The notes below the pieces were generated by a model. It made no database searches, was not told where the DNA came from, and saw only the letters and a list, made by a program, of their open reading frames with translations. A stretch of DNA of 64,000 bases, from assembly GCF_001661265.1 (NCBI RefSeq), contig NW_017567019.1, positions 62,001-126,000 of the forward strand, given 5' to 3'. Position numbers and translations under genes: made by a program. Source of the DNA: Saitoella complicata NRRL Y-17804. Its lineage: Eukaryota > Ascomycota > Saitoellomycetes > Saitoellales > Saitoellaceae. Shown here in pieces: positions 1 to 64,000 of this stretch; the stretch's first letter is position 1; each line of letters begins with the position of its first letter.

Positions 1-113
1 ACTGTACTTCCGCAGAGGCGGAGGGTGATGCCGGGATCGAGAAGAGGAGAGCGTGAGGGTGGGTTTCGGTGTCGGCGTCGGCGCAGAGAGCTGAGGCGAG
101 GAATGAAGCGGTT

Positions 114-489
114 TCAGTGGATGCTGTTTGTCTGTACGCTCGTATTAGTGGCACTCTTGAAGGGAAAAGAGCGGAAGTGGACGCACATTCGCCATGTTGG
201 TCCTGTGAACATCCAGAACGGGACATTGGATAGCTCAAGAACAGCGACGAATTTGGCACGCCGGACGGATAGGCCTGGTGGTTCGTCAGTGTGTTGTTCA
301 GATGTCCCGGTGATCATGGATTTCGGATCAGAATTGCTGAACCGGACATCTGTAGACACCCCGTAAGCACATCATCCAACACGGCCTCTAAGGGGGAAGG
401 GAACAACCATCAAGAATGCCCGAGCCATCGTACGGGTATCCCGCCATGTCCATCGCCGCTCTCCACGAACTTGCCTGCTCCGAAGTCAT
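114..489 (-). CDS. Tentative small gene at left edge, two exons
   Basis: This is a weak candidate. On the minus strand an ATG at 489 opens a 5' exon beginning MTSEQASSW. A donor GTTGTT and the acceptor ending GTCTACAG (intron 351-408, 58 nt) would join it in frame to an exon that continues VRFSNSDPKSM and stops at 114. The intron length matches the secure introns of this window, and a promoter-like word lies 62 bases upstream of the ATG in the right orientation. I recognise no family, and the donor is not consensus. The 3' part could continue leftward through another intron out of the window. Bases 1-113 hold nothing I can support; an overlapping plus-strand frame with one hydrophobic segment is the alternative. 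Confidence 0.22.
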
Positions 490-550
490 ATCCTTCGTAC
501 GATACGCGTCGCAATCTCTTTGCCAGTTGGGGTTACTCAGGCACCGCGAG

Positions 551-563
551 AGTCTACGTTACA
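551..563 (-). promoter_or_regulatory. TGTAACGTAGAC promoter word, minus orientation
   Basis: The reverse complement reads TGTAACGTAGACT. It matches words at 13848, 21677 and 37873 that lie in gene-start regions. Here it points leftward, 62 bases ahead of the ATG of the tentative gene at 114-489. The role as a promoter element is inferred from recurrence and position only. Confidence 0.4.
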
Positions 564-688
564 CTGCACCTCCCCCCGATTTCCCAACCCTCCAGCTGGA
601 TAGACATTACCATATTTTAGATCTTAATACTGCCTCGGAAACATCAAGAACGCCATCTACCAAATCATCAAACTCTGCATCCACGCTA

Positions 689-3600
689 TCAGCGTTTTCG
701 TCCTGCAGCAACTTGTCCCTCAATTTTCTTCAACAACCCTCTCAGCCCAACTCCCTTCTCGCAGTTCTGCTCCAACCAACCCTCCATCCCCTCCCTAACC
801 CCTCTGACCTCCTCCAAAATCGGCAACGCAGTGCCTCGTCCAGCTTCGGTCGCGACTTGCACAGGGTTAAGTAATACCTCAAAAAGGCGACTCCACAACT
901 CCTGTTGCTGGTATCGTTTGTAGGATTTGGTGATACGGTAGTGTTTCCGTCCGATGCCCACGGATTCCGCCATAGTCTCGATGTAAGACCCGAACAGGAG
1001 TGAGTGTGCGATTGCTGCAACCCCGTGGTAATCAACCTGATAAGTCCATGGCCGCGCCTCCCTCATCTCCGCACAATCCATCGCATCAGTCTCCCAATCC
1101 GCAATAAACTGTACTCCCTCCCCAAAGACCTTCATATCAATCCCACGACCGAAATCAATGAGCGTAACACCCTTCAAATTCCAGCCGCGAGAGCCGTCGC
1201 GGCGGTAGGCTGGGGAAGTGATCTCGCCAGACTCGAGACGGAGGAGACAGTTGTCGGGTTTGAGGTCGCCGTGGATGACTCCTTTTGCGTGGAGGCCTTC
1301 GACGGCGCGCAATAGTTCTACTGTGAAGAACATTGCGAGGATCTCGTCCATCGCACCGCCCTCGCCACCTCTGAACAGATTAACCAAATCCAACATGGTG
1401 CCTTGATTATGGTATTCGAGCAACAAGTATCCTTCATCGGCGAAGGCATGGAATTCTTTTGCATGGACGATGGATTCGTTGGCGCGGGAAACACCAAGAC
1501 GGCGAGATGCGGCGCGGAAGATGTAGAATTCCCAGGGACTGGGAGGTCGCTCAACCTTCATGGCGATCAACTCCCCCGCATCTGACTCAACCAAATAGAC
1601 GGGCGCAAAAGCACCTTCGCCAAGCTTCTTCTTCACGTGCCAGACCGTACCGGCCAATTCGACTGAACATGGCTTTCCGGCCTTAAGGGCGCGTCCGATA
1701 GTATCAGTCTTTCCTGCTTCATGTGCAGCCATCTCACCGTGGTACCCCTGGAAGGTCTCAGGACCGTACTTCAACCCACCATAGATCTGCTGACGAATAC
1801 CTTCGTCCATAGGGTTGCAGACCGTCTCCTTCACGATCGGTCCTTCCTCAACCACTGGCGCATCCTTCTTCACTCCCAACACGGGTTTCTTCGCGGCTAA
1901 CGGAGCACGCCTCGGTGGTGGCAGCTCGACCATCGGCGATGACATAGGCTCATCCTCTTGAGAGTAAGCGGCGAGTGGAGTTTGCGGCACAACGGGAGCG
2001 AGAGGAGCGCGTCTGACTGTGCTCTGGGCGAATTCCCGAGGCGTCTCGACGATGGGTGTCATGAGGTTGAACGGGACACCACTGAATCCCCTTGGTTGCG
2101 TCGGCATGGGTGCCTGCTGCTGAGGAGTAGCCGGAACGGCCATCTTCGGCGGAGGCAATTGTGCGTTCTCATTTTCGTCTTGGAAGACAGGCGGTGCGGG
2201 TGGAGGTAGTTCCGGTGCGGGTTGTTGCTGTAAAGTGACGGTGGGATCGACAAATATGTCCAACTTCTTCATCGGTGTCACGAGGTCATCCTCTTCCCTC
2301 TCGTCACCTTCCACATCTTCGTCAGAGTCAGACTCGCTGTCACCATCTTCACCCGCAAGCACAACCTCAGACATGATCTCCGCAGCAGGTGTGTCTCCCA
2401 TGTCCTCATCCTCGTCCTCGTCGCTGTCCTCTTCGCTATCGTCCGATTCTTCCCTCTCACAGCGCAACGGCGCGTTGAAGAGGTCAAGTACATCGTCCAT
2501 GGCAGCCTTAGTATTGATCGTCGGGGATGCACATTTGATCACCTTTCGTCGTGGCGCATCCTCATCCTTCAGGGGTGTTTGAGCGATGGCAATGGAAAAC
2601 TCTCGCGGAGCAGCCTTCGGAGTAAGCTCCAGCTCTGCAGCGGCCTCCTCCTCTCGCTTCCTCTGCTCTTCAGCGGCAATGCGGGCAGCTTCTTCCTGAC
2701 GAGCTTTCCCCTCAGCGGCGAGTCTAGCAGCTTCTTCTCGTGCCTGTTGCTCAGCGGCCAGCCTCGCCTCCCCTTCCTTCTTTCTTCTCTCTTCCTCAGC
2801 CTTTTTAGCGGCTTCCTCTTGCGCCCTCCGTCTCAACTCTTCCTCCTGTCGTACTTTCTCTTCTGCGGCGCGTCTAGCTTCCTCCGCTGCCTTTCCGCCG
2901 CCAGATTCTTCCTCATTAGCCCTTTTAACGAGCTGCTTCGCATTAAGGCCGCGACTCTTCGCCCTCACCTCTGCAAAGGAATATTCCTCTTCTTCCTCAC
3001 CATCCGCGTAGATCGCACAATAATGTACCTGGACTTTCATCTGCTTGCCATTGGCCACAGAATAGAAGGGCTTGTACGCAGGCAGACTCTTCATGAACGC
3101 GTCATCCTCAACCTCATCAGTGTAGATAGCGCCCGCAAGCGAAGATGTAGGGACAGCAGTGCTTGACTTCAGTGTCTGTCCAGCCCAGGTAGTTGATTTG
3201 ACGCCGTTCTCCTTCTTACGCGCTTCGAGAGTTCCGAGAGAACCCCAAGCGGAAGCTCCGGCTGCAGGCATATATTCATCCTCCCCCGGTCCATCAGCAA
3301 AGACATCCAATTTTGCGCTCTGTCTTTCAAGCCCTGTCAACTCCTGCTCAGTACCAAGCCCTCCTGTCTCACCACCTAGTGCGGGTCTCACGACCTCGCC
3401 GGCAACTCCTTCAGATTTTCCATTACCACCAGCCGCTTGTCTCGCCTGAAAGTGGGAGTACGTCCGTTGCAATCTCTCCACCGGTCGAGCCCGACGAGCA
3501 ATTCCCATGACAAACACGTCATTCGCCTGCTTGCTCCTCCCAATACTCTCCAAATACCCCGCATACTCCTCGTAAAACATCGCCAAATCCAAGCCAACTC

Positions 3601-4003
3601 TGTTCTTGAACAGGTATGCGTACACTTCCCGAGGCGAATCAGAGTATCTGGTATAATCACACCACAACCGAAGATACCGTGGGTCGTTGAGGTATTGACT
3701 CCATGATTCGCCCTCGAACGCCTTTGTTGCTCGCTCCAACACGTTCACCAGACCAGACTCGCTGGATTGTCCGGCAGGGTATGAAGCCTGAATCCACTTG
3801 ACGTATCGAACCCAGATATCCAGTGGATCATCCACCTCTAGCGCTATTTCCAGCTCTTGCTCGAACGATGCCCGTTGTTGTTGACGCTCATCTGGTTTCT
3901 GGCCGAATGCCTTCCGTAGGTTGGTTGCTCTGTGTCCGTTGAGCTTTGGTTCAATGTTTTCCTTCTGTGTCTCGATGGCTGCGAAATCAATGGGATCCGA
4001 CAT
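689..4003 (-). CDS. BUB1: MadBub/BUB1 spindle checkpoint kinase
   Basis: A single-exon protein of 1104 residues with the full architecture of the ancestral BUB1/BUBR1 family. The N-terminal Mad3/BUB1 TPR region is about residues 45-190. KEN boxes are at 14-16 and 264-266. A GLEBS-like Bub3-binding stretch (EEYSFAEVRAKS) is near 339-350, an Ala/Glu/Arg-rich helical region at 370-465, an acidic Ser/Asp region near 520-590, and a C-terminal kinase domain from about 785 to 1060. The kinase keeps the glycine loop (LGEGAFAPVY), the lysine in AMKVE, the catalytic loop HGDLKPDN and DFGRG, so it looks active. The family acts at kinetochores to delay anaphase through Mad2, Bub3 and Cdc20. KEN boxes and an intact kinase in one protein indicate that one gene covers both Mad3 and Bub1 roles. 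Confidence 0.95.
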   Translation of the reverse strand: MSDPIDFAAIETQKENIEPKLNGHRATNLRKAFGQKPDERQQQRASFEQELEIALEVDDPLDIWVRYVKWIQASYPAGQSSESGLVNVLERATKAFEGESWSQYLNDPRYLRLWCDYTRYSDSPREVYAYLFKNRVGLDLAMFYEEYAGYLESIGRSKQANDVFVMGIARRARPVERLQRTYSHFQARQAAGGNGKSEGVAGEVVRPALGGETGGLGTEQELTGLERQSAKLDVFADGPGEDEYMPAAGASAWGSLGTLEARKKENGVKSTTWAGQTLKSSTAVPTSSLAGAIYTDEVEDDAFMKSLPAYKPFYSVANGKQMKVQVHYCAIYADGEEEEEYSFAEVRAKSRGLNAKQLVKRANEEESGGGKAAEEARRAAEEKVRQEEELRRRAQEEAAKKAEEERRKKEGEARLAAEQQAREEAARLAAEGKARQEEAARIAAEEQRKREEEAAAELELTPKAAPREFSIAIAQTPLKDEDAPRRKVIKCASPTINTKAAMDDVLDLFNAPLRCEREESDDSEEDSDEDEDEDMGDTPAAEIMSEVVLAGEDGDSESDSDEDVEGDEREEDDLVTPMKKLDIFVDPTVTLQQQPAPELPPPAPPVFQDENENAQLPPPKMAVPATPQQQAPMPTQPRGFSGVPFNLMTPIVETPREFAQSTVRRAPLAPVVPQTPLAAYSQEDEPMSSPMVELPPPRRAPLAAKKPVLGVKKDAPVVEEGPIVKETVCNPMDEGIRQQIYGGLKYGPETFQGYHGEMAAHEAGKTDTIGRALKAGKPCSVELAGTVWHVKKKLGEGAFAPVYLVESDAGELIAMKVERPPSPWEFYIFRAASRRLGVSRANESIVHAKEFHAFADEGYLLLEYHNQGTMLDLVNLFRGGEGGAMDEILAMFFTVELLRAVEGLHAKGVIHGDLKPDNCLLRLESGEITSPAYRRDGSRGWNLKGVTLIDFGRGIDMKVFGEGVQFIADWETDAMDCAEMREARPWTYQVDYHGVAAIAHSLLFGSYIETMAESVGIGRKHYRITKSYKRYQQQELWSRLFEVLLNPVQVATEAGRGTALPILEEVRGVREGMEGWLEQNCEKGVGLRGLLKKIEGQVAAGRKR

Positions 4004-4379
4004 AGTCGAGACGAAGAATCGAATGAATGTATTTTATGAATAGAACGACTGAACGCCGGTCGAGTGAATGCCGTTCTGGTTGTTGAAAGTGGTTGTCGTC
4101 GTTGCTGTTGAGTTGAAGATCGACTCAACTCTTTGTTTTGATTCGGCCAGATTTGGGCAGCGTCAACAAATGCGCCCGGAATGAAAACCCCATAGCAACC
4201 AACACGGATCCTCGCAAGATACTTAACTGAAGTGAAGACAATACATCTTTTACGTCTTTAATCTGTCACGATTGGGAACGGTTGACGTAGCTTCCCTGGA
4301 GGTTGATGACGTTGCAAGAAGCTTCGTCATTCTGCTGCTATATCGATATCCTCCAAATGTTCATTCTACCCATATGCAT
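4004..4379. other. Intergenic: BUB1 promoter and YTM1 3' flank
   Basis: These 376 bases hold the BUB1 upstream region and the downstream end of YTM1. A short inverted repeat (GAGTTGA...TCAACTC) lies near 4109-4132. No convincing coding segment or RNA gene is visible. Confidence 0.6.
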
Positions 4380-5693
4380 CTAATCTCTCTTCTCCACATG
4401 CGACCAAACCTCAATCCTCTTCCCCTCTCCACCTCCAACAATCCCCATCTCTCCTCCATCAACCCCAAACATCTTCCCCTCCTCCCTCGGCCTAAGCACA
4501 TGAATCGCCCCCTTCATAGCCCTAACATCCCACACCCTAACCGTTCCATCATGCGAAGCACTGTTAACACCATAGGATTGTCCATTTTGACAAACGGAGA
4601 CGACCATACCGGTGTGTCCGGTGAGAGAACCGGCGTTCGTGGTTGCGGCACCGGCGCGGGGGTCGATGAGGGTGATTGTGCGGGATGCGGTTCCGGCTGC
4701 GAGAAGGTGGAGGGAGGGGAGTGCGCAGAGGGAGAGGAGGGGGTGGGAGGTTGGGGTGATGGTTGACAACAATGTCGCGGTGGGGAGATCATAGGTTCGG
4801 ACGCTGTGGTCCCATGAGGCGGTGTATGCCAACTCTGATGACTCGGGAGCGAAGATGGTCGCGGACAGTGGTGAGGGGTTGGCCCCGGATGAGGTCTCGG
4901 ACTGAGTGAGAGTGAGGAGAGGAGAGTAGGATGGTGCTTGAGGAGCGGACTTTGCGGTTCTTCGGCGCTTGCGTTGGGCACCGGTGTCCTCATCCTCCGA
5001 AGCCTCGTTCTGTTCTGCCGTGTTGAGGGAGTAGAAGTTCAACACACCGTCGGCTCCAGCGGACAGTACGTTGTTACCCGCCACTGCCAAATCCTCAATC
5101 GCCGCAGAATGTCCCTTGAACCGTCCCAGACATCGTGCCTCAGCCGCACCGTCCTCACCAGCGACCTCCTGCGCGTCCCACTCCCATAATCTGACGGTGC
5201 GGTCCATACCCGCCGTCACGAATCGCCCCTCATCAACCCACTTCACGCTCTTCAACGGCGCATCAACCGCACTCGTCGCGCAGACGACATCTCCACTCAT
5301 ATTCCAAACACGCGCAATACCATCGTAGGCACCAGACAACACCAACTTCTCGCGGACATGTACGCTGCCGACCCAATCGGGGTGTTCATACGACGCCAAA
5401 TGTGACGGAGGGAGAACGGCGCGGATATATTCAATTTCCACCACAGTTTCCCTGCTCAACCCATTCTGAGTCAAGTAATCATCAAGCGATGTCCTCAAAA
5501 ATGATCCATTGATCAAGAAGTCGAAAGGGGTGGGGGTGTCGGTGTCGAGCAAGTGGTTAATGACTTCGGACAATCCGTAACGCTTCAGGGTCGTCGGAAC
5601 GAGGATTGGTGCCGTCGGGACAGCAACGTCCGCATGACGGGTGGTGAAGCGGACCTGGACTTGGGATTGAGGATCGCTGGTTTGATCGGACAT
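4380..5693 (-). CDS. YTM1: Ribosome biogenesis WD-repeat protein YTM1 (WDR12)
   Basis: A 437-residue protein with an N-terminal ubiquitin-like NLE domain (about 10-90) followed by seven-bladed WD40 repeats (about 100-435); WD-type ends such as GIARVWNM, RTVRLWEW and GTVRVWDV are visible. YTM1 joins Erb1 and Nop7 in the PeBoW complex in the nucleolus, and the Rea1 ATPase grips its NLE domain to release it from pre-60S particles. The start gives the expected short tail before the NLE domain (FTTRHADVAVP). A basic RKRRRTAKS stretch near residue 245 could serve as a nuclear signal. Length is normal for the family. Confidence 0.93.
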   Translation of the reverse strand: MSDQTSDPQSQVQVRFTTRHADVAVPTAPILVPTTLKRYGLSEVINHLLDTDTPTPFDFLINGSFLRTSLDDYLTQNGLSRETVVEIEYIRAVLPPSHLASYEHPDWVGSVHVREKLVLSGAYDGIARVWNMSGDVVCATSAVDAPLKSVKWVDEGRFVTAGMDRTVRLWEWDAQEVAGEDGAAEARCLGRFKGHSAAIEDLAVAGNNVLSAGADGVLNFYSLNTAEQNEASEDEDTGAQRKRRRTAKSAPQAPSYSPLLTLTQSETSSGANPSPLSATIFAPESSELAYTASWDHSVRTYDLPTATLLSTITPTSHPLLSLCALPSLHLLAAGTASRTITLIDPRAGAATTNAGSLTGHTGMVVSVCQNGQSYGVNSASHDGTVRVWDVRAMKGAIHVLRPREEGKMFGVDGGEMGIVGGGEGKRIEVWSHVEKRD

Positions 5694-5857
5694 TATTTGC
5701 TTCTGCTTTCGACCACCGCCTGCCTACGTCCAAAAAAGTCGGCGATATGAGCGTGGCGCGTGCAGCACCAGCCACGAGCGGTGCGCACCTTCGCACTCGA
5801 TGAGCTCGACACCGCGAAACACGACTCCTCCATTCTCCTCTTGATCCCACCCCAACA

Positions 5858-6946
5858 ATGGCATCCTTCCCTCCCCTCAAGAACAACCTCATCCTCCGCG
5901 CAGCCCGTGGCGAAAAGGTCGAACGTCCTCCCATGTGGGTCATGCGCCAAGCCGGTCGCTACCTCCCCGAATACCACAAAGTCCGTGCTGGCCACGACTT
6001 TTTCGAAATGTGCCGGACCCCCGAAATCGCTTCCACGATCACCCTCCAACCTATCGAGAGATATGAGGATCTCGATGCTGCCATTATCTTTTCGGATATC
6101 TTGGTGATTCCGCAGGCGATGGGGATGGTTGTCGAGATGGTTGAGAAGAAGGGACCGCATTTTCCTGAGCCGTTGGAGACGCCGGAGGATTTGGCGAAGT
6201 TGAAGAGACTTGGGGAGGGGTGTGATGTGAAGAAGGAGCTTGGATATGTGTTTGAGGCACTTACCCTCACCCGACAAAAACTTGCTGGACGAGTGCCCTT
6301 GCTCGGATTCATCGGTGCCCCATGGACACTGATGGCCTACATGATCGAAGGCGGCGGCAGCAAGACTTTCACAAAGGCAAAGTCATGGCTGTTCAAGTAC
6401 CCCGAAGACTCCCAGAAACTGTTGCAAGACATCACCGACGTCGCGGTCGAGTTCTTGGCACAACAAGTCGTCGCCGGTGCACAGATGGTCCAGGTCTTTG
6501 ATTCGTGGGCAGGAGAGCTGAGTCCGGTTGAGTTCGCGGAGTTCTCCTTACCGTACCTCCGACAAATCTCAAAGCGTGTCCCGGAGCGGTTGGCGGAGTT
6601 GGGACAGGAGCAGGTGCCAATGACCGTGTTCGCGAAGGGTGCGTGGTACGCTCTTGATGCTCTCTGCGATTCTGGGTACAATGTCGTTGGACTCGACTGG
6701 ACCCACGACCCTGCTGAGGCAAGGAAGATCGCAAATGGTCGTGTCACCCTGCAAGGAAACATGGACCCGAACGTGTTGTATGGTGGAAAGGAGGCAATTG
6801 ACAAGGCTGTCAAGAGGATCGTCGAGGGCTTTGGTGGTGGTAAACAGGGGTATATTGTCAACTTGGGTCATGGAGTCACGCCTGGTGTCAAACCCGAGGA
6901 CTTGGGCTTCTTCTTGAGGAAGAACCACGAGTATGGATCTGCATAG
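5858..6946 (+). CDS. HEM12: Uroporphyrinogen decarboxylase HEM12
   Basis: A 362-residue single-exon enzyme of haem synthesis that removes four carboxyl groups from uroporphyrinogen III to give coproporphyrinogen III in the cytosol. The family signature [12 protein letters not shown] is at residues 29-40, with the substrate-binding arginines, and the catalytic aspartate corresponds to D80 in [12 protein letters not shown]. The second signature region (GLDWTHDP) and the C-terminal NLGHGVTPG motif are intact. The gene is divergent from YTM1, with 164 bases between the two starts. Codon style alternates between C-ending and G/T-ending blocks along the gene. Confidence 0.97.
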
Positions 6947-7043
6947 ATGATCTAGAGGATTGTATAGTATGTATTCTTACAGATATCCCTTTCCAAAAAT
7001 TCCAAGACTCATTCTACTCGTACATCTGCTATGTTTTCTAGGC

Positions 7044-7311
7044 CTAAGCTTTGGTGATATTGGCGTCTTCCAAGATCAAGACCGGTTTTTCGACAGCCTT
7101 TTCGCTCTCCAACAACTGGTGAATCTTCCTCAAGTTTTCAACAGTGAACTTGTAAGGGGTCAAGGTCCCCGTGGGAAGGCAGTGCTTATGACAGCGAAGG
7201 AAGGAAGAGGAGTACGAACCTTGAGCTTATTTCAACTGGGGGCAGGTATTGTATTACTATTACAAAAACAAAAAACCATCCATCATAACATACTTGACTT
7301 TCTCTCGTCAT
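7044..7311 (-). CDS. Candidate micro-gene, two exons, unknown function
   Basis: Bases 7044-7184 on the minus strand read as a strikingly protein-like exon: PYKFTVENLRKIH, then a Glu/Lys/Leu helix, then VEKPVLILEDANITKA and a stop. It has no in-frame ATG. A plausible first exon is ATGACGAGAGAAAGTCAA at 7294-7311, followed by a good donor GTATGTT and a 109-nt intron ending CATAAG at 7185. That model gives 52 residues. A start at 7326 is also possible, and a further small exon may be missed. I do not recognise the protein. It is boxed between the HEM12 3' end and the stop of the next minus-strand gene, so it must be small unless it is a 3' exon of that gene. Confidence 0.35.
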
Positions 7312-7445
7312 TCTAACCGTCTCTATCATTACCTCATCACAATGTTCCTCCTTTTCGCGTATCGTACACTCCACCAATTATGCTTCGGGCATCATCACTT
7401 CTCACAGCCCATCCGTTGTACGTCACTCCTCGTCTTGTTCTCTCT

Positions 7446-8719
7446 TCAAAAATGCGCAAACGCCTGCACAGCAGCAACATCAACCACATCAACCACCAGA
7501 CTCCTCCTAACCCAACTATCCCTCATCCCCTCAATCTGCCCCCGAATCCTCTCCCTTGCCTCCTCTTCTCCCTCAAACATCTCCGGATGCTCCGGTAAGC
7601 CGCTCAACCACCTCCTCACACCCTCTCCTCCCGGTCTCTGTGCCTGGAGAGGGATGTACTCAGAGGCACGACAATGACGCCCGTCGGGGAGTTTGGGGAG
7701 TTGGTAGGTGCGGAGGGCTTGGGCCTGGGTGTTGACGGGGTTCAGGATGGGCTCGGCGAGGGAGGGGGGAAAGTCAGGGCGGAGGAAAGGGGTGAAGGGG
7801 TCGAGGAGGAGGTGGGATGTGGGTGTCGTGATGCGGTACGGAGCGGGGATCGCGGGGCGCGAGGAGCTCGGGGTTCGTTTTAGCAGACGCGGCGGTTTGG
7901 TATCGCTTGCAATTGTTTGTTGAATATTCTTTGTGCTTTCCTCACGATCACGTAGCTTGCCTTTCTGCGGTTGATGACCACTGAGTTGGGTAGCCTGACC
8001 TTCAATGGGCGCAGTGCGTGTATCAGACTTCGCCCGAGACCACCGACGCTTATTCGGAGGCCGAATAACATTAGCATGCGGCGCAGGCGTAACCGGCGTA
8101 GGATGCGGCGTAGCAACATGCACCGGCCTCGCCTCAACAGCAGTGGGGTCAGACGACGCATTCACCCCCGGCGGCTCAGCAGTCACCCGGTTCTGGACCA
8201 CCGTAACACCCGTATTCGTGTTCGTCCAGTCTTCTTCGAACAGACGTACGATAGGCCTCAAACTGTCGCTGATCCGGGAAAGCCTCCAGAGCTTCTTCTT
8301 GTCCTTGACCGAGGTAGAAGCGACGTTCGATGTCATATTGGCTCAGCTGTCGGAAGAGAGGGACGTAGTCGCGGACGAAGACGTAGAAAACCAAAAGAAA
8401 GACGGCCCAGGAGATGAAGAGGAGGGTGAAGAGAAGAGTACAGATGAAGAAGAAGTAGCAGACGAGTTCGGCGGCGGTGAGAAGCCGTGGGTAACGACGT
8501 AAGCCTGAATAAATTAGTCGGCGGAGAAGAGCCGTTGGAGAAGCCAGCGGCAGAGTAAAACAGAGAAGAGAGGATGAATAGAGCAATGTCAAACAGTACG
8601 ATGAATCCGGCAACAAAACAAAACGAGTTGACGGGTTGTATGCGTGATGACACTAATTGTACAGCAGTACTCCAGCTGGCCTCGAGTTCCGTGTGATGCT
8701 GAATCTCAAAATGAGCCAA
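7446..8719 (-). CDS. Unrecognised membrane protein, multi-exon, start unresolved
   Basis: Three minus-strand frames look coding in sequence. About 8719-8580 contains a hydrophobic segment (FCFVAGFIVLFDIALFILSS). About 8505-8250 contains a second (LVCYFFFICTLLFTLLFISW), then VRDYVPLFRQLSQYDIERRF. The frame 8336-7446 encodes a basic, Pro/Ser/Thr-rich, probably disordered region with a charged C-terminus. A good acceptor with a CTAAT branch point (GACTAATTTATTCAG) sits just before 8505, and a GTACGT sequence near 8247 is a possible donor, but I could not find one splice model that keeps phase throughout. No ATG fits the first segment. The last exon alone could start at 8336. Expected form: two membrane helices and a cytosolic tail. 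No family recognised. Confidence 0.4.
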
Positions 8720-8900
8720 AATGTAGCTTGGATAGCCTGATTCTTCTGTTGAAACAATATAAAAAGAATCCTCTTTTCTCTTGACATAACTTCACCCAAC
8801 CCCTGATCTGACCATTTCACCGGGCATACGTACGACATCTCGGACGCTCCACCCTTCATCCTTCGCAGTCCTTACCCTCCCCCCTCCACAGCTGCCCACC

Positions 8901-9812
8901 ATGAGCTACCAATCCGGCCGCCAACAATTCAACCGCCTCATGCAAACCATCGGCCAACAGACCGGTGGCTCCTCCCCCAGAGGAACCTTCCTCGGCTCCG
9001 GCCTCCTAATCGGCGGCGTCATCGCCGCAACCGCCATCAACTCCTCCCTCTTCAACGTCGACGGAGGCCACCGCGCAATCAAATACACCCGCCTCGGCGG
9101 TATCTCCGACAGAATCTACGCCGAAGGCACACACATCATGCTCCCCTGGTTCGAAACACCCATCACCTACGACGTCCGCGCCAAACCCCGGAATGTCGCT
9201 TCGTTGACTGGAACGAAGGATTTGCAGATGGTTAATATCACGTGCCGTGTTCTTTCTCGTCCGGATACGGGGGCGTTGCCGATGATTTATAGGACGCTTG
9301 GGACGGATTATGATGAGAGGGTTTTGCCGTCGTTGATTAATGAGGTGCTCAAGAGTGTTGTTGCGCAATTCAACGCGAGTCAGCTCATCACGCAGCGTGA
9401 GAAGGTCTCCCGTATGGTCCGCGAGGCACTCATTGTGAGGGCCGCTCGTTTCAATATTTTGTTGGACGACGTCTCCCTCACCCACGTCCAATTCTCCCCC
9501 GAATTCACCGCCGCGGTCGAATCCAAACAAATCGCGCAACAAGAAGCCCAGCGCGCTGCATTCGTCGTCGACCGCGCACGACAGGACAAAGCTGCCGCAG
9601 TCGTCCGAGCTCAGGGTGAGGCGCAGAGTGCGGTGTTGATTGGAGAAGCGATTAAGAATAAACCTGGGTTTGTAGAGTTGAGGAAGATTCAGACTGCGAG
9701 GGAGATTGCGCAGACGTTGAGTGAGGGGGGGAATAGGATTGTGCTTGATAGTGGGAGTTTGATGATGAATATTGGGGCGGAGGTTAATCATGAGCCGACG
9801 AAGAAGAGGTAA
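8901..9812 (+). CDS. PHB2: Prohibitin-2
   Basis: A 303-residue single-exon prohibitin of the mitochondrial inner membrane. It has an N-terminal hydrophobic anchor (LGSGLLIGGVIAATAINSSLF, about residues 31-51), an SPFH domain beginning at NVDGGHRAIKY, and a long C-terminal coiled-coil helix (ESKQIAQQEAQRAAFVVDRA). The N-terminal extension of about 30 residues and the anchor sequence favour PHB2 over PHB1. With PHB1 it forms large rings that regulate the m-AAA protease and organise cristae. The first 290 bases use C-ending codons heavily and the last third uses G/T-ending codons. Confidence 0.96.
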   Translation: MSYQSGRQQFNRLMQTIGQQTGGSSPRGTFLGSGLLIGGVIAATAINSSLFNVDGGHRAIKYTRLGGISDRIYAEGTHIMLPWFETPITYDVRAKPRNVASLTGTKDLQMVNITCRVLSRPDTGALPMIYRTLGTDYDERVLPSLINEVLKSVVAQFNASQLITQREKVSRMVREALIVRAARFNILLDDVSLTHVQFSPEFTAAVESKQIAQQEAQRAAFVVDRARQDKAAAVVRAQGEAQSAVLIGEAIKNKPGFVELRKIQTAREIAQTLSEGGNRIVLDSGSLMMNIGAEVNHEPTKKR

Positions 9813-10070
9813 ATGCTGTCATTGAGAGTGAGTTGCAGTTGAGTTCGAGTGGGTGTGTAAGATTTAAACTGTAGCATTTGTTTCTATGAAAAACTCATCT
9901 CACGATGCCTTCCTTTGCCCAGCTGATATACCGTATACCGTATACTCGTCAGTATGCCCAGGCACAGGCAGTGAGCTGTTGTTGGTCGGTCAGCGCGCGA
10001 CGCAGCAAAACACCATCCACTTGCAACTGACCGCAACGTCAAGCCAAGTCAATTGAGTAATACAAGCGCA

Positions 10071-12884
10071 ATGGACGGCGATATCGAGCTCGCTCCAACC
10101 CTCTCAAACATCCACCACGCCCCAACACCCTCCCAATCCTTCTCAGCCCTCTCCGTCCACGAAACCCTCGACCGCCTCCACACCTCCCCAACCCACGGCC
10201 TCTCTCCCTCCGATGCTCGCTCCCGTCTGTCCCTCCACGGCCCCAACGAATTCGAAGAAGAAGAAAAAGACCCACTATGGAAGAAGTTTTTAGGTGGCTT
10301 CACGGAGCAACCACTCATTTTGCTGTTGATGGCGAGTTCGGGGGTTAGTCTCGTCGTGGGGAATGTCGATGATGCGGTGAGTATCGTCGTTGCAGTGATG
10401 ATTGTTACGACGGTTGGGTTTGTGCAGGAACAGAGGTCTGAGAAGTCGTTGGAGTCGTTGTCGAAGTTGGTGCCGCATTATGCTCAACTCATTCGGTCCA
10501 CTGACTCCGAAGGTCTTGCGGGGCCGGCTCCGACGACGGTGTCGGCAAGCACCCTCGTACCGGGTGATTTGGTGACGTTTTCGACGGGTGATAGGATCCC
10601 GGCTGATGTGAGGCTATTGGAAGCGGTGCATTTGGAAATCGATGAATCGAACCTTACGGGCGAAAACGAACCCTGCCTAAAATCCACCCCAGAAGTCCGG
10701 TCGCACAACCACCATGAAGACCCCAACCACGGCCCCGCAATAACCGAGAGAAAAAACATCGCATTCATGGGGACCCTCGTCCGCAACGGCCATGGCCGGG
10801 GCGTCGTCGTCGGCACCGGAAAAGAGACGGAAATTGGTGCGGTGTTTAGCATGATCTCCACAACCCAAAAACCCAAAACCCCCCTCCAAAACAACATGGA
10901 CGCCCTCGGCTCCCAATTATCCTACCTCTCCTTCCTCCTCATCGGCCTCATCCTCCTCCTCGGTCTCCTTCAAGGCCGCCCCTGGCTCGATATGTTCACT
11001 ATCGGAGTTTCCCTCGCCGTCGCGGCCATCCCGGAGGGTCTCCCACTCGTGGTTACGGTGACGCTTGCGTTGGGGGTGCTGAGGATGGCGGAGAAGAAGG
11101 CGATAGTGAGGAAGTTGGTTAGTGTTGAGACGCTGGGGAGTGTTAATGTTGTTTGTAGTGATAAGACGGGGACGTTGACGGAGAATCATATGACGGTCAC
11201 TAAACTCTGGACTGTCGATCCTGCCAATCTTTCTCCTGTCCAAGTCAAAGAGGAGAATGGAGCGGCGGCGGGGGTCGCGGTGAAGAATTTGTTGAGGGTG
11301 GGGAGTTTGTGCAATAACGCCCACACCGCCGACCTCGGCCACTTTGTCGGCCAAGCAACCGATGTCGCACTCCTCGAAGTCCTCGCAAAATACGGTATGG
11401 AAGACCCCCGTTCCCTCGTCAAACGCGTCCACGAAACCCCCTTCAACTCGGAACGAAAATGGATGTCGGTCGCGGTCAAAGCGGGGGATGAGAAGACTGT
11501 TACGGTGTGTGTCAAGGGCGCACTCGAGGCGATTTTGGGGAGGAGTGAGGGGTGGATGAACAAAGATGGGAGGATTGAGAAGATTACGGAGCCTGTGAAA
11601 AAGCAAATTGTGAGTGTTTCGCATGGGATGGCGGAGGAGGGATTGAGGGTCTTGGCTATGGCTAGTAGGACCTCTAATTCGGAGAGGGCGGCGGATGAGG
11701 GTGAGCTTACGGGATTGTGTTTTGCGGGTTTGGTGGGGATGTACGACCCCCCCCGCCGCGACATCGAGCGCTCGATCTCAAAGCTGTTAAAAGGCGGCGT
11801 CAAAGTCATCATGATCACCGGCGACTCCGAAACAACAGCCGTATCCATCGCGAAACGCCTCGGCATGCAAATCGGTAGCGACCACGTTAATGAGAAGGGA
11901 CAACATGAGAGTGTGTTACGGGGTTCCGATATCGAGAAGATGAGTGAGAGAGAGTTGGAGGAGGTGATGGGGCGGGTTGTTGTTTGTGCGCGGACGACGC
12001 CGAGGCACAAGATGAAGATTATTCGAGCGCTACAGTCGAGGGGGGATATTGTTGCGATGACGGGGGATGGGGTTAATGATGCCCCCGCGCTCAAACTGGC
12101 GAATATTGGGATTAGTATGGGGAAGAGTGGAACGGATGTCGCGAAGGAGGCTGCGGATATGGTGTTGACCGACGACTCCTTCGAAACGATCCTAGGCGCA
12201 ATCGAGGAAGGAAAAGGAATCTTCTCGAATATCCAGAACTTCATCACGTTTCAGCTGTCGACATCTATCGCGGCACTCTCGTTGGTTGCGTTGGCTACGT
12301 TGTTTGGGTTGCCGAATCCGTTGAACGCTATGCAGATTTTGTGGATTAATATTTTGATGGATGGGCCTCCGGCGCAGAGTTTGGGTGTGGAGCCTGTTGA
12401 TCCGGACGTGATGAATCGGCCGCCGCGAGCGAGGGATGCGCAGATTATTACGAGGAAGTTGATTGGGAGGGTTCTTACGGCGGCGGGGTTGATGGTTGCG
12501 GGAACGATGGCGATATATGTGTTGGAGATGACGGATGGACACGTTACTGCGCGCGACACGACGATGACATTCACCTGTTTTGTGTTGTTCGATATGTTTA
12601 ACGCACTCACATGCCGTTCCCCAACCCGCTCCGTCCGTCAATTCGGACTCACGTCGAACAAAGCATTCAATTTCGCGGTCGTGGCGTCGTTGTTGGGACA
12701 ACTCGCCGTCGTGTACGTTCCGTTCTTTCAGCGGATTTTCCAGACGGAAGCGTTGGGGTTGAGTGATTTGGGGTTGTTGGTGGTTATTGCGAGTAGCGTG
12801 TTGTGGGTTGATGAGATTCGGAAGTGGATGGGGAGGAGGGACGCGGCGATGAGTTCGGGAAATGGGTATAGCGATGAAGTCTGA
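10071..12884 (+). CDS. PMR1: Golgi Ca2+/Mn2+ P-type ATPase PMR1 (SPCA)
   Basis: A 937-residue P2A pump that loads the Golgi lumen with calcium and manganese. The first true ATG is at 10071. The phosphorylated aspartate is D364 in CSDKTGTLTENHMT; LTGENEPC marks the actuator-domain region and TGDGVNDAP (Asp near 666) the hinge. The M4 PEGLP motif (AAIPEGLPLVVTVTLA) and the M6 stretch NILMDGPPAQSLGVEP, which contains the glutamine linked to Mn2+ selectivity in yeast Pmr1, are present. There is no N-terminal EF-hand. The length is normal. Codon style switches several times between C-rich and G/T-rich blocks inside this one frame. Confidence 0.97.
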   Translation: MDGDIELAPTLSNIHHAPTPSQSFSALSVHETLDRLHTSPTHGLSPSDARSRLSLHGPNEFEEEEKDPLWKKFLGGFTEQPLILLLMASSGVSLVVGNVDDAVSIVVAVMIVTTVGFVQEQRSEKSLESLSKLVPHYAQLIRSTDSEGLAGPAPTTVSASTLVPGDLVTFSTGDRIPADVRLLEAVHLEIDESNLTGENEPCLKSTPEVRSHNHHEDPNHGPAITERKNIAFMGTLVRNGHGRGVVVGTGKETEIGAVFSMISTTQKPKTPLQNNMDALGSQLSYLSFLLIGLILLLGLLQGRPWLDMFTIGVSLAVAAIPEGLPLVVTVTLALGVLRMAEKKAIVRKLVSVETLGSVNVVCSDKTGTLTENHMTVTKLWTVDPANLSPVQVKEENGAAAGVAVKNLLRVGSLCNNAHTADLGHFVGQATDVALLEVLAKYGMEDPRSLVKRVHETPFNSERKWMSVAVKAGDEKTVTVCVKGALEAILGRSEGWMNKDGRIEKITEPVKKQIVSVSHGMAEEGLRVLAMASRTSNSERAADEGELTGLCFAGLVGMYDPPRRDIERSISKLLKGGVKVIMITGDSETTAVSIAKRLGMQIGSDHVNEKGQHESVLRGSDIEKMSERELEEVMGRVVVCARTTPRHKMKIIRALQSRGDIVAMTGDGVNDAPALKLANIGISMGKSGTDVAKEAADMVLTDDSFETILGAIEEGKGIFSNIQNFITFQLSTSIAALSLVALATLFGLPNPLNAMQILWINILMDGPPAQSLGVEPVDPDVMNRPPRARDAQIITRKLIGRVLTAAGLMVAGTMAIYVLEMTDGHVTARDTTMTFTCFVLFDMFNALTCRSPTRSVRQFGLTSNKAFNFAVVASLLGQLAVVYVPFFQRIFQTEALGLSDLGLLVVIASSVLWVDEIRKWMGRRDAAMSSGNGYSDEV

Positions 12885-13422
12885 CTTGGTGGTGTTGCGA
12901 CGGAGCTATAGAAAGAGAAAATGGGGGTTGGGGTTTAGATACGGTAGAGAGGTAGTTAGGATGTACTTTTGCATTGGGGGTGGATTAGACGATGAGCAAT
13001 TGATGGTGATTAGTGACGTCTGTGAACAAATGAAACTGTAATCCTTCAGTTGATGAGGGCCTATCCACCCGGAGTGTGCCGGCGTGGACACTGATTCAGC
13101 GATAGTCATGGACAGTACACGTGTGATCACAGTAAGATTATCATTGGTGTTATTCGATATGCCGAACACAAACAACCCGACCCATCCCATCCCATTCCAA
13201 GCAAAGCAATAATAAACTCCGTTTGCCCAAATATAAAACTCCGTCCGACGAACCCAACCCAACCCAAATCGGCATCCCAACAGACAACATGCAAGCCGAG
13301 AGGCTCCGTAGAGGTACCAGCCTCGATTCCATTCCAATCAAACAATCCATCACTCCAGCATGAAGAGGACGACAAAGAGTGACGTCGTCGTAGCAGCTCG
13401 CCATTGACTGACGTCAATGACT
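12885..13422. other. Convergent intergenic region PMR1 / NC2-alpha
   Basis: The 538 bases between two gene ends hold a CCCATCCCATCCCATT stutter near 13182, a CCAACCCAACCCAA run near 13255 and a palindromic TGACGTCA at 13409. I see no coding segment with conserved character and no RNA gene. It is probably two 3' UTRs. Confidence 0.6.
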
Positions 13423-13731
13423 CTACTCCTCCTCCTTCGGACTCCCCTCCCCCCCAACATCCCCAACCCTCCCCACAATCTCCTCCAAAAAATCAAACAT
13501 CTCCGTCTCCATAACAGCCTGCTTCATATGCCCCACCGTAACCCTCTTCGCACCCCTCTCCCTCGTCTTCGCCGTCGACGCCAAGATGATTTGTTGCATA
13601 AAGAGCTCGAGGGCGCGGGAGATGACGATGGGGGTGACTTGAGCGACCTTTCCGACGTCTTCGTCTGCCTGCATTATCTTTTTGATGCGAGCGACTGGGA
13701 ATTTTGTTTTGTAGGCTTTGGAGGCAGCCAT
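13423..13731 (-). CDS. BUR6: NC2-alpha transcription repressor subunit (BUR6/DRAP1)
   Basis: A 102-residue histone-fold protein. The segment [19 protein letters not shown] is the H2A-like fold signature shared with human DRAP1, and [11 protein letters not shown] matches the DRAP1 C-terminal helix. NC2-alpha pairs with NC2-beta (Ydr1) on TBP-bound promoters and blocks TFIIA and TFIIB entry. The related Dpb3/CHRAC-15 proteins share the fold, but the helix-2 and C-terminal sequence fit NC2-alpha better. It is divergent from the chromodomain gene; the 179-base gap contains a TGTAACGTAGACA word. Confidence 0.85.
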
Positions 13732-13847
13732 CGTAGCGATGTCGAGGTGGGCAGCGACTCGCTCGGCCTTTTATTTAATCAGCGGCCATCCATCAGGCGC
13801 GCGTTGGGTGCTGGCCGAACGCTGGGGCCTAACCCGGTTACGGGGCG

Positions 13848-13860
13848 TGTAACGTAGACA
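13848..13860 (+). promoter_or_regulatory. TGTAACGTAGACA promoter word
   Basis: An exact TGTAACGTAGACA ends 50 bases before the ATG of the chromodomain gene at 13911, in the divergent promoter shared with NC2-alpha. The same word recurs at 21677 and, in part or in variants, at 551, 24114, 28552 and 37873. Function is inferred. Confidence 0.5.
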
Positions 13861-13910
13861 TCACACCACACCCCTCCTCCCTATACGCCGCTGTTTGTTG
13901 GATAGGGACG

Positions 13911-16900
13911 ATGGCAAAGACACGACGACGCAGTATGAAAGCAAAGACACCGCAAACTGCGAACGCGCCGACGGATCGGGGGGACAAGGAGGCGTATGTT
14001 GTGAAGGCTATCCTCGACGCGAAACTCGTGGGCGGGAAAGTGCACGTCCTCGTTGACTGGGAAGGGTACGGGCCTGATGGAAGGACGTGGGAGCCAGAGG
14101 AGGACTTGCTTGGTGCGGAGGACGCGTTGGAGGAGTTTAAGCGGTTGCACCCAGAACTGCTGGGGATGGCCACGGTTGCGGGTGGCGCGACGGGGAAGAG
14201 GAAGAAGGGAGAACATGAGGAGGGCGCTGTTGTGCAAAGTAGGGTGGTTGAGGAGGTAACTTCAGGGAGCACGCGACCGTCAAAACGCGCAAAGAAACCC
14301 ACGGACGCGGTACCCGTACAGACTGAACCACAACTATGGCCTCCACGCGAACGAGCAGCATCGCGTGCACCAACCACTCAACAAGGAGTGCCGGAGTCAC
14401 AGAGACGACCACGACGAAAGTCCACTGCGCCGCCTTCTATCGCACGCGATCCCTCATCAGCACCAGCACCAGCAGTGCCAGCAGCTGCCGTGATAGAGAT
14501 CGCATCACAACCGGCATCCTTCCTCCGCCTTTCACAGCCTACACCCCCACCTACAATCCTCCCTCGCTCTCCCCCCGTACAACCCCAACCCCGACCCGCA
14601 CCCTCCGCACCAGCACTAATCGCCGCCTCGACTCTCGCCTCCGCCTCCGGCTCCAGTACGGACCCGGTACCACTCCTAACCCCTCTCTCCGAATGGGCGG
14701 CAAAATACAGTATCGGGATCGCGGCGATGGCGGAGTTGGTTAGTGTGTTGCATATGGGTGGGGTGCGGATTATGGAGCCGGTTGTGCGTGCGAAGGCTTC
14801 GGACGCGCCATCGCGGGGATTAGACGAAGTACGAGAGGCACTTGGAACAGGGGATGCGGGTGAAGGGGCACGAGGGGTGGATGAGGAGGGAGTGAATGTT
14901 GGACCCGAGGAGGGTTATGGTGACGATGACGACGCAGTGGGCGAACCAGACGACGACAGCGAACCTCCACCCACCGACACTGACGCTATCCCCACCCGCA
15001 AAATCGGCAACCTAATCCTCTACCCCGCCACAAGCCGTCCCACCACATCATCCTCCCGCCGCCCTCCTAACCACCCCTCGCGCTCATTCACCCCCCGTGA
15101 CATATCCCCTGCACCCCCCACCGCTAAGGTAATTCTATTAGAGGGAGATATGTCCAAACGCATGAAAATCTGTCGCTGTAATTATTGTTTATTTGACACG
15201 AGGGGTGTTGGGAAAGTTATTGAGGAGGGGGTTTGGGAGGAGCATAGGAAGAGGTCGGAGGGGTATCAGGGGCGATCTTCAGCGCCGTCGGACAATGTTG
15301 GGGCGATTGGAGGGCCAGAGAAGTTGATTACGTGTTTTTGTAGGGTTTGTGCGGGGAAGGATGTTGATCAACGGATGTATCAGGAACATTGGGCGGTGAC
15401 GATGAGAGCTGCGGGACAACAGAGTCCTGAGGTAAGGTTGCCTGGGGTTAGTGAGGTTGAGGGAGTGGGACTCGGAGTCGGAGTCGGAGGTGGGACACAG
15501 CCAGTCGACTTGGGCTCTGGCCAGACAGAGACGCCCAATGCAATGTCGAACCCCACCGATGCGACGGTGTCAGGGTCAGCCTCGGCACAAGACCCCCTCC
15601 ACGAAGAATACCTCATCTTCCGCAAATACTGCCGCAAAATCCACCGCGATATATGTCCCCAAGGCCTCCGCTGGTCAGAAACACCGCCCCAGCTTCGACA
15701 AACTGCGATTTATATGGTGTTGGCGGCGTGGGGTGCGGAGGGGTGGAGGAAGATGTGTGTTGATGTGCGGTATGCCGGAAAGATTTTGGGACAGGTGGCG
15801 GATAACCGGGCACCGAAGGATAGGGCGGTTGTGAGGGATGGGGGGAGGTTGTATGGGGAGGAACTGGAGGGGGTGGGTGAGGCGGGAGTGGCGAGTGTGG
15901 GTGCTGGAGGTGGAAGTAGGGAGGGGCAGCGAGATGCTACCGGTGGAGTGTCGGTTGGGCAACCAGCGCAGCTTTTGGGGACGCCGACGCCTGCGCAGCA
16001 CAAGGCACGACAGCATCAGCGACAACCGAGTTTGCTTGGCCATGGACCCACTCCAGGGATGGCATCGGCAGGCGCAGGTGGTCCTACGTCGCAGTCGCCT
16101 ATGTTGCAGCAGCCGCAGCCCCAGGTTGCGACAAACCGACGGCCGTCATCTTCGGAACAACGACAGCAGCAAGGGTCGTCGCAGAACTCCAGTGTACCGC
16201 CTCTCAGTCACGGTACTGCTCCTCTTGTTCAGCAATTCCGGCAACAAGAGCATCAGCAACAGCAGCGGCAGCAGGTGAATGGATCGCAGCAACAGTTGCC
16301 TCAGAACGGACAGCAGCATCTCCCACAAATGCAACCACCTTTCCAGTATCAGTCTTCGCCGTATGGCATGATGAATTCGAATTCGGGGTCGGGTATGCCG
16401 CCTCGGCCGACGTTGCCGGTGCCGCATCCGGCTTCGTTTACGCAGTTTCACGGTGGAAACTCGAGCTCCGCGGGTGCACAGAGTTCTCCAGTACCGACAT
16501 TACATCTGCCGAACTCGAAAAGTGATCGGTTGGATACGCCGGTTTTGCAGCAGCAGGCTACTGCTCCACGACGGACTGAACAGTCTAGTGCGCAACAGCA
16601 GAACCGTATGCAGCAACCTGAGTCTCACGCGACCATCCAGCAAATCCAGACACCTCGATCACAACCTCCCGGCCGAGACACTCCTACAGACAACCATAAA
16701 CGCGTCCCCTGCCTCTGCACGAAATGCCGCGGCAAACTCGTACACCCCGCAACAGAACGCAGACATCGACAAGCCACGGCAGATATGAGTAAACTGCTAG
16801 CGAGTCGGGTGAGATGCTTTTGTGGGGAGTGTAGGAAGATGTCGCTGGGTGGGGTGTTGGTTGAGAGGTTTGTGGAGGTGCAGCATCGGGCTGCTGAGCA

Positions 16901-16940
16901 ACTAGCTGAGCAACGAGGGCAGGTCTCGGAGCAGGATTAG
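13911..16940 (+). CDS. Chromodomain protein with four CxCxxC...H modules
   Basis: A 1009-residue single-exon protein. An N-terminal chromodomain (about 27-80) keeps the three aromatic cage positions expected for methyl-lysine binding (Y29, W50, Y53) and the WEPEEDL end. Four copies of a cysteine module follow: C421-x-C423-x2-C426...H445, C475-x-C477-x2-C480...H493, C934-x-C936-x2-C939...H952 and C969-x-C971-x2-C974...H992. Each could hold one zinc ion. The pairs are separated by a Pro/Ser- then Gln-rich disordered stretch (about 690-920). The segment around 575-640 (YLIFRKYCRKIHRDICP) looks folded. I know no named family with this architecture; chromatin-bound regulation is an inference. CxC clusters are known beside fungal KDZ transposases, but no transposase is visible here. 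Confidence 0.75.
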   Translation: MAKTRRRSMKAKTPQTANAPTDRGDKEAYVVKAILDAKLVGGKVHVLVDWEGYGPDGRTWEPEEDLLGAEDALEEFKRLHPELLGMATVAGGATGKRKKGEHEEGAVVQSRVVEEVTSGSTRPSKRAKKPTDAVPVQTEPQLWPPRERAASRAPTTQQGVPESQRRPRRKSTAPPSIARDPSSAPAPAVPAAAVIEIASQPASFLRLSQPTPPPTILPRSPPVQPQPRPAPSAPALIAASTLASASGSSTDPVPLLTPLSEWAAKYSIGIAAMAELVSVLHMGGVRIMEPVVRAKASDAPSRGLDEVREALGTGDAGEGARGVDEEGVNVGPEEGYGDDDDAVGEPDDDSEPPPTDTDAIPTRKIGNLILYPATSRPTTSSSRRPPNHPSRSFTPRDISPAPPTAKVILLEGDMSKRMKICRCNYCLFDTRGVGKVIEEGVWEEHRKRSEGYQGRSSAPSDNVGAIGGPEKLITCFCRVCAGKDVDQRMYQEHWAVTMRAAGQQSPEVRLPGVSEVEGVGLGVGVGGGTQPVDLGSGQTETPNAMSNPTDATVSGSASAQDPLHEEYLIFRKYCRKIHRDICPQGLRWSETPPQLRQTAIYMVLAAWGAEGWRKMCVDVRYAGKILGQVADNRAPKDRAVVRDGGRLYGEELEGVGEAGVASVGAGGGSREGQRDATGGVSVGQPAQLLGTPTPAQHKARQHQRQPSLLGHGPTPGMASAGAGGPTSQSPMLQQPQPQVATNRRPSSSEQRQQQGSSQNSSVPPLSHGTAPLVQQFRQQEHQQQQRQQVNGSQQQLPQNGQQHLPQMQPPFQYQSSPYGMMNSNSGSGMPPRPTLPVPHPASFTQFHGGNSSSAGAQSSPVPTLHLPNSKSDRLDTPVLQQQATAPRRTEQSSAQQQNRMQQPESHATIQQIQTPRSQPPGRDTPTDNHKRVPCLCTKCRGKLVHPATERRHRQATADMSKLLASRVRCFCGECRKMSLGGVLVERFVEVQHRAAEQLAEQRGQVSEQD

Positions 16941-17283
16941 GGAATGAGGGTGGTAGTCAAGCATGGACGTTTTTCTGGGGCGTTAGATTAGGTATGCCGT
17001 AGTATAGGTATGTAGTAATAATTATTCATAAGCGCGTATTCCATATCAACTTTCCCACGCCTTCTTACACTCTATATTATCCGGCTTGGTCGAGTAAGAG
17101 AGTTCATCACAGTGAAGCTTTCATAAATAAGACTATGGACTTCCTGGCACCACTGAACGATATACTTTATCTGGGGACATTTTTTCACACCGATCGTGAT
17201 ATTACCTTCCCTTATGATTATCTATCCCAAAACTGCAGCTGTCCTCTGCTTCTTCTAATCATAATCTCAAAGCATATCCTCCC
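16941..17283. other. Convergent intergenic region
   Basis: The 343 bases between the ends of the chromodomain gene and GSH2 are AT-richer than the surroundings and look like two 3' UTRs. No coding or RNA feature was seen. Confidence 0.6.
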
Positions 17284-18786
17284 CTACACCAAACAAACAC
17301 TATCAACACACCCATACCCAGCCGCAACCCCCCCCTCCTCACTTTCCACCCCCTTCGTCCTCAACAACCACCCCGCCTCCCGATTAACCCTCAACCCTCC
17401 CTCATTCTCCGCCGCATCCCACAACGCAACACCATAAACACCCAACTCACCTACAACCCCTCCCTCCAGCAATTCTCCCCCGCGCACAATGGTGTTTCGT
17501 GCTGCGGGAGGCTCAATGAGCTCCATGAGGATGTAGGCATCGAAATGTGCGTCCGAGGGGAGGGAGTTGAGGAATGTGGGGATTTTGGTGCGGTAGATGT
17601 TGTTCCCCCCGCCTTCTCGTTGGGGTTTTAGGACGTATTTTTCGGGGTTTTGGAGGGCTAGGTGGCGACCGAGTTTGCCGGGTTGGGAGTGGGCGTCCAT
17701 GGGGTACAGCGCGGTGAAGGTCCGTCGTAGTCTGGAAATTAGGTTAGAGTAGGAGGATGGGAAGAAGTATTCGAGTTGATTGGGCTCCGCAAGTCGTTGT
17801 TGGACTTTTTTGGCGCCGGCGAGGTGGGTGATGAGGGTTGGACACTTGATCGCCATACTCCTCTCCAACATCTCTCGTGCGTCCCATTCGGTTTGGGTGG
17901 GAAAATCTGTTGGGGCGTAGCCCGCGCGGAAATATACTGTGCTTACTTCCACGGTCGTACCTGATGGGTGTGGGATGGTGAGAACGGAGGTGGAGGGAGA
18001 GATGTGAGCGAGGGAGTGGAGTTCGGCAAGGGTGTGGCGGAGGACTGGGGTAGAGTGGGTTTTGAGGAGGGTGTATTCGAGCCAGCGCTGGTCGAAGGCG
18101 TTGCGTTCGCCGGGTTGTACGACGAAGAGGATCACGACGTTATTTTTCTTTTGTTTGCGTTGTTGGGCGAGGTAGGCTTCATGCGCTGCAGCGAGGCCTG
18201 CTGCGAGTTCGTCGAGTGCCGGATTCGCCGGCAATGCGTCCATGTTGAGGGCGGGGGATGAAGGGAACGCGCCAATACTGAAGAGATGACGATGGAGATC
18301 GGAGACGCGGGTCGAGAGTGCACCGAAGGAGGATGAGACGGTGTTGAACTCGACCTGCTTGATACTCACTTCCTCATCGCCCTCTGCCTGATGCAAGAGG
18401 TAATCCGAGCGGAAGAGTCCGAGGGAGAGGGATTGTGCGAAGCCTGAGGCACGGAGTTTGAGGTGCATGGCCCATAGACGCTCCATGAACTCGTCGACGC
18501 CTTTTAGGGACTCCATCACCTCGCCCAACCATTTCTCGTCCCTACTCACACGGACGTACAACTCGTTGTACATTTCCTGGACATCTCTGGCTTCCATCCA
18601 CGCTTCCCGCGGGAATAGGGACGGGAAGAGGGTCACGGGTGCCGCGGTCGCGAGGGTGTTGGAGGGGTTTGTGGGCGCGAGGGAATCGGCGGGACGAACA
18701 ACGAGGCCGTGAGCGAGGGCGTAGTCGGTCAGGGAGGAGTGGAGGTACTGTTTCTGGGCCTCGGTGAGGGAGGGGGGGTAGGCCAT
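17284..18786 (-). CDS. GSH2: Glutathione synthetase GSH2
   Basis: A 500-residue eukaryotic-type glutathione synthetase, which joins gamma-glutamylcysteine and glycine with ATP in the cytosol. Recognisable segments are LGLFRSDYLLH, KQVEFNTVSSSFGALSTRV (substrate site), LKPQREGGGNNIY (the glycine-rich ATP loop) and YILMELIEPP. The length matches the family. The start at 18786 gives the usual short N-terminus. GSH2 faces ADE2 across a 172-base divergent promoter. The C-terminal end ends in CVDSVCLV, which I cannot match but which is reached without a frame break. Confidence 0.96.
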   Translation of the reverse strand: MAYPPSLTEAQKQYLHSSLTDYALAHGLVVRPADSLAPTNPSNTLATAAPVTLFPSLFPREAWMEARDVQEMYNELYVRVSRDEKWLGEVMESLKGVDEFMERLWAMHLKLRASGFAQSLSLGLFRSDYLLHQAEGDEEVSIKQVEFNTVSSSFGALSTRVSDLHRHLFSIGAFPSSPALNMDALPANPALDELAAGLAAAHEAYLAQQRKQKKNNVVILFVVQPGERNAFDQRWLEYTLLKTHSTPVLRHTLAELHSLAHISPSTSVLTIPHPSGTTVEVSTVYFRAGYAPTDFPTQTEWDAREMLERSMAIKCPTLITHLAGAKKVQQRLAEPNQLEYFFPSSYSNLISRLRRTFTALYPMDAHSQPGKLGRHLALQNPEKYVLKPQREGGGNNIYRTKIPTFLNSLPSDAHFDAYILMELIEPPAARNTIVRGGELLEGGVVGELGVYGVALWDAAENEGGLRVNREAGWLLRTKGVESEEGGVAAGYGCVDSVCLV

Positions 18787-18958
18787 GCTGTACGATCTGG
18801 ATCAATGGATCAACGGGGACTGACTTGGTGGTGAGTTTGGTCTGGCAGTACCCGCCGCCCTGGCTAAAACTTTAATCCAGCGTACGCTCGGCGGTAGGAA
18901 CTTTATCGTCCTCGAGACTTGAAGATTTTTTAAGTTGATCCGTTGATCTACAACCTTC

Positions 18959-20617
18959 ATGGACACTCGAACACTCGGTATCCTCGGCGGCGGTCAGCTG
19001 GGCCGTATGCTCGTTGAATCCGCCCACAGACTCAACATCAAAACCCTCCTCCTCGACGCTCCCGGCGCTCCCGCAAAGCAAATCAACGCCCTCCATGACC
19101 ACATCGACGGTTCCTTCAAAGACGCCGCAAAGATCAAGGAGCTTTCCCAGCGCTGCGACGTCATCACTACCGAGATCGAGCACGTCGATGCAGCTCCGTT
19201 GGCGGAACTCGAGAAGCAGGGATTCGAGGTTTGGCCGTCGAGTGCTACGATTATCACGATTCAGGATAAGTACGTCCAGCACAAACACCTCGCCGAACAC
19301 GACCTTCCTCTGCCATACTTCATTCCGATCGACACCCCAACCACCGAGGCTCTCGAGAAGACTGGCGCAGAGCTCGGATACCCTTACATGCTCAAATCCC
19401 GTACCATGGCCTACGACGGTCGCGGAAACTACGCGGTCAAGTCCTCCACCGATATTCCTGCCGCTCTGGAAGCATTGGGCGACAAACCCCTCTACGCGGA
19501 AAAATGGTGCGAATTCACCCGCGAGTTGGCGGTGATGGTGGTTCGTGGTAAGGATGGTCAGGTGGCTTCATACCCCGCCGTCGAGACCGTACAGGAAAAC
19601 TCAATTTGTAAATACGTTTACGCTCCTGCACGGAACCTCTCCTCCGAGCTCCAATCCGCTGCGCAAAAGTTGGCACGTGAGGCGATTGCTTGTCTCCCTA
19701 CCGGCGCTGTCGGTATTTTCGGAGTCGAGATGTTTGAGCTGCCGGGTGGTAAGCTTCTCTTGAATGAGATCGCGCCCCGTCCTCACAATTCCGGTCACTA
19801 CACCCTCTCCGCCTGCGAAATCTCTCAATTCGAGGCGCATATTCGGGCTGTTATGGGGTTGCCACTTCCAGAGACGATTGGAGAGATGAAGGTGCAGCAT
19901 TGTGTCATGTACAACCTCCTCGGTGAGGAAACGATCGATGTAGCGAAGAACTCACTCAGCGTCGAGGGCGCCTCAGTCTACCTCTACGGCAAAGCAGAGA
20001 TGAAAAAGGGCAGAAAGATGGGCCATATCAACATCGTCGGCTCAACCCCCGCCGAAGTCGACGAGCGTCTCGCGCGTGTACTCGGAAAGAAGGAGCCAAA
20101 GCGCACCCCCGTGGTCGGAATCATCATGGGCTCAGACTCGGATTTACCCACGATGCGCCCCGCCGCCGAGTTCCTCACAAAATTCGATATCCCGTTCGAG
20201 TTGACGATCGTTTCTGCCCACCGGACTCCGGAGCGTATGTTCACCTACGCACAAACCGCCTCCGCCCGTGGTCTCCAAGTCATCATCGCCGGCGCAGGCG
20301 GGGCTGCGCATCTCCCCGGTATGGTAGCCGCACTGACCCCACTTCCCGTCATCGGTGTCCCCGTCCGTGGGTCTGTTCTCGATGGTGTGGATAGTTTGCA
20401 TAGTATCGTACAGATGCCGAGGGGTATTCCGGTTGCTACTGTGGCGATTGGGAATAGTACTAATGCGGGGTTGTTGGCGGTTAGGATGGTTGGGATGGGA
20501 GATTTGAGGGTTAGGGAGAAGATGGAGGGGTTTATGAGGGCGCAGAGGGAGGAGGTTGAGGGGAAGATTGAGGTGCTTGAGAAAGTTGGGTGGGAGGAGT
20601 ATGGGTTGAAGAAGTGA
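18959..20617 (+). CDS. ADE2: Phosphoribosylaminoimidazole carboxylase ADE2
   Basis: A 552-residue bifunctional purine enzyme with a PurK-like ATP-grasp domain (about 1-375; GGGQLGRML at the start, [16 protein letters not shown] near the active site) fused to a PurE domain (about 383-545; [14 protein letters not shown] and AHRTPER). It converts AIR to CAIR in IMP synthesis. The fusion is the standard fungal form and its length is normal. The last 200 bases switch to G/T-ending codons (GGGGTATTCCGGTTGCTACT). Confidence 0.97.
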
Positions 20618-20829
20618 GATGATAGAATGGTGTGATGGTAGGGAAGATTTGCTCTAGAGTAGGTTTTTATGGGTAATTGATCATACGTTTTGCATTGAAA
20701 TTTGTCCGCTCATGAACTGATAGTTTGGCGAGGTGAGCTTGCAAGGACGAAATTGCCGAAAGTAGGCAACACACCTGAACGACGACGCAACTTCGCTTGT
20801 GAACGGGCATATTTATGATTATAGCCATC

Positions 20830-21591
20830 CTATGCAAAGCTCTCCTCTCCTGCTCCACCCTCCTTCAGATCCAGTACTTCAACCGTACCGCTTCCCTTCG
20901 TATCCAGTCTAATCATCTCATTCAAATCCTTCAACAACCCCGGCTCAATAAGCCCAACCCACTCCCACTCCTCCCCAACCTCCTCGTCCTCCTTCTCCGC
21001 ACCCTGCATCTCCGCCATCTTCGGCCTAATCTTCTTCGCATCTTTCCCATCTGCGACGATTCGGACACGCATACGTGCACGCTTGATATCGAGACCACCT
21101 TTCGTTGCTAGAGCAGAGATCGCGGCGGACATTTGCGCTTTGACGGGTCTGGTTGGGTGGAGTGAGAATCCGGATGCTTTTATCGCTTTTTCGAGCATGG
21201 AGGGGGGGTAGGGTCTCGATGTTCGTGGGTCGATACATGATTCTGAGAGGAGGTGTACGAGGTTTTGGACGCCTGCTTCTTGGTTCGCCGAGCGTTCTTT
21301 GTCACCGACTTGCATTTCTCCCTTCTTCAAGATTTCTGCCACGCACTCCTCCACATTCTCCGTCTTGAAGCACTTTTTGAGGTCTTCGGATGAGGCGACT
21401 TGGCCTTTCGATACGTTCATGAAGACATTGCTGATTTGGAGGACTTCATCTAGGTTCTTTTCAGTGCCGGAGCGGTATTCTTGAACTTTGTTTTTATAGC
21501 AGGCGATCTCGAATCTCTTGCCGCCTTTTCGGAGGCGGACGATAGAGACGTTCGTAAGCTTGATTTGGCCGGAGGGTTGGAAGATGCCCAT
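20830..21591 (-). CDS. SDO1: Ribosome maturation protein SDO1 (SBDS)
   Basis: A 253-residue SBDS protein, the cofactor that works with the EFL1 GTPase to evict Tif6/eIF6 from 60S subunits in the cytoplasm. The start at 21591 (MGIFQPSGQIKLTNV) is chosen over an upstream in-frame opening to 21783, because the SBDS FYSH domain begins there. FEIACYKNKVQEYRSG and SCIDPRTSRPYPPSMLEKA are family hallmarks. The gene is convergent with ADE2 and divergent from the glucosidase gene, with 120 bases between the two starts. Confidence 0.96.
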   Translation of the reverse strand: MGIFQPSGQIKLTNVSIVRLRKGGKRFEIACYKNKVQEYRSGTEKNLDEVLQISNVFMNVSKGQVASSEDLKKCFKTENVEECVAEILKKGEMQVGDKERSANQEAGVQNLVHLLSESCIDPRTSRPYPPSMLEKAIKASGFSLHPTRPVKAQMSAAISALATKGGLDIKRARMRVRIVADGKDAKKIRPKMAEMQGAEKEDEEVGEEWEWVGLIEPGLLKDLNEMIRLDTKGSGTVEVLDLKEGGAGEESFA

Positions 21592-21676
21592 GATCTTTTG
21601 GAGGTAATTGTCGTCGTGCTGGTCTGATCGACTTAGAAGATCTCGGCCTGCTGTTGACGTGTGGCGGTGCACGGCG

Positions 21677-21689
21677 TGTAACGTAGACA
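21677..21689 (+). promoter_or_regulatory. TGTAACGTAGACA promoter word
   Basis: An exact second copy of the word at 13848. It lies 22 bases before the glucosidase ATG and 85 bases upstream of the SDO1 ATG on the other strand. Function is inferred from recurrence. Confidence 0.5.
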
Positions 21690-21711
21690 CCACTTCTGCC
21701 ACCTCTTCGAA

Positions 21712-23880
21712 ATGCCTGTTACGTGTGACGCGAACGATTTCGCCTATATCAAAGCTTCGACACTCTCTTCCAATGGCCGGCAATTCACCGACGAGTTTGG
21801 GCGTACGCTGTCCTTGAGGGGCTTGAATGTCGGTGGAGACACAAAACTGCCCTCTTCCGTTTCGTCTGATGGGAAGTTATCGTTCGTTGGGCGTCCGTTT
21901 CCGTTGGAGGAGGCGAGGCAGAGGTTGGAGCAGATGAAAGCGTGGGGGGTGGGGATGTTACGGTGGTTGGTCACCTGGGAAGCTCTGGAGCACCGAGCGC
22001 CTGGTATCTATGATGATGACTACGTCAGTTACCTCATTGCCGTTTTGAAGATCGCTAAGAATTTGGGACTTCTTGTTTTCATTGACATTCATCAGGATGT
22101 GTGGAGTCGGCATTCGGGCGGTTCGGGCGCTCCGGAGTGGACGTTTGAGTTGGCTGGGTTGGACGTGACGAAACTGAGGGAGACGCATGCGGCTAGTTTG
22201 TTGTCGGAGGAGGAGAAGGGGGAGTTGGGGGCGGACGCGGGGCCGAGCGGACGGTTGTGGCCGACAAATTATTCGAAGTTTGCAGTGGGGACGATGTTCA
22301 CGCTGTTCTTTGCCGGGTCGACATTTGCGCCGTCTTTTGAGCATCCGAAGTTCCCAGGAGAGAACATCCAGGATATCTTGCAAAAGTACTATATTGCTGC
22401 GTTGTCGCATCTTGCACGCAGGTTGAAGAAGGCGAAGTTGACAAATGTTGTTGGATGGGATTTGATGAACGAACCGCATCATGGATGGATTGGGCTGAAG
22501 GATTTGAGGAGGTATAATGAGGATAAGGAGTTGCATCTTGGAGCTATGCCCACTGCCGTTGAGGGGATGTATCTCGCTGCTGGTATTCCCATGTCCGTTC
22601 CATATTATGAACGGAGCTGGCCACACCCGACTCGTAAGACAGGAACGAGGCTGATGAACAAGGAGGGTGTCTCGGTATGGAAGGAGGAGCGGAAGGATAT
22701 CTGGAGAGCAGAGGGAGTGTGGGATGTTAACGGTACCGGTACCCCAAGTTTGCTGAAGCCTACATACTTCACCAAAGATCCTCGCAACCGCGCCGAAATC
22801 GACTTTAGGCGTGACTTCTATGCTCCGTTTGTTCAAAAGCTTACTATAGAGCTGCGCTCGATCTTGGGGCTAGATACCTGGATCTTCCTCGAGCCCGTCC
22901 CGAACGAGTCTCCCAAGTGGATCATGCCAAACGATGGGTTGGGGAAGGTCTGTTATGCACCTCATTGGTACGACCTTCGCGTACTTTTCGAAAAGGAGTT
23001 CTCACCAAAGGTCTCCTTTAATGTACAAGCGTTGTCAAACGGTTCCCGGAATTTATTGGCACATACCTATCTCGGCCTGAACGGCCTTCTGAAGAACTAC
23101 ACCACACAGTTCAAGACTTTCGTGGATGACTTACGACACTTCCCTATCAACACTCCAGTCCTAATAGGCGAGACAGGTGTCCCGTTTGACCAGAATGACC
23201 GACATGGGTACAAGACAGGCGACTGGACCTTGCCTAGTCAACAGCTTGAGGCGATGCTGGGCGCCATGGAGAAGAATTTAATCTTGAATTATACGTTGTG
23301 GACGTACTCCGCCGGGAATAACGGACCGGAGACAGCTGGTGATAAATGGAATCTAGAGGATTTGAGTTTGATCTCACAGCATTCTTCCGTCAAGGATTTG
23401 AATGGAGGAGCGCACGAAGGAATCTACGACAACTTGAGAGTGACCGACGTCTTCATTCGTCCTTACGCACCTAAGGTCGCTGGAGAAGTGAAGGAAATGA
23501 TCTGGGATCCGAAGAAGAAACTGTTCAAGCTGGTATTCATGCCAAACGTAGTGAAGGACGAGGAAGACTACGGCCGAAGAATCACGGAAATCTTCATCCC
23601 TCGTATCCACTTCCCCAAGGGATTGAAACTGATAGAGCGAGCTGGCAAGGAAAAGAAGATTGTCCTCGAGCCGAAGATCAAGTACGGTGATATCACGGAA
23701 GACCAGACTGTCTACTATATGCATGAAGTTGGACAAGACCTGGTGACGCTGGAGTTCAGCGATCCAGAGCATGAGGTGGAGGAAAAGAGCGCGGTGTCGT
23801 GGACTTTGATCTTGACATTGATGTTGCCTCTTTTGGTTCTGCTTTTGGCATTGGGGTCTAGGAAAGGATACTTAGAATAG
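21712..23880 (+). CDS. GH5 steryl-glucosidase / glucosylceramidase, membrane-anchored
   Basis: A 722-residue glycoside hydrolase of the fungal EGCrP/Egh1 type (GH5), which removes glucose from ergosteryl-glucoside or glucosylceramide. The TIM-barrel opens with LRGLNVGGDTK. The acid/base glutamate is E254 in DLMNEPHHG and the nucleophile E487 in LIGETGVPFD. A beta-sandwich region follows (about 600-680). The C-terminus carries one hydrophobic helix (WTLILTLMLPLLVLLLALG, about 695-713) with a short RKGYLE tail, implying a tail anchor. There is no N-terminal signal peptide, so the catalytic domain is probably cytosolic or faces the vacuole surface. Which lipid it cleaves cannot be told from sequence. 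Confidence 0.9.
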   Translation: MPVTCDANDFAYIKASTLSSNGRQFTDEFGRTLSLRGLNVGGDTKLPSSVSSDGKLSFVGRPFPLEEARQRLEQMKAWGVGMLRWLVTWEALEHRAPGIYDDDYVSYLIAVLKIAKNLGLLVFIDIHQDVWSRHSGGSGAPEWTFELAGLDVTKLRETHAASLLSEEEKGELGADAGPSGRLWPTNYSKFAVGTMFTLFFAGSTFAPSFEHPKFPGENIQDILQKYYIAALSHLARRLKKAKLTNVVGWDLMNEPHHGWIGLKDLRRYNEDKELHLGAMPTAVEGMYLAAGIPMSVPYYERSWPHPTRKTGTRLMNKEGVSVWKEERKDIWRAEGVWDVNGTGTPSLLKPTYFTKDPRNRAEIDFRRDFYAPFVQKLTIELRSILGLDTWIFLEPVPNESPKWIMPNDGLGKVCYAPHWYDLRVLFEKEFSPKVSFNVQALSNGSRNLLAHTYLGLNGLLKNYTTQFKTFVDDLRHFPINTPVLIGETGVPFDQNDRHGYKTGDWTLPSQQLEAMLGAMEKNLILNYTLWTYSAGNNGPETAGDKWNLEDLSLISQHSSVKDLNGGAHEGIYDNLRVTDVFIRPYAPKVAGEVKEMIWDPKKKLFKLVFMPNVVKDEEDYGRRITEIFIPRIHFPKGLKLIERAGKEKKIVLEPKIKYGDITEDQTVYYMHEVGQDLVTLEFSDPEHEVEEKSAVSWTLILTLMLPLLVLLLALGSRKGYLE

Positions 23881-24113
23881 TCGGTACATGCGTAGATGTG
23901 TTCAAGTGCACACGTCCAGACCCTCACGGTGGGTCGTTCAGACATGCACAGAAGAAGCCCTGAAAGAAGATAGAAATACACCAGATTGTTCCGAAGACTT
24001 TCAGATCAGAAGGTAATTCTCACGACTTGTTTCGTCCGTGATGACTTACCCTCATTAACACGTCGCGTCGAACCAGTTGACGCGTAATTTATGGAGGCGA
24101 CCGAGACGGCAGC

Positions 24114-24121
24114 ACGTAGAC
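24114..24121 (+). promoter_or_regulatory. ACGTAGAC half-word upstream of RFA1
   Basis: ACGTAGAC lies 30 bases before the RFA1 ATG in the same orientation as the fuller TGTAACGTAGACA words. It matches only eight bases, so chance is possible. Confidence 0.3.
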
Positions 24122-24151
24122 TCACCCACCAACACCCTATAGCATACAGAT

Positions 24152-25966
24152 ATGGCCGACTCACTATCCGTCGGTGCTCTCAGAGCGATTTATGATGATA
24201 CTCCCGAATCAGCAAATCACCAGACCCCTCTCCTCCAGGTCCTCCAGGTCAAGGAGCTCAACTCCTCCGGCCCCACTGCACCAAAACGCTTCCGTCTCGT
24301 CCTCTCCGACTCGGTCAACTTTGTCCAATCCATGGCTGCTACTCAACTGAATGACCAAGTTGCTGCTATCCAGCGAGGAATGTTCGTCAGGCTGAACCAG
24401 TTCACCTGCAACACCATGAAGGACCGCAAGATCTTCATTGTCTTGGGATTGGAGATTGTGGTGGAGCTCGGCATTCAGGAGAAGATCGGAAATCCGCAAC
24501 CTCTCAATGAGACGGCTGCACAGCCTGCTGCTCCTCAACAACCCCCGACCTCCAATGCTACGACCTTTTACGGCAATAAGCCAGCACAGCCGCAAGCTGC
24601 TCCCCGCCGTCCTCCGGCCTACAACAACATTCCTCAAGGCCAACCCCCGAACGGACCTATCTACCCTATCGAGGGTCTTTCTCCTTACCAGAACAAGTGG
24701 ACGATTCGAGCTCGTGTTGCGCACAAGTCCGAGATCAAGCACTACCACAACCAGCGTGGTGAAGGCAAGCTCTTCTCCTGTACTTTCCTCGACGAAACGG
24801 GTGAGATCCGTGCTACGGGCTTCAACGACGCAGTGGATCAACTCTATGAGTTGTTGCAGGAGGGAAGTGTGTATATGGTAAGCAAGTGCAGGGTGAATAT
24901 TGCCAAGAAGCAATTCTCCAATGTGAACAACGAGTATGAGCTTACCTTCGAGCGTGACACCGAGGTTGTCAAATGCGATGATGCAGATGCTATTGTACCA
25001 CAACTTCGTTTCTCTTTCGTCGAGTTGGGAAGATTACAGGAGGTTGAGAAGGACTCCGTCTGCGACGTTATTGGCATCGTCAAGGACATCGGAGACGTGT
25101 CGGAGATGACCTCCAAGACTACCAACAAGCCTTTCTCCAAGCGTGAAATCACCCTGGTCGATGCCTCAAATTACTCCGTCCGCGTCACGCTCTGGGGTAA
25201 CACCGCTGCAACCTTCAACGCTCCTCTCGAGTCCGTTCTCGCTTTCAAGGGGGTCAAGGTCTCTGACTTTGGTGGAAGAAGTTTGAGTATGAACGGTCCC
25301 GCCACAATGAACCTTAACCCCGACATCCCCGAAGCCCACCAACTCAAGGGCTGGTACGACTCTCAAGGCCGCACCATCTCCTTCTCCTCCCACGCCAATT
25401 CATCCTCCCTCGGTGCCGCCACCGGCCGCTCCAAGGACCCTCTCAAGACTCTCGCACAAATTAAGGATGAGAACATCGGTATGGGCGAGGTTCCCGAGTA
25501 CTTCTCCGCCAAAGCCACTATTGTCTTCATCAAGCAAGAAAACGTCTCTTACCCTGCTTGTCAGTCTCCAGACTGTAACAAGAAGGTCCTCGAGGATACC
25601 GAAGGCCAATGGCGATGCGAGAAGTGCGACAAGTCCTGGCCTGCACCACAGTGGAGATACATTATGACCCTGTCCGTCAACGACCACACCGGCCAAGCCT
25701 GGTTCTCAACCTTCGACGACGTTGGCCATCAGATCCTTGGTGTCACTGCTACGGACCTGCACAACATGAAAGAGGAGGACGAGATCCGCGCTGGCGAGGT
25801 TTTCTCGGAGGCGAACTGTAGGACGTGGATCTTTAGGTGTAGGGCGAAGCAGGATAACTTTGGTGGACAGGTGAGGATGAGGTACAGTGTTATGAATGCT
25901 ACGCCGGTTGATTATCGTGCTGGTGCGAAGGAGTTGATGGATGTTATCAAGTCTTACGGTGCCTAG
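24152..25966 (+). CDS. RFA1: Replication protein A large subunit RFA1
   Basis: A 604-residue RPA70 homologue, the main single-stranded DNA-binding protein of replication and repair. It shows the N-terminal protein-interaction OB fold (1-110), a linker, and DNA-binding domains A (starting PYQNKWTIRARVAHKSEI), B and C. Domain C carries the zinc ribbon YPACQSPDC...WRCEKCD (C4C-C2C type). The length matches yeast Rfa1. Single exon with no irregularity. Confidence 0.97.
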   Translation: MADSLSVGALRAIYDDTPESANHQTPLLQVLQVKELNSSGPTAPKRFRLVLSDSVNFVQSMAATQLNDQVAAIQRGMFVRLNQFTCNTMKDRKIFIVLGLEIVVELGIQEKIGNPQPLNETAAQPAAPQQPPTSNATTFYGNKPAQPQAAPRRPPAYNNIPQGQPPNGPIYPIEGLSPYQNKWTIRARVAHKSEIKHYHNQRGEGKLFSCTFLDETGEIRATGFNDAVDQLYELLQEGSVYMVSKCRVNIAKKQFSNVNNEYELTFERDTEVVKCDDADAIVPQLRFSFVELGRLQEVEKDSVCDVIGIVKDIGDVSEMTSKTTNKPFSKREITLVDASNYSVRVTLWGNTAATFNAPLESVLAFKGVKVSDFGGRSLSMNGPATMNLNPDIPEAHQLKGWYDSQGRTISFSSHANSSSLGAATGRSKDPLKTLAQIKDENIGMGEVPEYFSAKATIVFIKQENVSYPACQSPDCNKKVLEDTEGQWRCEKCDKSWPAPQWRYIMTLSVNDHTGQAWFSTFDDVGHQILGVTATDLHNMKEEDEIRAGEVFSEANCRTWIFRCRAKQDNFGGQVRMRYSVMNATPVDYRAGAKELMDVIKSYGA

Positions 25967-26108
25967 ATAGTGGGGGTGTAACGTTATTAGTATTTGGTTG
26001 AGAAAACCGTATTACAATTCCGTGTCACCAGTCAAACTACACAAGACTACCGGTATCAAGAAACCCAGAACGCCAAATAAAACCGCGCCTGCCCTCTGCC
26101 ATATTCAC

Positions 26109-28396
26109 TTAAACCAACTCCCCATCTCCCTCTTCATACTCGCCTTCATCTTCCTCCTCGCTCCACTCCAAGGTCTCCAGAGCCTGCATAGCCTTCCTCT
26201 GCACCTCCTTCAACCCGCTCACTTCCTCAACCCACCCCGGCTCCCTCAAAGCGTTCTCCACAAATTCCCATCCCATGTCGCGGTACATGTTCACGATCTT
26301 CGGTGAACACGCAGAGCAGCAATCATATGCTGATCCATGTATGAGTAGCTGCGTCCAATTATTGAGGAACCCGCGGATTTGGTGGGGGATCAGGCCGAGT
26401 GGGTGGAGATCATCTTCGGTGGATGACGGAACGGATGATCCTCGAGTGGCCATGCTCGAGGCGGTAGGCGGTGCAGGGGCTGAGGTCCTTTGAGGATGTT
26501 GCGTAATGGACACGAGCAACTCGACCGCCAAAGCACTGGCAATACTCGCCAATCCAGGTCGAGTGACAGTACACATCTGATCAAGCGTACGATCCGACAA
26601 ACTCTGCACAAAACAATCAGTACACCCAGACAACATCACAACATCGTCGAGAGAGCAACTTACATCAACAGGCGCAACCACATCATTACAGAAATAACAC
26701 CCCAACCTCTCCCCCTCCGGCACCGTCGCGCTCGCCTCCACCTCCTCCGCAACACTATCCTCCACCACACTCGTATCAATCTGGGCCGGTACGCCTTCGC
26801 CATGTCTCATGACCACATACGAATCAAAGCCAAGTGCAGCGTTGATGACGATTTTGTTCATCGCTGCGCCCATGAGTGTCGGGAGCCAACGAGACTCGCG
26901 CGAGTCCATGAGGAGGAAGATCGCGTCATGTTCGGAGAAGATTCGTTGTAGGGTTTCCCAGTCCGCTCGGGTCTTTTCGACGTCCGTGGGTGGGTGGCCG
27001 GGCATAGGAACACCGAGCGACAACCCTGTTGCCTCAACACCTGGGTAAATCTCCTTCAGCGCCTCAGCGGCTCGCTGAGCCTTAGGTCTCCCTCCTCCCT
27101 TGCAATCCTCAAACCCGAATAAACTTTGCCTGACGGGATTACTCCAACTCACCCGCCCACTATCCACAAACGTCACCTTCCGCACACCCCACCCCAACAA
27201 CGTCCTCGCAACACCACACCCAAGCGTCCCAGCACCGAGCAACAGGCAGCGCGTAGCTGAGATCGTAGGTAAATCCAACGAGGGCGCAATCCTCCAACGC
27301 ATAAGCTTTAAGTTCAAGTCAACCGCGGTAGACGCAAGAGCATGCGGATCCATCATAGGTCCTAGATCGACGCGGCGAGGACGGAGTTTGTTCTGTGTAT
27401 CGCGCTCCCACCCAGAATGTTTTGGAAGGGCAGGAGGTCGAGTCGCCGTCGTCGAGACGTCGAGGACGAAGGTTGGCGATTGTCCTGAGGACGACCCTGG
27501 CTGTTCGCGATAGGATAGGAGTTTGATCCTCGTCACGTTGTACTTCGCTAATACCGCCATCAGGAGGTTCCGGGCTGGCCAGGCAGGCGTAAGTGGTTGT
27601 GTCGACGGATCGACGAACGCAACGATCCTCTGTACGGGACACGTCAGCATATCTCAACATTATGAGGATGGGACTATGGTGTGTCGTACCGCACCCTCGG
27701 GTGTAACTTTGAAGAACGTCTCCCACTCCTCCAATTTCCCGATTTCCCAGCGAGGTGCACCCCCATAATCCGCCATCTTCATCAGCCAAAACCCTTTTTG
27801 GCAAGGCTCGACGCCATCCATCCAGGTTTCTACGACCTCTCTGAGAAAACTCGCTTCGTCCGCACTGAAGGTGTCCACTTTCTCTTTTCTGACCCATGTC
27901 GGCTCCGTGTGTAGTACCGGGAAGCAAAACCAGTACGTGAATATATACTTCTTCAGGTCCGCGTAGCAGAGTAATGAAAAGATGGCTAGTATCGAAGGGT
28001 CCGTAAGGGGTTCTGAAGAATTGATCGCTGACCATAGCGATTCCGCCGAAGAAGTCAAGAAAGCGTTCTTATCTAACCGCTTAAAGTCCTCAATAGTATT
28101 GCAGTTCTTGATGGTCCCTTTCGCTCGACAATAGCCTCCTGATGTCCTGTAAAGAACGATTAGCGTTGGCTCCCTTATCCTCATCATGCAAAGACATACT
28201 CTTCATCGGTTCTCAACGCGTTTGGACCAAGCTCTAACCAACAGCTGCCTCCACTCATGCCCTGCTTGTACTGTCCCACAACTTCCCGTGCCGAATCATC
28301 AAGACCATCAAGATCGATCTTCTGATTCGACAGAGCGTGCCAGAATGCGGCATCGACGGTGGAGGAGAAAGGAGCGAACAGGACTGGCTGTGACAT
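26109..28396 (-). CDS. ATG7: Autophagy E1 enzyme ATG7, four exons
   Basis: Splicing 28396-28200, 28146-27690, 27629-26664 and 26603-26109 gives 704 residues in one frame. ATG7 activates Atg8 and Atg12 and passes them to Atg3 and Atg10. The N-terminal domain starts MSQPVLFAPFSSTVD, the adenylation domain has LLGAGTLGCGVARTLL, and the catalytic cysteine is C551 in TLDQMCTVTRPG. The three introns (53, 60 and 60 nt) have donors GTATGT, GTACGA and GTAAGT. The last intron (26604-26663) has no stop and a length divisible by three, so unspliced mRNA would stay in frame and add 20 residues just before the active-site loop. Splicing is supported by the family's uninterrupted NDVVAP-to-SLTDRT region. 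The C-terminus is acidic. Confidence 0.94.
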
Positions 28397-28551
28397 CTTG
28401 ATCCTGGAGATACTGACAACTGGTCTGTGGAGCGTAGTGATGAGAGATGAAAGGTTTCGAGCGGAGTGTAGGCGCAGGAAATATATGGGATGAGAGAGTT
28501 GATGGGTTACGTGATACGCGCGGGGTATCGATACCCGCATCGGGCAACGCT

Positions 28552-28564
28552 TGTAACGTATACT
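28552..28564 (+). promoter_or_regulatory. TGTAACGTATACT, variant of the promoter word
   Basis: TGTAACGTATACT differs at two positions from the word at 13848. It lies 79 bases before the TFC6 ATG in the promoter shared with ATG7. It is listed because it falls in the same kind of position; on its own it is weak. Confidence 0.3.
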
Positions 28565-28643
28565 TGCGTACCGGACGGCAGACGGTACGACAACACAACA
28601 ACACCTCCTCGACAATTTCATGAGGAAATCAACAGCAACTTGA

Positions 28644-30805
28644 ATGCCTCGAGCAACCCGTGGAAAGAAAGTCTCATACAGTGAGGACCCACTTGCAGAG
28701 GTCTTAGGCGACGAATTGGCGCCAGAACAGCATGTGCACTATGACGACCCAGACGACAATGATTTCGATCAGCAAGGTGCGCCGGAGGAGGAAGATGAGG
28801 AAATGGATGATGCAGCATCTACTGAAGACGACGGGGAGGACGGATTCGACGAGGATGATGCAAGCGAGGATGACCGACCCAAGAAGGGCAAGGGGAAGGC
28901 CAAAGCAACACCAGCACAAGCGCCAGCGCCTCGGCACACACCAATGGCTTCGCCTAAACCAATCCGCGCAGCAATTAAGCGGAAGGAAACTCCCTCTTCT
29001 GCGAAGGTCACGTATGACAACCGCGCCGCTCGCAGCAGACAAAAATCGTTCGCCCTTCCCGATCGTGTCGTGACAATCAACGGCTATCGCCCACTCCAGA
29101 ATGAACGTATGGAGGAGTTGTATAAATGGTGGATCACCTACTCCATCCGCGTCTGCCGAGAGCTCTGTGCAGATGGTGATAAACTCTGGCCTAAGGTAGC
29201 ATGGCCAGAGGAGCTCCCATTTGCGCAAGAGACGGCTATGTTGTCCACTGCGGAGGTGGAGATTGAGGGGTCGGGACAGCTACCGTGGACACAGTCCTCG
29301 CTTCCATTGTGGCACGGTCCGTTCCAGGATCAGAAACTGACAGAACTATCTCCCTTCCAATCTCTGTCGGTTGAGGAAGACTTCCCTGGTAAGACCGGGT
29401 ACATTACGAACGCCGCACACTCAATTCAATCCCTCGCATGGCTCCCAAACCGTGCCGGCAACGAAGACCAGATTTTGGCTGTTAGTGGACATCCCGATGT
29501 TCATTATGAACCGACATCGGTATTTGAGATATTGCAGGGCAAACAAGTGGGCCATATCCAATTCTTCCGGATTCCGGTTTCAGAGGATCAAGTCCCACGT
29601 GAGCCAAAACTAGCATCTGTGGTTTTACACAAGTATGGTGCCGTGTGGAATTTGATATTCTGTCCATACGGTTGCAAATCTGGCTCTCGTGCGGGTCTAT
29701 TGGGGATGCTTACTGCAGACGCGAAGGTACGGGTATTTGCTACGGAAGAGGAGTGGTTGAAAAAGGAGGAGGGGGAAACAGTCTATATCGACTTGCGAAA
29801 GGCTGCGTGGGAGTTTGAGATAGAGAGTGGAGTTAGTGCGTTCAGTTGGGTGTCACACGAGGAAATTGCCGTTGCTGGCAACAATGGTTCCGTGGCTACC
29901 TTCTCTTTGACGGATTCGGGTCCATCGCGTACGTTCACTGAAACCCTTGTCGTTGAAGTCAGCTGTGTACGGTGTGCTAATTACGATGAATAGATAACTT
30001 ACCATTGCAGTTGTTCCCGTTGATGTCTTGTGCTGTACGGGCTATGACTTCTTGTGGACCGAGTTTCCCGCATTTTTTGCAGGTGTATGGGTATGACTGT
30101 TCACTAAAGCTGGTGGATCTTCGGGATCCTGTTGTGGAAACGGGAACAGCGCCAAGAGCAAGAAGTACGTCGCAATCCCTCCCATCTCTCATCCTCCATC
30201 CATCGAACTGCAGCTAACCAGTGTGTCAAGAAATGTGTTATGCTTCCGTATGGCATGAATACACCCAAGGCGTCCTCAGTGCTGACGACGGTAATGCTGT
30301 TGACTGGAAATCTGTCCGTGCATTCTTGAACCACCAACAAGTAACTCAACACCTCGGCTCAGTGACCTCAATCGCCACATCCCTCTCCCACCCCCTCATC
30401 CTAATAACCTGTACCGACGGAATCTGCGATATCGTCAATGTCATGAAAAAGACCTTATCAGGACACACTGTGCCTCAATTCCGCCGCCACCTCTTTCAGC
30501 TTGACTATGATATCCATACAAAGGAGTTCAGAATGACGGATGGGTGGAAGGCGGAACAGATCAATTTGACGACAAGTACGAGGAAGAAAAAGGGTGCGGC
30601 GGGGGAGGAGATGAATGTGGGGACTGCGCCCGCCTTTCTGAAGGAGGTAAATGTGGGGAAGGCCGTGTGGTGTCCGAGTGTAGGGTGTGCGGGGTGGGTT
30701 GCTGTTGGGATGAGTTGTGGGTTGCTGAGGATTGAGGATATGAGTAGGGGTGTTGAGGGGGCACCGGAGGAGATTGAGATGCTTGCTTCAGCGCCAATAT
30801 TTTGA
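28644..30805 (+). CDS. TFC6: TFIIIC subunit TFC6 (GTF3C2-like), three exons
   Basis: Exons 28644-29957, 30011-30164 and 30222-30805 give 683 residues. The first 130 residues are acidic then basic and disordered; WD40 repeats follow (AHSIQSLAWLPN, AVWNLIFCPYG, LLGMLTADAKVRVFA, YGYDCSLKLVDLRDP). This layout matches the tau-91 subunit of RNA polymerase III factor TFIIIC, which helps bind the B box of tRNA genes. Intron 1 (53 nt) may use donor GTCAGC at 29958 or GTACGG at 29967; both keep frame. Intron 2 (57 nt) has donor GTACGT and branch point CTAAC. The family call rests on domain order and motif feel; another WD40 nuclear protein is possible. Confidence 0.8.
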
Positions 30806-30932
30806 GGGCCGGGAAGTAGTTGATGCACGATAGAGATGCCAATGCCATTGACAAACTATGCTAAACAATACCCTAAAACCCCATTTCATATCCTCGCGAT
30901 ACATTCGTCCACGACGTCAAGAAACCAATTCT

Positions 30933-33286
30933 CTACCTAGCGTAAGGGTGGAACCCACCCCGTCCCCTCCCACCACCATACATCGCCCCACGTCCACCAC
31001 GCTGATACCCCATCCCCCTTCCACCCCTGAACCCACCTCTGAACCCTCCTCCCATACCCATTCCGCCCATACCCATCGCAGGTCCCGACGGCGCATTCGC
31101 AGGACCAGTGGGCGCGTTGATAGGAATGTCATTACCAGCAGCACCTCCTCCGGCGGGACCAGTGGGAACACCGTCGTAGGGTAGTGGAGCAGAGTTTGAA
31201 GCCGCGGCTTGTGCTTGAGCGTCCGTCGTAGGCATAGGCGTACTCTTTCCACCAGGTCCAGTCGGCGTGTATCCAGCCCCAGCCCCACCACTCGGCCCCG
31301 TTGGCGCACCCGGAACTCCCTGATTCTGCGGCCTTCCTCCCATAGCACCGCCTGCACAGGCACCCCCCATCTGACCACCCATCATCTGCTGCTGCATCAT
31401 AGGATTCATCCCGCCCATCATGGGGTTCATCATTCCCTGCTGCATCATCGGGTTCATGCCCCCACCTTGCTGCATCTGCTGCATCGCCAACATATACGCC
31501 TGCATTCTCTGGAAATACTGTGCCATCATAGCTGGGTTGGCACCTCCGTACGCCGCATACGGGTTATTATACGCTCCCGCTCCTCCCACCCCCGCACCGA
31601 ACCCACCAGCGCCCTGCTTAGGCGTCTTCTCCACGGTTCCCTTTGGTTGCGCACGCTTAACCTCAACCTGCTTTCCATTAAGGTTAAGGAATCCGCCACC
31701 CTGGGAGACACACTGCTCAACAGCCGCGTCCGTCTCGAAGGTAACGAATCCGAATCCACGAGCCCGACCGGTTTCTTTGTCGATCATGAGGGTTGCGTCG
31801 ACGACTTTTCCGAATTGGGAGAAGAAGGTGCGGAATTGCTGTTCGGAAGTTTCGGGAGAGACACCGCCGACAAAGATCTTGGATGTCTGGGACTGCTCCT
31901 CGCGGGGGATGGCGCGTTTGGGATCAACCTATGGTCACGATATTAGCATCTTGTATACCAGAGTGGAAGAAAGGAGGATAGGAACGTACCCTCTTGCCAT
32001 CAAGATAATGCTCCTGAGCCACGACCTTATCGACACTCTCCGGGTTCTCAAATGTCAAGAACCCGAATCCACGACTCCTACCGCTGACTCCATCCCTCAT
32101 CACGGAACAATCCGTAACGGGACCGAATTGTTCAAAGTACTCGCGCATGGATGCTTCGGTCGTTTCCCAGTTGAGACCGCCGATGAACATTTTACTAAGG
32201 GAGAAAGGGGATGTTAGCTATTGTCTTGGACGAAAAGCATACTTGTGGTAGGTTTGTGCGTGTTTGTGTTTGTGTTTGTGTTTGCATGTCTTTTGTTTGA
32301 TCCTGTCTGAAGGGTCTCTGCTCAATAGCGTAATGTATCTCGAGTAGCGTAACCGTAACATAAGAGCTCTCAAAAAAGAGCGAAGAATAGCTAGGCTGTA
32401 CGTATCGTATCGTATCGTATCGTACGTGTTGTCTCTCGGACGTGTACAACGTGTACAGCTCAACCTGAGCATATAGCTAGCAATAGCAAAAACTAGCTTT
32501 GTCTGACTGATGATAGCACGTAACGTAACGTATCGTATCGTGACTAGCCGTAGCTATTCTTCACCCCTCTTTTTGCTTTCTGAAGCTTGTGCGTTTCGAG
32601 CGAAGTACAGAACGTAACTAGCTTTGTCTCATAGTTGTAGACCCGCTACCTGCCTCGACTATGGCAGGCGATAAAGTAACACAAGTATGTGCCCAGAAAT
32701 GAACCATCCGTGTGACTGATATCGAGCATTTAGATGCATGAACCCTCAGCAATGGCCTTCATCCAACTGATACTTGTGGCACTCGCAGCATACATTGCCA
32801 CGAACTCAACACCCGACCAGACGAACATACACAAACACGCACACACCCCACACAAAGAGAAGGAGAGACTACGTACCCATCATCCTTGTTACTACCGCTT
32901 TCCTGGTTAATTCCTCCATTCGCATTACCCATATCCTGATCCTGCTGATCATACCCACTAGCACCAGCATACGGGTTGTATCCCTGCCCTTGTCCATCCC
33001 GCGGCATCTCCTGCTGTTGCTGGGTCTGCTGTTCTTGCTGTTGGTTCCAGGCGTATTGGTCATAGGCCGGAGCAGCGCCAGCGGCAATCCTAGGGTCAGT
33101 AGCTTTCTCGGCGGCCGGCTCCGCAGACTCGGTAGAGGTCAGCTCTTGCTCAGCGGGCGCTTGAGGTGCAGAGGCGGTTGGAGGAGCAGCAGCGGGAGGC
33201 ACGACGGGGGCGGACTCGACGGGTTCGGTACCTTCTTCGTCTCCGTAGAGGTCCTTGAAGAGATCTTCGTCGTCGTAGTCTGCCAT
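30933..33286 (-). CDS. HRP1: Two-RRM mRNA 3'-end factor HRP1/Nab4-like, three exons
   Basis: Exons 33286-32877, 32194-31990 and 31928-30933 give 536 residues. An acidic start (DDEDLFKDLYGDEE) and a Pro/Ala/Gln-rich region precede RRM1 (about 139-205: MFIGGLNWET, GRSRGFGFLTF) and RRM2 (about 219-296: IFVGGVSPETSEQQF, GRARGFGFVTF). A Met/Gln/Gly-rich stretch and an RGG tail (GGFRGGFRGGRG) follow. The layout matches the cleavage factor IB subunit Hrp1, which binds UA-rich polyadenylation enhancers and shuttles between nucleus and cytoplasm. Intron 1 is 682 nt, about eleven times the usual length here; intron 2 is 61 nt. Both donors are GTACGT. The start is 153 bases from the divergent MPC1 start. 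Confidence 0.88.
32195..32876 (-). other. Oversized repeat-bearing first intron of HRP1
   Basis: The intron runs from donor GTACGT at 32876 to an acceptor TTAG at 32195 and keeps the HRP1 frame (DDG-KMFIGG). It contains four GTGTTT units near 32260, CGTAT arrays at 32401 and near 32530, two direct copies of AACTAGCTTTGTCT (near 32492 and 32616), and an inverted pair, AGAATAGCTAGGCT at 32384-32397 against AGCCGTAGCTATTCT at 32546-32560. No protein-like exon was seen in it. Confidence 0.8.
32401..32425 (+). repeat. CGTAT pentanucleotide array
   Basis: Four exact CGTAT units plus a final CGTAC. A related stretch, TAACGTAACGTATCGTATCG, stands at 32521-32540. Both are inside the HRP1 intron. Confidence 0.85.
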
Positions 33287-33439
33287 GTTGAGTGTTCTGG
33301 TGTTGTGTTCCGGTGGTTGGTTCGCCGGCGATGTGGGCATGTACAGGGCGCCCCTGAATCCAGGCATCGTGCAGCCCCAGATCACTGTAGCCGAAGCGCT
33401 GGTCAACAGCAGCAGCATATACCCCCAACAGCATCCATC

Positions 33440-34086
33440 ATGTCCGGATCAGCTCAGAAGGCCGCTACCCAGTCTGTTGTCCAGCAGTTTACCAGCTGGG
33501 TCCGCTCCCCAGACTTCAAGGTTTGCTCTCTGCCCGTTCCCCATCATTGATCTCTGCTAACAATAAATGATAGTCATACCTTTTCTCTACCCATTTCTGG
33601 TACGTCGCAACGATAGAAGGGTTGGATGAACAATGATGAACGGAGACTGATCAAGTGTGTAGGGGACCCGTCTCAAATTTCGGTATCCCGCTGGCCGCAA
33701 TCGCCGATCTGAAGAAGGACCCTGAGATTATTTCTGGGCCTATGACTGGTGCTTTGATCGTCTACTCTGCGACTTTCATGAGATACGGTGCGTCACTGCC
33801 CTTCCTTCCTTAAGCTCTCACTTCCGCAGAGTTGGAGTGAATTTTGTGAGTTGCTCGAGCAATGGCTGACTTGTGATTAGCATGGATGGTCCAACCCCGA
33901 AACTACCTCCTCCTCGGCTGCCACATCGTCAACGAATCCGCACAAATCACCCAAGGCTACAGATGGCTCGACTACTGGAAGTTCGGCGGTCGTGAGAAGG
34001 CTCTCGCCTTGAAGCCCGTCGATGCCGCGAAGGGTGCGATCCAGGATGTGAAGGAGGCTGCGGAGAAGGTTAAGAAGAATCTTTAA
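33440..34086 (+). CDS. MPC1: Mitochondrial pyruvate carrier subunit MPC1, four exons
   Basis: Exons 33440-33520, 33574-33599, 33663-33787 and 33881-34086 give 145 residues. The spliced sequence has [47 protein letters not shown] and [14 protein letters not shown], a near line-by-line match to yeast Mpc1. The protein pairs with MPC2/MPC3 in the inner membrane to import pyruvate. Exon 2 is only 26 nt. Intron donors are GTTTGC (not consensus), GTACGT and GTGCGT; intron lengths are 53, 63 and 93 nt. The exon joins are fixed by the homology. The Ala/Lys-rich C-terminal tail is longer than that of animal MPC1. Confidence 0.95.
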
Positions 34087-34380
34087 GTATGATTAGAAAT
34101 TGGAGAGGACGAGAGCGGATCTCGGGATATTCTTTGGAGTAGGGTAGGGATTAGGAAGTGTTAATGAAGCTTCCCCACATGTGCGTGCATGACTTTTGAC
34201 TGGTACTGCGGGAGTGTCGTGGGCGGCGGGGGACTGCGTGTGTTTACTGTAGGCCATGGCACGTACGACCAGCGCATATATTCCCTCAGAGCTCTACACC
34301 ATACCAGACCAATATGCCAAGTCCGGTGCGCATACATCCGCAATAACCACGTCCTTCTGGATCTGACAACCCTATAGGAA

Positions 34381-35979
34381 ATGATACAGACAGCTCCAGC
34401 AACGACACACCCCGGCCCCTCCTTCTTCCGCCCAAAATCCAGCCGCTCACGGACTTCATCAGCCAATGACTCAAATTCGAGCGTAAACACAGTCTACGGC
34501 GCATCATACTCCTACACAGATATGCTCGCACACGCCGCAGCAGCATCCTCCTCACGGCCAAACACCCCACCAATCTCCCTCCCCCCACCACGAGAGCCAA
34601 CGCACCGCGCACCAAGTACCTCACCGACTCGGACGATGAGTAGTCTGAGTTTGAGTAGCCTGTCGCATTCACTACCTAATTCTTCCGCGGGATGGGGTAA
34701 GACACGGGGAAGAACGAAGGGGTATAAGGACTTCGTGAAGATGACGGATGATGACTGGGCCGTCGACGACGACGACGATCCCGTCGCACGGAGATTACGA
34801 CAGGTAAAGAGTATCGAGAATCGACCGCCGTCTTCATCGACTGCGAGGAAGGTTACGTATCCGTCACTACACCCACCCGCTGAAGCGAGCAACACGGAGA
34901 AGAAACGGAGTGTGAGCGCCACGAGTGCGGCGACCAGATTGGCGGTTGACAGATACCCATCTGACCCGACACCGGAGATATTGACGCTGAATACGGAGAT
35001 TTCGAGGGTACGAAAGTTTGAGGCACTCCTGGCGTCTCCGACGGTTAGTTTACCGACCCTCCGCGCACTGGCATGGTCCGGAATTCCGATCCCCGTACGG
35101 CCGCAGGTGTGGAAGTTGTTGTTGGGATACGTCCCTCCAACACGCTCACGACGAGAAGAAGTCGAGGCGCGGAAAAGACGAGAATACATTGAGGCTGGCG
35201 AGGCTGTGTGGGGGAGTGCGGGCGCGAGGGATGGGAGTAGGGATGGTGGGTGTTTACACCAGATTCGGATTGATGTTCCACGGACGTGTCCCGGAGTCCC
35301 GCTATGGGGACTAGAAACGACGCAGCGGAGTTTGGAGCGGATATTGTATCTATGGGCGGTACGGCATCCGGCGTCTGGGTATGTCCAGGGTATCAATGAT
35401 TTGGTTACGCCGTTTTTCCATGTGTTCTTGGGGGACTACACGGATGCCGATCCCTCAACGTACGATTTGTCCAAGTTGACCCAGCAGCAGCTGTTTGCGC
35501 TGGAGGCTGACACGTTCTGGTGTTTATCGACCTTGTTGTCCGGGATCCAGGATAACTACATACATTCCCAACCCGGAATCCTCCGCCAACTCCGCTCGAT
35601 GAAAGACCTCGTGTCTCGTATCGACGCACCCCTCGCAACACACATCGACTCGCTCGGAATCGAATTCGTCCAATTCGCATTCAGGTGGATGAATTGCCTC
35701 CTCATGCGTGAACTTCCCCCGCTCTGTATCATTAGGATGTGGGATACCTATATCTCGGAAGGCGCATCTACGGGGTTTAGGGAGTTCCATGTGTATGTTT
35801 GTGCAGCATTTTTGGTGAAGTGGAGCAAGGAGCTGAGGGAGATGGAGTTTGGGGATGCGATGGTTTTCTTGCAGAGATTACCGACTGGGGAGTGGGGGGA
35901 TAAGGAGGTTGAGTTGGTGTTGAGTGAGGCTTACATGTGGCAGAGTTTGTTCAAGGATGCGGTTGCGCATCTGAGGTGA
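34381..35979 (+). CDS. GYP1: TBC-domain Rab GAP, GYP1/TBC1D22 type
   Basis: A 532-residue single-exon protein. Residues 1-210 are Ser/Thr/Pro-rich and disordered. The TBC domain spans about 225-505, beginning RKFEALLASPTV and LRALAWSGIPIPVRPQVWKL. Both catalytic fingers are present: the arginine finger R301 in QIRIDVPRTCPG and the glutamine Q336 in GYVQGINDL. The IDSLGIEFVQFAFRWMNCL helix is typical of the GYP1 branch, which switches off Ypt1 at the Golgi. The ATG at 34381 is the first in frame. Confidence 0.92.
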   Translation: MIQTAPATTHPGPSFFRPKSSRSRTSSANDSNSSVNTVYGASYSYTDMLAHAAAASSSRPNTPPISLPPPREPTHRAPSTSPTRTMSSLSLSSLSHSLPNSSAGWGKTRGRTKGYKDFVKMTDDDWAVDDDDDPVARRLRQVKSIENRPPSSSTARKVTYPSLHPPAEASNTEKKRSVSATSAATRLAVDRYPSDPTPEILTLNTEISRVRKFEALLASPTVSLPTLRALAWSGIPIPVRPQVWKLLLGYVPPTRSRREEVEARKRREYIEAGEAVWGSAGARDGSRDGGCLHQIRIDVPRTCPGVPLWGLETTQRSLERILYLWAVRHPASGYVQGINDLVTPFFHVFLGDYTDADPSTYDLSKLTQQQLFALEADTFWCLSTLLSGIQDNYIHSQPGILRQLRSMKDLVSRIDAPLATHIDSLGIEFVQFAFRWMNCLLMRELPPLCIIRMWDTYISEGASTGFREFHVYVCAAFLVKWSKELREMEFGDAMVFLQRLPTGEWGDKEVELVLSEAYMWQSLFKDAVAHLR

Positions 35980-36238
35980 ACTTGAAGTAGAGGGCGTGTT
36001 TGGAGGAAGAGGTGCATTCACGGTATTTAATCATAATGAGGAGGATATCATGGAAGGGTTTTCATTGGGTTGATTTGGCGTTCATTACTCATACCTACGT
36101 TCTCTACGGGTAGCACGGGACCCACTGGATATCTAAATAATATCAAGCATATATTGACTTCTACTTCATAGCCAGGCATACTCGAACGATCGTTGACAAA
36201 GCAAGAACTCCATTTGGTAGGTATATTTGGGTATCGTC

Positions 36239-37767
36239 TCAATGGGCATCAACAAGCGCCCAAACTCCTAAACCCAATCCTCCCAGTACTCGCTTCAGTT
36301 CCTTAGCCACACCATCCTCGAAGTCTAAATCGTCCAGGCCAATGTGCCAAGGAGATACAAGAACTTGTTCCAGCACATATGTCCCACCCAGGACTCTCCG
36401 GGCTGACACCGGTGCTATTAGCAGCGTCTTCGCGCACCACTTCTGACCCGGAAAGGAAATAGCAGAGGCATCAAGTACAGACTTGACATCGTCCCAGTTA
36501 GTCCCGGCCATGTCACGAGTATTGATAGGCATTGAGCCCAGGAGCCACGTTGGTGGTGTATACGTCTTCCACCAAACCATTGTCCGTTCACCACTCGGGC
36601 AGACAGCCAATTGCTGCTTCGCAGCGAGAAGAGTGGGCACAACGCCGCCTTGATGTAGCACGCCCATCAAGATGGCAAGCACAGTGTTGAATATGACCCA
36701 TGTCGCAAGCCACGTTCTCCAGAATCGACGCCCAGGAAGTGAAGTAATCGAAGACAGGATAAGGGGGACGGCCGGAAGAAGGAAACGTGGTTCTTGATGA
36801 GGAAAGATGCTGACAATAGCCACGCCGCTCATGGCGCACCAGAATAATAGACCCAACCTCCTGATCTTCACAAACACCAACACAAGGGCAGGACCAAGCA
36901 GGAGGGGCAGGTTTCCCACGAAGTGCGTGTACCGCGCATGGATTCCATGCAAAGCGAGATTTGCGGAGGACGTGTTGTACATGAGGTTATTGAGCGGCGT
37001 GATAACGCAACCATCTCGTGCAAAGTAGGCACTGTCGACTAAGATCGCTCCGAATGCCGTTGCGCTGAAAGCAAAACCCGAGGCAGCCAAAAGCGAAGAA
37101 CGACACAAGAAGCGGGGAATCAGGCTCACAATGGCCGGCAGGAGGAATGCAGGGAATGTGACACGAGTCCAAATGCCGAGAGCTGCCAGCAAGCCAAGTA
37201 GAGCGGAATGGGTTGCTGAAGGTCGTGCTCGGAGGCGGAAGCAGAGAACGATGGACCATACCACGAGGATTGTCTCAATGCCATTGCTGAATGTATGAGC
37301 CTGATATGTCAGTGTGGTGTATGACGAGGCGTACAACAGTAGGGGAATGGCGGCTGATCCGGGTGCGACAAGATGTGGTATCGCAAGATCTACAAAGCAT
37401 TGAAATGAGCATGACATTCATGGCTAACAAGCATAGACGTACCAACTCCAAGTGACATTATGAACCAAAGCATTCGAAGTCCGAGCAATGCCAATTGCGT
37501 ATTGTTGCCCGTCAGGCGGAAGATAGATCCCACAATCGGCCATAGGAGTACAACACTTCGTATTGGCTTCTCGCCCGTCCATTCCCACGTCAGCTGGTCT
37601 TCATCGTATCGTGCCCTTGAAGTCAAAGGAGCGACTGTTTGGAAATGCTCGTCTGGGTGGATATATGACGGTGAGAATAAGGCGAATAGAACTCGGATCA
37701 CGAGCAGGAAGAAGTAGAGCTTTCGCTGCCGGGATGTGAATAGCGAGAGGCCAGAACATGCCTTCAT
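36239..37767 (-). CDS. SMP3: GPI mannosyltransferase 4 SMP3 (PIG-Z), two exons
   Basis: Exons 37767-37443 and 37389-36239 give 491 residues. The protein adds the fourth mannose to GPI anchors in the ER membrane. The GT22 catalytic motif HPDEHFQ is at residues 37-43 just after the first membrane helix (LYFFLLVIRVLFALFSP). Several more hydrophobic segments follow, and HQEPRFLLPAVPLIL is the second family hallmark. The 53-nt intron has donor GTACGT and joins SLGV to DLAIPHL. An in-frame TTG opening further upstream is ignored because this ATG puts the normal short cytosolic tail before the first helix. Other GT22 members (PIG-B, ALG9, ALG12) are possible but fit less well. Confidence 0.85.
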
Positions 37768-38094
37768 AACATGAGTAGAGTCTTGCTGAATCGAGTGATT
37801 GTGAAGCTGTGCCGTCAACTGGAGCTGTCAGGCTTGAGAATGTCGACAAACTACTAAATTGGGCTTCCTGCGGTAACGTAGACACTGGTACCTTTACATT
37901 CAGCGTCTCATCTTCCGTCTGAGGGCGAAGATTACGAGAGTTTCTGTTATCTTTTTGTAATCCATTTCTGAGATTATATTACCGGTCCCAGTGCTTGACC
38001 CCGCCCTGGAAGCTGTTGCCCAAACACTACGTCGCCGTACAAAGCAAACAAAAGTTCAATAGCAACACCCAGCAACCAACGACACTCGCCTGCA
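37768..38094. other. Divergent promoter SMP3 / NUP50-like
   Basis: These 327 bases separate two gene starts. The region contains the promoter word at 37873. No open coding segment was seen. Confidence 0.6.
37873..37885 (+). promoter_or_regulatory. GTAACGTAGACAC promoter word
   Basis: GTAACGTAGACAC matches 12 bases of the words at 13848 and 21677. It is 106 bases upstream of the SMP3 ATG (reverse orientation) and 210 bases upstream of the nucleoporin ATG (forward orientation). Function is inferred. Confidence 0.45.
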
Positions 38095-40468
38095 ATGTCC
38101 AAACGCGGCGCCAAGTCCCAATTGACACAACTAAACGTCGGCCATGGTGGTGATGACAGCGACGTATGGATCACCCTCTTGTCTCTTGTACACAACACAC
38201 CGAACCAAAACTGATCAATCCGTATAGGACGACACCCCCGATGTTCCCCAGGTAGCCAGTGAAGCCCAGATGGCGAGGCGCAAGATCGCTTTGCCGAAGT
38301 CGAGGAGGATGGCGGGTGCGCCTTCTGCGCCTACGCCAGTTGCGAACCCGTTTGCTGCTGTCCCTCAACCTGCTGCCCCCGCTCCCGCCGCTGCGAATCC
38401 GTTCGCTGCTCTCAACACTGCAGTACCGGCGCCAGCAGCTCCTGCCGCAAGTAATGCTTTCTCCATCTTGAACCCCGCCCCGAGCTCCTCCGGCGAGCCC
38501 AAAGCAAACCCATTCGCTAACCTCCAGACTACGACCCTGGCCGCCTCCGCCCCTCCCGTCCTCGCATCGCCGGTTCAGGAGAACACCAACACCCAGACTG
38601 CGGAGCTTACCGGCGAAGACAAGGAGGAATACGAGAGACTACTGAAATTGAGAAGCGTAAACTACGCTTTCCTTGAGGCCATCAAGAAGAGCTACGAGAA
38701 TGACCCATTTGGAGATTTGAGAAATGTTGGATTCGAGGCGTATGGACGGTTTTACGATGAAGCTGTGGTGAAGAAGGGATCGGACTTTGCGTCTAGGTTG
38801 GGTGGGTTCTCTAGTCAACCGGCTCCGGAGGAGAAGAAGGCCGCTTCTACATTCAGTTTTGGAGGCCCTACTGAGGCGCCCAAGGCTTCTTCATTTAGCT
38901 TTGGCATCCGTGGCAGCAGTCCCGAGGAGGGGCAGGAGGAGGAGGCACCAAAGCCAGCGGCGAGCGGATTCAGCTTCGGAATGCCCCAAGCCCAGGAGGA
39001 GAAGAAGGAGGAGTCTAAGCCCGCTGCTGCGCCCGTCTTCACCTTTAACCCACCATCCAAGAATGACGATAAGCCCATATCCGGATTCACCTTCGGCGCA
39101 CCCGTCCAGAAGAAGGACGAGAATAAGTCTGCCGTGCCTGGTGGGTTCACTTTCGGCGCCCCTGCTCCTGCTGAGAAGGAGGTAGACGACGAGGACAAGC
39201 CCGAATCTGTTTCTTCCGGCTTCGGATTTTCTCCTGTGCAGTCCGAGCAGTCTGAGGAAATGGCCAAGCCTGTCACGCCTTCCTTCGGCTTCGGCGCAGC
39301 TGTCGAGAAGAAGGAGGAGGTTGTTCCTAAGCCCTCGGCTGCGCCGGTCTTTAGCTTTGGCGTGAGCTCGGATGAGGCGGAGAAGAAGAAGGACGAGGAT
39401 AAGCCAGCTGTATCTGCGTTTGGTGGATCTGCGTTCGGTGGATTTGGTGCTGCTGCTCAGGCGGAGGAGAAGAAGGTGGATACTACGCCTCTGTTTGCGT
39501 TTGGCGCGCCTGCTGCTACTGAGAAGAAGGAGGAGGAGAAGGAAACTCCCGCTGTGGCTCCCGCTGCCACTGCAGTGTTTAGCTTCGGTGCTGCCCCCTC
39601 TACGCCAGCTAAGCCAGCCGCTGCGTCCCCTGCGAGCTTCGCGTGGACTCCGGACCGTGGGATCAAGTTCGGATCCCCTTCCGCTGCTGGCGGTGTGGAA
39701 AATAAGGATGAGAAGCCTTCCACCACTCCTGTGTTTGGGTTTAGCAATCCCCTTGCCAGTCCGACTACGTCGTCGTTTGGTGCTGCGCCTGGAGCTTCGG
39801 ATGCGGAGAAGAAGCCGGCGCCTGCTAGTACTGGGTTTGGATTCGGGTTTGGGGCTGGGACTGGAGCGGCTTCCGTGCCGTCTTTCGGGTCTAAGACGAG
39901 CTTTGGGACTACTTCGTTTGGTGGTAGCTCGTTTGGTGCTTCGTCTTTTGGAAGCGCTGCTCCTGCTCCTGCGGCGGGTGCCACGACCGCTCCTGTGTTC
40001 TCTTTCTCTGCGCCGACACCGGCGCCGGCTGCGGCTACGGCCGAAGCTGCCAAGGAGGGTGAGGAAGAGGATGCACCCATCTCCGCCGAGGCCCGTACTA
40101 ACGACGAATTGGTCGACGGAAAGGGCGAGGGCGAGGAGAACGAGGACACAGTCCACTCCGTCCGCGGCAAGATCTTCAAGAAAAACGACGAAGGCGGCTG
40201 GTCTGAAATCGGCGTCGGCCTCATCAAAATCAACGTCGACAAAGAAACCAACAAAGCTCGCGTACTGGGTCGCATTCAAGGAAGTGGAAAGTTGATTATC
40301 AATGTACGGTTGCAGGCGAGGCTGCCGTATACGTTGTTGAATAAGACGAATATTCAGGTGCCAAGTCCGATCGAGGGAGGCGTTGTGGAGAGTTATTTGA
40401 TTAGGGTCAAGGCGGAGAATGCTGAGCCGTTGTTGGAGGCGATGAAAGAGCACAAGGGGTCTGAGTAG
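38095..40468 (+). CDS. FG nucleoporin NUP50/NUP2-like with Ran-binding domain
   Basis: Exons 38095-38163 and 38228-40468 give 769 residues. The N-terminus MSKRGAKSQLTQLN, then VASEAQMARRKIALPKSRR, resembles the importin-alpha-binding head of NUP50. A long middle region alternates FG motifs (FSFG, FGFG, FTFGAP) with Glu/Lys-rich spacers of the EEKK type. A Ran-binding domain closes the protein (about 640-765: VHSVRGKIFKKNDEGGWSEIG). Such proteins help unload import cargo at the nuclear basket. Intron 1 (64 nt) has donor GTATGG. The strong codon repetition makes long meaningless frames on the opposite strand. Confidence 0.88.
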
Positions 40469-40629
40469 ATTTATGACTATGATCCTTGAGCTGAGGTAAT
40501 CCACCATATAATTATTTTCACACGGTTTCGTGCCCAGACTTCGTGAGCACTGCGCACTCAGCGCGTGAAGCTGATGAACAATGTATCTCCTGGATTTTCC
40601 TCTTCTCTATATGTCTCACTCGTTTTCGC

Positions 40630-43011
40630 TTACAGCACCTTCGCAATAACCCCCTGAACCCCCCTCAACACATCCACCGGCGTCTTCTGCCCCGCCATGA
40701 AATACACAACATTCCCCAACGGCCTCGCCATAACATTCCCACCCTCCAACTCTTCCCACCTCTCCTCCCTCATCCTCGCCAACATGGTTTGTGCCGCACT
40801 CGACGCGTAACCGGCTTCCGAAGTCTTCAGTGTAATCGCGAGAACGGAGCCGAGTGCGATGACGCCGTCGACGTTGGGGTGCGAAGAGATGTCGTACACC
40901 CAGGATTTGGACCACACGCTCCATGGTGCAGCAGCGTTCTGAGTGGTTGTGGCTGTGGTGGTGTGCGTGTTCCAATCCTCTTTGTGCGCATTCCAGACAC
41001 CCTCCTCATCCCCACTGTTCATTACCTCCAAACTCGTACAAGCGACCTCGCAACCGACCGCATGTGCCGTGTAACTGTGGCCGTGCAACAACGCATCCTC
41101 CTTCTTCCCGCTCAGGAAGGCCTCGAAGATACTTTTTGATGCGCAGGTGGCGGAGAGAGGGAGGAGACCGCCGGTTAGGAGTTTGGCGTAGATGCCGATA
41201 TCGGGGTGAGTATTGGAGCCGAGGAAGGAGGAAGGGGTAGGCTGGCCGAGGCGGTAGAGACCCGTGAAGACTTCGTCGAAGATAATGGGGAGGCCTGTCC
41301 ATGCGTTCGAATCGCCTGTCGGGGTAAAGTCACCGGCGGATTTGGGAGATCCGATAGAGAAGAGATTCGTCGATGAGCGAACGGTATCGACCAGTGCGCG
41401 TTGGTAAAGCGGATCAACAAACACCATCCCCCCCGCACCCAAAATAATCGGCTCAACAATCATCGCGCCAAATCTCCTTCCATCCCCAATGATCACTTTC
41501 TCCAACTCCCCCTTAACCCGCCTACAATACATCTCATACATCTTCCCCCCAACCCGCTTCTCCACATCCATTACCCCCTCCAACCCCTCAAACGTCTCCA
41601 CCTCTCCACTCGGCTGTCGCACCTCCCACACACCCTTCCTCAATATTACCGTCGGTGGTTTGAACCAGTATCCACGTCCCTTGTGCCACTCAACACTCTC
41701 ATTAAAGATATTCGACTCGGAACAATCCATCGCGCCCATCGTATCACCGTGGTAATTCCCATCCATACCCAAGACCTCGACATCCTTCTTATCCGTCCAC
41801 GCATACCTCACCCTCGCTGCCCTCATACCCATCTTGAGAGCGACTTCGACGCCCGTACTCCCGTTATCGCTGTAAAAGACGCGTTGAAAGCGGGGGTTGC
41901 GGAGGGTTTGAAGGAGGGAGTCGGCGAGGCGGAGAGCGGGTTCGTGGATGGCGTTTGCGAACATGACGTGTCCGTAGCGGCCTGCGGCGTGGGCTGCGGC
42001 GAGTGTTAATTGGGGGTTTGCGTGACCGAGGCCTTGTGTCCACCATGATGCTGACGCGTCGTGGGTTTGTTGCAACAAGTTGGCGGAAGGAGCGGAAGCG
42101 GAAGGAGAGAGGGTGGAGAAGAAGTCACCGTGGGCAGAGTCGATGGTGGTAATCTTCCCCGGATCAAGCAACTCAGAATGCTGCGCAAACGGCCACCAAA
42201 TCCTATCCTGAGCACGCTGTGCCAACGTCTCGAGCGCCTCACGCCTCATCTCATGCGTCTCCTTCAACATCTCCAACGTCCGCTTAATCAACTTGCTCCC
42301 TGAAACAACCTCATAATACGCTGCCAACGCTTTTTGATCTTCCGCTGAATCTTCCTGACGTGGTGGCGGTCCGGGCAAAACGATTGTCGGGATCGGTTTC
42401 GAGAGGGAAGCGAAGTGGGATTGGAGGTATTCGTGGTTACGGTAGTAGTTGTCTCGGAAGACGAATACGGCATCTGTATCGTACCCGCGGATATGGAGAC
42501 CTTCGTGGGCAGCGATGGAGGTGGAGATACCGCCGAGGTGGGGGTCCGCGACGAGTATGGTGGGAAGACGGAGGGGACGGTAAAAATCGGCTTGTGGGAC
42601 GCGGTTGAGGGTGGGTGAGTGAATCCCACCCGCGGTTTCGAGGAAGAATGAGCCGGGTCCGGAGGAGGCGGCCATGTTGAGATAGTTCGAGACTTGCGAT
42701 AGAACCGAGTGGTCGGACGGCGGTGTCGGCCCCGCGACGAGATGCGGACTTACCGGGTCCGAGTACTGCCACAAACATTTCGGGGTCACGTTTGGTAGAT
42801 CCCCGGTATATCTCTTCACATGGCTATCATCTGCATCTTTTGCTTCACCGGTCGAGATGGGTTTGAGGTACCATGTCTGTTCTTGCGGGTAGTTGAGTGC
42901 GGCTGCGCGGGTGAGGATGGTTGAGATGATTGTCTTTCCGACGTTTGTGTTTGCGCCGTAGATTTGGTGGGTGTTGATGGAGCGGGAAAGGAAGGAGGAG
43001 ATGCCTGGCAT
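40630..43011 (-). CDS. Bifunctional biotin enzyme BIO3-BIO1 (BioD-BioA fusion)
   Basis: A 793-residue fusion. The N-terminal dethiobiotin synthetase domain has the P-loop YGANTNVGKT and is followed from about residue 270 by a class III aminotransferase (DAPA synthase) with WWTQGLGHANPQL, YSDNGSTGVEVALKMG, IFDEVFTGLYR and the PLP lysine in AKLLTGGLLPL. It makes DAPA from KAPA and then dethiobiotin, normally in mitochondria. The ATG at 43011 is chosen because the upstream opening starts at a non-ATG codon. Such BioD-BioA fusions are known in fungi and plants. ISU1 starts 191 bases away on the other strand, and BIO2 lies 5.6 kb to the right. Confidence 0.94.
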   Translation of the reverse strand: MPGISSFLSRSINTHQIYGANTNVGKTIISTILTRAAALNYPQEQTWYLKPISTGEAKDADDSHVKRYTGDLPNVTPKCLWQYSDPVSPHLVAGPTPPSDHSVLSQVSNYLNMAASSGPGSFFLETAGGIHSPTLNRVPQADFYRPLRLPTILVADPHLGGISTSIAAHEGLHIRGYDTDAVFVFRDNYYRNHEYLQSHFASLSKPIPTIVLPGPPPRQEDSAEDQKALAAYYEVVSGSKLIKRTLEMLKETHEMRREALETLAQRAQDRIWWPFAQHSELLDPGKITTIDSAHGDFFSTLSPSASAPSANLLQQTHDASASWWTQGLGHANPQLTLAAAHAAGRYGHVMFANAIHEPALRLADSLLQTLRNPRFQRVFYSDNGSTGVEVALKMGMRAARVRYAWTDKKDVEVLGMDGNYHGDTMGAMDCSESNIFNESVEWHKGRGYWFKPPTVILRKGVWEVRQPSGEVETFEGLEGVMDVEKRVGGKMYEMYCRRVKGELEKVIIGDGRRFGAMIVEPIILGAGGMVFVDPLYQRALVDTVRSSTNLFSIGSPKSAGDFTPTGDSNAWTGLPIIFDEVFTGLYRLGQPTPSSFLGSNTHPDIGIYAKLLTGGLLPLSATCASKSIFEAFLSGKKEDALLHGHSYTAHAVGCEVACTSLEVMNSGDEEGVWNAHKEDWNTHTTTATTTQNAAAPWSVWSKSWVYDISSHPNVDGVIALGSVLAITLKTSEAGYASSAAQTMLARMREERWEELEGGNVMARPLGNVVYFMAGQKTPVDVLRGVQGVIAKVL

Positions 43012-43201
43012 CGTGATTGATGCTTGCTGTTGAAGGATCAATGAATGGAAGGGTTTGTATTATCGGGTTGTAGGCGTCACTCACTCTTCGACACTCGACG
43101 TCTGGTGGCGAGTTGCACGTGCAGGCCTGCGTCTTATGTGATTTGACGTCGACCCTCAAAATCCTGAACTCCATCCAAATCAAAATTCAAATCAAAACAC
43201 A

Positions 43202-43815
43202 ATGTTCACGCGTCAAGCACCTCGTATGTTGACCTCCATCGCCCGTGTCGCCCTCCCCCGCGTCACTATCGCCCGTTCCGCCGTACCCTCGATCACTCGT
43301 CCAGCGGCAAGAGCCTACCACGAGAATGTTCTTGATCACTACAATAACCCGCGTAACGTCGGATCATTGCCGAAGGGTGATGTAGATGTTGGAACTGGAT
43401 TGGTCGGTGCTCCTGGTATGTCCAACCCTCGTCTTTCACATTGCCGAGTACTATCCGGATTAACGGCTTTCTTGTACCAATGCCAAGGAAAGTGTGCTGA
43501 CATTGACAATCAACAGCTTGTGGAGACGTCATGAAACTCCAGATCCGTGTCGACCCCACCGGCAAGATCTCCGACGTGAAATTCAAGACTTTCGGCTGCG
43601 GATCCGCTATCGCCTCCTCCTCCTACGTTACCACCCGTCTCGCTGGTTTGACCCTCGATGAGGCAGCCGCGATCAAGAACACGGAGATTGCGAAGGAGTT
43701 GAGTTTGCCGCCGGTCAAGTTGCATTGCTCGATGTTGGCGGAGGATGCGATCAAGGCCGCGATCAAGGATTACCAGAAGAAGAAGAGGCCGACGACGCTT
43801 GGTGCTACTGCCTAA
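43202..43815 (+). CDS. ISU1: Iron-sulfur cluster scaffold ISU1, two exons
   Basis: Exons 43202-43415 and 43517-43815 give 170 residues. A mitochondrial targeting sequence (Arg-rich, no acids, about 1-38) precedes YHENVLDHYNNPRNVG. The three cluster-binding cysteines lie in GAPACGDVM, FGCGSAIASSS and VKLHCSML; the Hsp70-binding LPPVK is present. The 101-nt intron (donor GTATGT) splits the codon before the first cysteine's loop. Isu1 receives sulfur from Nfs1 and hands clusters to clients that include biotin synthase. Confidence 0.97.
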
Positions 43816-44174
43816 ATCAATCGTCGAAGGTGTTGAAATTGTCGTTTGGAGAAGATTGTCTGAGTGACGGCGTTTGAGGAGTGTTTGATTATTCCCGAGG
43901 AGACGTTTCTTGTTCTTGGTTTTTGTCACTGTTTTCGTTTTGTTATCGCGTGTGATGGGCTTGTTGGTCACCAGGGTCCGTTCGTTTTTGATGGATCGGT
44001 CGTATGATATTGGCAATGAAAAACTGGTATTTGTAACCCGCTGTCCTCAGTGCTTCAAAATGCTCTACCCAGACCCAAACCTGGTCGTGGCGTATCCAAT
44101 GTCCTTGTACCCTTTCATAACGCTACCCCATGCTCTTCAATCATCCTCCGTCAGTCGTCTACTGCAGTGTATAA
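43816..44174. other. Convergent intergenic region ISU1 / DPB2
   Basis: These 359 bases between two gene ends hold no coding or RNA feature that I can support. Confidence 0.6.
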
Positions 44175-46157
44175 TCACCTCGCCTCAACCTCCCTCCTAA
44201 TTCCTTTCCTCACCGCTGGACACCACTCAACCCACTGCGCCCTCCTAACCCCCCTCGTACTCCCACCATCAACACTCACCGAACCAGGATTAAACGTCGG
44301 ACACCCCTCATACGTCACCTCCCACGTCGGTGCACTACAGTCCACGAGGACGAGTGCGGTGGGCATGGGATAGAGACGGAGGGTGTGGTCGAAATCCCAT
44401 GCGACGGGGCGTGTGGAGAGGGGGAGGGGGGATAGGTGGGATTGGTCTAGGAGGGTGCGAATGAGATTTCTGCAGGCGTCGAAGTCTGTATCCGCCTCCT
44501 CCTGATCGTCTTCGGCTTCGGCCATAGTGACGTCGTCCTCTGTTGATGCTGCCGTCTTGAGCACAGCAGGGAATCGTACTTGGTTTCGACGAAGACGGGC
44601 GAGGGCGTCATCCCTAAACACCACAACCTCCTGCGTAAACCAACTCAACCTCACGGGATTCGTCGCGAACGTGACGCTCTTGACGGCCCTCCGTACCCGC
44701 CCCGTGAAGAACTCGCTGATTTTACCACGAGGGAGCGAGGATGCTCCGCCTCCGCTCGCCGCGCCTGCCCATGGGTCGTTAGGGCCTGGGATAAAGATGA
44801 AGTGAGTTTGGACACAGAGGGTCGGGTAGTCTGATAGCAAACGCGCGAGTGCGTCCCAGAGTGATTTGTAGGAGCGGGATTGTCCAGTGTTATGGAAAGG
44901 CTGCGAAGTAAACGACCCCGTCAAGACAATAGCTTGCGGTACCCCATTCGTATCGGCGCGCTCTTCGTAGTAAGTGAATAGTGCTGCGAGTGATTTCAGG
45001 GTCTGAGGATTATCAAGTGGCGACTCACCCGCAAACACCCACTTTAGGTTCGGAAAGCGGTGTTCGGCGCGGATCATGTGCGACTCAAACTCTTTCTCGA
45101 AACCGACGCCAAGGAAGTCGACGTGTCCGAAGTTTTGCATCGAGATCGCACGCTTCTCTATTGGTGGGTGGCCGAGAGAGAGGGGCTGAAAGGTGCCTCG
45201 GTTGGTGTAGGTTCCGTCGACGAGGACCATCATGGAGGGGGTGAAGAAGCCGGGTCCGGGGATGGTTTCGCTGAGTTCGAGGAGGACTCTGTCGTCACCG
45301 TCCTCGAGCCAGTAACGGCCTTCGGCACCCAATGTCAACATGCCGTAAATCATGAACTCCTGCCCGTGTCTTCCTAGGAGGTTCTTGATGCTTGTGATCT
45401 TGTAGTACGAATTCTTCTCCCTTCCTCCCGAGAATGTCGGTGCCTGGAATGCCTCGTTCCGTCCCAGTCTTTGTCGAATGATATCGAAACGTTCCCTCCA
45501 GAGTTGTGGGAGGTGGGATGCCAGGGCGATGAGTGCCGGTGGTGTAGATGAAGCTTCGTAATGTCGACGGGCAGCATGGTAAATGTATTTCGGCTGCTTA
45601 AATGCATCCACAACAGCAAAATACCGGTTCGGATCGACATCACCTTGTAGCGCGGCTGGTGTCGACGTGGGTGCGTTCGAATTGACCATCGCCGCAAGAC
45701 GATTTGGCTGTGAGCTGGAAGAGTCCTCCATGCTGACATCCTCCTGCACCGTCAAATCTCGTGCCAGCGAGACAGGCCGTGCCGGGTGTGGTACATCCAC
45801 AGCTTTGATAACATTCTTCAGCCCATCCGCATTCACAAGTGCATCCCCCTCCGTTCTCTTCCACGCACGCGCAATCTCATCCAACACGAGCTCACCCTTG
45901 ACTCTCCACTCACTTCCCAACTTCGAGCCAAGGTAGTCCGCCAGACATTGTAGCGCGTCAGATTTCAAAGTCAGGTTATGTTTCTTGGTGAATATCCGGA
46001 ACGCGGTGGGACGGAGTGCGGAGGGTGGGATGGAGACTGGTAGCGGTAGGGGTGATGCTGGGGTTGGTGTGAGGAAAGGGTCTTGTGAGGATGTAAGGTC
46101 GTCGCTTGGAGGACGGTTCTTGGAGCGAAAGAGGGATGCGACGGAGTTTGGGGGCAT
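44175..46157 (-). CDS. DPB2: DNA polymerase epsilon subunit B DPB2
   Basis: A 660-residue protein from the start at 46157 (MPPNSVASLFRSK), preferred over an in-frame upstream opening at 46319. An N-terminal helical domain (FRIFTKKHNLTLKSDALQCL) of the kind that contacts GINS is followed by an OB fold and an inactive calcineurin-like phosphoesterase domain (FGHVDFLGVGFE, IVLTGSF, HFIFIPGPNDPW). It holds the polymerase on the CMG helicase. C-terminal NPVRLSWFTQEVVVFRDD is a clear hallmark. Single exon, length normal. Confidence 0.95.
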   Translation of the reverse strand: MPPNSVASLFRSKNRPPSDDLTSSQDPFLTPTPASPLPLPVSIPPSALRPTAFRIFTKKHNLTLKSDALQCLADYLGSKLGSEWRVKGELVLDEIARAWKRTEGDALVNADGLKNVIKAVDVPHPARPVSLARDLTVQEDVSMEDSSSSQPNRLAAMVNSNAPTSTPAALQGDVDPNRYFAVVDAFKQPKYIYHAARRHYEASSTPPALIALASHLPQLWRERFDIIRQRLGRNEAFQAPTFSGGREKNSYYKITSIKNLLGRHGQEFMIYGMLTLGAEGRYWLEDGDDRVLLELSETIPGPGFFTPSMMVLVDGTYTNRGTFQPLSLGHPPIEKRAISMQNFGHVDFLGVGFEKEFESHMIRAEHRFPNLKWVFAGESPLDNPQTLKSLAALFTYYEERADTNGVPQAIVLTGSFTSQPFHNTGQSRSYKSLWDALARLLSDYPTLCVQTHFIFIPGPNDPWAGAASGGGASSLPRGKISEFFTGRVRRAVKSVTFATNPVRLSWFTQEVVVFRDDALARLRRNQVRFPAVLKTAASTEDDVTMAEAEDDQEEADTDFDACRNLIRTLLDQSHLSPLPLSTRPVAWDFDHTLRLYPMPTALVLVDCSAPTWEVTYEGCPTFNPGSVSVDGGSTRGVRRAQWVEWCPAVRKGIRREVEAR

Positions 46158-46696
46158 TGCCGGGACTGCGTTGGGTGTGGGGAGTCGATGGGTGTTTCTG
46201 GTGTTTTGGGAGACGCGACTTCCAAATTCAGGGCAAATGCAATCGCGACGCGAATTCGAAGCAGCCGCGATGCGAGAAAGAGGGACAGGGAGTGAATGCT
46301 GGCGGAACGAGGCATTCACCGTTCACAGAAGCAGTGCCATCGAGGACAGCTCGTAGGCATTACGCTTGATGTCTCTGCTGCCCTCCTTTGCCCAGTCAAG
46401 CACAGCAAACTTACGCATATGCATACACGACCGGCAGTACTCACTTCTCTGGCCATGGGCATTCGCTTATCACACACATATCCTACCCCAGCCAAAAGGG
46501 CTCATGAATTGCTATCAGATGATACCCTACGCCCCCTATTCAATGCGGTTGACCCATCCTCCTGCTGTGCGTGAAGATTGCCCATTTATGGGGGGTACCT
46601 CAAGTGAACGCCAGCGCCGCGGCGACTCCACAACCCCAGTTGACATCACCGTCGCAAACCAACCTCAAACGCTACAACTACAACACCAGAGTTACA
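46158..46696. other. Divergent promoter region DPB2 / CAB5
   Basis: The 539 bases between two gene starts have open frames on both strands that lack conserved character. No tRNA-like pair of A and B boxes was found by eye. Confidence 0.55.
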
Positions 46697-47431
46697 ATGT
46701 TAATCATCGGGCTAACAGGCGGCATCGCAACAGGCAAATCCACCGTCTCATCCCTCCTCTCCTCACCCCCCAACCCCCTCCCAATCCTCGATGCAGACGT
46801 CATCGCCCGCGAAGTAGTTCTCCCCGGCACTCCCGCCTACCGCGCCATCGTCTCCCACTTCTCACCCACCGTCCCGGACCTCCTTGAAGATGATGGGACC
46901 CTAAATCGTGCCGCGTTGGGTCGAGCGGTGTTTGGTGAGAGCGAGGACGCAAAGAGGGAGAGAAAGGTCTTGAATGGAATTACGCACCCCGCTGTTAAAC
47001 GGGCTTTGGTGTGGGGTGTGCTCAAGGCTTGGGTGAGGGGGGAGTGGGCTGTTGTGTTGGATGTACCGTTGTTGTTTGAGGGTGGGTTGGATAAGTTTTG
47101 TGGGGCGACGGTATTGGTGGCGTGTGATCTCAAGATACAGAAGGAGAGATTGCTGCAACGGAATCCACATCTGAGTGAGGAGGAGGCGGATCAGCGTATT
47201 GCATCACAGCTCTCGCTCGAGGATAAACGCCGACGCGCGAATATCGTGATCGAGAACGACGGATCTCTTGAAGATTTGGAGAGGAGTGTGAGAGGTGTGG
47301 TGGAGGCGTTGAAGCCGTGGGGGTTGGTAACGTTGATGGAGTGGTTGATTCCGGGATTTGGGTTGTGGATGGCGGGGAAGGAGTGGTTGATGAGGAATTA
47401 TTGGAGGGGGGAGCGGAAGGCGAAGTTGTAA
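46697..47431 (+). CDS. CAB5: Dephospho-CoA kinase CAB5
   Basis: A 244-residue kinase for the last step of coenzyme A synthesis. The P-loop GGIATGKST is at residues 8-16, DADVIAREVV follows, and the CoA-domain segments LLFEGGLDKFC and QRIASQLSLEDKR are intact. The start at 46697 puts the P-loop at the usual distance from the N-terminus. A C-terminal stretch with hydrophobic residues (about 213-235, LVTLMEWLIPGFGLW) may be a membrane tether as in other fungal and animal forms. Codons shift from C-ending in the first half to G/T-ending in the second. Confidence 0.95.
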   Translation: MLIIGLTGGIATGKSTVSSLLSSPPNPLPILDADVIAREVVLPGTPAYRAIVSHFSPTVPDLLEDDGTLNRAALGRAVFGESEDAKRERKVLNGITHPAVKRALVWGVLKAWVRGEWAVVLDVPLLFEGGLDKFCGATVLVACDLKIQKERLLQRNPHLSEEEADQRIASQLSLEDKRRRANIVIENDGSLEDLERSVRGVVEALKPWGLVTLMEWLIPGFGLWMAGKEWLMRNYWRGERKAKL

Positions 47432-47628
47432 ACTTGGGAGCTGCGATGCCTTGGGTTTGGTGGGAAGGGAAGAGGAAATGTTCGATATTGGTGGGGGAGG
47501 ATTGGGGTAGAATGGGATACAGCCGGTACGATAGGGAACGATAGGGAATGAAAGAAACGAAACCGTGTTCCGAAAAATCAGATGCAATATACCATGCTAC
47601 ACACCCAGCCCCATCATTTCTCCCTAAC

Positions 47629-48270
47629 TTAGTAGTTACGCCTATTTGTGTTTGACGCACTAACCTGGAACTTCGAATACACCGGCATAACACCAAACGC
47701 CCTCGCCCTCTTAATCGCCCTCGCAACCCTCCTCTGATTCTTCGCACTGATCCCCGTATCGCTCGCCGGCCTAATCCTCCCCATCTCAGTAACGAACGCA
47801 TTCAAAAGAAACGGATTCTTCCATTCCTTCTCCGGATTCACCCCGAGAGCCTCGATCCGGTCCCTCTTGACCATACCGCGTTTATGGCGCCGATCTAACC
47901 TGACTTCTTCCGCCTTTTCGAAGGAGAAGTCACGGGGCTCGTACGTTTGTCCGTAAGAGAATTCGCGTATGGTGTTGCGGCTCAACCTGATGGGTGTTTC
48001 GGGGTCGTCTTCTGTGGATTGTTGGGTTGCCCATTTCAATGCATCTGCACCGGAGGTGGACTTCTTGTCCATGGTTGCTTGCCAGTCGAGTTTAGGGGCG
48101 GTGGAGGTGGAGGTGGGGTCCGCTGGCTTGTCTTCTTTAATTTGGGAGAGCATGGAGAAGAGGGCATCGGCGGTTTTTTCGTTGGAGGTCGTGTTGCAGA
48201 CCCGGGCGGAGGTGGAGAAGGTTGCCCGTGAGCAGACGGACTGCACTGATCTTAATGATGAGCGGAACAT
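47629..48270 (-). CDS. RSM18: Mitochondrial ribosomal protein bS18m (RSM18)
   Basis: A 213-residue protein. The ATG at 48270 (MFRSSLRSVQSVCSRATF) gives a good mitochondrial presequence, so I prefer it to an in-frame ATG at 48375. The C-terminal half contains the S18 fold: NPFLLNAFVTEMGRI, then GISAKNQRRVARAIKRARAFG. It belongs to the small subunit of the mitochondrial ribosome. The gene is convergent with CAB5 and divergent from BIO2. Confidence 0.92.
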   Translation of the reverse strand: MFRSSLRSVQSVCSRATFSTSARVCNTTSNEKTADALFSMLSQIKEDKPADPTSTSTAPKLDWQATMDKKSTSGADALKWATQQSTEDDPETPIRLSRNTIREFSYGQTYEPRDFSFEKAEEVRLDRRHKRGMVKRDRIEALGVNPEKEWKNPFLLNAFVTEMGRIRPASDTGISAKNQRRVARAIKRARAFGVMPVYSKFQVSASNTNRRNY

Positions 48271-48663
48271 CCTTGCTGTTATGTGTTTTCTTTGGTGGAG
48301 TACTTGGACGTTCACTTGGTCGAAATCTCGAGCACCTGCAGATGCAGCCCCTGCTGTGCCCGGCAGTCCCCACATGTCCCCAAGCTTGAATCCTTCAGAT
48401 CGGAGTTGTTCTGTATTGTTTTCATTCTTCTGTCACTTCTATCTTTCTCCGATAGCCTTTTCTCGGGTAGATGATCAGATCGCTGCTTATCTAATTAGAA
48501 TGATTCCCCAACGACTCACCTGCCGGGGAATTCAACTCGAGGAGCGCTCAAGTTGACAACCTCGTGAAAACCAACCCCAAGCACACCTCCTCTTCCACCC
48601 AGTTGATCTCGACTCCCCATTCACTCCCTTCCAATCTTTCTTTAAACCAACATACTAGGCACA
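48271..48663. other. Divergent promoter region RSM18 / BIO2
   Basis: These 393 bases contain an in-frame upstream extension of RSM18 to 48375 and otherwise no supported feature. Confidence 0.55.
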
Positions 48664-49854
48664 ATGCTCTCCCGTCAGGCTCTCCGCCGGGGCGCTTTCC
48701 TCACCAGATCTTTCGCTACGGCTACAACCTCTGGTCCCCTCCCCACCGCCGAGGCCGCAACCCCCGCCGTCAGGAATGACTGGTCCCGCGAGGAGATCCA
48801 AGCAATCTACGACCTCCCCCTCATGGACCTCGTCTACAAAGCCGCAACCGTCCACCGCGTCCACCAAGATGCTCGCAAAGTCCAACTCTGCACACTCCAC
48901 AACATCAAAGAAGGTGGATGCACGGAAGATTGCTCTTACTGCGCCCAATCCTCCCGCTACAAGACGACCGTCAAAGCTAAGAAAATGGCCGATGTGGATG
49001 AAGTCCTCGAGGCTGCGAGGAAGGCCAAGGCGAACGGATCGACCCGATTCTGTATGGGTGCGGCTTGGAGGGATATGCGTGGTCGTAAGTCCGGGATGAA
49101 CAAAATTATCACCATGGTCAAGGAGATTCGGGCAATGGATATGGAAGTCTGCACCACCCTCGGAATGGTCGATAAAGAGCAAGCTGCGTTGTTGCGCGAA
49201 GCTGGTCTCACAGCCTATAACCACAACCTCGATACCTCCCGCGAACACTACCCCAACGTCATCACAACCCGCTCCTACGACGAGCGCCTCGCAACTATCA
49301 AAGCTGTCCGGGATGCCGGTATTAAAGTCTGTTCGGGTGGAATCGTTGGATTGGGTGAGACTCGCACGGATCGTGTCGGGCTTATCCATGAATTGAGCAA
49401 CCTCCCAACTCACCCCGAGTCTGTCCCGATTAACGCTCTCGTTCCGATCCCTGGTACTCCGTTGGGCGACATCGAACGTCTCCCTTTCCACGACGTCCTC
49501 CGTACCGTCGCGATTGCGCGTATTACCATGCCTCTCACCGTCGTCCGTCTCGCTGCGGGCCGTGTCTCCATGACCGAAGAGCAGCAGGCACTCTGCTTCA
49601 TGGCGGGTGCGAATGCGGTGTTTACTGGTGAAAGGATGTTGACGACGGGATGTTCGGGATGGGAGGAGGATCATGCTTTGTTGGGGAGGTGGGGAATGAG
49701 CGGATTGGGGGCTTTTGAGGGACAGAACATGGTTGGTGAGCCGGGTTATAAGGGACCTGGACAGGAGGAGGCTGTCACTAAGATTCAGGAGTTGAAGGGA
49801 GAGGAGGCGGTTGCTGCTGGTGGGTGTGGATCTTCTGGGTGTGGATGTGCTTAG
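48664..49854 (+). CDS. BIO2: Biotin synthase BIO2
   Basis: A 396-residue radical SAM enzyme that inserts sulfur into dethiobiotin in mitochondria. The radical SAM cluster motif is CTEDCSYCAQSSRY (C-x3-C-x2-C). Ligands for the second, sacrificial Fe-S cluster are expected in the segments CMGAAWRD and VCTTLGM and the arginine near RLAAGRVSM. An Arg-rich presequence fits mitochondria. The C-terminus ends in a Gly/Cys-rich tail (CGSSGCGCA), which is unusual and could bind metal. BIO3-BIO1 and ISU1 lie within 8 kb. Confidence 0.97.
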   Translation: MLSRQALRRGAFLTRSFATATTSGPLPTAEAATPAVRNDWSREEIQAIYDLPLMDLVYKAATVHRVHQDARKVQLCTLHNIKEGGCTEDCSYCAQSSRYKTTVKAKKMADVDEVLEAARKAKANGSTRFCMGAAWRDMRGRKSGMNKIITMVKEIRAMDMEVCTTLGMVDKEQAALLREAGLTAYNHNLDTSREHYPNVITTRSYDERLATIKAVRDAGIKVCSGGIVGLGETRTDRVGLIHELSNLPTHPESVPINALVPIPGTPLGDIERLPFHDVLRTVAIARITMPLTVVRLAAGRVSMTEEQQALCFMAGANAVFTGERMLTTGCSGWEEDHALLGRWGMSGLGAFEGQNMVGEPGYKGPGQEEAVTKIQELKGEEAVAAGGCGSSGCGCA

Positions 49855-50027
49855 ACATTCGTTGACATTTTCATTGCTTATACCTTTTTAACACTTGCAT
49901 AGTGGGTTATGAAAAAAAAGACATTTATAACATTGCATTCGTTCCATGTTGCTGCTAAAGTCTTGAATCATCTTGAGGCACCAGGCGTGCTCTTCTGTAT
50001 TCTATCTATGCCTTTCCGTATAGCAAC

Positions 50028-52759
50028 TCACATGTGCATATCCTTGTCTAGCTCATCCCACCCCTCCTCCCCCCACCCCCCAAAACACCCAAACCGATGA
50101 TTCAACTCCTTCCTCCAATGCAACCCATATGTACTCTCCACCGCTCCCGTCCCCGCCACAGCCCTCCCATACACCAACATCCTAATTCTCGAGTGCACGA
50201 GTGCCATACAACACATCACGCATGGCTCGTGTGTGGTGAGGACGATATAGTTTTTACACAAATAGGGTGCGTCTTCGGGGTTGGGGGCGGGGGGGAGGGA
50301 GGCGTGGTGGGTTGCGACGGAGGTGATTGCGTTCATGATTGAGTGGTGGAGGGGGTGGGAAGTTGAGTGGCGAGTGTCGTGGGCCGAGCCGACTTCGGTC
50401 CATGTTGTTGGATCGATGATGACTGTGGCGATGGGGAGTTCGCCATTCAGTTTTGCCTTGGCGACGAGGTTGTGGAGGGTGTCGTAGTGCGGTTGGAGCT
50501 TGTCGAGGGGTGGGAATGCGCTTTGGACTGATCGTGCTGAGTCGGCTTTCAGAACTAGTGGCCATAGCTCGGCCCAGGATATCATCTGCTCCATCGTCAA
50601 AGGTGCATGCTTCGATATCTGCCCAATCACCACCGGGAGGTCCAGGTCCTTGGCGGCCAGCATCGCGGTGATTTCCTCGAAAGTATGTGCTTCCGTGCTG
50701 CACAGCACGATCTCCAGTTGCATCGGTTTCCTTCCCTTGCTGTCCAGCTGGCCGTCGATCTCCGTCTTCTTTAGTCGTTTGACATGGGAGAGATCGTGTG
50801 GATCAACAGCGGATTCCACGATCGTCTTTACCAGCTTCGTGACGACTGGTGTATCCCTCGGTGACATCGTCGCGATATAAACATCAAGTTTCTCCAACGG
50901 CCTCGTCTCCAGATGCGACTTGATAAACCGATAGCTCGAAAGATGCGAAAATGCACCATTCGGTTCCGGTGTCGCAATCTCCTCGTTCCCCCGTTTCCGT
51001 CCCTTTATTCTTGGTACGGGAGTTTCCGCCTTGATCTTGGTCTCCTCCTTCTCCCCAAACTCTTCCACAACCCACCGACAAAACGCTCCAAACTCCACCC
51101 TCCACTCCGCCACCCTCCTATCCCTCTCCTCCTCCGTCTCAAAAGCTGCATGCTGTACGCTCGCCTCAGCCAAAGCCCCGGCTCCTGCCAATCCGAGGCT
51201 ATCCCACCCCATCAAGCACTGGTAAAATTCCATACTGACACCAGTCTCGCCCTGTCCGAGGATAGCTGGGTCGTCGTTGCTGAGGGTGCAGGTGACGCCG
51301 TTTGCTAGAAGGGCTGGGAGGGGGTGTGTAAGGATCGTGGGTGTAAGTCGCAATACCTCGTTTGAGATCGGGCATGACTCGATGCAAATGTTGTTCTTTA
51401 CACATTCCTGCATGAGAACAGGGTGTTTGTGCAACGAGAACGCGTGCCCGATCCTCTTCGCCCCCAACAACACAGCATCATACAAATTATCGTCCGCGTC
51501 CGTCCCCGAGCCAAGGGTTTCGCCGGCGTGGAACATGAAGGGGATATCCAATCCCAATTCCATACACCTGTCTCTGAAAGCCAATAGTTCGGGAATGTAG
51601 TCCCTGAGCGGCAACCCTGCATCTTCCTGCCCAACCATGTCGAACCCGGCAATGACGTGCGGCAAAACTTGCTTGACTTTGACACATTCGTCTAAGGAGT
51701 CACGCAGTGCTTCGGGGCCGAGGGAGCGGAGGAAACAATAGATTATCCGTGCGCCCCAGAAGTCGGGGTGCGAAGCTTTGAATCGTTGGACTTCCTCGTC
51801 GAAGACTCTGGCCAGATCCACGCCAGCCAACATCCCGGCATTTGGATCAGAACGTCCAAAAACCCATCGCACATCCACCCACTTCACTCCATCTTCCAAA
51901 AGTCCTTCCAACATCTTCTGCACGTATCGTCGAAAAATCGGTGCATGAAAGATGAGTCCTTCCACAACCAGAAAACATTCCACGAACTTATCCCATACGG
52001 TTCTATGGGACCATTGGTGGTGTTGTGCATCTGCGTGGGTAATAGAGGCTTTGGAGGTAAGGAAGTCGGCGAAGGTGGCCCAGGTGTCAGAGGGTTGGAA
52101 CTGGGCGATGGCGTCGGAGAGGAGGGTGAAGGAGCCGGGACGGTAGTGAGGCGAGTACAGCATTGTCACTGGATGGGCAAGTGTAGTTTTTTGTGCGGTG
52201 CGAAACTTGTAGTATCGGAACCTGATTTTGCCTGTATGTAGATCGTCGAGAGTGACGAGAGGTTTGTCCGATTGGAGATATATGTCCCCAAATGGGGTGA
52301 GTGTATCCCCATCTTCTTCTCCTTCCTCATCTTCCTCCGACACACCAATTGCGATGCCAAGCAGATCCCGCACTGTAAGTCAATGTCAGTAAGGACTTCA
52401 ATCCTATCAACAAACACTTTACCTTGCACCATCGCATCTCCATGCGCATGCAACAGCGCTCCCTTTGGCAGCCTCTTGACGATCTCCCACAGCTTCGTTT
52501 CTCGAATACGCTCTTTCGCAAAACCGAATGGCATTCCAGGATAAAGTTCATCGTTTCCGCCTCCACCCTCAGCTCCGGAGTTTGACCAAACTTTCTCGGC
52601 CTCCTCCTTCCGAATCTTGTCGAAAATGGCGCATGCTTGCTGTTCAACTGGACTCAACGAAGATCTGAAGAGCGCGTCGGATTTGAAATCAGCAGCCTCC
52701 TCGATCAATCCCTTTCTCCTATCTTTATAAGCTTTCAACCTGTCATTCCCGTCGTTCAT
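50028..52759 (-). CDS. TAD3: ADGF-type adenosine deaminase fused to tRNA deaminase subunit TAD3
   Basis: Exons 52759-52423 and 52372-50028 (50-nt intron, donor GTAAAG) give one frame of 893 residues. Residues 1-550 are an ADGF/CECR1-type adenosine deaminase: LLHAHGD (zinc histidines 104 and 106), FHAGET (394-397 region), RIGHAFSL and LSNDDPA (catalytic Asp pair, about 478-480). A Glu/Lys linker (about 553-597) leads into TAD3: LDVYIATMSPRDTPVV, HVKRLKK, then the CDA fold with HSIM (789-ish, no catalytic Glu) and HEPCVMCCMAL (C830, C833). TAD3 with TAD2 makes inosine at tRNA position 34. TAD3 homology begins before any local ATG, and no stop or good splice pair lies in the linker, so the fusion looks real. 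No signal peptide is present, although many ADGF proteins are secreted. Confidence 0.88.
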
Positions 52760-52888
52760 GATGTCGCATCTTCGTTACCTCGGTCTCCATCGTTCGTACG
52801 GTTGCGCCACCCGTGCCACACTTCCAGCTGCATGCCATACCGACCGAAAAGTCGTACACCCGACAAGAAACAAGAAATAGAAGTCAGG

Positions 52889-53304
52889 ATGTCGTTCGTT
52901 CCCAAAGCTGCTTTCAAGCCTGGCAACTTCGTCCACTACGTCAACGCGCGAGTTCTCCGCGATGCCAAGAATCGTCAGGCGGCTGCGGAGGCGGAGCCTA
53001 TGAGACAGGCGTTGAGATGTACGTTCGATCCCTCCGCCCCACATCGCTACATTGCACAATCGGATAACTAATATTTATCCAAGATATTGTCCGCAACACC
53101 AGTCTTCCCCCCCGTGCCCGCGCCCAGGCCCAGCTCCAACTCTCCAACATGCCTTCAGAGACCAGAATGACCAAAGTCGTGGACAGATGTATTGTTTCTG
53201 GTAAAGGACGTGGTATTTTCAGGAAGTTCAAGATGTCAAGGTTCCAGTTCAGGATGCATGCGTTGAGGGGAGAGTTGCCCGGTGTTAAGAAGGCGGTGTG
53301 GTAG
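52889..53304 (+). CDS. MRP2: Mitochondrial ribosomal protein uS14m (MRP2), two exons
   Basis: Exons 52889-53018 and 53084-53304 give 116 residues. The C-terminal half carries LPPRARAQAQLQLSNMP, VVDRCIVSGKGRGIFR and MSRFQFRMHALRGELPGV, the S14 signature without the zinc cysteines of the cytosolic form. It belongs to the mitochondrial small ribosomal subunit. The 65-nt intron has donor GTACGT and branch point CTAAT. The start (MSFVPKAAFKPG) is 129 bases from the divergent deaminase-TAD3 start. Confidence 0.93.
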
Positions 53305-53722
53305 AAGAGAGGGGGAGAGGGGGAGGAGTAGACGAAAAGCGTGTCCTGCATACAGGAAGACACCTTGAAGAGAGGGCAGGGAGACAAAACGGAAAACAGC
53401 TAAGGCGTTGGATCGTTTGAACAGCTGGCTGTACGATAAGAAATGAAAAAAACATGTCATACCATTTACCCCTTTGCATCGCTCCATTTGCGACGAACGT
53501 GAAGATCCCGACTCTAGGAGCATAGCGAAATCTGTCAAACAATTTATCGGCAGTTCCAAACATGTTCGGTGGGACTTCATTTCAGTGACGTCGATAACCC
53601 ACGGCCGATACCGGTAGCCCTGCTTCCCAAAAAAAGAGCGCGAACCCCGTCGCGTCGTGCAGCTTTGGATCGCACTCAACACCCCTCTTACAAGACGATC
53701 CGTCTACCAAACAACTGCAATC
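53305..53722. other. Intergenic region
   Basis: These 418 bases follow the uS14m stop and precede the unknown gene at 53723. No supported coding, RNA or repeat feature was seen; the promoter of the next gene must lie here. Confidence 0.55.
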
Positions 53723-54988
53723 ATGTCTGATCTTCTCGAAGGCTACACCTGGCCCAACCGCCACCTCATGGTCTCCAAGAAGGCCTCCGAACAAATCGAG
53801 GCCCTCCTCCAACAATCCGATAATCGCAACCCTGATTTTCACGACATGTATGTCTACAACGACTTCCACGGTTATGGCGTCTGCCATCTGATCGTCTCCG
53901 AACTCAAAAAGATTCACAAAGCCCTCTCGGGGAAGGAGCAGGATATCGATGAAGCGTGGATCTTGTTGGAGAGCTTGGTGGTCCTTATGGAGACGGAGAG
54001 TGGATGGAGTATGGTGGATGACCCTGATTTGCCGTATGGGATCGTTAGTGTTCTCTGCTCTGCCATCATGACCGTTGTCAACGCGTTGAAGGAGCAGGGA
54101 AAGTTCAACAGGGAGTCTATCCCCAACGTCGAACATGTGTTGAGGACTGCGTACTTCTGCGGGCCATTGGAGGACTTCGATGGTGGTCCGGGCGAGAACT
54201 GGTTGAACGCCATCATTTTCCTCAAGGAGATCAAGAAGATCGTGAGGGAGGAGTTGGAGCCTACTGACGAAGTAAAGGAGCAGGAGAAGAAGTGGTATGA
54301 GGCCTGGAAAACGGCTCTGAATGAGAAGACTAGGAAGGCGATTGAGAAGGCAGAAGAGGAGGATGGGGACGAGGATGAAGGAAATCGCGAAGACGAATGG
54401 TACCTCTCCGGCGACGAAGCCGACGCACCGGCTCCCAAAGCAGCCACATTCAAGTTCACGACCTGGTATAACAAACTCCAGAAACACCTCAAGGAAGTAC
54501 CCGTCTACCCCCTCCGTGGACCCCCCGAATGGGATCTGACAAAGTGGACCAAGGAGGAGAGGGCGCCGTTTGCGTTCGGTGCTGGGATGGACTCCGAGGA
54601 TGAGTCTGGCGAGGAGGATTTGGCGGATTTGCCGGGGGGTGTGAAGGAGTTGTTGGAGGAGTTGGCGAAGAGAGGACAGATGGATGCAGAGGATTTCAGT
54701 GGTGAGGATGATGAGGACGAGGAAGACGAGGAGGAAGAGGAGGAGGAGAGGCCGCAGAAGAGGCAGAAGCAGAGTGGTGGGCAAGCAAAGGGGAAGCAGC
54801 CGGCGAAGAACCAGCCGAAGGCTAACCAGCCGAAGGCTAACCAGCCGAAGGCTAACCAGCCGAAGGCTAACCAGCCGAAAGGCAACCAGCAAAAGGGTGG
54901 TCAGCAGAAGGGCGGCCCAAAGAAGGGACCCGGAAACCGACCGAAGGGCAAGCCGCCCGGTGCCGCCAAGGGTAAGGGAAAGAAGTAG
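53723..54988 (+). CDS. Unrecognised protein with acidic tract and basic NQPKA-repeat tail
   Basis: A 421-residue single-exon protein that I do not recognise. Residues 1-230 look folded and mainly helical (YVYNDFHGYGVCHLIVSEL, EAWILLESLVVLMETESGW, VEHVLRTAYFCGPLEDFDGG). A Glu/Asp stretch follows, then a Trp/Pro-containing segment (TTWYNKLQKHLKEVPVYPL), a dense acidic tract (about 325-350), a basic QKRQKQ, and a Lys/Pro/Gln/Gly tail made of NQPKA units (363-387) and GGQQKGGPKKG. Acidic-then-basic low-complexity tails are common in nucleolar and RNA-binding proteins, but this is an inference. The start MSDLLEGYTWPNRHL is the first ATG that follows a normal leader. Confidence 0.75.
   Translation: MSDLLEGYTWPNRHLMVSKKASEQIEALLQQSDNRNPDFHDMYVYNDFHGYGVCHLIVSELKKIHKALSGKEQDIDEAWILLESLVVLMETESGWSMVDDPDLPYGIVSVLCSAIMTVVNALKEQGKFNRESIPNVEHVLRTAYFCGPLEDFDGGPGENWLNAIIFLKEIKKIVREELEPTDEVKEQEKKWYEAWKTALNEKTRKAIEKAEEEDGDEDEGNREDEWYLSGDEADAPAPKAATFKFTTWYNKLQKHLKEVPVYPLRGPPEWDLTKWTKEERAPFAFGAGMDSEDESGEEDLADLPGGVKELLEELAKRGQMDAEDFSGEDDEDEEDEEEEEEERPQKRQKQSGGQAKGKQPAKNQPKANQPKANQPKANQPKANQPKGNQQKGGQQKGGPKKGPGNRPKGKPPGAAKGKGKK
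54809..54883 (+). repeat. 15-bp tandem repeat encoding NQPKA
   Basis: Four exact copies of AACCAGCCGAAGGCT (54809-54868) and one variant (54869-54883). The copies are identical at synonymous sites, so the array expanded recently. It is in frame within the unknown gene. Confidence 0.92.
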
Positions 54989-55273
54989 TTCAGTTGAAGG
55001 GGCATGTACGATATCTAAGCAACCGTGCGATATGTAATTTGTTTGACGTTTGTCCTTAAACCAATTCGTTCACCCGCTCACTCGTGCACGCTGCACCCCC
55101 GAAAGCGCGCTGCATCACCGACGTCGACATCGCCATACGGTGAACCTTATTTCAACCCTCGACTCAAATCGCGATAGGGGCCCAGCAGGTAGCAACACTG
55201 GAGTCGCGAACATAGACAGTTGAAGCTACACCTATCTATCTCCACTCCTTCGCTACCCACACCCCCCGCAACA

Positions 55274-55911
55274 ATGGACCCGCGTTCCCGATCTCTTACC
55301 AACCTAGAATGGGTCATCGGACTTCGGTGCGTCTGGTCGCACATTATTCCTCTTTGCTTTGGAACTGATAGATTTCGGCCTATAGGATGAAAGTCACCAC
55401 GCTCATTGACGAAACTATCGAAGGAACCCTCTACGCTTACTGCCCCATCACAAACACCGTCACTCTCTCCTCCTCTGCCGAATCGACAGGAGCAGCAGAT
55501 TACCGCATCCTCAAAGTCTCGTTCCTAACCAATATCCAAGTCCTCGAAACCCCAACACAAAGCACCAATTTCACGAACGCACCCGGCCCCGAACTTGCAC
55601 CGGTAAACCTCCAAACAATCGATGCTCGCATCAACAAAGTCATCACCAAAAAGCCCTCTGTACCACCCGGCGTGGGCCGCGAAGGTGTCGAGATCTTTGA
55701 GGCGCTAACAAAGACGCTACCATGTCGATGGCAGGGAACCGCGATCGTGGTGTTGGACGAGGTTATGGTCGAATCACCATATACCGCGGAGACGTGTAAG
55801 AGTATTGAAGAGAGGGGTGGAGGGAATGGATATAGTTTGAAGAGAGTGAAGATGATCGTGGAGGGGGAGAGACGGAGGTTGTTTGGGGAGAGTGAGAGGA
55901 AGGGAGGGTAA
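55274..55911 (+). CDS. LSM12: LSM12 homologue, two exons
   Basis: Exons 55274-55326 and 55386-55911 give 192 residues. The LSm fold begins with WVIGLRMKVTTLIDETIEGTLYAY, and the C-terminal anticodon-binding-like AD domain holds VNLQTIDARINK, GVGREGVEIFEAL, CRWQGTAIVVLDEVMVESPYT. Lsm12 associates with ribosomes and with Pbp1/ataxin-2. The 59-nt intron has donor GTGCGT. The family's uninterrupted LR-MKV region supports the join. Confidence 0.9.
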
Positions 55912-56028
55912 CTTACAATATGCTGGGAATGACCTGAGGGGTATCTATGCCGGCGCACGAAGGGCTTGGCCAAAATGAACTCGGATATACCAGAAGAATG
56001 CATTGTCTTCATGCCATCCATGCCCCTC

Positions 56029-56694
56029 TCATGGCCCATTCGTCTCAGGCTCAACCAAAGCCTCCGCCAAATACCTCCCCAACCCATCCGCCTTCGCCTT
56101 CAAAATCCCCTCCTCCGCTCCCTTTCCTCCAATCAAACACACGAGCAGTTGCTCATGTACCGCATTCCTCTCACTATCAACATCGACTTTGACGATCATG
56201 AGAGTTCCCATCTGTACAGGCGCCTCATTAGTTAATGTCGAGATAGAGTAAAAAAAAAGACGGGCTTACCTCGGCTTCTACACAAACCCATCGCGTCCCA
56301 GCGCCGTGTTCGTCAGCACCCACGCTTCTCCATCGTCCGGCTATGCCGTTACTCTCACTCCCTCCACTACTTCCTGACCCAGGCCTCGACCCAGATTCCT
56401 GCTCACCAAGTACTTCCCCAACAACCCCACTCCTCCCAAGCACATCATAATCCTGCCAAATCGCACTCGCAAGCGCAGCTTGTGTCCTGGCCTCTTTCGC
56501 CGCTGCAGCCGTCGTTGGTTTGGGTTTTGATGCGTATGCTAGTAGCGAGCCGGAGGCTGTGAAGAGGCTGTACGCAACGACAAGAGTTAGCGAGAGCAAG
56601 GGAGGTAATAAGGATGAGGGACGGACAGAGCGGATGAGACGGTTGTGGAAAGGGATTGTTCCAGGAGGGCTTGTAGTCTTTTTGGCTTCAGCAT
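56029..56694 (-). CDS. Ragulator subunit LAMTOR2 (roadblock/LC7), three exons
   Basis: Splicing 56694-56627, 56567-56270 and 56211-56029 gives 182 residues. The result, MLKPKRLQALLEQ, then SSALLLFTASGSLLAYAS, ASAIWQDYD, GTLMIVKVD, LLVCLIGG and GILKAKADGLGRYLAEALVEP, follows human LAMTOR2 (p14) almost from end to end. LAMTOR2 pairs with LAMTOR3 in the lysosome/vacuole Ragulator scaffold for Rag GTPases and TORC1. Compared with the 125-residue human protein there is an insertion of about 45 Gly/Ser-rich residues in the middle. Intron 1 (59 nt, CTAAC branch point) uses a non-consensus donor GTCCGT; intron 2 (58 nt) uses GTAAGC. The gene is convergent with LSM12. Confidence 0.85.
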
Positions 56695-57023
56695 GGTGGG
56701 TGAACGGTTGGTGTAGTGTTTTGGTCGTTACGTAGGACTGGGCTCGCTATCGATATGGGGATGCAAGTCGATGCACGGGCATGCCGTCCCATGGGGGCCC
56801 AAGAAAGACCAGCAGGGTATTGTACGTACAATTGGACAAACGACAGACATTCCTCTATTCATGCATATTCTATTCAAGCAACGATAGCAAAAGCAAAAAG
56901 CCATGAATGTCCAATGGTCCTTCTCTCTCTCGGATTCCTCCCTCCTGTTCCCTCTCCCTCTCCTATATCCCTTTCCTTCGACCTCCCTCCGTAGCCACCC
57001 AAGGGTCGCGTAAGGAGTTCCTC
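56695..57023. other. Intergenic region
   Basis: These 329 bases between the LAMTOR2 start and the VTC4 stop show no supported feature. Confidence 0.55.
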
Positions 57024-59307
57024 CTACTCCAACCTTAACCAGAAATTAACCCCAACAGCCAAAGCCAACACAAAACACAACCCCCCCGGACCAATCCAAT
57101 CATCATAATCAACCGCCTTCCTCCTCCTCACCGCCCCCGCCCTCCACAAAAACATCACCGCTGAATAGACGATCGCGAGCGCAGAGACGGCAGTGAATCC
57201 AATCGCTGCCGTGACACCCGCACTGTCACCGAAGTTGAGGAGGCCTGCGGCGATGGCACCGAGGAGGATGGAGAATTCCATCCAGGAGAGGAAGGTGCGT
57301 TCGAGTGCGAATTGGACCTTGGGCTCGACACGCACTGGGACTGCGATTTTTTTGCCGCGGGGGGCGCGGAAGGTGCGGGCGTACGTAACGGCCGTCCGAG
57401 GATCCTGTTCGGGTTCTTTGCGGAGGATGTGTTCCTTGACATAAGTCTTGACCGTGACCAACCACTGTCTCAACCCCTCTCCGGCTCGATGCCGTCTTTC
57501 CCGCGCTGCGCGTCCAGAGTTGTGTTGACGGCGTTCAAGGAGGGGAGTATGCTCCGTCTCCTCCTCCCCAGGCGCAGGATACCGGCCTTCAGGCAGACCA
57601 CGCTCGACCCTCTCCTCCTCATCCATGAGGTTACCATCATGCCCATCATCCGTTGTCTCTGTCGTAGTATTCGCCTCACTCCCCCCACCCGCCCCCGCCG
57701 GCCTCTCAATTCCAAACCGATGACTAACCGGCTTGCGGATATCCACATCCATTTGACAATACCAAAACGGTAAAAGCTCAACATGGTCATACAACAACAT
57801 CGCCGTCCCGTGGATGAACTTGGAGAACTTGGGGACGGGTTCGACGAGATGGGAAGCGACGAGTTGTCGGATCCATTCGGGGGGTTCCTGGCCGAGTTGG
57901 GTTTGGAGTTTGACTTCGAGGACGGCGTAGGGGAAGCGTTCGACTTCTGTGTCGGGGAGTTGGGAGAAGGGCCAGTCGATGCCGATGTCCGTGCGGCGCC
58001 AGTTACCGGATGTGCGGTCCTGGCCGTCGAAGTTGTCTTCGCGGGTCATAGCCAACTCGGTATCCAAAGAAATACGAACTCGGGCATCGCCGGGGAGTTG
58101 GAAGGCTGTGCGGTTGTAGAAGGAGCGGACGACGGGGCGGTATTTCTTCGTGATAACAGAATACTGTACCTCACGCGCCAATTGCTCCAACTGTCGAATT
58201 TCCTTCTCATCCTTCCCCTGTGCCCTCATCTTCTCGAACACCTTCTCAACGGGGTACTCCCCCTTCAAATACGCATTCAAATTTTTTTCCTTGATCGCAA
58301 ACCGCGCCTTGACCGATTTCTCCCCCGTCCAATCCTCGCGATGCGTCTTCCTCTCCACAAAGATCGTGTTAGCGTCCATCCCACCATACCACCTCATCCG
58401 AATCGCCTCCGCTCCCTCACTCTTCTCCAATCGTCCAGTGTAGAGCTCGAGATCCTCATTATCATAATAGATAGAACTAATCGCACTGTCCGCCTTCGAA
58501 AACTCTTTGTTTGGGTTAAAGACCAGAACGGGGAGATGTTTGAGGATAATGAGTTTGAGCTCCGTCACGTTTTGTGGGTGAACCCAATACTTCGTCGTCT
58601 GCCTCACGAAATTCTGCTGACTCCCTCCTGCGGACGCGTCGCCCTTGACGGGATTCCCCCGCGTACGGACAACGTCGTACAACTTTGACAAATGCACAAT
58701 TTGCGCATCATAGTTTTCCTTGAAAAAGGGCTTTGCGTTCAACCGAGCGGCGAAAATGGGTTTGAGACGGAAGTGTGTTTGTTTATCGTGCTTCTTGATG
58801 ATTTTTTGGAAAGCGGTGTAATTCAGCGTCGAGAAATTCGCCAAATCGTGGACGTCGGCGATGATATCACTCAACTCCTGCTCGAGCTCAATGAACTCAT
58901 CTTCGCCCACACCTCCCTCACTCTGCGCCGCCGCAACGGCCTTATCGACATCCGCCTCAGTCATCCTTATCCGTCTCTCAATCTCCTTGGCTTTTACCTG
59001 TTGAAACGTGTAGACTTTGTCGAGTTCCCCCTCGAGCTCGTGCACGAATGCGGCTTCGTCGTCATCGGTCCATTGGTTGTTGTTGTTTCCGAGACGTTCT
59101 TTGATGAAGAATTTGAGGGAGTCGTACTCGACGTATTGGAAGCGGTATTCCTTGTTGAGGGTGAGCTGTGGTGGGGTGTTAGCTTGCGTGTATCGTCTAT
59201 GTAGATCGTAGGAGGGTCGACAGTCGACAGGCTCTGAGACAAGCTGTCCCATCGCCATCGTGACCATGCTCGATGGAACATACCTTGAGCTGTTGACCAA
59301 ACTTCAT
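57024..59307 (-). CDS. VTC4: Vacuolar polyphosphate polymerase VTC4, two exons
   Basis: Exons 59307-59284 (MKFGQQLK) and 59165-57024 give 721 residues, the same length as yeast Vtc4. An SPX domain (1-180; KEYRFQYVEYDSLK, KIIKKHDKQT) senses inositol pyrophosphates. The tunnel-shaped catalytic domain follows (TTKYWVHPQNV, SIYYDNEDLELY, IRMRWYGG, FVERKTH, SVKARFAIKEKN) with the basic RxR and Lys residues needed for polymerase activity, which favours VTC4 over VTC2/3. Three hydrophobic helices form the C-terminal DUF202 region that threads polyphosphate into the vacuole. The intron is 118 nt with donor GTATGT; the eight-residue first exon is fixed by SPX homology. Confidence 0.94.
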
Positions 59308-59714
59308 CCTTTCAACACCTGTATAGAAGACAGTGACAAAAGCTCGGACGATATCGAGGCAACAATTGACGAGGATGTTCTCCTTTTTCTTCCCTCTTTC
59401 CCTTTAACCCTGCGTGAATGCACTTGTCCCACAAATGGCTCAAAACCTTAATTGAGGGATTTTGGCCGCACTTGTCGCCGGTAACTCTCACAGCACGTCA
59501 CGATACAGAAATATCTCTGCCAGTCCGGATGTTCGCGGGATGTATGCGTCAATGCTCGAGGTGGTGAATGCTGGCAAGCTTCGACGGACAGCTGGATGAC
59601 GTTGAGGGGAGCCAGAACAGTAGTAGTATTCGCCACACTAGCCACACCTGACGTAGGCCCGCACTGCGCAATTGAATCTGTTGGAGGTAACCTTATAAGC
59701 GTGTAAATCGTCTG
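59308..59714. other. Divergent promoter VTC4 / UBP14
   Basis: These 407 bases separate two gene starts. No coding or RNA feature was found. A CTAGCCACACTAGCCAC-like doublet lies near 59636. Confidence 0.55.
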
Positions 59715-62363
59715 ATGGACGTCACAATGCTCGAAGCGACCACTAGATGCCCGCATGTCTTGACTCATGCCCTCCATACGCCTGGTGCTTTCCAGACGGT
59801 CCACAGGGAGGAGTGTACGCTGTGCTTTGACTCTCAGGTACCCCACACACCCTTCTTTGTCTGCGTAACAGTCGTGATCTAATTGCTTTTCAAGGATGAC
59901 GCAGAGGGAATCGACGTCTGCCTGGACTGCTTCGCCTCTGGCTGTGTCGGTGAGCGGAACCATGCCGCAATCCACCACCAACGCACCCAACACCCACTTT
60001 ACCTCAATATCCGCCGAACGCCTAAACCGAAGCCGAGTAGAGACGGAGAAGGCGAGCCTCCGAGCAAGATTAGTAAGCTCGCAATTCCGGCGGAAAGTGA
60101 TGCGACGAACTATGATTTGCATACTTCCGTGAGGTGCTACGCATGTGAGGGGAGGGAGGTTGATATGGCACAGGGCAACCTTCCGTTGGTTGTAGATGGG
60201 GTCATGTCCTCCATGGACGTATCACAGAAGAATGAGGTCAAGGCATGGGAGATGGAGCTCACGCCATGTGAGCATACATTGTGTTTGAACCAGCAACCAG
60301 TCACCGCCGCACACCAGATTACACAATGCAACAACTGCGACCTGAAGGAGAATCTGTGGATGTGTCTCGAATGCGGTAATCTCGGCTGCGGCCGCTCACA
60401 ATTCGGGTCGACCGTGGGCGGAAACGGCCATGGCGTCGCGCATTTCGAGGGGACAATGCATCCAGTCTCTGTCAAGTTGGGCAGTTTGACAGCAGAGGGA
60501 ACGGCCGATATTTATTGTTACCTGTGTAATGAGGAACGTGTTGATCTGGAGTTGAAGGCGCATTTGGCGCACTGGGGGATTAATATTGCGGAGGCGGTCA
60601 AGACGGAGAAGAGTTTGACAGAGATGGTAGTGAACTTTGCACGTTTCCCCAGCATGGATCTTGCTAATAGTTGATTACAGCAACTCGAGCAGAATTTGAA
60701 GTGGGAGTTTTCGATGACCACCTCCGATGGACATTCTCTGCAGCCGCTCTTTGGGCCATCGCTTACTGGGCTCAAGAACCTCGGAAACTCGTGTTACATT
60801 AACTCTACTCTGCAGTGTCTCTTCAACATCCCGGCATTCCAGGAACGCTATCTCCCAGGTTTCAAACAGCACCCATACGAATGCCCCAAACAAGATTCCG
60901 GAGAGTGTATGGATTGTCAAATGGGAAAGGTGGCAGATGGATTGTTGAGTGGGAGGTACTCAGTGCTTTGGAAACCGGAGATCAAGGGCGCGGATGAAGA
61001 TCAACAACAGGAAGTCCCTCATCAAAAGGGGTTGGCGCCGGGGATGTTGAAGGCACTTGTGGGGAAGGGACATGAGGAGTTCTCGACAATGAGACAACAG
61101 GTAACTCAATGTCCCGGTATGATGTATGTCATGCTAATGCGAAATTGAATTACAGGACGCATTCGAGTTCTTTTTGCACCTCATGAAACTCGTCGCGCGT
61201 AGCCAGCACCCCGCAAACACGACGGACCCAACCTCTGCATTCCGTTTCGAGCTTGAACAGCGGTTGGAGTGCCTCTCGTGTCACCGTGTCCGGTACCGTA
61301 CTGATGAACAGGATAACCTCTCTCTCGCCGTCCCCGTCCGGCAAATCCCCTCCGAAGACGGCGCAGACCCGAAGTTCGAGGCAGTCACGCTGGAGGAGTG
61401 TCTTGATATCTTCACAGCGGACGAGATGATCGAGTACACCTGTAAAGCCTGCGGCGGGAAAGATGGTGCGAAGAAGAGTGTTGGGTTTAAGACGTTCCCG
61501 GAGGTGTTGGTCGTCAATGCGAGGAGGTTTGAAGTCGTTAATTGGGTTCCGATGAAGAGAGGTAGGTTAAGTCGTATACGATGTGGTTGTGTGCTGATTT
61601 TGGACCTACAGATGTTCCGGTTATCGTGTCCGATGCTGCATTTTCGTTGGATAAGTATGCTGCGAAGGGTCAACAGCCTGATGAGACTCTCTTGCCGGAG
61701 GATTCGGAGGAGGAGAAGGCGAAGAAGGAGAGACCTGTCGCGAATGAGGCTGCGCTTTCACAGCTTGAGGCCATGGGATTCCCCCGCGTCCGCTCCGAGA
61801 AGGCGTTGTTCGCGACCGGCAACTCAGACCCTGAAGTCGCGATGAACTGGCTCTTTGCGCACATGGACGACCCCGACATTGACGATCCTATTGCTGACGA
61901 TGACGCCGCAGCTGGAGGTGCCGGTGCAGGTGCAGGTGCGGAGGTCGATGAAGCCAGTGTAGCAATGATTGTGGATATGGGATTCTCCGTCGCGCAGGGA
62001 AAGAAGGCACTCAAAGAGACCGGAGGCGATATGGAACGAGCCGTCGAATGGCTCTTCTCGCACCCTGACGATGTCGGGGAAGTTGAGTCGTCCACCTCTT
62101 CCTCTGCTCCTGCCGACAGCAACAAAGTACCAGCCGGACGGGAGGGCCCAGCGAGCTTCAAATTGGATGGGATTTGCTGTCATAAGGGTGCGAGTATCCA
62201 CGCTGGTCACTACATCGCTTTGGCGAAAAAGAAGGTCCAGGGAGACGCAGGCGAGGAGGAGGCGTGGGTCTTGTTTAATGATGAGAAGGTTGTTAGGGCT
62301 GGGGAGGAGAATGTGCAGGAGGGAAAGAGGTTTGCGTATGTGTATTTCTTCAGGAGGGCGTGA
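59715..62363 (+). CDS. UBP14: Ubiquitin hydrolase UBP14 (USP5), five exons
   Basis: Exons 59715-59837, 59895-60626, 60681-61100, 61156-61561 and 61612-62363 give 810 residues. The enzyme cuts free ubiquitin chains into monomers. A variant N-terminal zinc finger (CPHVLTH, CTLCFDS) precedes the canonical ZnF-UBP (about 165-260: CEHTLCLNQ, CGNLGCGR, HFEGTMHPV). The catalytic cysteine is C323 in NLGNSCYINSTLQ and the catalytic histidine lies in HAGHYIALAKK. Two UBA domains (ALSQLEAMGFPRVR, VAMIVDMGFSVAQGKKAL) are inserted between the boxes as in USP5. Introns are 50-57 nt. An alternative ATG 12 bases downstream is in frame. Confidence 0.95.
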
Positions 62364-63350
62364 TCATGCATGGGTATGTTGTGTGAGGTTCAGAGAGGAT
62401 GGTAGATGTGGGTAGAGGTGAAGGCGTTGTGTGTGTGTGTGTGTGGGTGCATGAACGATGCGAGTACGAGTATCAAAATACCAGTTATTCTTGTTTTGTT
62501 GCTATCCAAATAAAGGGCTCCATGGTTATCTGGGTCCAGACCTACGAGTCTTCTCGCGATCGCGGTCTGCTTACACAGCCCCATCGCCATGACCGTCAAC
62601 AACCCCACATTGAATCTCTCAAAAGGATGATACGTACCGAAACTTCTCCGGGAGTACCCAAATGGCTTGAACCCGTCGTGCCGTCTACGTGCGGCACAGC
62701 TACCCTTCCACGCTCTTACCCGCCGTATGTCGTGCGCAGTACGGCCTACGGGGAGAATGGCAACGGCGGGAAACCAGTACATTTAGGTACCTAGACGGTT
62801 CGACCGCGGCGTACGGCGTCCACCTCGGTTCCAATTCATATCATCTCTGGAAGATCTCGCTCCGTACCAAGGGAAGGGTACAGACGCAATTGCGATCGAT
62901 ATCGGCATCTGCTTCCCCTCCCCCTCCCCGACTCCGACCCCACCCCCGCTGTATTGGCACACCACTATGAGACGTCCGCTGATCATATGGATGACAAACC
63001 TCAAACATCCTCGAAGCTCCGCTTACTGTACCTCCACACAATCGCAACCGCACCAATTGGTCTCGCGGCTGGGCCGCGAACCTGCATTGACATCTGTAAG
63101 CAACCGCTTCGACCTGTCCATTTTTTTTTCTCCTAGCCTGACTGAAGGAGACTTTTTCGTATTCTTCACCCCTGGTCGAAGCTTCGAAGTTTCATTTTTG
63201 TGCGGGTGTGTACACGTGGGTCGTGGAGAGTCGGGACATGTGTTCAGCGTCTGGGTCTGGGCTGAGATTCTCCACCTTTGCGCGTGTCAGTCCATATCGT
63301 GGGGATCGATGAAACTTGAGATTTAGAGGTGATTTGCGAAATCTAGTCAA
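62364..63350. other. Intergenic region without secure gene
   Basis: This 987-base stretch after UBP14 has short open frames on both strands but none with conserved character. It holds a TG microsatellite at 62429, a GTCTACGT word (the promoter word reversed) at 62683, and a nine-T run near 63120. Confidence 0.5.
62429..62445 (+). repeat. TG dinucleotide microsatellite
   Basis: About eight and a half TG units downstream of the UBP14 stop, probably in its 3' UTR. Confidence 0.85.
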
Positions 63351-64000
63351 TGGAGCCGGAGGAAATCATCTTCGTGCGAATACTCATCCTGGTGTGTACC
63401 CGGATTGCTGGTTGCTGGAGGGGAGGCTGGTTACCTTCATGGAGATGGGAGACCCGGATTGCAGGGACTGGACTACTGAAACTTGCGCGTGGCCAGTTGT
63501 GAGCGCAAGCTTGGAAGGATCTGCATTGTGCCGCTCGAGCTCGCGACCGACGGGATTCTTACAACTGCTACCGTATTCCTGCCCTACAAAGCACGACCAT
63601 CGACAGGGATCCTCGTGCACAGACTCGTCCAGCAAACGCGCACGGACCACTCACTCGTATACCGGCACGTATACTGGCCACGCGCGCGCACCCAAGCATC
63701 GCGCTAACTCCATCCACAGTTATAATTATGCAACGGTCTCGCCAGCCCTTTCAACATTGCCTGATCCGGCCGCCTTCGAGACACTCTTGCTCCAGATCCT
63801 ATGGGGACTCGGCCGCTGGACTGCTGGGTGGCGCCAGCGTCGGTATGCTGGGAGGAAGCGTCGATGAGGAGGGTTGGGTCTTGCGTTTGAAGGAGAGGAA
63901 GATCCTCTTTTGGGATCGAGGCCCTAGGAGAAATATTGGCCACGTTTTCTTTCGAGGAACGACAGGATTCGATCACTGAGCACTTCGATCAGCAGAGCGG
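63351..64000 (+). other. Possible multi-exon gene cut by the window edge
   Basis: An ATG at 63351 opens MEPEEIIFVRILIL with a GTGTGT donor after it. Farther on, one frame reads KLGRICIVPLELATDGI, TTATVFLPYKARPSTGILVH and HSLVYRH. A GTATAC donor and a CTAAC branch point with acceptor CCACAG (ending 63719) mark a likely 51-nt intron, then SPALSTLPDPAAFETLLLQI or an alternative frame. I could not build a phase-consistent model, and I recognise no family. Confidence 0.25.

Follow-up and report, generated by a model that had tools for sequence, protein, structure and literature searches.

A predicted fusion of an ADGF-like deaminase with TAD3 in Saitoella complicata

Closest described systems and layout of the gene

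The nearest precedent for the locus described here is Rib2 of yeast, in which a metabolic deaminase and an RNA-modifying enzyme are joined in one fungal protein. As set out in excerpts of the source, Rib2 consists of a pseudouridine synthase and a deaminase of the riboflavin pathway, with the RNA-modifying part first, and the deaminase stands alone in moulds (PMC8256712); the order of the parts and the enzymes themselves thus differ from those of the present gene. The Tad2–Tad3–Ame1 complex of Fusarium offers a second comparison, as it shares with our locus an extra protein at the TAD3 N-terminal domain. In the excerpted account, Ame1 binds this domain of TAD3 and mRNA editing relies on the Ame1–TAD3 interaction, whereas Ame1 differs from the domain found here in being a separate, DUF726 hydrolase-like protein that is specific to the sexual stage (PMC11087585). 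Both the TAD2 and the TAD3 subunit are described as essential in the same excerpts (PMC11087585); every cell must accordingly tolerate a fusion to TAD3. For basidiomycetes, a 2020 review, as excerpted, states that mRNA editing in the species examined, all of them Polyporales, goes beyond A-to-I changes, and does not settle which enzyme is responsible (PMC7306014). The third comparison is with the ADGF subfamily, which includes human ADA2 (CECR1; PDB 3lgd/3lgg); excerpts of a study of the Helix ADGF report that it prefers AMP and caution that the family alone is no safe basis for an adenosine assignment (PMC10358891).

The window, by which we mean the whole 64,000-nucleotide stretch that was analysed, carries on its minus strand a gene of two exons (52759-50028) that encodes 893 residues from ATG to stop. 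The earlier note had proposed a single spliced frame of this length, and joining the exon 2 frame to the ATG at 52759 gives exactly 893 residues. The features of the gene are as follows.

52423..52759, minus strand: exon 1, 112 codons plus one base, with the N-terminal region and the first zinc motif
52373..52422, minus strand: intron of 50 nt, GTAAAG...ACTGAC...TTACAG, splice score 20.3
51063..52372, minus strand: ADGF/ADA2-like adenosine deaminase domain with FHAGET, RIGHAF and SNDDPA, from Pfam, PDB and TIGR01431 matches
50898..51062, minus strand: Glu/Lys-rich spacer, unaligned, residues about 550-604, with no stop in frame
50028..50897, minus strand: TAD3, N-terminal domain and CDA-fold pseudo-catalytic domain, from PDB 7bv5_C and Pfam PF00383
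52456-52433, minus strand: motif LLHAHGDA, exon 1, first zinc motif
51533-51516, minus strand: motif FHAGET, deaminase domain
51455-51438, minus strand: motif RIGHAF, deaminase domain
51281-51264, minus strand: motif SNDDPA, deaminase domain
within 50357-50334, minus strand: motif HHSIM, TAD3 part
50228-50211, minus strand: motif EPCVMC, TAD3 part

On the minus strand, the reading frame of exon 2 runs uninterrupted from 52379 down to its stop codon at 50030-50028, and both domains exceed their Pfam cut-offs within this single exon of 781 residues. The intron at 52422-52373 was picked by eye, on its donor, its branch sequence ACTGAC and its TTACAG acceptor, from 24 frame-keeping GT-AG choices, the donors having been tried in one 200-nt stretch; it is the only one of the 24 that gives 893 residues, and its score of 20.3 comes from a model in whose training set the same intron sat. 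Exon 1 alone matches no Pfam family, and no homology match spans the exon 1/exon 2 junction, the exact position of which is not set by homology. The end of exon 1, however, contains the wholly exonic LPKGALLHAHGDAMVQ, which matches the equivalent place of ADA2 (10.3 bits, i-E 1.5) and of the Helix AMP deaminase (15.0 bits, i-E 0.057) as a separate, weak stretch, that matching ADA2 being MPKGAALHLHDIGIV. As this zinc motif raises the ADA2 score from 185.7 bits for exon 2 alone to 198.6 bits with exon 1 added, exon 1 is taken to be part of the gene.

The two deaminase domains

In the first half of the protein, Pfam A_deaminase (PF00962) scores 80 bits (cut-off 27), and with exon 1 included the best PDB match is ADA2 3lgd (E 1.4e-57), with further matches to a chimeric AGSA adenosine deaminase (9nti, 4.3e-45) and to the Helix AMP deaminase (9nte, 9e-45). 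The HxH, HAGE, GH and SNDD zinc/catalytic motifs are all intact, and the Pfam and PDB matches agree with the earlier description of an ADA-fold enzyme that keeps HxH, HAGE and SNDD. The narrower label of ADGF type holds in part. TIGR01431 (ADGF) is the top family among the seven listed (E 3.4e-80, next 6e-28) and ADA2 is the best structure, but the TIGR01431 score of 270.2 bits, with exon 1 included, falls under the curated cut-off of 315, and for this reason we name the domain ADGF-like; by that cut-off it is not a formal ADGF member.

Compared with human ADA2, about 310 residues align, the weakly matching stretch of the first zinc motif not counted, and the catalytic motifs are in common. 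The fusion protein differs from ADA2 in its N-terminus, which is not signal-like, in scoring below the TIGR01431 cut-off, in being joined to TAD3, and in having a longer stretch of poor alignment that separates the HxH motif from the remainder of the barrel. About 95-120 unaligned residues lie after the first strand, where the ADGF insertion (receptor-binding) domain would stand, and structure prediction for exon 2, run with no alignment, was of low quality (pLDDT 35.3, pTM 0.25). No signal-like N-terminus was found in the first 70 residues, where the top 15-residue hydropathy is 0.37 on a simple scale that is not a signal-peptide predictor. It had been suggested that the fusion anchors a normally extracellular enzyme class inside the cell; the lack of a hydrophobic signal-like stretch agrees with this, but the argument is weak in that fungal ADGF proteins, to our knowledge, likewise have no signal peptides.

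The second half is best matched in the PDB by the TAD3 chain 7bv5_C (E 4e-23; residues 54-339 of the 342-residue query), in an alignment that begins at chain residue 40 and takes in both the N-terminal domain and the CDA domain. Three ADAT3 chains match over the last 200 residues at 1.7e-21 to 3.7e-21 (9hmm_B 1.7e-21, 7nz7_B 3e-21), and Pfam PF00383 scores 39.7 bits (cut-off 25). We take 7bv5 to be the yeast protein, and 9hmm and 7nz7 to be mammalian. At the pseudo-active site HSI replaces HxE, with Ile in the place of the Glu, whereas PCVMC is kept; the two motifs align with HSV/PCSMC of 7bv5_C and HAV/PCVMC of 9hmm_B, such that the PCxxC motif and the missing Glu are common to the fusion protein, to TAD3 and to ADAT3 (7nz7, 9hmm). 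These findings support the original identification of a TAD3 that lacks the catalytic Glu (HSIM). The 7bv5_C, 7nz7 and 9hmm chains are free-standing, whereas about 550 residues of deaminase come first here. The assignment of an N-terminal domain ahead of the CDA domain rests on the full-length 7bv5_C match, and a 106-residue piece comprising the end of the linker and the TAD3 N-terminal domain gave no match when searched alone. A TAD2 identity for the second half was considered and rejected, as the exon 2 query matches TAD2 3dh1 at 0.0042 versus 1.3e-22 for 7bv5_C.

One polypeptide or two genes

The homology to deaminases extends to about residue 543-549 and that to TAD3 sets in at residue 605 (50897), which leaves a spacer of about 55 unaligned residues, or about 165 nt, that includes a basic stretch RIKGRKRG (51011-50988). 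The spacer is Glu/Lys-rich and stop-free, as had been noted, and longer than the roughly 45 residues first given. The nearest in-frame ATG before the start of TAD3 homology is M500 (51212), inside the deaminase, and the nearest after it is M615 (50867), 10 residues downstream, consistent with the claim that TAD3 homology begins ahead of any local ATG. The open frame alone is modest evidence for a fusion, because 749 of 3312 overlapping 165-base stretches of intergenic sequence have no stop in a given frame (0.226; 12 gaps delimited by hand, both strands), and with one third allowed for phase the chance of an in-phase open spacer is 0.075, or 0.046 from Markov sequence, that is, about 5-8%. Nor is the lack of room decisive: the three same-strand neighbour gaps in the gap list, at about 350 to 950 nt, are all longer than the spacer, but six convergent or divergent gaps in this compact window, at 80-173 nt, are as short as it is.

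The linker was examined for an intron with a model that scores donor, branch site and acceptor together. No CTRAY-type branch site stands ahead of a YAG in 51400-50600, and the model found no high-scoring GT-AG pair in 51200-50820, where the best pair, 50956-50907, scores 10.3 and its best branch site -1.0. Across 66 control windows from eight single-exon ORFs, the top pair of each window scores 11.9 at the median and 17.6 at the 90th percentile; the highest reaches 19.9, not far from the value for the intron of the gene itself (20.3). Of the training introns, ten lie between 18.8 and 29.8, and the one placed a base out of register scores 9.7. The training set comprises 11 introns, namely nine of 12 strict matches chosen by eye, together with 52422 and 53020, of which 53020 is the one out of register; the strict matches left out are 29929 and 30002, which overlap each other, and 16051. 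One member, 44802 (18.8), lies antisense within the frame that carries the DNA polymerase subunit B domain and is probably spurious, and the loose intron pattern is not enriched over Markov sequence (91 found versus 108.4 expected). The earlier statement that the linker holds no good splice pair is thus supported by a model that is small and hand-picked, with branch scores that are partly circular.

One alternative is an arrangement of two genes, in which an ADGF-like gene adjoins a TAD3 gene that starts at M615 or by way of a tiny first exon. For the latter, an ATG at 50959-50957 followed by removal of 50956-50907 would give MTRPLEKLDVYIA..., that is, in-frame TAD3 after a bare ATG; the ATG and the GT-AG pair are present, in the right phase, and the pair is the top-scoring one of the region, but it lies under the control median and under ten of the eleven training introns. 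An AATAAA within the linker (51009-51004) and the short convergent and divergent gaps elsewhere would also suit two genes, as would the poor coding score of the fused frame in the linker, which is below zero in four of the five 15-codon windows with starts at 51035-50939, a stretch in which another frame does slightly better. The GC3 of the linker, by contrast, is coding-like. Against this, the deaminase would be left with no stop of its own in frame, and a start at M615 would cut away LEKLDVYIAT, the aligned start of TAD3. We regard two genes as unlikely. The TAD3 homology ahead of M615 and the lack of a convincing intron to supply a start are stronger points for a fusion than the open frame, and on the sequence as it stands it is highly probable that one polypeptide carries both domains.

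Two further alternatives accept the fusion and are each quite unlikely. The TAD3 half may have arisen by duplication, or be a copy in decay, with the essential TAD3 encoded elsewhere in the genome, but a near whole-length alignment, an intact zinc motif and the absence of any stop or frameshift speak against decay. Alternatively, the ADGF-like half may be a non-catalytic scaffold or sensor that regulates the tRNA enzyme; its score of 270.2 against the curated ADGF cut-off of 315 would allow this, as would its position just before the TAD3 N-terminal domain, the region bound by Ame1 in Fusarium according to the excerpted source (PMC11087585), although the recognised zinc and catalytic motifs that it keeps would be needless in a pure scaffold. 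An assembly error that joined two loci is very improbable, given that both halves are intact in one frame and that the GC3 of all three segments lies within the range of 11 neighbouring frames (0.60 for residues 552-601; neighbours 0.57-0.69), the absence of N from the window proving little by itself.

Proposed working, relatives and neighbourhood

For the fused gene product, we think it fairly likely that a single cytosolic or nuclear bifunctional polypeptide is made, whose TAD3 part is partnered with a separate TAD2 in a 2:2 assembly; single-chain expression, the activity of each part, the assembly and the localisation are all points that we infer. To judge from its motifs, the N-terminal ADGF-like domain would deaminate free adenosine or a close relative (deoxyadenosine, AMP) by means of its zinc site, and it probably dimerises like ADA2. 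A flexible, charged linker would tether the deaminase to the TAD3 part, which is predicted to have its own N-terminal tRNA-binding domain and would pair with separately encoded TAD2 to form inosine at tRNA position 34, the expected 2:2 complex being held by the deaminase dimer. As to what the fusion does, a neutral joining of two compatible neighbours is the default. A coupling of adenosine deamination, and hence purine salvage, to wobble decoding is possible, as we infer from the pairing. A bolder and rather unlikely reading is that the ADGF-like half serves as a built-in specificity or sensing subunit of TAD2–TAD3, in analogy with Ame1, which confers on TAD3 its mRNA editing role in Fusarium; such a subunit would tune the choice of RNAs for editing, or would match wobble inosine to how much adenosine nucleoside is present.

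Searches of viral contigs with the TAD3 part and with the deaminase part, as single queries and as alignments, gave no confirmed relatives. The TAD3 alignment matched 303 stretches of genome contigs; 25 loci held up on confirmation, every one of them in a record with a bacterial title. The TAD3 part matched at all 25 loci and the deaminase part at none (E 0.01, up to 6 kb of flank), and we read the loci as TadA-type. No description of a deaminase–TAD3 pairing was found in the literature, in a search of open-licence full texts, in accord with the view that the pairing is undescribed. We regard it as a new pairing of families that are each already known, and the fusion may already be annotated somewhere with no comment. 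If conserved in its lineage, it would indicate a physical link of nucleoside metabolism with wobble decoding, and would offer a natural system in which to learn how additional domains at the N-terminus of TAD3 alter the targets that the enzyme edits; if confined to one species, it would be a curiosity comparable to the Rib2 fusion. The pseudouridine synthase of Rib2, too, presumably acts on tRNA.

The surrounding genes (Mad3/BUB1 kinase, RPA1, ATG7, a VTC domain, and ribosomal proteins S18 and S14) are eukaryotic and, in our judgement, fungal; RPA1 has its best match in 4gnx (8.1e-157), which we take to be from Ustilago maydis. Scans of the 64,000-nt window for tRNA and Rfam families were empty. 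The S18 homologue (47632-48276, minus strand) and the S14 homologue (52889-53304, plus strand), both probably mitochondrial, lie on either side of the pair made up of the fusion gene and a biotin-synthase-like radical SAM/BATS gene (48667-49854, plus strand), and the S14 and fusion genes may share a promoter, since their starts are 129 bases apart. A frame with AAA_26 and class-III aminotransferase domains (40630-43059, minus strand) looks like a fused dethiobiotin synthase and DAPA aminotransferase and, with a CoaE dephospho-CoA kinase (46553-47431, plus strand) and the biotin-synthase-like gene, all within 9.3 kb, forms a possible biotin/cofactor cluster. Elsewhere in the window, glutathione synthetase (17287-18801, minus strand) and an ADE2-type AIR carboxylase (18947-20614, plus strand) are divergent frames with about 145 bases between them, a spacing that indicates a compact genome.
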